A stretch of DNA of 32,584 nucleotides from Chloroflexota bacterium (GTDB lineage: Bacteria > Chloroflexota > Dehalococcoidia > CAUJGQ01), in assembly GCA_963170165.1 (NCBI GenBank), contig CAUJGQ010000095.1, positions 1-32,584 of the forward strand, given 5' to 3'. Position numbers and translations under genes: made by a program. The notes under the pieces are model-generated. The model was not told the DNA's origin and did not search any database. It saw only the letters and a list, made by a program, of their open reading frames with translations. Every line of letters starts with the position of its first letter. Position 1 is the stretch's first letter. Below, in pieces: positions 1 to 32,584 of the stretch.

Positions 1-850
1 TCTCGATGTCGCCGGTGCGACTGGGGCCGGTGATCATGTTGACATAGGTGGAGAAGCGCTGACCGGCGGCGTTGCGTGCCAGCACTTTGAGGATCTGGGT
101 TGCTTCATCCAACGTCGGGACGATCTTCTCGATACCGAGCACCGCGATGTGCACCGGCGGAAGCGTCGTCACCATATCGGCGTTGCCCTCATTGGTGACG
201 ATGGCGATGGTGCCGGTGCTGGCGATGCCGATGTTCGCGCCAGTGATGCCGAGGTCCGCGGCGATGAACTTCTCGCGTAGTGTCTTGCGGGCAAACTTGA
301 CGAGCGCCTGAGTCTCGGGAGGGAGTGGCTCACCCGCTTCCCGGGAAAAGAGCGCAGCGATGCGTTCGCGGGTCATGTGGATGGCGGGGGCGATCAGGTG
401 CGATGGGTGCTCACGTGCCAGTTGGATGATCCATTCACCGAGGTCGGTTTCCACCACCTCGATGCCTTGCCGCTCCAGGTAATCGTTAAGCTCGATCTCC
501 TCAGTCGCCATTGATTTGGACTTGACGGCCAGTTTCCCGCCATGTCGAGCAGCAATCTCGCCGATAATGCGCTGGGCGTCAGCAACCGTGGCGGCGAGAT
601 GCACCTGTGCGCCAACCCGCGTGGCCTCGGCGGTGAACTGCTCGACAAGCTCCGGTAACCGGGCGATCGCGGCGCGCTTGATTTCTCCGATGTCGCGCTG
701 CACCGTGGCGAACTCGTCCGGCGCAAAGAGTGCGTTGCGGCGCTCTAGCAAGGTCGATAAGCCGCGGCGCAGCGCGATCGGGATATCTGGGTTCTCCAGG
801 CTGTGCTTGAGGCGCTGCTTGAACGGCTGTCTGCCCGCCATCGACATCAT
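1..850 (-). CDS. lutB: LutB-type lactate utilisation iron-sulfur protein, N-terminal part (cut by window edge)
   Basis: The reading frame is open to base 1, so only about 283 N-terminal residues are visible. They match the LUD-domain part of LutB/YkgF, a cytoplasmic protein of the LutABC complex that oxidises L-lactate to pyruvate. Visible family signatures are KLAVKSKSMATEEIELN, VVETDLGEWI, SHLIAPAIHMTRE, ADLGITGANIGIA and TNEGNADMV-TLPPVHIAVLGIEKIVP. Known family members continue into a C-terminal domain with Cys-rich 4Fe-4S motifs, which here lies outside the window. Starts are possible at 850, 847 or 841; 850 is chosen because GGGCGCGGGCAGG lies just upstream and no start codon precedes it in frame. 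It follows a small unknown gene and two CoA-transferase genes on the same strand. lutA and lutC are not in view. Confidence 0.9.
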   Translation of the reverse strand, partial: MMSMAGRQPFKQRLKHSLENPDIPIALRRGLSTLLERRNALFAPDEFATVQRDIGEIKRAAIARLPELVEQFTAEATRVGAQVHLAATVADAQRIIGEIAARHGGKLAVKSKSMATEEIELNDYLERQGIEVVETDLGEWIIQLAREHPSHLIAPAIHMTRERIAALFSREAGEPLPPETQALVKFARKTLREKFIAADLGITGANIGIASTGTIAIVTNEGNADMVTTLPPVHIAVLGIEKIVPTLDEATQILKVLARNAAGQRFSTYVNMITGPSRTGDIE

Positions 851-924
851 CCTGCCCGCGCCCTTCGCGGCGCTGGTGCAGGCATGATAGCCGACAGTCA
901 GTTGTCGCCGAATACCAGCCCTCG

Positions 925-1179
925 CTAGGCGTCGGCCGGAACCCGCCGCAGCACACGGGCGATGCGCTTGGGCTCAACCCCGTACCCGGTCACCGGGCGT
1001 TCTTGCTGCCAGACGAAACCTTCGACGTCCGGGTCGATGCCTGCGTCCAGCTCGCCGGTGGCGGCAGCTTCCAGCAGGGCATCGAGGATACGCTGCTGCC
1101 GGGAGCCCAGCGATCTCCGGAAACCATCGAGCTGAGCCAGGAAGTCGGCGATTTCTGCTTCAGAGAACTGCTGAGCCAT
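925..1179 (-). CDS. Small protein of unknown function, 84 aa
   Basis: An 84-residue protein with no recognised function. The start ATG at 1179 has a strong ribosome binding site (CGGAGGCGTCACG). The N-terminal half looks helical and amphipathic (FLAQLDGFRRSLGSRQQRILDALL is read at residues 13-36), followed by an acidic segment and a basic tail (RIARVLRRVPADA). It has no cysteines, signal peptide or membrane segment. It sits 95 bp after a CoA-transferase gene and 74 bp before lutB on the same strand, so it could be co-transcribed with either. The ribosome binding site and position make it likely to be real, but no role can be assigned. Confidence 0.6.
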   Translation of the reverse strand: MAQQFSEAEIADFLAQLDGFRRSLGSRQQRILDALLEAAATGELDAGIDPDVEGFVWQQERPVTGYGVEPKRIARVLRRVPADA

Positions 1180-1274
1180 CGTGACGCCTCCGCGAACAGT
1201 ATCTCATGCTCAGTATCCGTCCCGTGCGCGCGCTGGTCTGTCGCACAGATGACAGGAGTGCCCGCTGCTAACTG

Positions 1275-2504
1275 CTATTCCAGCACGCCCTTGTCTCGGA
1301 GTGCGGTAATCGCATCGCCAGGTAGCCCCAGTACGTCCCGCAACACCTCATTGGTATGCTGGCCGAGGCAGGGAGCGGGTGACTGAACGCTGACCGGTGT
1401 GCCGCTCATGCGGTAAGGAATGCCAATGTGCCGGCGGCGACCGGCCTCCGGGTGGTCTAGCTCCACGAAGATGCCGCGCTCAGCGAGGTGCGGGTCGTCG
1501 CTCAGATCCTTGGCGCTCATGGAGGGGAAGGCTGCCACTCCCGCGGCTTGCAGGCGCTGCGTGACCGCCCACCGGTCTTGCGTCGCGGTCCAGGCCGAAA
1601 TGGTGGCGTCGAGCTCGTCCTCGTGCTGCTTGCGGCCTTCTAGCCTGACGAAGCGCGCGTCACTGGCCAGGGCTGGCTGTCCGATCACCTGGCACAGGGC
1701 CCGCCACTCGGTCTCACCAGTGCAGGCGATACTCACCCAGCTGTCCTCGCCGGCGCAGCGATACGTGCCATGCGGCGCCATCGCTGGGTCACGGTTGCCG
1801 TCTCGGGGTGGCGCCACGCCGTTCATCGCCTGGGCGATCAGGCCCTCACCGAGCATCGTGAGCGCTGCCTCCCATTGCGATTCGTCGATATACTGCCCTT
1901 CGCCCGTCTGCTGCCGGTGCCACAATGCCGACAGAACGGCAATCGTACCGTGCAGACCGCCGGTCGGATCCCCATAGCTGAGCCCGACCTGCAACGGCGG
2001 GCCGCCAGGGAATCCCGTCAGTGACGACATTCCGCTCATCGGCACCTGCGACGGCCCGTAGGCGATGTATGGGCTGAGCGGCCCGGTCGCACCGTAACCG
2101 GATAGTGAGACCATAATCACCGTCGGGTTGACCTTCCGGATGCTATCGTAGTCGAGCCCCATCCGCGCCATCACCCCGGGGGCGAAGTTCTCAGCGACGA
2201 TGTCGCTGCGTGCTGCCAGCTGAAGGGCGATCTCCCGTCCCTGCATGGTTGAGAGGTCCAGCGCCAGCGAGCGCTTGCCCTGGTTGTACTGGTTGAAGTA
2301 CCCGGCGCGGTTGAGACCGGGCTCGTTGTCGGCGAATGATGGCAGCCGGCGAAGCGTATCCGAGCGCCTGGCGCTCTCGATTTTGATCACATCGGCGCCC
2401 AGGTGCGCCAGTTGCATGGTGCAGAACGGGCCCGCCCATACCCAGGTGAAATCACACACCCGAATCCCCGCTAGTGGACGCGTCATCGCCATCCCCCGGC
2501 TCAT
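1275..2504 (-). CDS. Family III (CaiB/BaiF) CoA-transferase, catalytic-type subunit
   Basis: A 409-residue family III CoA-transferase, of the class that moves CoA between carboxylic acids through an enzyme-bound aspartyl thioester. Family marks are PLAGIRVCDFTWVWAGP at the N-terminus, LAHLGADVIKIE, NQGKRSLALDL, MVSLSGYGATGP, and TGEGQYIDESQWEA. The Asp in the SYGDPTGG segment (about residue 179) matches the catalytic Asp position. The length is normal for the family. ATG at 2504 overlaps the TGA of the upstream paralogue (ATGA), implying translational coupling. In-frame ATGs at 2492 and 2486 are alternatives; 2486 has GGGGGA upstream and gives MTRPLAGIRV, a typical family start. With its neighbour it probably forms a two-subunit enzyme. 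The substrate cannot be read from the sequence. Confidence 0.9.
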   Translation of the reverse strand: MSRGMAMTRPLAGIRVCDFTWVWAGPFCTMQLAHLGADVIKIESARRSDTLRRLPSFADNEPGLNRAGYFNQYNQGKRSLALDLSTMQGREIALQLAARSDIVAENFAPGVMARMGLDYDSIRKVNPTVIMVSLSGYGATGPLSPYIAYGPSQVPMSGMSSLTGFPGGPPLQVGLSYGDPTGGLHGTIAVLSALWHRQQTGEGQYIDESQWEAALTMLGEGLIAQAMNGVAPPRDGNRDPAMAPHGTYRCAGEDSWVSIACTGETEWRALCQVIGQPALASDARFVRLEGRKQHEDELDATISAWTATQDRWAVTQRLQAAGVAAFPSMSAKDLSDDPHLAERGIFVELDHPEAGRRRHIGIPYRMSGTPVSVQSPAPCLGQHTNEVLRDVLGLPGDAITALRDKGVLE

Positions 2505-3709
2505 ACCACACCTTCATTGCGCAGGTGGGTTATCTCGGCCGCACCGTATCCCGCTTCGGCAAGCACAACTGCGGTATGCTGGCCCAGCAACGGCGCCGGG
2601 CTGCGTAGTTCCCACGGGGTTGCGCCCAGCTTCGCCGGCGCCCCCGGGTAGCGCAGGCTGCCGGCTTCCGGATGAGCAATCTCGGCGAAGAAGCCGCGTA
2701 CGGCCAGGTGCTCGTCGCGGAGCAGATCACCCATGGTCGACACCGGCGCAAACGCCAGACGCCGCTCCAGGCCACCGCGGTAGATTTCCTCGACGGTGTG
2801 TTGCCGCGTCCACTCCTCGAGATAGGGCCGCAGTGCATCCCAAGTGCTGGCCCGCGCAAAGCGGTCGGCGAACACCTCCCACTGCGCAAATTCCGGGTTG
2901 CCCATCCATTCGACAAACCTGCGCCACTGGTCCTCTTCGACACACAGCAGAAAGACCAGGCCGTCCTTGGCTGGGAGAATCGACCAAGGCTGCACCAGGC
3001 GCTGTCCGAGGCGAGAGGCGATCCTGCCACCGTAGCTGAAGTGGACGAAGTTCATCTCCAAGAACGCCATCACGCATTCCTGAATTGAGACGTCGATGTG
3101 CTGGCCGCCGGCGCCGTTCAGCTGGCGCGCCAGCAGCGCCGCCAACGAGGCGGCGGCGGCATTCATGCCGGCCTGCAGGTGCGCTTGCTGGCCGAACGCC
3201 TTGAGCGGCGGCATCTCGGCCCCACCGGCATCTACGTCAATCAGCCAGGCCCAGCCACCGGCGTTGCTCAGGGTCAGTTCCTCTGCCCGCCAATCGCGGT
3301 ATGGACCGGTGATGCCGAATGGCGAAATGGTGGTGAGTATCAGGCCAGGATTGCGCCTTAGTAGCGCCTCAACGTCCAGTCCGTTTCTGGCCATCTCCGC
3401 CGGCGGAATGGCGTGGACGAGCAGATCTACGCCACCGGCCAGCCGCGCCAGCACCTCTCGTCCGCGTGGCTGCGCGAGGTCGAGGGTGATGCCGCGCTTA
3501 TTGGCGTTGAGATACAGGAATGTCCCGCTCCGCTCCGGGTGAGGGACGCTGCCCGGGAACGGGCCGCGGCGGCGGGTGACGTCGCCACCGTCCGGGGTCT
3601 CGACCTTGATCACGTCGGCGCCCAGGTCGGCCAGCAGCTTGGTTGCGTAGCCGGCCGCCGCCCCGCCCCCACATTCGAGCACACGCATGCCTGCCAGTGC
3701 CCCCGGCAT
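2501..3709 (-). CDS. Family III CoA-transferase paralogue lacking the catalytic Asp
   Basis: A 402-residue CaiB/BaiF protein: PGALAGMRVLECGGG, LADLGADVIKVE, NANKRGITLDL, TTISPFGITGPY and GGQHIDVSIQE follow the family fold in order. In the segment that should hold the catalytic Asp it reads KAFGQQAHLQAG (about residues 170-181) with no Asp. It may therefore be a structural or substrate-binding subunit. ATG at 3709 is chosen over the longer frame to 3820 because GGGGGAGGGAGCC precedes it and family homology starts there. Its stop overlaps the start of the catalytic paralogue by 4 bp. Two-subunit family III enzymes are known, for example BbsEF of anaerobic toluene breakdown and SmtAB of Chloroflexus. 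This pair may work the same way, though its substrate is unknown. Confidence 0.87.
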   Translation of the reverse strand: MPGALAGMRVLECGGGAAAGYATKLLADLGADVIKVETPDGGDVTRRRGPFPGSVPHPERSGTFLYLNANKRGITLDLAQPRGREVLARLAGGVDLLVHAIPPAEMARNGLDVEALLRRNPGLILTTISPFGITGPYRDWRAEELTLSNAGGWAWLIDVDAGGAEMPPLKAFGQQAHLQAGMNAAAASLAALLARQLNGAGGQHIDVSIQECVMAFLEMNFVHFSYGGRIASRLGQRLVQPWSILPAKDGLVFLLCVEEDQWRRFVEWMGNPEFAQWEVFADRFARASTWDALRPYLEEWTRQHTVEEIYRGGLERRLAFAPVSTMGDLLRDEHLAVRGFFAEIAHPEAGSLRYPGAPAKLGATPWELRSPAPLLGQHTAVVLAEAGYGAAEITHLRNEGVV

Positions 3710-3856
3710 GGCTCCCTCCCCCAACCCGGCCGGCCGCGCCGCATTCGTGTCCGGCGGGTGTGCGATGCACCAGACGGTAGCGCCTATGCCGCAAGCTGTA
3801 AACCGGCTGCCCCACTCCAACCGCTATCATGAGCGCAACGGCGGGAGGCCGTAGCC

Positions 3857-4870
3857 GTGGCACTGCTGCGCGCGCTTCGCGATGGTCTGCTGTACCTGGA
3901 GCGCCAGGCCGCGCGTGTGTACATCGCCGGGCTGGTGATCCGAGCCGTCCGTCGCTACATCCGGGAAGGCGGCACCACTGCAGCGGCTGCCGTCTCATAC
4001 TACGTGCTGTTCTCAGCCTTCCCACTGCTGATCTTCATGGTGGCGGCCGTCAGCCTGTTCGCCCGAGACCAGTCGATTGAGCGCGACATCGTCAGCCTGA
4101 TCATGAACCAGCTGCCGGAGGATACCGGGCTGCAGGTTATCGTTGAAGGCGTCGTGTCGGCCGCCGTGACCACCGACCTCAGCCTGGTATCGGTCATTGC
4201 GCTGGGCGGTATGCTGTGGGCGGCCAGCGGCATGTTTGCCCAGTTGCGGCGCTCACTCAACCGTGCCTTTGGGGTCGCCGAAGCCCGCCCGTATGTGTTG
4301 ACGAAGGCGGTTGATCTACTGTCCGTATTCGGCGTGATGGCACTGGTAATGGTGTCCATCGCCGCGTCGACCGCGCTGGGCCTGGCGCGCGAACGGGTAG
4401 ACCAGTGGGTACACGGCACGGCGCCGACGCTAGCGTGGAACGTGGCCTACTTCGTAGTGCCGCTGATCCTGTCGTTCCTTACCTTCCTGCTAATGTACCT
4501 GGCCATCCCCGACAGTCGTGCCCGAGTCGGTGACTTGTGGCCGGGAGCGCTGCTGTCGGCCATCGGCTTTGAGCTCGTGAAGATCGGCTTCGGCATGTAT
4601 GTGATGAACTTCGGCCGGTACCAGCAGATTTATGGCGCACTCAGTGGCGTGATCGTGTTCTTGCTGTTTGTGTACGTGGTGGCGACCATGATGATCTTCG
4701 CGGCGTCGCTGTCGGGGGAGTTGCTGCGCGACCGGCGGGCGAAGTTGCGGCCGCCGGTGCCGGACACCCTGTTGCGGTCACTACTCGCCGCTGACGAGCG
4801 CAGACAGCGCACCGCGCACGGTGGCCAGCCCCGGATGAGACGGCACGATGATGGTGCCACCGAAGAGTGA
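3857..4870 (+). CDS. YihY/BrkB family inner-membrane protein
   Basis: A 337-residue polytopic membrane protein of the YihY/virulence factor BrkB family (once misnamed RNase BN). Typical features are the N-terminal helix before the membrane, GGTTAAAAVSYYVLFSAFPL with the family's A-x-x-x-Y-x-x-x-F-x-x-x-P pattern, the segment around LWAASGMFAQLRRSLNRAF, and LWPGALLSAIGFELVKIGF near the C-terminal half. About six membrane segments are visible, ending near LLFVYVVATMMIFAASLSGE, followed by a basic cytoplasmic tail. The GTG start at 3857 has GGGAGG 8 bases upstream. The molecular role of the family is not settled. The last 90 bp overlap the 3' end of the convergent kinase gene. Confidence 0.9.
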   Translation: MALLRALRDGLLYLERQAARVYIAGLVIRAVRRYIREGGTTAAAAVSYYVLFSAFPLLIFMVAAVSLFARDQSIERDIVSLIMNQLPEDTGLQVIVEGVVSAAVTTDLSLVSVIALGGMLWAASGMFAQLRRSLNRAFGVAEARPYVLTKAVDLLSVFGVMALVMVSIAASTALGLARERVDQWVHGTAPTLAWNVAYFVVPLILSFLTFLLMYLAIPDSRARVGDLWPGALLSAIGFELVKIGFGMYVMNFGRYQQIYGALSGVIVFLLFVYVVATMMIFAASLSGELLRDRRAKLRPPVPDTLLRSLLAADERRQRTAHGGQPRMRRHDDGATEE

Positions 4871-5611
4871 GGCCACGCGTCCGAGCGCCGCCCGCACCCC
4901 CGCCCACTCGACGGCGTGTCCGGTGCAGATCAGCAACTCGTGGCCATTGGCGCGCGCCGCCATCAGTCCCAAGCGTCCAACTGTCTGGCCCACCAGCTCC
5001 ATCAGCCCGGCAGCGATGTCCTCCCGCCGGAATTCCAGCGGGTGCGAAGGCACTGCCACCTTGCCAAAGTGGCTGGCCGGCATATCGGCGGGCACCATGC
5101 CGATCGGCCCGCCGACGATATCACCGACGCTACGGTCGACTGCGCGCGGGTCACCACGTTCGGCCAGCGCGCCGATCTCATCGGGATTGACGGTGCCCAG
5201 CAGCAGGCGTGCAAGGCCAAGGATGGTGCCGCCGCCCACCGCGGTTCCGCCGAGATGCTGATAGCCCTCTGGCCCGGCGGCAACCATCGCCGTGCCGGTG
5301 CCGATGCTCATGATCAGCCCGCGCTCGACACCGGCGGTGATCAACCCGCCGCGGCCGATGGCCATCAGCTCATTGACGTGCACGACCGGTGTCTCTGTGA
5401 CGAGGTTAGGCAGCCGCTGGTGACGGCCGCCGGTGACGGCGATTGCGCGGACGGCATGAGAGCGTGCACCGACCGCGTCGAGCACGACCTGCAGCCCCTC
5501 GACATCTTCCGCCGTCTGCCAGGGCAGGACGGCATGATCCAGCACCTCGCCGTCGGGCCGCGCGAGAATCACCTTGGTGTTCGTACCGCCCAGGTCCACC
5601 GCCGCAAGCAT
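4781..5611 (-). CDS. Type II (Fumble/CoaW-like) pantothenate kinase family protein
   Basis: A 276-residue ASKHA-fold kinase most like type II pantothenate kinases, which phosphorylate pantothenate as the first step of CoA synthesis. Visible signatures are the phosphate-1 loop VDLGGTNTKV at residues 5-14, ETPVVHVNELMAIGRGG with Glu81 at the catalytic acid position, MSIGTGTAMV (phosphate-2) at 101-110, and the Fumble-family stretch HLGGTAVGGGTILGLARLLLG at 119-139 (key residues GGT, GGG, GLA). ATG at 5611 is chosen because AGGAAGGG lies 4-5 bases upstream; the open frame running on to 6013 lies antisense to the hydrolase and lacks homology. It overlaps the convergent BrkB gene by 90 bp. It could act on another pantothenate-like substrate, but the family call is firm. 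Two CoA-dependent enzymes lie nearby. Confidence 0.82.
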   Translation of the reverse strand: MLAAVDLGGTNTKVILARPDGEVLDHAVLPWQTAEDVEGLQVVLDAVGARSHAVRAIAVTGGRHQRLPNLVTETPVVHVNELMAIGRGGLITAGVERGLIMSIGTGTAMVAAGPEGYQHLGGTAVGGGTILGLARLLLGTVNPDEIGALAERGDPRAVDRSVGDIVGGPIGMVPADMPASHFGKVAVPSHPLEFRREDIAAGLMELVGQTVGRLGLMAARANGHELLICTGHAVEWAGVRAALGRVASLFGGTIIVPSHPGLATVRGALSALVSGE

Positions 5612-5666
5612 CGCGCCCTTCCTGTGCCGCACGCGACGGCTCGACCATAACAGGCAGCGCCGTTTC

Positions 5667-6725
5667 GTGACACCCCTGGGGTCGGTGGACGGGGCCACGC
5701 TCGGTTCAGTTACACGGCACACGATCCTCACCCGGGAGCAGAGCATAACCGCGGCTGACTTCTCCCCCGCGCTGTTCGCTGCCGGCGCCATCGAGCCTGA
5801 CACCACCGCATTCAAAGCGCGACTGGAGGCGCTGCTGGGCACCGTTTCTGCCACCAATGAGGTGCCACCGCAGGTGACACGGGCCGCAAGGGAATCGGGC
5901 ACTGGGATCTTCGGCCCTTTACTGCGCTCCGAGCACGGCATCGACCGAGTTGTTCCCGGCCCCGGTAGTGGCGTACCGGTGCGGGTGTTCTTGCCCGAGC
6001 GGGACGAGGGCATCTATCTCCACATTCACGGTGGCGGCTGGGTGCTCGGCCGGGCACACCACCAGGACCAGCGCCTGGAGGCAATCGCCGCCCGCAACCT
6101 GGCCGTGGTCAGTACTGACTACCGGCTGGCGCCCGAGTATCCGTATCCAGCGGGACCGGACGACTGCGAAGCGGTAGCGTTGTGGCTGGCAAAACAGGGC
6201 GGCGCGGAGTTCGGCTCCGAGCGGATCGTCATCGGCGGTGAATCGGCAGGCGGGCACCTGCCGGCGGTGACGCTCCTGCGGATGCGCGATCGCCACGGGT
6301 ATACCGGCTTTGCCGGCGCCAACCTGGTTTACGGCGCCCATGACCTGACCATGACCCCAAGCGTCGCGTCATGGGGCCCGCGCAACCTGGTGCTGAGCAC
6401 GCCGATGATCGCCTGGTTCATCGAGCAGTTTGCTGGCGGTCGCGACCTACGCGACCCCGATCTATCTCCGCTGTACGCGGGACTGGACGGAATGCCGCCG
6501 GCACTGTGCAGCGCCGGCACGCTCGACCCGCTGCTTGATGATTCGTTGTTCATGTACCGTCGCTGGGTGGCGGCCGGACGGCAAGCCGTGCTGGCGGTCT
6601 ACCCGGGTGGCGTGCACGGCTTCAACGCCTTCCCCACTGCGATGGCCGCCCGCGCGAATGCGCGGATGGAGGAGTTCATCGCCGGGGCAGTGCAGCAGGA
6701 CCGACTGGTTCAGGCGGAAGCATAG
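5667..6725 (+). CDS. Alpha/beta hydrolase, HSL-like esterase family
   Basis: A carboxylesterase-type hydrolase of the hormone-sensitive lipase (family IV) group. It has the oxyanion-hole motif HGGG (IYLHIHGGGWVLG), VVSTDYRLAPEYPYPAGPDD, the nucleophile motif GGESAGG, the acid in GTLDPLLDDS and the catalytic His in YPGGVHGFN. It is probably cytoplasmic, since no signal peptide is visible. The start is uncertain: the frame is open back to 5574, but that would overlap the divergent kinase start. GTG at 5667 is used here, GTG at 5685 is as likely, and neither has a strong ribosome binding site. A GGGAG lies further in, at about 5733, before an ATA codon. The substrate is unknown. Confidence 0.85.
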   Translation: MTPLGSVDGATLGSVTRHTILTREQSITAADFSPALFAAGAIEPDTTAFKARLEALLGTVSATNEVPPQVTRAARESGTGIFGPLLRSEHGIDRVVPGPGSGVPVRVFLPERDEGIYLHIHGGGWVLGRAHHQDQRLEAIAARNLAVVSTDYRLAPEYPYPAGPDDCEAVALWLAKQGGAEFGSERIVIGGESAGGHLPAVTLLRMRDRHGYTGFAGANLVYGAHDLTMTPSVASWGPRNLVLSTPMIAWFIEQFAGGRDLRDPDLSPLYAGLDGMPPALCSAGTLDPLLDDSLFMYRRWVAAGRQAVLAVYPGGVHGFNAFPTAMAARANARMEEFIAGAVQQDRLVQAEA

Positions 6726-6777
6726 CAGGAGCGGGCGCAGCCGCTGACTGCCAAATGGGCACGACGGGCCCGCCTGC
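6725..6777. terminator. Hairpin between convergent genes, possible bidirectional terminator
   Basis: GCAGGAGCGGGC at 6725-6736 pairs with GCCCGCCTGC at 6768-6777, leaving a 2-base bulge, between the stop of the plus-strand hydrolase and the stop of the minus-strand dehydrogenase. There is no T-run on either side, so this is a weak candidate based on position and pairing only. Confidence 0.3.
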
Positions 6778-6812
6778 ACGAGGTGCTGCCGGCGGCGTGC
6801 TGGTGCCGCAGC

Positions 6813-7715
6813 CTACGCCCGGACCGGCGTATCGCTCGCCACCACGCAGGCATTGAGCGCCTCCAACGCCTTAAGCAGTGCCTGAGTGCCCTCTTCGGAG
6901 CTACCAGCGGCATCAGCGGCGGCAAACAACTGTGAGACCAGTGCCAGGCCGGGGAGCGCGGCGGCTGTCTGCTGGGCGCTCTCCAGCGCTAAGCGCAGGT
7001 CTTTGCGCTGCAGCGCCACCTTGAACCCGGGGGCGAAGTCGCGCCGCAGCATCTTCGGCCCCAAGTTGCTCAGCTGCCACGAGCCGGCGGCTCCTGCGCT
7101 CAGTGCCTCAATCATCCTGGCCGGGTCCACGCCATTCTTCTGCGCGAACACCAGCGACTCGCACACGGCGAGGTTGGTGAGCGTGACCGCGATCTGGTTG
7201 CACAGCTTCACTGTCTGCCCGCTGCCCAGCGGCCCGCAGTGCACAATCCGCTTGCCCATTGCCTCCAGAACGGGGCGCGCCCGTTCCAGATCATCACGCT
7301 CACCACCAGCCATGATGGACAGGGTGCCGGCAATGGCGCCGGAGTCGCCGCCGGACACCGGGGCGTCGAGCATCCGGATACCGCGCTCGGCCAGCCGCGC
7401 GCCGACCTGGCGGGTCACGGCCGGCGAGATGGTGGACATGTCTACGACGACCGTACCGGCCGCCGCACCCTCAATCACGCCGCCCGGCCCGGTGAGGACC
7501 GCCTCGACGTCTGGCGAGTCGGTGACGATGCATATCACAACATCCGCGCCACGCGCGGCATCAGCGGGGCGGGTGGCGATGCGGGCGCCAGCCTGTTCTA
7601 CCGCGGAGCGGGGGCCAGCGCTGCGGTTGTACGCCGTCACGCGGTGCCCTGCCTTCAGCAGGTTGAGCGCCATCGGCTTGCCCATGATGCCGAGACCAAT
7701 GAAGCCAACATCCAT
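6813..7715 (-). CDS. 3-hydroxyisobutyrate dehydrogenase family oxidoreductase
   Basis: A 300-residue NAD(P)-dependent beta-hydroxyacid dehydrogenase. It has the Rossmann motif GFIGLGIMGKPMALNLL at residues 4-20, a substrate-binding DAPVSGG at 117-123, and the catalytic Lys170 in GQTVKLCNQ. Asn30-Arg31 after the second beta strand suggests NADP(H) preference. Length matches 3-hydroxyisobutyrate dehydrogenase and tartronate semialdehyde reductase (GarR/GlxR), and the sequence does not separate these. ATG at 7715 is chosen because GCAGGAGTG precedes it and the family N-terminus begins there; the frame running to 7754 adds an unrelated leader. It lies 88 bp after the MFS gene on the same strand, so co-transcription is possible. 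Confidence 0.88.
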   Translation of the reverse strand: MDVGFIGLGIMGKPMALNLLKAGHRVTAYNRSAGPRSAVEQAGARIATRPADAARGADVVICIVTDSPDVEAVLTGPGGVIEGAAAGTVVVDMSTISPAVTRQVGARLAERGIRMLDAPVSGGDSGAIAGTLSIMAGGERDDLERARPVLEAMGKRIVHCGPLGSGQTVKLCNQIAVTLTNLAVCESLVFAQKNGVDPARMIEALSAGAAGSWQLSNLGPKMLRRDFAPGFKVALQRKDLRLALESAQQTAAALPGLALVSQLFAAADAAGSSEEGTQALLKALEALNACVVASDTPVRA

Positions 7716-7803
7716 ACTGACACTCCTGCACACGGGCGGCGCGGCCCTTGGCACAGTATACGGGAGGTGGCGCAGACACTCCGTCCAGCAGATGCCGGCC
7801 GCG

Positions 7804-9426
7804 CTACTCCGGTGGGGCCGTGCCGTCTGCGGCTGGAGCGCGGGATGCTGTCCAGTCGGCGCTACGGGCAGAGCCGTACAGCGCCAGGCTGAGGATGAGC
7901 AAGGCAGCGATGATCAGCACCGGACGGGTATCGCCGAGCAGCGAAGCCAGTCCACCCATCACCAAGAGCGGCAGGGTGGCGACGGCGTTCTTGACCGCGC
8001 CCTGGAGCGCGAAGACACGGCCCTGCATGGCCAGCGGTACCCGTTCGTGCAGCAGCGTCTGGGCCGCGACTTGCACCATCGACAGCCCGAAGCCGAGGGG
8101 GAGCGCCAGCAACAGGGCGGCGCCCATGCGCCCGTCGCGGTAGGCGAGCGGGCCACGCTCGAACAGCGCGCCGGCCGGTCCAAAGCCACGCAGCAGCGCG
8201 GCGAGCTGATTGACGCCACCGAACAGCAGCAACACTCCTACCATGAGCAGGAAGCCGACCGTGACCAGCAGGCGTTTCTCAACGTGCTCGGCCAGCTTCG
8301 GCGTGAGCGCCAGGCCGAGCAACACCCCGGCGACGGCGGGGAAGAAGACGTAGACGGCCAGTTCCGGCTGGACGCCCAGCACATCCTTGGCAAACTTGGG
8401 GAACAGCGTCACGATCACTAAGTTGGCCGTGCTGGCGAGCACCAGGAGCAGCATACAGATGAAGGCGGCGCGGTCGCCTGCGAGCCACTGCCACGCCTCG
8501 CGCAGAGACTCGCGTGTGCCTGCCATCCAGGGCCTCCGCGCCGCGTCCTCCGCGCGGGGTAGCTGTGGCGGCCGCGACTCCGGCATCAACAGGTTGATGG
8601 CCACGGCTCGCAGCGCGGCATAGGTGAGCAGCAGGCCGCTGGCGATGATCAGGGGCTCCGGTGTGTCGAATAGCCGTACCATCAGCGGCGCAAGGATGGC
8701 GGTGCCGAGCAACGCCCCGGCCGATTCCGCCAGGTTCGAGAAGGAGTTGGCTGCTGCGAGCCGGTCCGAGGTGACCACACGGGGCACGATCGCCGCCTCG
8801 GCCGGTGTAGCGAACTGAGTGACGGCGGTGATGGCAACCAGCAGCGCGTAGACGGTCGCCAGTCCCGTTCCCAGGAAGATGAAGCCAAAGCACAGTAGCG
8901 CCCGCGCGACGTTCGTGGTGATTAGCATAAATCGCTTTGGCATGCGGTCGACGACGACGCCGCCCAGCGGCCCAAACATGGCGGCAGGGGCCACTGTTGA
9001 GATGGTGACGAGAGCGGACAAGATGCCGATAAGTCGTGGATCCTCAGTCGTCTTGACGATCTGGATGAGCATGCCATAGCTAAGGGTGTTGATCGCGGTC
9101 TCCGTGGCGACGCGCATCGTGATCATCGCGCGGAACGACGGCGCATGGAGCAGTGAGTCTGCGGGGATGTACCACCAGAGCAGGCGGCGCGGTGGTGGTG
9201 ATGCCGCCATAGCGGTGGCGCGCGGTCTGGGGGCGGATATCGCTGTGCGGGCGGCGAAGGAGGCCCCACAGGTGCTGCAGAAGCGTGACGCCGGCGGGTT
9301 CGGCTCGCCACACTGAGGGCAGGCACGCTCGGTGGCGCTCACCAGTGGCTCGCCACACTGATTGCAGAAGCGCGCGGTGGCGCGGTTGGGCTCGGCGCAG
9401 ACCGGACACGTGAGGATCTGGGCCAT
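7804..9426 (-). CDS. MFS transporter with two N-terminal zinc ribbons
   Basis: A 540-residue protein in two parts. Residues 1-60 hold two tandem four-Cys zinc ribbons with the same spacing: Cys7/10/21/24 and Cys36/39/50/53, each CxxC-x10-CxxC. A Pro/Arg/Ala-rich linker follows, then about 12 hydrophobic segments of the major facilitator superfamily, with the cytoplasmic-loop motif GGVVVDRMPKRFML and a second half around LPLGFGLSMVQVAAQTLL, similar to MFS enterobactin exporter-like permeases. ATG at 9426 puts the first ribbon at the N-terminus; the frame extends to 9486 without a ribosome binding site. A marR gene lies just upstream on the same strand, which fits a regulated efflux pump. The cargo and the role of the ribbons are unknown. 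Confidence 0.87.
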   Translation of the reverse strand: MAQILTCPVCAEPNRATARFCNQCGEPLVSATERACPQCGEPNPPASRFCSTCGASFAARTAISAPRPRATAMAASPPPRRLLWWYIPADSLLHAPSFRAMITMRVATETAINTLSYGMLIQIVKTTEDPRLIGILSALVTISTVAPAAMFGPLGGVVVDRMPKRFMLITTNVARALLCFGFIFLGTGLATVYALLVAITAVTQFATPAEAAIVPRVVTSDRLAAANSFSNLAESAGALLGTAILAPLMVRLFDTPEPLIIASGLLLTYAALRAVAINLLMPESRPPQLPRAEDAARRPWMAGTRESLREAWQWLAGDRAAFICMLLLVLASTANLVIVTLFPKFAKDVLGVQPELAVYVFFPAVAGVLLGLALTPKLAEHVEKRLLVTVGFLLMVGVLLLFGGVNQLAALLRGFGPAGALFERGPLAYRDGRMGAALLLALPLGFGLSMVQVAAQTLLHERVPLAMQGRVFALQGAVKNAVATLPLLVMGGLASLLGDTRPVLIIAALLILSLALYGSARSADWTASRAPAADGTAPPE

Positions 9427-9510
9427 CGTCACTGCGCACCCCGCTGCGCTCTGCGTGAGGGTACGCCTGCCATAAGTACCCGGCAACCGGCGCCGGTACG
9501 AGACGCAAAG

Positions 9511-9541
9511 GCGAGATCCCGGCGGCGGGCCAGGATCTCGC
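9511..9541 (-). terminator. Stem-loop after marR, likely intrinsic terminator or attenuator
   Basis: GCGAGATCC (9511-9519) and GGATCTCGC (9533-9541) form a perfect 9-bp stem with a 13-base GC-rich loop. On the minus strand it lies 33 bases after the marR stop and is followed by CTTTGCGTCT, a short and imperfect T tract. Position and perfect pairing favour a terminator that separates marR from the MFS gene. The weak T tract leaves a processing or stabilising hairpin possible. Confidence 0.55.
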
Positions 9542-9574
9542 GTAATGGTGGGGCGCTGCCGCGTGCGGCTTGGG

Positions 9575-10096
9575 CTAGTCGGCCGCCGCGGCGAATTCGC
9601 TGGTCAGCGGGTCAATCCGCAGCCGTTCTTCGGCGTAAGTCAGGTGCTCCGCGGGTACCCCGCCCAACTCGGCGGCACGATTGCGGACGCGGCGGGCCAC
9701 ATCGGTGATGTGGTCAAGTTCGTCCTCGTTGAGCGCGCCAATAGCCTCGCGTCCGATCTCCCAGCCCGCGCCGTCGATCTCGCGGAGCAACTGCTGCGCC
9801 GGCTCGGTCGCCTCCACGAGCACAACTCGGCGATCGGTAGCGTGCCGGATCCGGCGAACCAGGCCGCGCTGCTCGAGGCGGTCGACGAGGTCCGTCGTCG
9901 TCTGGGTTTGCTGCAACAGGTAACGTGCCAGGTCCGACATACGCTGGGGACCGTGCGTTGCCAGCACGGCCAGGGCACCGGCCTGCGAGCCGCTCAGATT
10001 CCACGGGCGCAGCCGCACATCCACGGCGCGCTCGAGCACGATCGCGGCCTGGTGGATTGCGACCCACGCGTCATAAACTCGGCGTCCATCAGCCAT
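9575..10096 (-). CDS. MarR family transcriptional regulator
   Basis: A 173-residue winged-helix regulator. The layout is typical: an N-terminal dimerisation helix, PWNLSGSQAGALAVLATHGP, then QRMSDLARYLLQQTQTTTDLVDRLEQ (helix-turn-helix; key residues SDLA, QTTTDLVDRLE), and the wing GLVRRIRHATDRRVVLVEAT with the conserved D-R. It is followed by a long C-terminal dimerisation helix. ATG at 10096 has GACGGAGGCTTGATAG upstream. MarR proteins usually repress nearby efflux or catabolic genes and release DNA on binding small phenolic or lipophilic ligands. The MFS transporter downstream on the same strand is the natural candidate target, and an inverted repeat upstream could be its operator. Confidence 0.9.
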   Translation of the reverse strand: MADGRRVYDAWVAIHQAAIVLERAVDVRLRPWNLSGSQAGALAVLATHGPQRMSDLARYLLQQTQTTTDLVDRLEQRGLVRRIRHATDRRVVLVEATEPAQQLLREIDGAGWEIGREAIGALNEDELDHITDVARRVRNRAAELGGVPAEHLTYAEERLRIDPLTSEFAAAAD

Positions 10097-10215
10097 CTAT
10101 CAAGCCTCCGTCATCAGTGGTTCTGCCAGCGGTACCGAATTCGTCGCTTCCCCCTCTTTGATTGTGAAGGATTCCACGTGTTTGGGGAAGTAGCTACCGG
10201 CACGTCTCCCGTCCG

Positions 10216-10254
10216 TTGATAGGTATACGGATGGTGCGCCATCACATTTATCAA
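10216..10254. promoter_or_regulatory. Nested inverted repeats upstream of marR, candidate operator
   Basis: TTGATA at 10216-10221 and TATCAA at 10249-10254 form an inverted pair around a second palindrome, GATGG-TGCG-CCATC at 10230-10243, with nearly the same centre (about 10235-10236). The block is the most AT-rich part of the 169-bp gap between the unknown gene and marR, so it may include the marR promoter. MarR-type regulators bind palindromes and often repress themselves. The link is inference. Confidence 0.4.
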
Positions 10255-10265
10255 TACGTCGCGCA

Positions 10266-10808
10266 TCACTCCGCCGGTTCATCTGATTCCGGGGAGAAGG
10301 CCGAACCCGGAGCATGAGCGGCAGATTCATTCGGAGCAGCAGGAGGTGGTGGCTCTGGGTAGGCGGCGAAAGCGGGTGCCCGCAGACCGGCAATGATGGC
10401 AGAGCGCAACTTGTCCTCGGAAACCGGCAGGTACGCCTCCAGGCGCTTTTCACCGAGGATCCGCACACAGGCCCGGCCGTTGCTCTCGTGGTATCCCAGC
10501 CAGATGCTAAGGTGGAGGTCGCCTGGCATTGCCGCCCGTTCGGGCCGCCGATCAGCGGCGGCAGGCCACACCAGCGAGTACAACCACTCGACGCCGTACA
10601 TTCCGCGGCGCTGGACAATCTCGCCCCGGCCGCTCAGGGCGCGGTCGCGGAGCTGCTCCAGCAGCTCTTCGATGTGCAGCTCGGCGGTGTGTGCGGCAAG
10701 GCCGGTGGCTGCGGCCCTGAGCTGGGTGAGCATGGCGGCCTCTGGCTCATCCGGCTCGGACAGCGGCCACTCCTCGCAGAAGGCGTCGAGAGCTTGCCAG
10801 TTATCCAT
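10266..10808 (-). CDS. Hypothetical protein, 180 aa
   Basis: No family was recognised. The protein has a helical N-terminal part with several acidic and Leu/Ala-rich stretches (MLTQLRAAATGLAAHTAEL, HIEELLEQLRDRAL), a central beta-like region (GMYGVEWLYSLVW, DLHLSIWLGYHESNGRACVRIL) and a Pro/Ala/Glu-rich disordered-looking C-terminus. It has no signal peptide or membrane segment. GTG at 10811 is directly followed by ATG at 10808; the ATG is preferred because CCAGGATAG lies about 8 bases upstream. It lies 82 bp downstream of the response regulator gene on the same strand and could be co-transcribed with it. Codon use resembles the neighbours, so it is likely a real gene. Confidence 0.65.
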   Translation of the reverse strand: MDNWQALDAFCEEWPLSEPDEPEAAMLTQLRAAATGLAAHTAELHIEELLEQLRDRALSGRGEIVQRRGMYGVEWLYSLVWPAAADRRPERAAMPGDLHLSIWLGYHESNGRACVRILGEKRLEAYLPVSEDKLRSAIIAGLRAPAFAAYPEPPPPAAPNESAAHAPGSAFSPESDEPAE

Positions 10809-10890
10809 CACCTATCCTGGATGTTCCCACCGGCCCCAACCGGGCTGTGGCGCCAAGGTCACCAGTACCGGCCAGGCGGGGCCGGTGCGG

Positions 10891-11598
10891 TCAGCGGTCA
10901 GAGGCCGCCGGGGTGGTGTAGCCGACTCCCGGCACTGTCAGCAAGATTACCGGCTTCGATGGATCAGTCTCCAGCTTCTGGCGCAACCGCGACACATTGA
11001 CGCGCAGCATATGCAGTTCGTTGGCGTACTCGCTGCCCCAAACCGCCTGCAAAATCATGGTGTGCGTGAGCACCCGCCCAGGGTGAGCAGCGATGTAGGC
11101 AAGCAGGCGAAACTCAAGTGGGGTGAGGGTGATCACCTCGTCATTACGGCGAACGCTGTGCTGGTCGAGGTCAATCACGATGTCATCTACCCGGAGCAGT
11201 CCTGAAGCAGGCGCGCCGGCGCTCCATGCGGTACGCCGCAGGACGGCTTTGACCCGCGCAATCAGTTCCCCCGCGGCAAATGGCTTCGTGACATAGTCAT
11301 CGGCGCCAGCATCAAGGCCGCGAATCTTGTCCTGTTCGCGCCCAAGCGCGGAAATCATCACCACCGGCACCTGCGAACGCGCGCGCAGCCGCCGGCAGAC
11401 CTCCACGCCATCAAGGCCCGGGAGGATCACATCGAGCAGGACGGCATCCGGATCGACCTGAGCTGCGAGGTCGAGCGCCGCGGGGCCCTCGCCGGTAACG
11501 GTGACCTCGTAACCGGCCAGCTCGAGCGTCCGGCGCAGCAGGCGTTGCATGGGCCGGTCATCTTCGACAACCAGGATGTGGGTGGTCCGTTCCGCCAT
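10891..11598 (-). CDS. OmpR/PhoB-family response regulator, KdpE-like
   Basis: A 235-residue two-domain regulator. The receiver domain (residues 1-120) has the acidic pair in LVVEDDRPM, phosphoacceptor Asp56 in AVLLDVILPG, Ser83 in the Thr/Ser switch position (VVMISALGR) and Lys105 in DYVTKPF. The C-terminal winged helix shows LTPLEFRLLAYIAAHPGRVLT and HMLRVNVSRLRQKLE, ending VPGVGYTT, all typical of OmpR/PhoB DNA-binding domains. Its overall pattern is closest to KdpE as far as can be judged by eye. ATG at 11598 has GGTGGAGGG directly upstream; the frame to 11640 is less likely. No histidine kinase gene is adjacent, so its partner is elsewhere or it is an orphan. gltB is divergent from it, and an 11-bp-phased direct repeat lies between them. 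Confidence 0.92.
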   Translation of the reverse strand: MAERTTHILVVEDDRPMQRLLRRTLELAGYEVTVTGEGPAALDLAAQVDPDAVLLDVILPGLDGVEVCRRLRARSQVPVVMISALGREQDKIRGLDAGADDYVTKPFAAGELIARVKAVLRRTAWSAGAPASGLLRVDDIVIDLDQHSVRRNDEVITLTPLEFRLLAYIAAHPGRVLTHTMILQAVWGSEYANELHMLRVNVSRLRQKLETDPSKPVILLTVPGVGYTTPAASDR

Positions 11599-11722
11599 CC
11601 CTCCACCTCGCGGCAGTTCGCAGGCACGCGGAATGCGCACGTCGCCAGCGGCAGCGCGGCCGTGACGATTGTACCAGGCCGCTCACGATGACGAGCCGAA
11701 CCGCGCCGGCGTCATACGCGGA

Positions 11723-11738
11723 AACATATTCGTAACAT
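11723..11738. promoter_or_regulatory. 11-bp-phased direct repeat AACAT, candidate response-regulator site
   Basis: AACAT at 11723-11727 recurs at 11734-11738, exactly 11 bp apart, within AAACATATTCGTAACATGT. Tandem half-sites at about one helical turn are the usual target shape of OmpR/PhoB-family regulators. This one lies between such a regulator gene and gltB, about 30 bp upstream of the putative gltB -35 box. Binding is inferred from spacing and position only. Confidence 0.4.
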
Positions 11739-11767
11739 GTCCTTGGGAAAATCGAGTGGTGACACCG

Positions 11768-11796
11768 TTGACCCGTGCCCGGTATTTCACTAACGT
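11768..11796 (+). promoter_or_regulatory. Putative sigma-70-type promoter for gltB
   Basis: TTGACC at 11768-11773 is followed, after exactly 17 bases, by TAACGT at 11791-11796. The -35 is a good match and the -10 a weak one (3 of 6). It lies about 130 bp upstream of the gltB start, leaving a long leader. TAACGTTA at 11791-11798 is itself a palindrome and could instead be a protein-binding site. Confidence 0.35.
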
Positions 11797-11924
11797 TACG
11801 GTACCCCCGCAGGAATGATACGTCTTGTGGGGCCAGGCCCGGATTCCGGCCCAGGGTGGCGGAATCGCGGGGCTTTTGCTATTCCCTCTGCGTGCCCTGG
11901 TTTCTGGTATGAGGTTCGACCGCC

Positions 11925-14900
11925 ATGACTCCTCCCCATGCGCACGACCCCTGGCATAGCCGTCTGCAGCCGCGCGGTTCCCGCGACCAGGCTACCGGCG
12001 CCGCCGCGGGCCTGTACGACCCGGCGCATGAGAAGGATGCCTGTGGCGTTGGCTTCGTTGCCCGCATCGACGGGACGCGCTCTCATGAGGTGCTCCGTAT
12101 CGCGCTGACGTGTGTTGATCACGTCACCCACCGTGGCGCGCTGATTGACGCCCGCACGGGAGACGGCGCCGGTCTCCTCACCCAGATCCCGCACGGCCTG
12201 TTTGCCCCGGAACTCGCCGATATGGGGGTACGGCTGCGCCGGCCGGAAGACCTGGCAGTGGCGATGCTGTTCCTGCCTGGAAGGTCGCTCGAGGACCAGG
12301 CGATTGCCCGTCGTTTCAGTGAGCGGGCAGTGCGCCACCAAGGGTTGGAGGTATTCGGCTGGCGGCTGGTACCGGTGAACCCGGAGGTGCTGGGTCCGCT
12401 GGCGGCGCGCACGATGCCGCGCATCGAGCAACTGTTGATCGGCCGGGCAACCGGCATCGATGATGCTGAGTTCGAGCGACGGCTGCTGCTGGCGCGTAAG
12501 GAAATCGAACGGCGGGCGATTGACGATGAGCTGGATGGACTGTACGTCGTCTCCTGCTCTCATCGCATGCTGGTCTACAAGGGCCTGGTCGTCGCCAGTC
12601 AGCTCCCGCAGTTCTACGCCGACTTGGCCAACCAGGCCTACACCACCGCGCTGGCGGTGTTTCACCAGCGATACAGCACCAACACCATGCCATCGTGGGA
12701 GATGGCGCAACCGTTCCGCATGATCGCGCATAACGGCGAGATCAACACCCTGGCTGCCAACCGCAACTGGAGCCGCGCCCGCGAGCCTGAACTGACCTCC
12801 CCGGTGTGGGGCGACCGCACCAAAGAGCTCTTGCCGCTGTACCAGGAAGGCGGCTCCGACACGGCCACGCTCGACAACCTCGTCGAGCTGGTGACGCTCT
12901 CGGGGCGCGACATTCGGCATACGCTGATGATGCTCCAGCCCGAAGCTTGGGAGAACATGCCCAATATGCCGGCCAACCGGCGGGCGTTCTATGAGTACCA
13001 CGCGACGCTAACCGAGCCCTGGGATGGGCCCGCGGCACTGTCGTTCACCGATGGCGTCGTTGTCGGTGCCTGCCTGGATCGTAACGGGCTGCGCCCTTCG
13101 CGCTATGCCATCACGCGCGATGGTCTCGTGGTCGCCGGCTCCGAGGCCGGCATGGTGGACTTGCCGGTGAAGGAGATCGTCGAGAAGGGCCGGCTCGGCC
13201 CCGGGCACATGATTGCCGTGGATACCGGCCGGCGCGAACTGCTGCGCAATGACGACATCAAGGACGAGTTTGCCGCGCAGAAGCCGTATGGCCAGTGGGT
13301 GAAACGCCAGCGGCTGCGCCTGGATGATTACCTTACGCAGCGGCCCGGATCCGGCCTGCCACCTGATTCCTTGGACGTCTTGCGTCAGCAGGTGGCGTTC
13401 GCGTACAGCCAGGAGGAGATGGCGTTCATCATCCGGCCCATGGGTAACGAGGGCAAAGAGCCGGTGGGTTCAATGGGGGATGATACCGCACTGGCCGTGA
13501 TGTCGGCCATGCCGCGGCTGCCGTACGCCTACTTCAAACAGAAGTTTGCGCAGGTGACGAATCCACCGATCGATCCGATCCGTGAAGAGCTGGTGATGTC
13601 GCTCGACACGTACCTGGGACGGCGGCGCTCGCTGCTGGAGGAGACGGAGCAGCACGCCCGGCTGGTGCACCTGACCGCACCGCTGATGATCGACGAGGAG
13701 ATGGAGGCGCTGCGCCGCATCGCCGAGCCGGCGTTCTATGCTTTCACCATCCAATGCGTGTTTGATGCATCCTGTGGCCCGGAGGCGCTTGAACAGGCGC
13801 TGGCGCGCATCTGTGATGAGGCGGTGGCCGCCGTCGACTCAGGCGCTACCATCTTGATCCTGTCGGATCGCGGTGTCGATGCGCAGAAGGCGCCGGTGCC
13901 GATGCTGCTGGCAGCCGGCGCGGTGCATCATCACCTGATCCGGCACGGTCGACGGATGCGCGCCAGCATCATTGCCGAGACGGCCGAGGCGCGCGATGTG
14001 CACCAGATCGCATGCCTGATTGGCTTCGGCGCCTCAGCGGTCAACCCTTACCTGGTGTATGCCACACTGGCCGAGATGGCCGAGCAGACGGCACGGCACG
14101 AGCGGTTGGAGAAGTCTGAGCTGGCCGACGTGGCGCTGGCACTTGCCCGCACCATGACTGACGAAGGGCTAGCGGCGGCGCGGGCCGATGGGTCGTTTGG
14201 CCGCGCGATCCGGCTCAAGGCGTTCAGCAACTACGAGAAGTCTATCGACGCCGGCCTGCTCAAGATCTGCTCCAAGATGGGCATTTCGACCATCACCAGC
14301 TATCACGCTGCCCAGATCTTCGAGGCAATCGGGCTGTCACAGGCCGTGCTCGACCAGTGCTTCGCCGGGTTGACCTCGCGGGTTGGCGGTGTCGGCCTGC
14401 GCGAGATTGCCATGGAGGTGCTTGGCCGCCACGCGGTCGCATTCGGAGGGGTGCCCCGGCTGGACGATGGCGCGCTGTACCGCTACCGGCGAGACGGGGA
14501 GTATCACGCCTACAACCCAGGTGTGATTCAGGCGTTGCACAAGGCGGTTGAGTCTGGCACATGGGAGGACTACCGGGTCTACTCCGACCTGATCAGCGCC
14601 CGGCCACCGACGGCGCTGCGTGACCTGCTGACGTTCAAGCCGATGGGCGCTCCGGTTCCGCTAGACGAGGTGGAGCCCGTTGAATCGATCATGCGCCGGT
14701 TCGTCACCGCTGCGATGTCGCTGGGGGCGTTGTCACCCGAAGCACACGAAGTGATGGCGATCGGCGTCAACCGCATCGGCGCCAAGTCCAATACTGGCGA
14801 AGGCGGTGAGGACAAGCGCCGCTACCGGCAGTTGCCCAACGGCGACAGCTCGAACTCGAAGATCAAGCAGATCGCTTCGGCCCGTTTTGGCGTGACTCCT

Positions 14901-16610
14901 GGCTATCTCGCCAATGCCGAGGAGATTGAGATCAAGATGGCCCAGGGCTCCAAGCCTGGTGAGGGCGGCCAGTTGCCCGCCTTCAAAGTGTCGGCGCAGA
15001 TTGCCGCGCTCCGCCACACGCTGCCGGGCACGCCGCTCATCTCTCCGCCGCCGCATCACGACATCTACTCCATTGAGGACCTGGCGCAGTTGATATACGA
15101 CCTCAAGCAGGTCAATCCCCGCGCCCGTGTGGCGGTGAAGCTCGTGGCCGAGGAGGGTGTCGGCACCATCGCCGCGGGCGTCGCGAAGGGGTACGCCGAT
15201 GTTATTCATCTGTCTGGCGCGGACGGCGGCACCGGTGCATCACCGTGGTCGTCGATCAAGAGTGCGGGCGCCCCGTGGGAGCTGGGCTTATCGGAGACTC
15301 AGCAGGTGCTGGTGCTCAACGACCTGCGCAAGCGCGTGCGGCTGCGCGCCGACGGCGGGATGAAGAACGCCCGCGATGTGATCGTAGCGGCGATGATGGG
15401 CGCCGAGGAGTTTGGTTTCGGCACGGCTGCGGCGGTGGCCGTTGGCTGCAAGATGGCACGGCAATGCCACCTCAACACGTGCCCGGTGGGGGTCGCCACC
15501 CAGCGTGAGGACCTGCGGGCGAAGTTCAGGGGCACGCCGGAGCATGTCGTGAACCTGTTCGCCGGCGTGGCGATGGAGGTGCGCGAGCATCTGTCGTTGC
15601 TGGGCGCCTGCCGCCTGGACGACATCGTTGGCAGGGTGGACCTGTTAGAGCAGGCAGCGCCCGCCGCAGAGGACCCACGCCTCGCGATGCTCGATCTGTC
15701 CCGGCTGCTATTCGACCCGGCCACGCGGACGGGCGGCGCCCGTCTGCGCGAGTGGGAGCGCAACGACCGGCCGGATGACGAGCCGCTTGACGAGCAACTG
15801 ATTGACGCGTGCCTGCACTCGCTCAACAACGGCTTCCCTGCAAAGGTATCGGCCGCTGTCAGTAACCGGCACCGCGCGGTTGGCACACGGCTGGCGGGCG
15901 AGATCGCCTATCGCTGGGGCGACGACGGTCTGCCGTACGGCACCATCGAAGTCGCGCTCGAGGGCAGCGCCGGCCAGTCGTTCGGCGCATTCTGCATCAA
16001 GGGACTGCGCCTGTCGCTGACCGGTGAGGCAAACGACTACGTCGGCAAGGGCATGGGTGGCGGTGAGATCTCCGTCCGGCCACCGACGGAGGCGGCCTAC
16101 GCCGGGCATGAGAACGTCATCGCCGGCAACACGGTACTGTATGGTGCGACCGGCGGTTCGCTGTTCCTGGCCGGACGTGCCGGCGAGCGCTTCGCAGTTC
16201 GCAACTCGGGTGCACGGGCGGTGGTGGAGGGCGTCGGTGATCATGGCTGCGAGTACATGACCGAGGGCGTGGTCGTCATCCTGGGCGACACCGGTCGCAA
16301 CTTCGGCGCCGGCATGTCCAATGGTGTCGCCTATGTGCTGGATGAATCGCGCGAGTTCCCCAAGAAGGTGAATCCGGAGCTGGTCGGCCTGGCACAGGTC
16401 ACCGGCGAGGCCGACATCGAGCTACTGGAAGGGCTGATCCGCCGTCATCTCGAGGTGACCGGCAGCGCCCGTGCCCAGCATATCCTGGATCGTTGGGACC
16501 AGTACCTGCCGCTCTTCTGGAAGGTGGCGCCGCACTTCGCGCTTACCGAGGAGGGGCCGCAGACGATTGTCCAGCGGCACCTGGCCAGCATCCGCGCCGG
16601 GGCGTTCTAG
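11925..16610 (+). CDS. gltB: Glutamate synthase large subunit
   Basis: A 1561-residue GltB, which with a small subunit (or ferredoxin) makes two glutamates from glutamine and 2-oxoglutarate in ammonia assimilation. After a roughly 39-residue propeptide comes KDACGVGFVARIDG, where Cys40 would be the N-terminal nucleophile of the class II amidotransferase after cleavage. HQRYSTNTMPSWEMAQPFR and HNGEINTL belong to the same domain. The FMN domain shows SNTGEGGEDKRRY, KPGEGGQLPAFKV, ISPPPHHDIYSIEDLAQLI and GADGGTGASPWSSIK. Cys at about 1175, 1181 and 1186 (CKMARQCHLNTCPVG) are the 3Fe-4S ligands. The C-terminal beta-helix carries NDYVGKGMGGGEISVRPP. Full length, no disruption. The ATG at 11925 has GAGG 10 bases upstream. 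gltD is not adjacent. Confidence 0.97.
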   Translation: MTPPHAHDPWHSRLQPRGSRDQATGAAAGLYDPAHEKDACGVGFVARIDGTRSHEVLRIALTCVDHVTHRGALIDARTGDGAGLLTQIPHGLFAPELADMGVRLRRPEDLAVAMLFLPGRSLEDQAIARRFSERAVRHQGLEVFGWRLVPVNPEVLGPLAARTMPRIEQLLIGRATGIDDAEFERRLLLARKEIERRAIDDELDGLYVVSCSHRMLVYKGLVVASQLPQFYADLANQAYTTALAVFHQRYSTNTMPSWEMAQPFRMIAHNGEINTLAANRNWSRAREPELTSPVWGDRTKELLPLYQEGGSDTATLDNLVELVTLSGRDIRHTLMMLQPEAWENMPNMPANRRAFYEYHATLTEPWDGPAALSFTDGVVVGACLDRNGLRPSRYAITRDGLVVAGSEAGMVDLPVKEIVEKGRLGPGHMIAVDTGRRELLRNDDIKDEFAAQKPYGQWVKRQRLRLDDYLTQRPGSGLPPDSLDVLRQQVAFAYSQEEMAFIIRPMGNEGKEPVGSMGDDTALAVMSAMPRLPYAYFKQKFAQVTNPPIDPIREELVMSLDTYLGRRRSLLEETEQHARLVHLTAPLMIDEEMEALRRIAEPAFYAFTIQCVFDASCGPEALEQALARICDEAVAAVDSGATILILSDRGVDAQKAPVPMLLAAGAVHHHLIRHGRRMRASIIAETAEARDVHQIACLIGFGASAVNPYLVYATLAEMAEQTARHERLEKSELADVALALARTMTDEGLAAARADGSFGRAIRLKAFSNYEKSIDAGLLKICSKMGISTITSYHAAQIFEAIGLSQAVLDQCFAGLTSRVGGVGLREIAMEVLGRHAVAFGGVPRLDDGALYRYRRDGEYHAYNPGVIQALHKAVESGTWEDYRVYSDLISARPPTALRDLLTFKPMGAPVPLDEVEPVESIMRRFVTAAMSLGALSPEAHEVMAIGVNRIGAKSNTGEGGEDKRRYRQLPNGDSSNSKIKQIASARFGVTPGYLANAEEIEIKMAQGSKPGEGGQLPAFKVSAQIAALRHTLPGTPLISPPPHHDIYSIEDLAQLIYDLKQVNPRARVAVKLVAEEGVGTIAAGVAKGYADVIHLSGADGGTGASPWSSIKSAGAPWELGLSETQQVLVLNDLRKRVRLRADGGMKNARDVIVAAMMGAEEFGFGTAAAVAVGCKMARQCHLNTCPVGVATQREDLRAKFRGTPEHVVNLFAGVAMEVREHLSLLGACRLDDIVGRVDLLEQAAPAAEDPRLAMLDLSRLLFDPATRTGGARLREWERNDRPDDEPLDEQLIDACLHSLNNGFPAKVSAAVSNRHRAVGTRLAGEIAYRWGDDGLPYGTIEVALEGSAGQSFGAFCIKGLRLSLTGEANDYVGKGMGGGEISVRPPTEAAYAGHENVIAGNTVLYGATGGSLFLAGRAGERFAVRNSGARAVVEGVGDHGCEYMTEGVVVILGDTGRNFGAGMSNGVAYVLDESREFPKKVNPELVGLAQVTGEADIELLEGLIRRHLEVTGSARAQHILDRWDQYLPLFWKVAPHFALTEEGPQTIVQRHLASIRAGAF

Positions 16611-16765
16611 CACACGCCGGCCCCCAACAGGTGGCGGGCCATCCGGGACAGAAACCTGGATGCGCCCGCCGCTGCACTTCTGGCCCCGGCGCGCGCACCG
16701 TGCCCGCTGCAGTCCCGCGCCGTGCGGCGCGATACTAACAGCGACTGCCGCGCGGAGGATGGCCC

Positions 16766-17527
16766 GTGGATATTGAGCGGCGCACGCTGCTGTACGAACG
16801 TTTCGACCGCGTGTCCGATCCGGTGATGGTGGTACTCGCCATTGTCAGCATCCCGCTGATGGCGCTGCCCTGGATTGCCGACGTTTCGGCCGGGCAGGAG
16901 CGCGCGGCAGCGAGCGTCGATTGGCTGATCTGGGGTGTGTTTGCCGCCGAGCTGATCGTGAAGACGTACCTCGCCCCCCGTCGGGTCAATTACGTCATCA
17001 CCCACTGGTATGACGTGCTGATCGTGGTGCTTCCTTTCCTGCGCGTCCTGCGCCTGCTGGCTCTGGCCGTGAAGGCGACCGCCGGCGCTCATGAGGTGTT
17101 CGTCCGTCATGGCTTTCATTACGCCTTGCTGGCTGGGCTGCTGATCTTCGTCGCCTGTGCCGCGGCGGTGACCTGGCTAGAAAAAGACGCCGGCGGCAAT
17201 ATCAACAGCTTCCCCGAGGCGCTGTGGTGGGCCGCGACGACGGTGACGACCGTGGGCTACGGCGATACCTTTCCGACCACCCCGTGGGGGCGGGGTGTGG
17301 GTGTGGTGCTCATGCTGGTGGGCATCGCGCTCTTCGGCCTGCTCACGGCCAATATCTCGGCCTTCTTCGTTGAGGCGCACGAACGCCAGCACCCAGCTGC
17401 GGAGGAGGCCACGCTGGTCCAGGTCCTCGCGAAGCTGGACACGCTGGAGGCCGAGATCCGAGCCTTACGCGCGGGTGTCGCGCCGGCGGACGTCCGCGCA
17501 GAGGTGGGGACGCCGGTTGAGCGGTAG
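16766..17527 (+). CDS. Voltage-gated-type potassium channel
   Basis: A 253-residue ion-channel protein. It has several membrane segments (about residues 18-40, 52-69, 82-103, 118-137 and 172-193), a pore helix AALWWAATTV and the K+ selectivity filter TTVGYGD at 161-167. The S4-like segment LPFLRVLRLLALAVKA has only two or three basic residues, so voltage sensing may be weak. After the last membrane helix, a predicted coiled coil (LVQVLAKLDTLEAEIRALRAG) could assemble the tetramer in the cytoplasm. The GTG start at 16766 has CGGAGG 7 bases upstream. It lies 155 bp after gltB on the same strand and probably has its own promoter. The channel family is clear; physiological gating is not. Confidence 0.9.
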   Translation: MDIERRTLLYERFDRVSDPVMVVLAIVSIPLMALPWIADVSAGQERAAASVDWLIWGVFAAELIVKTYLAPRRVNYVITHWYDVLIVVLPFLRVLRLLALAVKATAGAHEVFVRHGFHYALLAGLLIFVACAAAVTWLEKDAGGNINSFPEALWWAATTVTTVGYGDTFPTTPWGRGVGVVLMLVGIALFGLLTANISAFFVEAHERQHPAAEEATLVQVLAKLDTLEAEIRALRAGVAPADVRAEVGTPVER

Positions 17528-17627
17528 CCGGACTCCTGCTGCCGTACCGGCCGGGAGTACCCCGGACCCAGATCACCATTGCCCTAAAGTCAGTAGCGCT
17601 TGGGCCGAAGATTGGGGTACACCGTAA

Positions 17628-17915
17628 ATGGATCGTACCGGCCCCGACTCGCCACGGTTTAGGAGGCCGCGGGGCGAGGTGCGATGGCGGCGAGGTCTGC
17701 CCATGAGGGTCTATGGTGGCTTTGAGATCCTGTGGTTGTTGCTGGCCGTGGTGATCGGCTGGCTCGGCCTGATTCTGGGTAGTGCAACCGCGGTGGCGCT
17801 GCTGCATAGCTATTGGGTGGGCGTCGTGCGCGGGGTTGTGCTCACGGGCGCCTGCGTGCTGGGCGTTGGCTACACCTATACGCGCGCCACGCTGCCGCCA
17901 CTTCTGCGGCTGTGA
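17628..17915 (+). CDS. Small membrane protein of unknown function
   Basis: A 95-residue protein with two hydrophobic segments (about residues 33-57, FEILWLLLAVVIGWLGLI, and 64-82, VVRGVVLTGACVLGVGYTY) after an Arg-rich N-terminus. No family was recognised. ATG at 17628 has a poor ribosome binding site (GGGGTACACCGTAA). An in-frame ATG at 17703 with GCGAGG 9 bases upstream would give a 70-residue protein starting just before the first membrane helix and may be the true start. It ends 21 bp from the convergent AAA+ ATPase stop. Its hydrophobic pattern is unlikely to arise by chance, so the call is moderately supported. Confidence 0.55.
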   Translation: MDRTGPDSPRFRRPRGEVRWRRGLPMRVYGGFEILWLLLAVVIGWLGLILGSATAVALLHSYWVGVVRGVVLTGACVLGVGYTYTRATLPPLLRL

Positions 17916-17936
17916 GCACTCACCGCGCGGCTGGCT

Positions 17937-18911
17937 TCACCCAGCCTGCGCCACCGGCCGCCGGTGTGCCAGCGCCAGGCCGAGTGCCGTCTCGACATCT
18001 TCGGCCGTCACCTGGTCCCGGCCGGCCAGCGCAGCATGGCCACGGGCCGTACGGTAGGCCGCGATGTCTGGTCGCAGACCATGGGCGCCGTGCGCCGCGC
18101 ACGCCGACACGATCGCATCGAACTGCGCGGCCGGAACGCCTACGGACGCGATCAACTCCCGACCATGCGTCAGCCGTTGCAGCAATGCCTCTTGCTGATC
18201 GCGCCAACGGCAGGCAAATGTCTCGGGGTCCGCATCATAGGCAATGCGGCGCGCGACAGCCTGCCTGCGATCGCTAGCACGCTGTAGGGTGCGCGCTTCC
18301 ACGGTGATGGCAAATCTGTCGGCCAGTTGCGGCCGCAGCTCACCCTCCTCCGGATTCATCGTTCCGATCAGGGTGAAGCGCGCGGGATGAGCAACGGACA
18401 GTCCGTCACGCTCCAGCACGTTCACCCCGCTGGCGGCGGCATCAAGCAGCACCGCCGTGAGGTAGCTGCCAAGTAGATTCACCTCGTCGGCGTACAAGAT
18501 GCCGCGATTCGCCTCTGCCAGCAGCCCGGGGCGTAACGCCGGCCGTCCTTCTGCTCGGCTGCGCTCTTCGTCTACGGCGCCGAGCACCCGGTCTGGTGTG
18601 GAGCCCACCGGCAGATCGACCATCGGGATCCGCCGGCTATCCCGCTCCAGGAGCGGGCCGAGCGAGCGGCGCTGCAGGCAGCTGTGACAGACATCGACGG
18701 CAGTAGGGTCGCAACCGAAGGCGCAGCCGCGGACTACCTCGATCTGCGGAAGCAATCCGGCCAGGCCACGTACGGCTGTTGACTTGGCGGTGCCTGTTCC
18801 ACCGCGGATCAGCACGCCGCCGATGCTGGGCTCTATCACTACCAGCAGCAGTGCCAGCTTGAGCTGCTCTTGGCCGGCGATTGCGGTGAAGGGGAACGGC
18901 GGAGCGGCCAT
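17937..18911 (-). CDS. ChlI/BchI-like AAA+ ATPase (magnesium-chelatase ATPase family)
   Basis: A 324-residue AAA+ protein: Walker A GGTGTAKST at 37-45, Walker B ILYADE at 138-143, sensor-1 GTMNPEEG at 183-190, and Arg199 in PQLADRF. LPVGSTPDRVLGAVD, RPGLLAEANRG and LERDGLSVAHPARF match ChlI/BchI closely. Cys63/Cys67 and Cys75/Cys78 (GCAFGCDP-DVCHSC) form a likely metal-binding knuckle, seen in some chelatase-like ATPases. ChlI works with a VWA subunit (ChlD/CobT) to remodel partners with ATP. No ChlD, ChlH or pigment gene is present. It lies 18 bp after the glycosyltransferase at the end of the Tad pilus operon, with GGCGAGGTG before its ATG. A chaperone role beyond chlorophyll synthesis is likely, but the partner is unknown. 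Confidence 0.85.
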   Translation of the reverse strand: MAAPPFPFTAIAGQEQLKLALLLVVIEPSIGGVLIRGGTGTAKSTAVRGLAGLLPQIEVVRGCAFGCDPTAVDVCHSCLQRRSLGPLLERDSRRIPMVDLPVGSTPDRVLGAVDEERSRAEGRPALRPGLLAEANRGILYADEVNLLGSYLTAVLLDAAASGVNVLERDGLSVAHPARFTLIGTMNPEEGELRPQLADRFAITVEARTLQRASDRRQAVARRIAYDADPETFACRWRDQQEALLQRLTHGRELIASVGVPAAQFDAIVSACAAHGAHGLRPDIAAYRTARGHAALAGRDQVTAEDVETALGLALAHRRPVAQAG

Positions 18912-18929
18912 GACGTAACACCTCGCCTT

Positions 18930-20570
18930 CTACCGGCGCGGGATGAGCAACTCAGCGGTCGCTAACTGGTCATTGCGCACGTATACATCGGCGAAGTACG
19001 CCGGCGGCATGCAGTCTGCGCAGTGGCGGCTGAGCCGGTGGTGTAGGTCAAGCAGGTCCGCATCAAACGGAATGCGTCCTGCATGGGTGTAGTGCTCATG
19101 CAGGAATGGCAGCATCGCAAATGAGTAGCGGGTCAGCTCCCCTTCGAGGACAGCGGGCCAGTCTGTATCAATGATCAGCGCCGGTGGAGACTGCTCCAGG
19201 TCGCGGATCGCGCGGTCGAGCGTCGATGGATCGGCGAAAAACGGAAACGAGTGGAAGAAGCGTGACGGCGGCCGCCGGTCAGCGAGGAAGTACAGCTGGC
19301 CGTTTCGGCCCAGGCTGTAGAACGTCTCGTCTGCTGGCAGCGCCTCGGATACCAGTCGTGCCATGCGTTCGGCCTGCACCTCCCGAATCCGCTGGCCCGC
19401 AAACCCCGTGGCGACGTGGCGCTGTGCCGGTCCGCGCTCGCGATAGGCGTCCGCGCTGGCGAGGACTGCCACATACCCGGTGAGTAGCGTAACCGCCACA
19501 AGTGCAAGCCGCCGGCGGGCTGACGCCGCGACGAGATAGCGGAAGCCGGCCGTCCCGGCGAGTGCGATCACCGGGAGCAGTGCCACGAAGTAGTGCCGGT
19601 AGAACGTACCCGGCGCTGCCACGACCAGGGCTGCAGCGAGCGTCCAGGCAAGAAGTACCGAGGCGTTTCGGCCACGCTCAGCCAGCAGCGCCACGAATCC
19701 GAGGAGTGCCAGCCACACAATCGGCGCCTCGATGATGCTGAACCAGAGCGGCGCGAACATGCTCCGCGATGCGCGGGCCGCGAGCGCCGGCCCGCTGCCG
19801 TAGAGCAGGGGGTAGCGGACGGCGCCGTACAGCAGATCATTCAGGGCGCCGGCCGCAGCGTAGATGGCAATGAGGATGAGGACGGGGACCGCTCCCAGGG
19901 CCGCGAACATCGCCAGGCCCTGGGCCCGCCGCAGCCGTGGCCCGGGCAGGTGATTCCAGATCAGGGCCACCGCTGCCAGTGCGTAGAAGCCCGCGAGCTG
20001 GTTCGTCAGACAAGCCACGCTGGTGAGCAGGCCGGCTGCCCCAAGCCAGGGCAGCCGGGCGGTGCGGAGCGCTCGGAGCAGGCAGACCACCGCCGCGGTG
20101 GCCAGTGGCACCGTCAGCGCCTCATCCATCGCCCAGATCCCAAGCTGGTGGAATCCCGTTGCCACGCTGAACAGCAGCGCGGCGACCAGGCCGAACCGGG
20201 CGGAGTACAGCTCACAGCCGGCGAAATACACCAGGGCAGCGGTGAGGCACAGCGCAACGGACAGCATCACCTGCGGAACCCAGGGATGCTCGCCTAGCAG
20301 GAGAAAGGCCACCGCGTACCACACCGGTGTCATCGGCGGCACGATATCGAACAGATCACGATAGGGGAGGCCGCCTCGCAGGATGTCGCGGCCCATGGTG
20401 GCGAAGATGCCCTCGTCGTTCATCATGGGCGCGCCGAAGAGCGGTACACGGAGCAGCAGCGGTACCAGAGACACCAGCCCTACGAGCAGTGTCCATCCCG
20501 CCGGTGCCCACCTCCCGGCGCGGATGGGGACGAGCGTTCTACCAGGCGACTTGACCGAATCGATCAGCAC
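18930..20570 (-). CDS. GT-C type membrane glycosyltransferase (ArnT/PMT-like, GT39-related)
   Basis: A roughly 546-residue protein with many membrane helices. After the first helix comes an extracytoplasmic acidic loop, MMNDEGIFATMGRDILRGG then LPYRDLFDIVPP. This D-E plus D-x-x-R-G-x-x-P-Y-x-D pattern is typical of GT-C mannosyl and aminoarabinose transferases that use lipid-linked sugars. The C-terminal region (from about LGRNGQLYFLADRRPP) is soluble and probably extracytoplasmic. The start is uncertain: the longest frame begins with TTG at 20615 inside tadC and has no ribosome binding site. GTG at 20570 is used because CTGGAGCC lies upstream and it falls 22 bp after the tadC stop. Its place in the Tad operon suggests it could glycosylate pilin or a surface protein; this is inference. 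Confidence 0.8.
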   Translation of the reverse strand: MLIDSVKSPGRTLVPIRAGRWAPAGWTLLVGLVSLVPLLLRVPLFGAPMMNDEGIFATMGRDILRGGLPYRDLFDIVPPMTPVWYAVAFLLLGEHPWVPQVMLSVALCLTAALVYFAGCELYSARFGLVAALLFSVATGFHQLGIWAMDEALTVPLATAAVVCLLRALRTARLPWLGAAGLLTSVACLTNQLAGFYALAAVALIWNHLPGPRLRRAQGLAMFAALGAVPVLILIAIYAAAGALNDLLYGAVRYPLLYGSGPALAARASRSMFAPLWFSIIEAPIVWLALLGFVALLAERGRNASVLLAWTLAAALVVAAPGTFYRHYFVALLPVIALAGTAGFRYLVAASARRRLALVAVTLLTGYVAVLASADAYRERGPAQRHVATGFAGQRIREVQAERMARLVSEALPADETFYSLGRNGQLYFLADRRPPSRFFHSFPFFADPSTLDRAIRDLEQSPPALIIDTDWPAVLEGELTRYSFAMLPFLHEHYTHAGRIPFDADLLDLHHRLSRHCADCMPPAYFADVYVRNDQLATAELLIPRR

Positions 20571-20592
20571 GGCGGACGGCTCCAGAGCCGAG

Positions 20593-21459
20593 CTAGAGTT
20601 CACGGAAGAAGTCAATGAAGGAGTACACGGCGGGGGTTACGGCAATGAGCATGGTGGCGGGCATGAAGAACAGCGCCACCGGGATCATCATCTTCACAGC
20701 CATCTTCTGGGCAGATTCCTGTGCTCGCTGGCGGCGGCGGGTGCGCAGTGCATCGGCCTGGACCCGCAACGCGGCCGCAATGCTGACACCGCTGCGTTCG
20801 GCCTGTACGACCGGCCGGATAACGCTGTCGAGTGGTTTGACGCCTGTCCGAAGGCCAAGGTCCAGCAGCGCTTCCTGACGGGGACGCCCCACGGCAATCT
20901 GCCGCATCGTCTTCTTGAGCTCAGCGCCAAGCGGGCCGTCCGTTACCTCGCCCACGCGAAGCAGCGCGGCATCCAATCCGAGCCCGGCCTCCACACAGGT
21001 GACGAGCAGGTCGAGCATATCGGGCAGTGACCGGGTGATCTTGGTTCTGCGGCCCCGCAGCCGTCCCTGAAGCCAAAGCCAGGGAAGTGCAATCCCGGTA
21101 AGCAGTGCCAGAGGCAGCCAGCGGATCCCCCAGGTATAAGCGCCGATGCCCGCGACGGCCGCAGCGCTCGTGCACCATAAGATGACGAACGTTTCAAGTC
21201 GTACCGGCTCGCCCGCGGCCACAAGCATACGGTCCAGGCGATCAAGCCAGCGCGAGGGCAGCAGTCCAGCGAGCACCTGACCGGCGCGGCGGCCGGCCGG
21301 CATCAAGATCCGTGCGGCGAGGGGCGCATCGGCTGCAACCATCTGGTTACCGGACAGCGCGCGCGCACGCACTCGCGCCGGTCGTGGCGGGCGCATCCCC
21401 AGCGCCACCACCAGCAGTAGCACGGTTCCGAAGGTCGTCAGGCCGATGAGTGCCAGCAT
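20593..21459 (-). CDS. tadC: Tad pilus inner-membrane platform protein TadC
   Basis: A 288-residue type II secretion F-domain protein. It has an N-terminal membrane helix, two central hydrophobic helices (near FVILWCTSAAAVAGIGAYTW and LPLALLTGIALPWLWLQ), the F-domain LPDMLDLLVTCVEAGLGLD with GVSIAAALRVQADALRTRRRQ, and a final membrane helix MMIPVALFFMPATMLIAV. The order and length match TadC, which with TadB forms the membrane platform against which the TadA ATPase works. ATG at 21459 is one base after the tadB stop and has GAGGTGTGAC upstream, so the genes are tightly coupled. Confidence 0.92.
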   Translation of the reverse strand: MLALIGLTTFGTVLLLVVALGMRPPRPARVRARALSGNQMVAADAPLAARILMPAGRRAGQVLAGLLPSRWLDRLDRMLVAAGEPVRLETFVILWCTSAAAVAGIGAYTWGIRWLPLALLTGIALPWLWLQGRLRGRRTKITRSLPDMLDLLVTCVEAGLGLDAALLRVGEVTDGPLGAELKKTMRQIAVGRPRQEALLDLGLRTGVKPLDSVIRPVVQAERSGVSIAAALRVQADALRTRRRQRAQESAQKMAVKMMIPVALFFMPATMLIAVTPAVYSFIDFFREL

Positions 21460-21460
21460 G

Positions 21461-22435
21461 TCACACCTCGTAGGTCGATGCGATTTGCAGCATCACAATC
21501 ACCCCCACCACCTCCAGCGCTGCTGCAAGAAGCAGCACACCCTGGCCGCTGCGCCGCTCGAATAGCGGCCTGACGAGCTCGTAGTCCAGTAAGGACAAGG
21601 ACAACAGAATCAGCACGGGTACTGCCGCGATGACGTACGCCGAAAGGCGCTGTTCGGCGGTCAGCGAACGCATCTCGTTGTGCAGCCGAACACGCTCGCG
21701 CATCGTGTGGGCGACGTTATCGAGGATTTCGGCGAGGTTGCCGCCAACTTCACGCTGGACCAGGATTGCGGTCACGATAATGTGAAGGTCCGGGCTGCGC
21801 ATCCGGCGGTCAAACTCATCGAACGCCTCTTCAACGGTTAGGTTGGCGGCGATCTCGGAGCGCACCCGGTCCAGCTCGTCGCCGAGTACGCCTCCCATTT
21901 GCTCGATCACCGCGTCGATTGAGGAGAGCAGGCCGATACCGGAACGCAGTCCTCGGGCGAGCATATCCAGCCCGTCTGGTAAATCGTTCACCAACGCGGA
22001 CCGGCGACGATTGAACCGCCAGCGCAGCAGCAATCGCGGGAGTACCAGACCGGCGCCGGACGCCGCCGCCACGCCGAGCATCCCGAGCCCGCGGGCACCC
22101 AACACCGCGGCAGCCAGAGCCGCCAGCGTCACGGCCAGCGCAGCGCTGCCGACCAGGAACTCGCCGGCCCGCAACGGCACGGCAGCGCGGTCTAGATCAT
22201 CTGCGAGTCGCGCAGCGCTGGGGCTGTGACGGAGAATGGCTTGCAAGATCGGGATGCTGCTGTAGTTATCGAAGCGAAGGGCAGAACGGCCGGAGGTGAT
22301 GGGTGAACGATCGTTGTGCGCGATCCGCGTAACGCGCTCGCGCAGCCGGGCGCGGCCATCGGTGACGCGCCGCTCGATGCCAATCGCCAGCAGCACCACC
22401 GCGACAAACGCTGTCAATGCGATCGCCAGCAGCAC
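21461..22435 (-). CDS. tadB: Tad pilus inner-membrane platform protein TadB
   Basis: A 324-residue type II secretion F-domain protein. It has an N-terminal membrane helix and central helices (LVGSAALAVTLAALAAAVLG region), then the F-domain with LPDGLDMLARGLRSGIGLL, VQREVGGNLAEILDNVAHTM and RERVRLHNEMRSLTAEQRLS, and C-terminal membrane helices around YVIAAVPVLILLSLSLL. VGGNLAEILDNVA is characteristic of TadB. The GTG start at 22435 has an excellent GGGGAGGAG 5 bases upstream. It lies 24 bp after tadA. Confidence 0.93.
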   Translation of the reverse strand: MLLAIALTAFVAVVLLAIGIERRVTDGRARLRERVTRIAHNDRSPITSGRSALRFDNYSSIPILQAILRHSPSAARLADDLDRAAVPLRAGEFLVGSAALAVTLAALAAAVLGARGLGMLGVAAASGAGLVLPRLLLRWRFNRRRSALVNDLPDGLDMLARGLRSGIGLLSSIDAVIEQMGGVLGDELDRVRSEIAANLTVEEAFDEFDRRMRSPDLHIIVTAILVQREVGGNLAEILDNVAHTMRERVRLHNEMRSLTAEQRLSAYVIAAVPVLILLSLSLLDYELVRPLFERRSGQGVLLLAAALEVVGVIVMLQIASTYEV

Positions 22436-22459
22436 GGCTCTCCTCCCCTGACGACTGCG

Positions 22460-23794
22460 CTAGAAGCGCCGGCCTCGCGCAAACGTCTCGGTGTGCAAGT
22501 CAAAGCCAAACGCCTGCAATCGATCCGCGAAGCGCGGCCGAACGCCGGTCGTCTCGAAGTAGCCCGCAACGGGCCCTGCGCCCATCGAGCCCGTGATCAC
22601 GTAGCGGTAAATGTCCTGTGTGGTGACGGTCGGTCCCTCCATCCCGGCGATTTCGGTGATGTGGGTGACCCGCCGGGCGCCATCAGGCATCCGGGCGATC
22701 TGCACCACCAGATGGATGGCAGAGGCGATCTGCTCGCGGATCGCCGAAATGGGGATGTCATACCCGGCCACCAGCACCATGTTCTCAATGCGTGCCAGCG
22801 CGTCGCGCGGTGAGTTCGCGTGCAGCGTGGACATCGACCCCTCGTGGCCGGTGTTCATCGCCTGCATCATGTCGAACGCCTCACCGCCGCGGACCTCCCC
22901 GACGATGATCCGGTCGGGCCGCATGCGCAGCGCGTTGCGGAACAGGTCGCGCTGTGTCACTTCGCCACGGCCCTCGATGCCGGGGGGGCGCGCCTCTAAC
23001 CGGACCACGTGGCGCTGCCGCAACTGCAGCTCAAGCGGGTCCTCGATGGTGACGATCCGTTCGCCCGCTCCCAGGCAGGCTGAAAGCGCGTTAAGCAGGG
23101 TCGTCTTGCCGGTGCCGGTCCCGCCGGAGATCAACACGTTGATGCGAGCGGTGATGCAGGCGCGCAGGAATGCCACGGTCTCATCGTTAAGTGTGCCAAT
23201 CGTGATCAGATCGTCCAGGCCGTAGCGATCGGTGCGAAACTTGCGGATCGTGAGGATTGGGCTGTCCGGCGCCAGCGGCGGGATGATGACGTTGACGCGC
23301 GATCCATCCGGCAGGCGCGCATCGACCATCGGCGATGCCTCGTCGATGCGCCTCCCCAGCGGTGCCAGGATACGCTCCACGACCCGCATCACATGGGCTG
23401 CATCGCGAAATTGCAGCGGCGACTCGTAGAGACGCCCATCGCGCTCGAAGTACACGAGGTCTGGTGCGTTCACCATGATCTCGGAGATCTGTGGATCCCG
23501 CACCAACGGATCGATTGGCCCGTAGCCAGCGATCTCGTCGACGACCGCGGCGATGATCTCTTCCTTTGTCTCGCCGATGATCTGCGGTGCATCGACCGAC
23601 AGCAGGGCGCGGGCCGCGCTCTCGATTGCCTCGCGCGACTTGCGGCCGCTGCTGTCGCTGATGACGGCCGGGTCAAGCTGGCGGACGAGGCGCTGATGCA
23701 GCCACTGTTGCACCTCCTCCGGCTCTCGCCCGTCAGGCCGTACCCCGGCGGCGATACCGTTGCCCGTGAACTCTGACCGTCGCCACTGGCTCAT
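22460..23794 (-). CDS. tadA: Tad pilus assembly ATPase TadA (CpaF)
   Basis: A 444-residue secretion ATPase of the TadA/CpaF branch, the cytoplasmic hexameric motor that drives Flp pilus assembly. Signatures in order: [14 protein letters not shown] and [18 protein letters not shown] in the N-terminal domain; Walker [16 protein letters not shown] at 223-237; Asp box [12 protein letters not shown] at 248-258; Walker [16 protein letters not shown] at 295-309; and His box [12 protein letters not shown] at 322-333. All catalytic residues are present and the length is normal. ATG at 23794 follows the tadZ stop by 3 bp with GGGGTAGGCA upstream. Confidence 0.95.
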
Positions 23795-23797
23795 TGC

Positions 23798-25012
23798 CTA
23801 CCCCACTCGCACCGGCGCCCAGCGCAGAAGCCGTCGTACACTCGCCACTGGCCCGCGTCCGCCGGGACCAGCCATGCCACTGACAGCAGCGGCCAGATCT
23901 CGAAACGTCCCGGCAAAGGCCGATTTCGGCCGGCTGAAGACCAAGCTGTCGCCTACCTGCGCTGCAGACGGCACCCGCCGGTCGTACGGCACTGTCCAGG
24001 CGATTGAGCGGTCCAGCGCCTGTTGCACATCAGCCGGGCGCAGGTCATCGCGGGCGCGCGTCAGATTGAGCACCAGGCGTACCTTGTCCGTTGGGCAGTC
24101 CCAGCGCTGCAGAATCCGCAGCGCCACCTTTGTATCGGAGACGCTGGACAAGTCCATGCTGGTGACCAGCAGCGTCATCGTGGCGCTGCGGACGCATTGC
24201 TCGACCACCGGGTCGAAGACATCCGGCGTGTCAATCACCACGAAGTCATAGGCCTCGCTCAACAGGTCGATGAAGCGTTCCACCCGGTCCGGCGTGACGC
24301 CTCGCCACTCGTCAGGGTCTGCTGGTCCGGTGTACACCTGGACGCCGCTGGCATGTGCGACACCTAGCGCAGCGATGCCGGCACGGTCCATCCGCGCTAC
24401 CGTGCCGATCAACGTGGTAACTGGCTGGGCAGGCGCCAGGTTGAGCATGGTAGCCACGTCACCGAAGTGGGTGTCAGCGTCGACGAGCGCCACCGTGCGC
24501 CCGGTGACCTGGCGCAGCGCGAGCGCGAGGTTGATGGCCACGACGCTCTTGCCAACGCCGCCCTTGGCGCCGCTGACGGCCACCACCGTGCCACGGACAG
24601 CCACGGTGGCATGGCCCGCGCGGCGGAGCTGACGTTGCTCCTCCTGCTCCAGCGCAGCGAAGATGGCGGCGCGCAGATCATCGCCGGCGAGCGGCCGCAC
24701 AAGGTAGTCGCGCACGCCGGCACGGACGGCGCGGCGGACATCAGCGGCGCCATCCATCGTGGAATACGCGATCACCGGGGTTTCCAGCAGCAACCGGGCC
24801 AGACCCTCGATGGTCTCAAGGGCGCGGTTGGGCGGGTCCTCGATGCCGACCAGGACGGCATCAGGCAGCGTCTCGCCGGCGGCCGAGGAGGCGCTGACCC
24901 CGTAGCGTGCCTCACCGGAGACGGTGAAGCCGGCACGCTGGAGCAACTTGCGCAGCTCCACGCGGCTGTCGGCGTTTTCATCCACGATGAGGACGCTCGG
25001 TTGCTTGGCCAC
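23798..25012 (-). CDS. tadZ: TadZ/CpaE pilus-localisation ATPase with pseudo-receiver domain
   Basis: A 404-residue protein with an N-terminal response-regulator-like domain (1-125) and a C-terminal MinD/ParA-type ATPase. The receiver domain keeps VLIVDENADSR and a Lys-free VRPLAGDD end, but the phosphoacceptor position reads AVLVGIEDPP, so the usual Asp is absent. The ATPase has the deviant Walker A SGAKGGVGKSVVAINLA at 147-163, VALVDADTHFGD and FVVIDTPDVFD. TadZ proteins place the pilus machine at a cell site. The GTG start at 25012 has AGGAAGGG upstream. It lies 36 bp after cpaB and 3 bp before tadA. Confidence 0.92.
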   Translation of the reverse strand: MAKQPSVLIVDENADSRVELRKLLQRAGFTVSGEARYGVSASSAAGETLPDAVLVGIEDPPNRALETIEGLARLLLETPVIAYSTMDGAADVRRAVRAGVRDYLVRPLAGDDLRAAIFAALEQEEQRQLRRAGHATVAVRGTVVAVSGAKGGVGKSVVAINLALALRQVTGRTVALVDADTHFGDVATMLNLAPAQPVTTLIGTVARMDRAGIAALGVAHASGVQVYTGPADPDEWRGVTPDRVERFIDLLSEAYDFVVIDTPDVFDPVVEQCVRSATMTLLVTSMDLSSVSDTKVALRILQRWDCPTDKVRLVLNLTRARDDLRPADVQQALDRSIAWTVPYDRRVPSAAQVGDSLVFSRPKSAFAGTFRDLAAAVSGMAGPGGRGPVASVRRLLRWAPVRVG

Positions 25013-25048
25013 GGGCTCATCCCTTCCTGATCGGCGTGTGCCGGTCGC

Positions 25049-25885
25049 CTACCGGCTCACCGGCCCGGGCGAGGGCAGCACTATCGGCTCAGTTACCGGG
25101 GCCAGCGGCCGCTCCTCGCGGTCTCCGAATGGCCGGAGCGCCAGCCGGATCTTGCCTTCGGTCTCAGCCAGGAACAGCAGCTGTGCTTGTGCCGGGTCTA
25201 CCGCCAGCGTCACACTGCGGTAGCGCTCGCGCGTGGCGGCCAGCCGGCCGTTGCCATCGTCACGCGAGCGGCCATCCGGACCGGCCTCGGTCAACTGCGC
25301 TGCGTCGCTGTCAACGGCCAGCACCTCGATGTTCTGCAGTATGGTGAAGGCGCCCTTCGGCTTCAGCTGACCGGCGGCCGGCGTGCCACCGGTCAGCTTC
25401 TCGACTTCGACGCTGACGATCACGTCGACGAAGTCCCCCGGGCGAATGTGACCGCCGCCGCTGATCACCTCACTGGTGGCAATGGCCATTGCCCGTTTGC
25501 CTGGCGGCACGATGTAGGACAACGCCTCGGCGGTGGTAGCCTGGATGACCATCCCCGGGACAACCTGAGCGCCAGCCGCGATTGGATAGCGGGAGCGCAA
25601 CCCCACCACGCGTGCCGTCTCCTGGTATGCGGCCGGCACCGCGGCTGCGGGCTGAACCCGGCGCACTTCGAGCATGTCGCTGGTGATGGTGGTGGCGATA
25701 GGGATATCTCGCCTGGCGACAACCACCGTGGCTGTGGAGGAAGATTGCGCCTCGCGGTCGCGATCGCGGGCGCGCACGTACGCCACCAGCAACACGGCGG
25801 TCGCAGTGCCCATCAGGACGGCTGCCAGCAATACCCAGGTGCTGCCGCGTGAGCGCACCCCTCGCTGCGCTGTGATTCCAGCCAT
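25049..25885 (-). CDS. cpaB: Flp pilus assembly protein CpaB/RcpC
   Basis: A 278-residue protein with a basic N-terminus, one membrane helix at about 15-36 (STWVLLAAVLMGTATAVLLV) and an extracytoplasmic SAF domain (about 53-115: VVVARRDIPIATTITSDML, LRSRYPIAAGAQVVPGM). A RcpC-type C-terminal domain follows, with HIRPGDFVDVIVSVEV and SVTLAVDPAQAQLLFLAETEGKIRLALRP. In diderm bacteria CpaB/RcpC works near the secretin; in monoderm lineages it is thought to act in the cell envelope. ATG at 25885 is chosen for GCGGAGGACGGCC upstream and family homology. The frame running to 25990 would overlap the upstream pilus gene. Confidence 0.9.
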   Translation of the reverse strand: MAGITAQRGVRSRGSTWVLLAAVLMGTATAVLLVAYVRARDRDREAQSSSTATVVVARRDIPIATTITSDMLEVRRVQPAAAVPAAYQETARVVGLRSRYPIAAGAQVVPGMVIQATTAEALSYIVPPGKRAMAIATSEVISGGGHIRPGDFVDVIVSVEVEKLTGGTPAAGQLKPKGAFTILQNIEVLAVDSDAAQLTEAGPDGRSRDDGNGRLAATRERYRSVTLAVDPAQAQLLFLAETEGKIRLALRPFGDREERPLAPVTEPIVLPSPGPVSR

Positions 25886-25904
25886 GGCCGTCCTCCGCTC
25901 TGCC

Positions 25905-27392
25905 CTACTCCGAAAGCCGGATATCGCCGTGGTTGACATCGCCGCTGGGGATGAACACATCGCGGAACTCAACCGGGCCGGTAATGTCAATCTCGTAGGC
26001 CACGATGCGCATGATGATGTTGGAGGTCGGGCCTGCTGGCCCCACGCTCTGCGGGCCGATGAGGATGGTGCTGCCCGGCAGGTAGATGGAGCCGTATGGC
26101 GGGTCCGGTAGCCCCATCGTCACGCCAGACTGGATCCGGGTGGAGGCGCTGCAATTGGGCAAGCCACTGTTCGGCCGCGCCTGGAAGATGACCAGCCCCT
26201 CCCACTCGCCCGAGATGGGGGGCGTGACCCGGAACTGCACCTGGTCGTCAAACGTGATGGCGCCACAGACGCGGCGCGGCGGGTTCTGTGCGCCCGGATT
26301 GCGGGCATTGAAGAACAGCACACCGGAGCCCTCGACGACGGTGCCGGGCGAGACGCGCAGTCCGCCACCTGCCAGGTAGTAGATGCCGGCAGACAGCGTG
26401 ATCGGTGTGGAACTGCCGTTGCCATCCAGGTAGATACCGCCCCAGTACACGCCTCCGGTCAATGCACTTCCCGCGGCCACCGTGCACACCACGGGGTTGC
26501 GCATGGTGGTGTGGATAGCGTTGCCATAGTCGCAGGACGGCATGTCCTGCGGGGTGTTAGGTTGCGGCACCGGTGGCAGTCCGTCCTGGCCGAGTTGGGG
26601 CTCATTCACGCCGCCAAACGGGTCGGCCAGCCAGCCTGGCGCCGCGTTTGGGAAGATTGATGACGAGTTCGACAAGAACGGCTGCTGTCCGGTGCACAGG
26701 TCAATCCAGCGCGCATTGATCACCCCGCCGCCCGCGACGGTCATGGTGCGAAAGTCCCCGCCGGCGCAGTTGGCTGCGCCCACCACGATGCCACCACGCG
26801 GCAGGTTCAGCGTCGCCTGTTCCAGACTGAACGAGTCACGCCCGGTGCTGAGCGAGTGCAACACCGGCATCCCGCCCTCGGCGCGACGGCAGGTGGCGTT
26901 GGCGCTAATGGTCACATTGGCGATACCGAACATCCGCTGCGTGCGCCGAACATTAACGGTGATCTGATCGTTAGCGAGCGCGCCGCCACCTCCGCCCACG
27001 GTGCCGGAGGTGCTGACTGCTGGGGCGGGCTGCGCCAGGCTGCGTCCCTCAATGTGGGTGCTGGTCGCACCGCCGGTGTTGTTGCGGGTGCTCGCTTCAA
27101 CGTATTGTTGTGCGATACCCGCGGGGTTCTGGCCGGGCCTTGTTCCGGGCAGGTCAAGGCAGCCGGCCAGCGCGCCGGCATCCGCTGCCCGCTGTGCGGA
27201 CGTGCGGGAGCTGACGGCAATGGCGCCGTTGACCGCCACTAGCCCCAGGATGAAGAGGAACAGGTAGCCGCACGCGACGAGAACCACCACCTGTCCCTGC
27301 TCACCGCGGGGGCCGTCTGCGTGACCCATACGGACCCGGCGGGCCAGCCGCCCGAGCCACGGGATGCGGCGGAGAAGCACCGATCGGCTCAT
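25905..27392 (-). CDS. TadG-like pseudopilin/adhesin-type surface protein
   Basis: A 495-residue protein with the Tad N-terminal domain: a basic start, RGEQGQVVVLVACGYLFLFI at about 30-49, and GAIAVSSRTSAQRAADAGALAG, the usual segment of TadG-like proteins after the membrane helix. The roughly 400-residue extracytoplasmic part is rich in Gly, Asn, Pro and Thr with short beta-like repeats (GGVYWGGIYLDGNG, ITLSAGIYYLAGGGLRVSPG, VVEGSGVLFFNARNPG) and about eight Cys, suggesting a beta-helix-like, disulfide-bonded fold. ATG at 27392 has GGGGCAGGTGTG upstream; the longer frame to 27548 lies antisense-like inside tadE and lacks homology. It lies 25 bp after tadE and 19 bp before cpaB. A role at the pilus tip or in adhesion is possible but inferred. 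Confidence 0.82.
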   Translation of the reverse strand: MSRSVLLRRIPWLGRLARRVRMGHADGPRGEQGQVVVLVACGYLFLFILGLVAVNGAIAVSSRTSAQRAADAGALAGCLDLPGTRPGQNPAGIAQQYVEASTRNNTGGATSTHIEGRSLAQPAPAVSTSGTVGGGGGALANDQITVNVRRTQRMFGIANVTISANATCRRAEGGMPVLHSLSTGRDSFSLEQATLNLPRGGIVVGAANCAGGDFRTMTVAGGGVINARWIDLCTGQQPFLSNSSSIFPNAAPGWLADPFGGVNEPQLGQDGLPPVPQPNTPQDMPSCDYGNAIHTTMRNPVVCTVAAGSALTGGVYWGGIYLDGNGSSTPITLSAGIYYLAGGGLRVSPGTVVEGSGVLFFNARNPGAQNPPRRVCGAITFDDQVQFRVTPPISGEWEGLVIFQARPNSGLPNCSASTRIQSGVTMGLPDPPYGSIYLPGSTILIGPQSVGPAGPTSNIIMRIVAYEIDITGPVEFRDVFIPSGDVNHGDIRLSE

Positions 27393-27417
27393 CACACCTG
27401 CCCCTACGGTCTCCGGC

Positions 27418-27855
27418 TCACTCCAGGCGCATATGCGTGCGGGCCGACATCGCCATGCTGGTGGAGATCGCGCCCAGCGAGAACTTGGATATGAGTCCCG
27501 CCAGTGGTGTATGGAACTGGTAGGTGTACTGGACCCGCACCTCGACATTGGAGCCCGGTTGTTTCGAGGGCGAGTCGTACGTGACGGTCACCTGGCTGGT
27601 TGTCACACCAGCCTTTACCGCGGTGTCCACCACGCGCTGCTGGACGCTAGCGGTGGACGGACGCGGATAGGTGATGGCTAGCCGCGCGCCTTCGCGTGAA
27701 GCGTTCTCAATGACCATCCACGTCTTTAGCGCCCCTGCCGTCTCCGCGATGAAGAACACCAGGATGAAGATGAACGGCAGAATGAGCACGAACTCGACCG
27801 TGGCCGAGCCATGCTCATATCTGCCGTCGCGTCCCCGCAGGGTGTTCAGCTTCAC
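27418..27855 (-). CDS. tadE: TadE-like pseudopilin
   Basis: A 145-residue protein with a short basic leader and a prepilin-like site: Gly16 followed by SATVEFVLILPFIF, with Glu at +5 and Phe at +6. This resembles the Gly/xxxxE-[YF] processing site of Flp-family pseudopilins. One hydrophobic helix is followed by a region with ENASREGARLAITYP and VTVTYDSPSKQPGSNVEVRV, typical of TadE. The GTG start at 27855 has a very strong GGGGAGGAGG upstream and is preferred over the TTG at 27891. Processing would need a TadV-type peptidase, which is not encoded here. It lies 75 bp downstream of the flp pilin gene. Confidence 0.88.
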   Translation of the reverse strand: MKLNTLRGRDGRYEHGSATVEFVLILPFIFILVFFIAETAGALKTWMVIENASREGARLAITYPRPSTASVQQRVVDTAVKAGVTTSQVTVTYDSPSKQPGSNVEVRVQYTYQFHTPLAGLISKFSLGAISTSMAMSARTHMRLE

Positions 27856-27930
27856 GCCGGCCTCCTCCCCGCCGGCGACCAGCGCGGTCAACGGCAGGGG
27901 ACGCTGCGGTTCCGATACGGCGCCGGCCGC

Positions 27931-28140
27931 TTAGTAGGCCCCGATAAACGTCGTCAAGTTCGTGATGGCGTCATTGATGGCCGTGCCGATGCTGGGCGAG
28001 GCGGCGATCAGCGCCGAAACCACGACGACCACCACGATGCCGGTCACGACGGCGTATTCCACCGAAATCGCGCCGCGTTCACTGACCCGCGCCGCGACGG
28101 CGCGCACCCACGTCTGCAACCAGGACCAGATCGCTGCCAC
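27931..28140 (-). CDS. flp: Flp-family type IVb pilin precursor
   Basis: A 69-residue prepilin. The leader (residues 1-23) ends SERG, and cleavage after Gly23 would leave AISVEYAVVTGIVVVVVVS, with Glu at +5 and Tyr at +6. This matches the Flp processing consensus G/xxxxEY. The mature protein would be 46 residues, mostly one hydrophobic helix with a short tail TNLTTFIGAY, a normal size for Flp pilins. The GTG start at 28140 has GGGAGGACACC upstream. It is the first gene of the presumed pilus operon, with a 75-bp gap to tadE where transcript processing could raise pilin levels. A nested hairpin lies just upstream in its leader. Confidence 0.92.
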   Translation of the reverse strand: MAAIWSWLQTWVRAVAARVSERGAISVEYAVVTGIVVVVVVSALIAASPSIGTAINDAITNLTTFIGAY

Positions 28141-28169
28141 GGTGTCCTCCCGTGCCTGCCCGTGCTTGG

Positions 28170-28207
28170 CTGGCCGGTCTCCCGCGCGCGCGGGCGGCGC
28201 CGGCCAG
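28170..28207 (-). repeat. Nested GC-rich inverted repeat in the flp leader
   Basis: CTGGCCGG (28170-28177) and CCGGCCAG (28200-28207) form a perfect 8-bp stem around a second, 14-bp self-complementary run CCCGCGCGCGCGGG at 28181-28194. The structure ends 29 bases before the flp GTG, just upstream of its ribosome binding site. In the flp transcript it would be a strong hairpin that may stabilise the mRNA or affect translation. Function is inferred; no T-run follows, so termination is unlikely. Confidence 0.5.
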
Positions 28208-28260
28208 TTCCGGGCGGCTACACACGCGACTGAGGATGCCGGACCAGCCGTCAGACGGGA

Positions 28261-28330
28261 ATAAGACGGACATAAGAAAAGTGCATGCGTGTCGAGACGG
28301 TTACGTTTGCACTTACAGATTTCTTATGTG
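28261..28330. promoter_or_regulatory. Head-to-head 11-bp-phased repeats between flp and the VWA gene, candidate operator
   Basis: ATAAG occurs at 28261 and 28272, 11 bp apart. On the other strand the same motif (CTTAT at 28323, CTTAC at 28312) is again 11 bp apart. The inner halves form a perfect 10-bp inverted repeat, ACATAAGAAA (28270-28279) and TTTCTTATGT (28320-28329), with a further arm AGTGCA/TGCACT inside it. This is an AT-rich island in GC-rich DNA between two divergent transcription units. Direct repeats at 11 bp are typical of OmpR/PhoB-family sites. TTGACG at 28335 may be a -35 box for the VWA gene, but its best -10 (TAGTGT, 28361) is 20 bases away. Confidence 0.55.
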
Positions 28331-28381
28331 CCTCTTGACGTTTTCTGCTGCTGCTCGTGCTAGTGTGGCGCGGGTGCTGCT

Positions 28382-29926
28382 ATGTCGAACCTGATCAGAC
28401 GCTGCACGCTCGGTCTGACGCTGCTGGCTGCCTTGGCTGCCCTGTCCAGCCCGGTGCTGGCCCAGCCGCCGCGGCCGGTTACGATCACGCAGGCCGAGGA
28501 TCGAGACGGAGCTGTGACCGCGGTGCTAACGGTGCTTGACGGCGCCGGACGCCTGCAGACGGGTCTACCGCCGAGCGCCTTCCGCTTCTGGGTGGACGGC
28601 GTTGCGGTTACCTCGACCGACGTGCGGTACGCCACCGATCTGCAGGCGGGCCTGTCGCTCGTGCTGGCGATTGACGTTAGCGGCAGCATGGCGGGCGAAC
28701 GGCTGACGGCGGCCAAGCGCGCCGCGATCACCCTGTTGGGCACGTTGAGCCCCGCAGACCGGGTATCGCTGCTCGTCTTTAATCAGGCCGTTGCGTACTT
28801 CGTTGACTACACCGGCGATCACGCTGCGGTTCAGGCCTCTGTCAACAGCTTGGGAGCACAGGGCAACACGTCACTGTACCGCGCTGCAATCGCGGCGGTC
28901 GATAAGGCACTGGCCGGTCCGCTCCCACGGCGGGCGGTGGTGCTGCTGACGGACGGCGAGAATATCGAGCCAGGCGGCACCGTTACGCGAGGGGACGCGC
29001 TCGAGCGGGCACGGCAAACCGGTGTGCCAGTGTACGCCGTTGGTCTCGGCAGCGAAGCCGACCAGCAATTCCTGGATGAGCTCGCAGCGGTCACACGCGG
29101 TGCGGCGCGCAATACCCCACAGCCAAGCGGCCTGGACGCGCTATACCGTTCTCTGGCTGAGGAGTTGCGCGGACAGTACCTCACTCGTGTCGTGCCCGCG
29201 CCGGTAGCACCTGCTCCGGCCCACGTGCTTCGTGTCCGGGTCGCCACCACCGCCGGGGAGTTCGAAGACCAGATTAGCTTCGCCGGCGCGTCGCTCACGC
29301 TGATCGCCACACCTACGCCAACGCCGTCCCCGTCACCATCGCCAGTCGCAACCGCAACAGCGCTGCCGGTGGCGACACCAGCGCCACAGGTAACGGCTGT
29401 GCCGGAACCGGTAGCGGTGGTGGAGTCTGCCGCGGGACGTGGCTGGTGGTTCGCTGCGCTCGGCGCGCTGGGGCTGGCCGCAGCCGTGATGCTGACATGG
29501 TGGGGCTGGCGGCGGCAGGGCGCCCGCCCGCCCGCCGTCGCGACGCTGGAAGGAACGGCACTGCCACCAGTACCGCTGGCGCGGCGGGGGGCGACGCCGG
29601 CGGCAGCGCCGGCGCGGCTGGAGGTTGTCGCCGGGCCGGCCACCGGCACCATGCTGCACGTGGGCGACGAGCCGGTCACGGTGGGGACCGATGACCGCTG
29701 CTCGCTGGTGCTGCCGGCCGAGGGCCTGCAGTTGGAGCGGCGCTATGCCCGGCTGTGGCGGCGGGACGGACGCTACATGCTGCACCGGCTGGAGCCGGAT
29801 CGTACTGGTGCGGGAGAGGCGCCACCGGCGCAGTGGCTGGTACTAGAGGATCACGATGAGTTCTCCATCGGCCCGCATCGCCTCGCCTTCCGCCTGCTGG
29901 AGCCGGAGCCATCTCTTCGTCGGTGA
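28382..29926 (+). CDS. Surface VWA-domain protein with transmembrane helix and cytoplasmic FHA-like domain
   Basis: A 514-residue protein in five parts: signal peptide (1-27, ending VLAQ); a VWA domain with a complete MIDAS, Asp98-x-Ser100-x-Ser102 (AIDVSGSM), Thr163 and Asp191 (LLTDGEN); a Thr-Pro/Ser-Pro linker (about 308-345); a membrane helix (about 354-375) followed by WWGWRRQG; and a C-terminal FHA-like domain (about 412-508, VTVGTDDRCSLVLP to DEFSIGPHRLAFRLLE). The VWA domain should be outside and the FHA-like domain inside. The FHA-like domain lacks the usual Arg of the GR motif and the Ser/His of SxxH. The ATG has no clear ribosome binding site, so leaderless or weak initiation is possible. 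It is divergent from flp. Confidence 0.88.
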   Translation: MSNLIRRCTLGLTLLAALAALSSPVLAQPPRPVTITQAEDRDGAVTAVLTVLDGAGRLQTGLPPSAFRFWVDGVAVTSTDVRYATDLQAGLSLVLAIDVSGSMAGERLTAAKRAAITLLGTLSPADRVSLLVFNQAVAYFVDYTGDHAAVQASVNSLGAQGNTSLYRAAIAAVDKALAGPLPRRAVVLLTDGENIEPGGTVTRGDALERARQTGVPVYAVGLGSEADQQFLDELAAVTRGAARNTPQPSGLDALYRSLAEELRGQYLTRVVPAPVAPAPAHVLRVRVATTAGEFEDQISFAGASLTLIATPTPTPSPSPSPVATATALPVATPAPQVTAVPEPVAVVESAAGRGWWFAALGALGLAAAVMLTWWGWRRQGARPPAVATLEGTALPPVPLARRGATPAAAPARLEVVAGPATGTMLHVGDEPVTVGTDDRCSLVLPAEGLQLERRYARLWRRDGRYMLHRLEPDRTGAGEAPPAQWLVLEDHDEFSIGPHRLAFRLLEPEPSLRR

Positions 29927-30054
29927 GGAATACGCGGCGCCATGATCGCCGTGCGGTTGCGACACCCGCCATTGTGCTACCTCGTGGCAGCAGGCACGCT
30001 TCCGGGTCGGTCGACCGGGTTCCGCCGGCGCCGGGGTGATGGTGGAGGGCGGGT

Positions 30055-30780
30055 ATGGATCTGACAACGCCGTCGTGCACCCGGTGGCGATGGCGCCAGC
30101 TTGCCGGTGCTGGGTGTCTGCTGGTGCTCGTCTGGACGGCTACCGTGGCATGCGACAGTATTCGCGACCGGGTGCGGGGTGAGCGTGCGCCGGAGCGCGA
30201 CAGTGGCCAGATGCGCATGACCGTGCGCCGGTTCTCAGATGATGAGCTCCAGCGGCTGCTGCTGCCTGCCGGCGCCGTGCCCGGATCGATGCAGCTGCAC
30301 GCCCAGTACGGCATCCCTAACAGCGCCGTTGCCCTGTACTTCGATAATGCGCCGGATGCGCTACGCCGCCTGGATCAGCTCGGACGCGTTCACGGCGCGG
30401 GCATCGACTACACCTTGCGCGGCGGTCCGCGCTCCGGCGAAGCAGCTGTACAGATCACCGCCACCGTGTCGTGGTACAGCACACTGGCGGGCGCCGGCAT
30501 GGTGCTACGTGACCCGGCGATGGAGCTGGTGTTGCACCGCCTCGGGCTTCCAACGGGTGAGATCGCGCTAGACCAGGTAGCCGATGCGTCGCGCGGCTTC
30601 CGTGGTGTGACGGAGCGTGAAGGTGTGGCCCTGATTGCCTATGCGGTCATGTACCGGCGGCAGAACACCATCGGTTCGGTGCAGGTGCTTGTGCCTGCCG
30701 GCAGCGACGACGGTGGCCGGCTGGCGCTGCAGCTCGCCCGCCGCCAGGCGGAGCTGCCATGGCCCGCACCGGCCAGGTGA
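30055..30780 (+). CDS. Putative lipoprotein of unknown function
   Basis: A 241-residue protein. The basic N-terminus and hydrophobic segment (about 17-30) end in TATVAC with Cys33, a plausible but not ideal lipobox; the mature part then starts CDSIRDRVRG. No known domain was recognised in the remaining roughly 200 residues, which look like a mixed alpha/beta soluble domain (GIPNSAVALYFDNAPDALRRL, AVQITATVSWYSTLAGAGM, VALIAYAVMYRRQNTIGSVQVLV). ATG at 30055 has GGTGGAGGGCGGGT upstream. It sits 128 bp after the VWA gene and 38 bp before the FHA-like gene on the same strand, so it likely acts with them at the outer face of the membrane. Confidence 0.65.
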   Translation: MDLTTPSCTRWRWRQLAGAGCLLVLVWTATVACDSIRDRVRGERAPERDSGQMRMTVRRFSDDELQRLLLPAGAVPGSMQLHAQYGIPNSAVALYFDNAPDALRRLDQLGRVHGAGIDYTLRGGPRSGEAAVQITATVSWYSTLAGAGMVLRDPAMELVLHRLGLPTGEIALDQVADASRGFRGVTEREGVALIAYAVMYRRQNTIGSVQVLVPAGSDDGGRLALQLARRQAELPWPAPAR

Positions 30781-30818
30781 CAGCAGCCCGGACCGGCGTC
30801 CGTGAAGGCGGGTGAGCG

Positions 30819-32021
30819 ATGGAAATCGCGGATCTCGGTGGCGTGGCTGAGGCAACCGGCCGGGCGCCGGCTCACCGCCACGAGGCGGAACCGGTTGACT
30901 CGGTGACGGCAGCCCTGCGCGTACTGGGACTTGCCGCCGGTGCGGATGCGGGCCTGGTCGAGATCGCCTACTGGACAGCGGTCGAGGAGTGCCATGCTGA
31001 TGACAGCTCCTGCCGAACTGACCGCCGGCGGATGATGGAGCGCATTAATCGTGCACGTCAACTCGCACTGGCCGGCGCTGGCCAGTCCGTGACACCCGAA
31101 CGCCGCCCGCGCGCCCTGCCGCATGTCCCAGCCGGTGCAGCCGGCGCGGTGCTGGCACTGCTGGCCGCGACTCCCGCGGCGTTGCTGCTGGCGGCGCTCC
31201 CATCCGCAAGCGACCAGCGGCTGCCCCTGGCGATTGCGGCCAGCGCGTTTACCATCGCCATCTTGGCTGCCATTGGATGGCTCGTTCGCCGCCGCTTCCG
31301 TCCGCGGCAGACATCACCGTTTGCCGTGCTGCAGCTGAGCGAGTCGGCCCAGCCAAGCGTTGTGCGGGTCGTTCACCGCGCGTTGCGCTCCGGCGCTCTG
31401 GCACGCGGCGCAGCAGAGCAAGTGGCAGAACTTGACGCGGCGCTGTCGTGGATTCTCTCCGGCAGACAGGAGGTCGTGCCGGAGCGGCCGGACCGCGCTC
31501 CCTGGAGCAGGGTGGCCCTGTCCCGGCTCGCGGCGCGCTACCGGCAGAGGCGCGCTTTCGGCGCCCGCTCACCGGCACTCCCGGCGCCGCCCGAGTGGCC
31601 GGATCCCGTCGTGACGGCGCCCGGCGCAGGTGGGATGGATGGCCGGCGTATCCCGGCTGTGACCGCTCCGACGGGCCGGCTGGTCGTGTATGACGCTGGT
31701 GGCCAGGTAGCCACGCTGCCACTGGAAGAAGGGCGGGTCTACGTCATCGGCAGTGGCCTGGGTTGTGACTTGCAGCTTGTCCCGGCCGGTGGCGTTGGCG
31801 AGGAGCACGCGCGTATCCAAGTCCGCGGGAACCGCGTTCGGTACCATCACTGTGATCCGGCCACCGTATCGACCTGCAGCGGGAACGAGGTGTCGTTGGC
31901 GCAGCTTGAGGACCGGGACGAGGTCGTGTTCGGGCCGTATCGCTGCCGCTATGTCGCGGCACTCGCAGAGGGCACGGATCGCGCTGCAGGCTCGCCAGCA
32001 GGCGGCACACTGCAATGCTGA
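30819..32021 (+). CDS. Membrane protein with degenerate J-like segments and C-terminal FHA-like domain
   Basis: A 400-residue protein. Residues 28-84 resemble a J domain (AALRVLGLAAGADAGLVEIAY, then RRMMERINRARQLAL) but carry His-Ala-Asp at about 59-61 where HPD is expected. Two membrane helices follow (about 104-127 and 137-155). A second, shorter J-like helix pair (PFAVLQLSESAQPSVVRVVHRAL) lies at 167-189. The C-terminus (about 285-385) is FHA-like: VYVIGSGLGCDLQL, GEEHARIQVRGN, NEVSLAQLEDRDEVVFGPYRCRY. It keeps one conserved His but has IGS for IGR and EEH for SRxH. All domains should face the cytoplasm. ATG at 30819 has GGCGGGTGAGCG upstream. Its partner may be the VWA/FHA protein; the role is unknown. 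Confidence 0.75.
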   Translation: MEIADLGGVAEATGRAPAHRHEAEPVDSVTAALRVLGLAAGADAGLVEIAYWTAVEECHADDSSCRTDRRRMMERINRARQLALAGAGQSVTPERRPRALPHVPAGAAGAVLALLAATPAALLLAALPSASDQRLPLAIAASAFTIAILAAIGWLVRRRFRPRQTSPFAVLQLSESAQPSVVRVVHRALRSGALARGAAEQVAELDAALSWILSGRQEVVPERPDRAPWSRVALSRLAARYRQRRAFGARSPALPAPPEWPDPVVTAPGAGGMDGRRIPAVTAPTGRLVVYDAGGQVATLPLEEGRVYVIGSGLGCDLQLVPAGGVGEEHARIQVRGNRVRYHHCDPATVSTCSGNEVSLAQLEDRDEVVFGPYRCRYVAALAEGTDRAAGSPAGGTLQC

Positions 32022-32088
32022 AGCTCCGGATAGTACTAGTCTTGACCATGCTGCAACGAACTTGACACGAATTTGGCCGCGATTGCGG

Positions 32089-32116
32089 TTGTCGGTTACG
32101 TACCTGAAACCGACAA
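32089..32116. repeat. Perfect 9-bp inverted repeat upstream of the last gene
   Basis: TTGTCGGTT at 32089-32097 and AACCGACAA at 32108-32116, with a 10-base spacer, lie in the 182-bp gap before the final partial gene. No T-run follows, so it is more likely an operator or leader hairpin than a terminator. TTGACA at 32062-32067 could be a -35 box, but no good -10 was found at 16-18 bases. Confidence 0.5.
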
Positions 32117-32203
32117 TGTCGCCATTCTGGCCATCATCTGGTAAGGCAAGTGGACGGCCGCCACCTAGGTCGTAATCGGTCGAGCAGCGCCGGAGCACCG
32201 CCT

Positions 32204-32584
32204 ATGGACACCGCTACGCCTGACTTGTTGCCGGTGATGGTCTGCTCAAGTGCACCGGTCCCGGTGCCAGAGTGGACACGGCGCGGTCTGGTCGTACTGG
32301 CCGGACCACCGCTGGTGCTCGCGCCAGCAGACCGCCGGCCGGCAGTGATCTTCGTCGACCGCTCGGCGGGGAAGTTCCTGGGTGTGGCACAGCAGCTGCA
32401 GCAGAAGACCGGCGTGACCCTGGTCGTTGACAGCGCGCTGGATGCCGCGTCGTTGGATTCGGCGTGTGATGCCGTGATCGCGGATACGCTCGGTGATCCC
32501 GTGCTGGCGGCGGCCACGGTTGCCGCGCTTATGCGCCGTGGGGTGCCCGCAACTCAGCCGCCCGCGGTGGAGTCGTACGCGCTC
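32204..32584 (+). CDS. Hypothetical protein, N-terminal part (cut by window edge)
   Basis: The frame is open from ATG at 32204 to the window end (127 codons). The visible part has alternating beta-like and helical segments (RGLVVLAGPPLVLA, PAVIFVDRSAGKFLGVAQQL, GVTLVVDSAL, DAVIADTLGDPVLAAATVAAL), suggesting a Rossmann-like or receiver-like fold, but no family was recognised. It has no signal peptide. GCCGGAGC lies about 9-12 bases upstream, a weak ribosome binding site. Codon use fits the neighbours, and the overlapping minus-strand frame is Ser/Thr/Arg-rich and unlikely to be real. It is on the same strand as the VWA/FHA genes and separated by 182 bp with an inverted repeat. Confidence 0.6.
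   Translation, partial: MDTATPDLLPVMVCSSAPVPVPEWTRRGLVVLAGPPLVLAPADRRPAVIFVDRSAGKFLGVAQQLQQKTGVTLVVDSALDAASLDSACDAVIADTLGDPVLAAATVAALMRRGVPATQPPAVESYAL

Follow-up and report, generated by a model that had tools for sequence, protein, structure and literature searches.

Half-sites spaced one helical turn apart are the norm for regulators of the OmpR/PhoB family, and several such systems have been described. ArcA uses direct half-sites with an 11-bp spacing, often three to five in a row (PMC3798270), and the KdpE box consists of the AT-rich half-sites TTTATA and TTTACA separated by 5 bp (PMC3264566). In Caulobacter, the OmpR/PhoB-type regulator CtrA controls the Tad pilin gene pilA from its -35 region, through the box TTAA-N7-TTAA (PMC11264516). 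HP1043 of Helicobacter pylori is an atypical, phosphorylation-independent member of the family, whose 11-bp-phased TTTAAG-N5-TTTAAG half-sites overlap promoters (PMC8345958). As to the pilus itself, CpaL of the Caulobacter Tad system is a VWA-domain, minor-pilin-like protein (PMC13170226).

We compared these systems with a locus in a Chloroflexota bacterium, where a Tad-pilus operon and an operon headed by a VWA gene diverge from a 241-bp gap between the flp start (28140, minus strand) and the VWA start (28382, plus strand). The window, that is, the whole stretch of DNA analysed, spans 32,584 bp of contig C95 and carries the following genes at this locus:

20593-27891, minus strand: tadE, tadG-like, cpaB, cpaE, cpaF, tadB and tadC, the rest of the Tad operon, assigned by Pfam and by an order conserved in relatives
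27931-28140, minus strand: flp-type pilin gene, first in the Tad operon, with a GTG start, GGAGG upstream and weak homology to relatives' flp genes
28382-29926, plus strand: VWA membrane protein (Pfam VWA) with an FHA-like C-terminal tail, whose homologs lie upstream of flp-tad in relatives
30055-30780, plus strand: orf241, no family match
30819-32021, plus strand: 400-aa protein resembling the FHA-like tail of relatives' VWA proteins, no Pfam match
32204-32584, plus strand: 5' part of RR1, an OmpR/PhoB-type regulator, cut at the contig end and completed on contig C48

Pfam assignments in the Tad operon cover TadE, the TadG-like protein and RcpC/CpaB, and the remaining genes were assigned by order and homology. 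CpaE (23798-25012) has a receiver-like N-terminal domain followed by a ParA-like ATPase domain, and its closest public relative (44% identity) comes from an uncultured Chloroflexi MAG. The VWA protein resembles CpaL in being a VWA protein tied to a Tad pilus system, but it ends in an FHA-like tail, and no pilin-like domain was found in it.

The flp-VWA gap, which at about 28265-28370 is more AT-rich than the flanking DNA, holds the following elements:

28233-28238, minus strand: CATCCT, predicted as the -10 of flp-tad and 49 bp away from the start of the left array, a weaker hexamer (p = 0.011 at that offset)
28261-28287, minus strand: left array, with half-sites CATGC (28287-28283), CTTAT (28276-28272) and CTTAT (28265-28261), assigned to the flp-tad operon
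28270-28329, no strand: perfect 10-bp inverted repeat, ACATAAGAAA (28270-28279) and TTTCTTATGT (28320-28329)
28279-28314, no strand: inner inverted repeat, AAGTGCA (28279-28285) and TGCACTT (28308-28314), out of register with the outer repeat
28312-28338, plus strand: right array, with half-sites CTTAC (28312), CTTAT (28323) and CTTGA (28334) at an 11-bp period, assigned to the VWA operon
28361-28366, plus strand: TAGTGT, predicted as the -10 for VWA and 49 bp away from the start of the right array, a spacing shared with relatives (p = 0.005 at that offset)

A preliminary description had treated these elements as one symmetrical operator with two pairs of half-sites. Its ATAAG half-sites are indeed found at 28261-28265 and 28272-28276 on the plus strand, 11 bp apart, and its perfect 10-bp inverted repeat is confirmed, extending to 17 bp at 88% (28263-28279 and 28320-28336). 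Of the two reverse-complement half-sites proposed on the right, CTTAT stands at 28323-28327, whereas the one at 28312 is CTTAC (GTAAG on the other strand). The extra inner arm is likewise present, but the inner and outer arms are 6-7 bp out of register, so the whole does not form a single symmetrical palindrome. Moreover, each arm contains a third 11-bp-phased half-site (CTTGA on the right, CATGC on the left), giving three half-sites per arm instead of a pair.

Both arms, and the relatives' sites described below, have the hallmark of an OmpR/PhoB tandem box, at least two direct half-sites with a centre spacing of about 11 bp, and in this regard they resemble the boxes of ArcA and KdpE. The letters differ from both (CTWACA-N5-CTT plus a looser third half-site), and here two arrays stand back to back between divergent operons. 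The right array reads TTAC-N7-TTAT and the left one TTAT-N7-TTAT; neither arm matches the CtrA consensus TTAA-N7-TTAA, and neither contains a TTTAAG half-site as in the HP1043 consensus. The spacing is that of the family; the sequence is different from the ArcA, CtrA and HP1043 boxes.

Turning to relatives, a VWA/FHA-type gene lies upstream of flp-tad and co-directional with it in the class members G099, G271, G206, G051, G211 and G017, from which it follows that the VWA-Tad pairing is old; a VWA/FHA membrane protein is linked to Tad pili in several families. Where both genes are present in the relatives examined they are co-directional; of all genomes covered, the window genome alone shows the divergent layout. 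The second tad locus of the window genome has no VWA gene. The sole genome of the same family, G001, has no VWA homolog at E <= 1e-30 and both of its tad loci are without VWA, so that no footprint in a close relative was possible; scans of public genome collections returned no useful close relative. OmpR/PhoB-type genes adjoin VWA in G271, G206, G224, G216 and G211, as they do in the window genome; of these five supporting relatives, four are members of a single family (f59).

No ATAAG pairs occur upstream of the relatives' VWA or flp genes, because the box they share is CTWACA-N5-CTT; this, and not the ATAAG repeat, is the real consensus. In the relatives' gaps the box reads CTAACAGTTTTCTT (G271, flp), CTAACACTTTTCTT (G206, flp), CTTACAATTTTCTT (G224, flp) and CTAACAAATTTCTT (G271, regulator). 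The union of these four sites, CTWACANWTTTCTT, which was first spotted by eye with the window half-sites in mind before any testing, has 7 matches with at most two mismatches in 249 kb of relatives' loci, three of them (the second G271 locus, G216 and a weaker G211 site) outside the set that defines the pattern. All 7 fall either between VWA and flp, close behind the VWA stop, or before or between linked regulator genes. Neither box nor linked regulator was found near VWA in the loci of G099, G051, G017, G031, G069, G164, G332, G168 and G201, some of which are short stretches.

When searched in the 4.4-Mb window genome as CTWACANNTTTCTT, the pattern has a single exact match, at 28312, in the right array. 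Background statistics were taken from pattern searches and from a 466-kb sample of this genome. With a position weight matrix (PWM) built from the relatives only, the right array ranks first in the 466 kb, and none of 865,348 background positions scores as well. The left array has two mismatches to the relatives' box and a weak score, reached by 32 of the 865,348 positions. Since the two arrays are an inverted repeat of each other, they do not count as independent matches to the box.

The promoter geometry is also conserved. In six of the seven relatives' sites, the box start is followed at 48-50 bp by a -10-like hexamer; these hexamers are TATCGT, TACGAT, TAGAAT, TAAAAT, TAGTAT and TAACCT, with a poorer GAAAAT in G211, and a spacing as tight as that of the set was seen in 0 of 2000 shuffles. 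On each arm of the window, the best -10 falls at exactly 49 bp from the array start, although the flp-side hexamer does not have the leading T. Placed by these conserved hexamers, the half-sites are predicted near -61, -50 and -39, the proximal one covering about -39 to -35, and transcription is predicted to start near 28373 (plus strand, VWA) and 28226 (minus strand, flp). No ordinary -35 can be made out at the proper spacing, which fits activator dependence. A sigma-70 consensus scan likewise found no promoter, as expected if the array replaces the -35. Two other candidates in this region were rejected, TTGACG (28335) as a true -35 because its 20-bp spacer to TAGTGT is too long, and a sigma-54-like match from 28366 because transcription would begin inside the VWA gene. 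By these comparisons the VWA-side promoter is well supported and the flp-side promoter moderately supported.

Our favoured reading, which we hold to be probable from the sequence comparisons, is that the gap contains the back-to-back, activator-dependent promoters of an autoregulated Tad-pilus/VWA regulon, putatively bound by RR1/RR2. Each arm would be an outward-reading array with three half-sites spaced by one helical turn (11 bp), in which the proximal half-site takes the place of a proper -35 and the -10 stands at a fixed distance. The right array would drive VWA-orf241-FHA-RR1(-RR2), and the left array would drive flp-tadE-tadG-cpaBEF-tadBC.

It is also conceivable, if unlikely, that the right array alone works, for the VWA operon, with the left arm a by-product of inverted duplication and flp transcribed from another promoter. 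The weak PWM score of the left array, its degenerate first half-site CATGC and its poor -10 would all suit such a by-product. However, the relatives' box sits in front of flp, so that an array is expected there, the best left-arm -10 occupies exactly the conserved 49-bp position, and two of the half-sites are good CTTAT copies. Because the left array is the weaker match, control of both operons is less certain than control of the VWA operon. The suggestion in the preliminary description that one OmpR/PhoB-family regulator governs both divergent units gains support from the relatives' box, from the -10 spacing on both arms and from two OmpR-type genes that lie within the VWA operon or immediately behind it, with the flp side probably used but less certain.

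Those two genes were located through the end of the window, since its last 1,213 bp (31372-32584) overlap the end of contig C48, end to end and without gaps, at 94.9% identity. Contigs C95 and C48 probably belong together, split by strain variation; alternatively, the overlap may reflect a recent duplication. The linkage of the complete RR1 and of RR2 to the VWA operon depends on joining the two contigs over this 95%-identical overlap. The two genes are:

contig C48, L114 8110-7358: complete RR1, with a Trans_reg_C domain
contig C48, L114 7397-6666: RR2, after RR1, with a Trans_reg_C domain

Trans_reg_C, the winged-helix output domain of the OmpR/PhoB family, scores 71 bits in RR1 and 71 bits in RR2, and neither protein has a match to the Pfam receiver domain. 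Among the five conserved receiver residues (DD, D, T/S, K), RR1 retains D and S only and RR2 retains none. A response regulator is defined as atypical when at least one of the five is missing (PMC12632262); RR1 and RR2 are both atypical, pseudo-receiver regulators by their residues, and their receivers appear degenerate. In the structure model of RR1 (mean pLDDT 70), the winged-helix C-terminal domain is confident, and the N-terminal part shows alternating strands and helices at low confidence (pLDDT about 45-75).

In a tree of these regulators, RR1 and RR2 cluster with the VWA/tad-linked regulators of the relatives (support 0.948), and the other OmpR-type regulators recovered from the window genome fall outside this clade. 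RR1 and/or RR2 are therefore the most likely candidates for the bound protein. The genome has 25 Trans_reg_C matches and half-sites alone cannot name a protein, so another OmpR/PhoB-type regulator, such as the canonical one encoded at 10891-11640, could bind instead of RR1/RR2; we regard this as quite unlikely, because only RR1 and RR2 belong to the clade of the relatives' VWA-linked regulators and the box co-occurs with that clade.

With RR1/RR2 as the putative activators of both promoters, RR1 and/or RR2 would bind each triple array head to tail and recruit RNA polymerase on both sides, and the VWA/FHA operon, with its regulator genes, and the Tad pilus would be switched on together. As these likely bound proteins are encoded downstream of VWA, the circuit would be autoregulatory and would couple Tad-pilus and VWA/FHA expression. 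We put forward only tentatively a further possibility, namely a self-contained surface-organelle switch, in which twin pseudo-receiver OmpR regulators act independently of phosphorylation on the triple arrays of the two divergent promoters, perhaps in the form of RR1-RR2 heteromers, and the VWA/FHA protein may report the state of the Tad pilus.

Such an arrangement has parallels in the described systems. As CtrA does at pilA, an OmpR/PhoB-type regulator would here act around the predicted -35 position upstream of a Tad pilin gene, although CtrA is a phosphorylated global regulator whereas the candidates here are local and without a canonical receiver. HP1043 shares with this locus the 11-bp-phased half-sites overlapping promoters, which are predicted here, and an atypical OmpR/PhoB regulator, which is a candidate here; its half-site letters are different, and its regulon is broad and essential, whereas here apparently one locus is concerned. 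The literature searched, of which coverage was incomplete, contains no description of the box, of the RR1/RR2 pair or of a link to VWA-Tad loci, and no regulation of Tad pili in this bacterial group is described in those papers. Because the box is defined, the promoter geometry fixed and the candidate regulators two in number, the proposal is directly testable; it also provides a tractable example of OmpR regulators with pseudo-receivers for which a local target is predicted.

The inverted symmetry itself is genuine and clearly exceeds what chance would give. When the 241-bp gap was shuffled with its dinucleotides preserved, 5 of 400 shuffles produced a perfect 10-bp inverted repeat; ACATAAGAAA has 2 copies in the 4.4-Mb genome, both within this gap, and AAGTGCAN10-30TGCACTT occurs once genome-wide, in the same gap. 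Among 100 perfect repeats of at least 10 bp (433 kb of the genome sampled), the arms of this repeat are the most AT-rich, with 20% GC against 36% for the next. Across 393 genomes of the class, the exact palindrome was found in the window genome only. A symmetry so striking and unique in the genome might indicate a repressor operator, the dyad being bound by a dimeric factor of another family. We consider this very unlikely, since the direct 11-bp phasing and the distance to the -10 are retained in the relatives, in sites that, as printed, are single arrays without a dyad; symmetry is therefore not the conserved feature, and we infer activation rather than repression. A role for the repeat as a hairpin within leader RNA is extremely improbable, for although the strand folds better than shuffles (z = -3.1; other strand, -2.2), the predicted starts lie outside the repeat on both sides, no Rfam match was found, and relatives have the array without the hairpin.

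A genome scan for a regulon with an ATAAG-based pattern gave no enrichment: ATAAGN6ATAAG with at most one mismatch has 13 matches genome-wide, and the reversed control has 12. Nothing therefore points to a large regulon. RTAAGN6RTAAG occurs 4 times in the 4.4-Mb genome, 2 of them in the flp-VWA gap, and the element looks like a local rather than a global site. A match on contig C101 overlaps the end of a coding region and was rejected. The other perfect ATAAGN6ATAAG of the genome (C96:65346; L028 1501-1516) was also rejected; it does not match the relatives' box, lies between an OmpR-type response-regulator gene and a permease gene, and is possibly a site of that adjoining regulator, unrelated to the flp-VWA arrays.

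Some further features accompany the regulator genes. The 182-bp gap before RR1 (32022-32203) does not contain the relatives' box and has two CTTGAC motifs, at 32041 and 32061, which might be part of a separate promoter for the regulator genes. In G211 (L056 7384-9029), the genes between VWA and the pilus operon encode a second regulator of the atypical kind and a protein whose match to KaiA_N is weak and below the cutoff. Upstream of VWA-flp in G271 (L053 150-4851), a canonical OmpR-type response regulator with a histidine kinase, two atypical regulators and an HATPase-like protein stand in a row, which suggests a larger signalling module.
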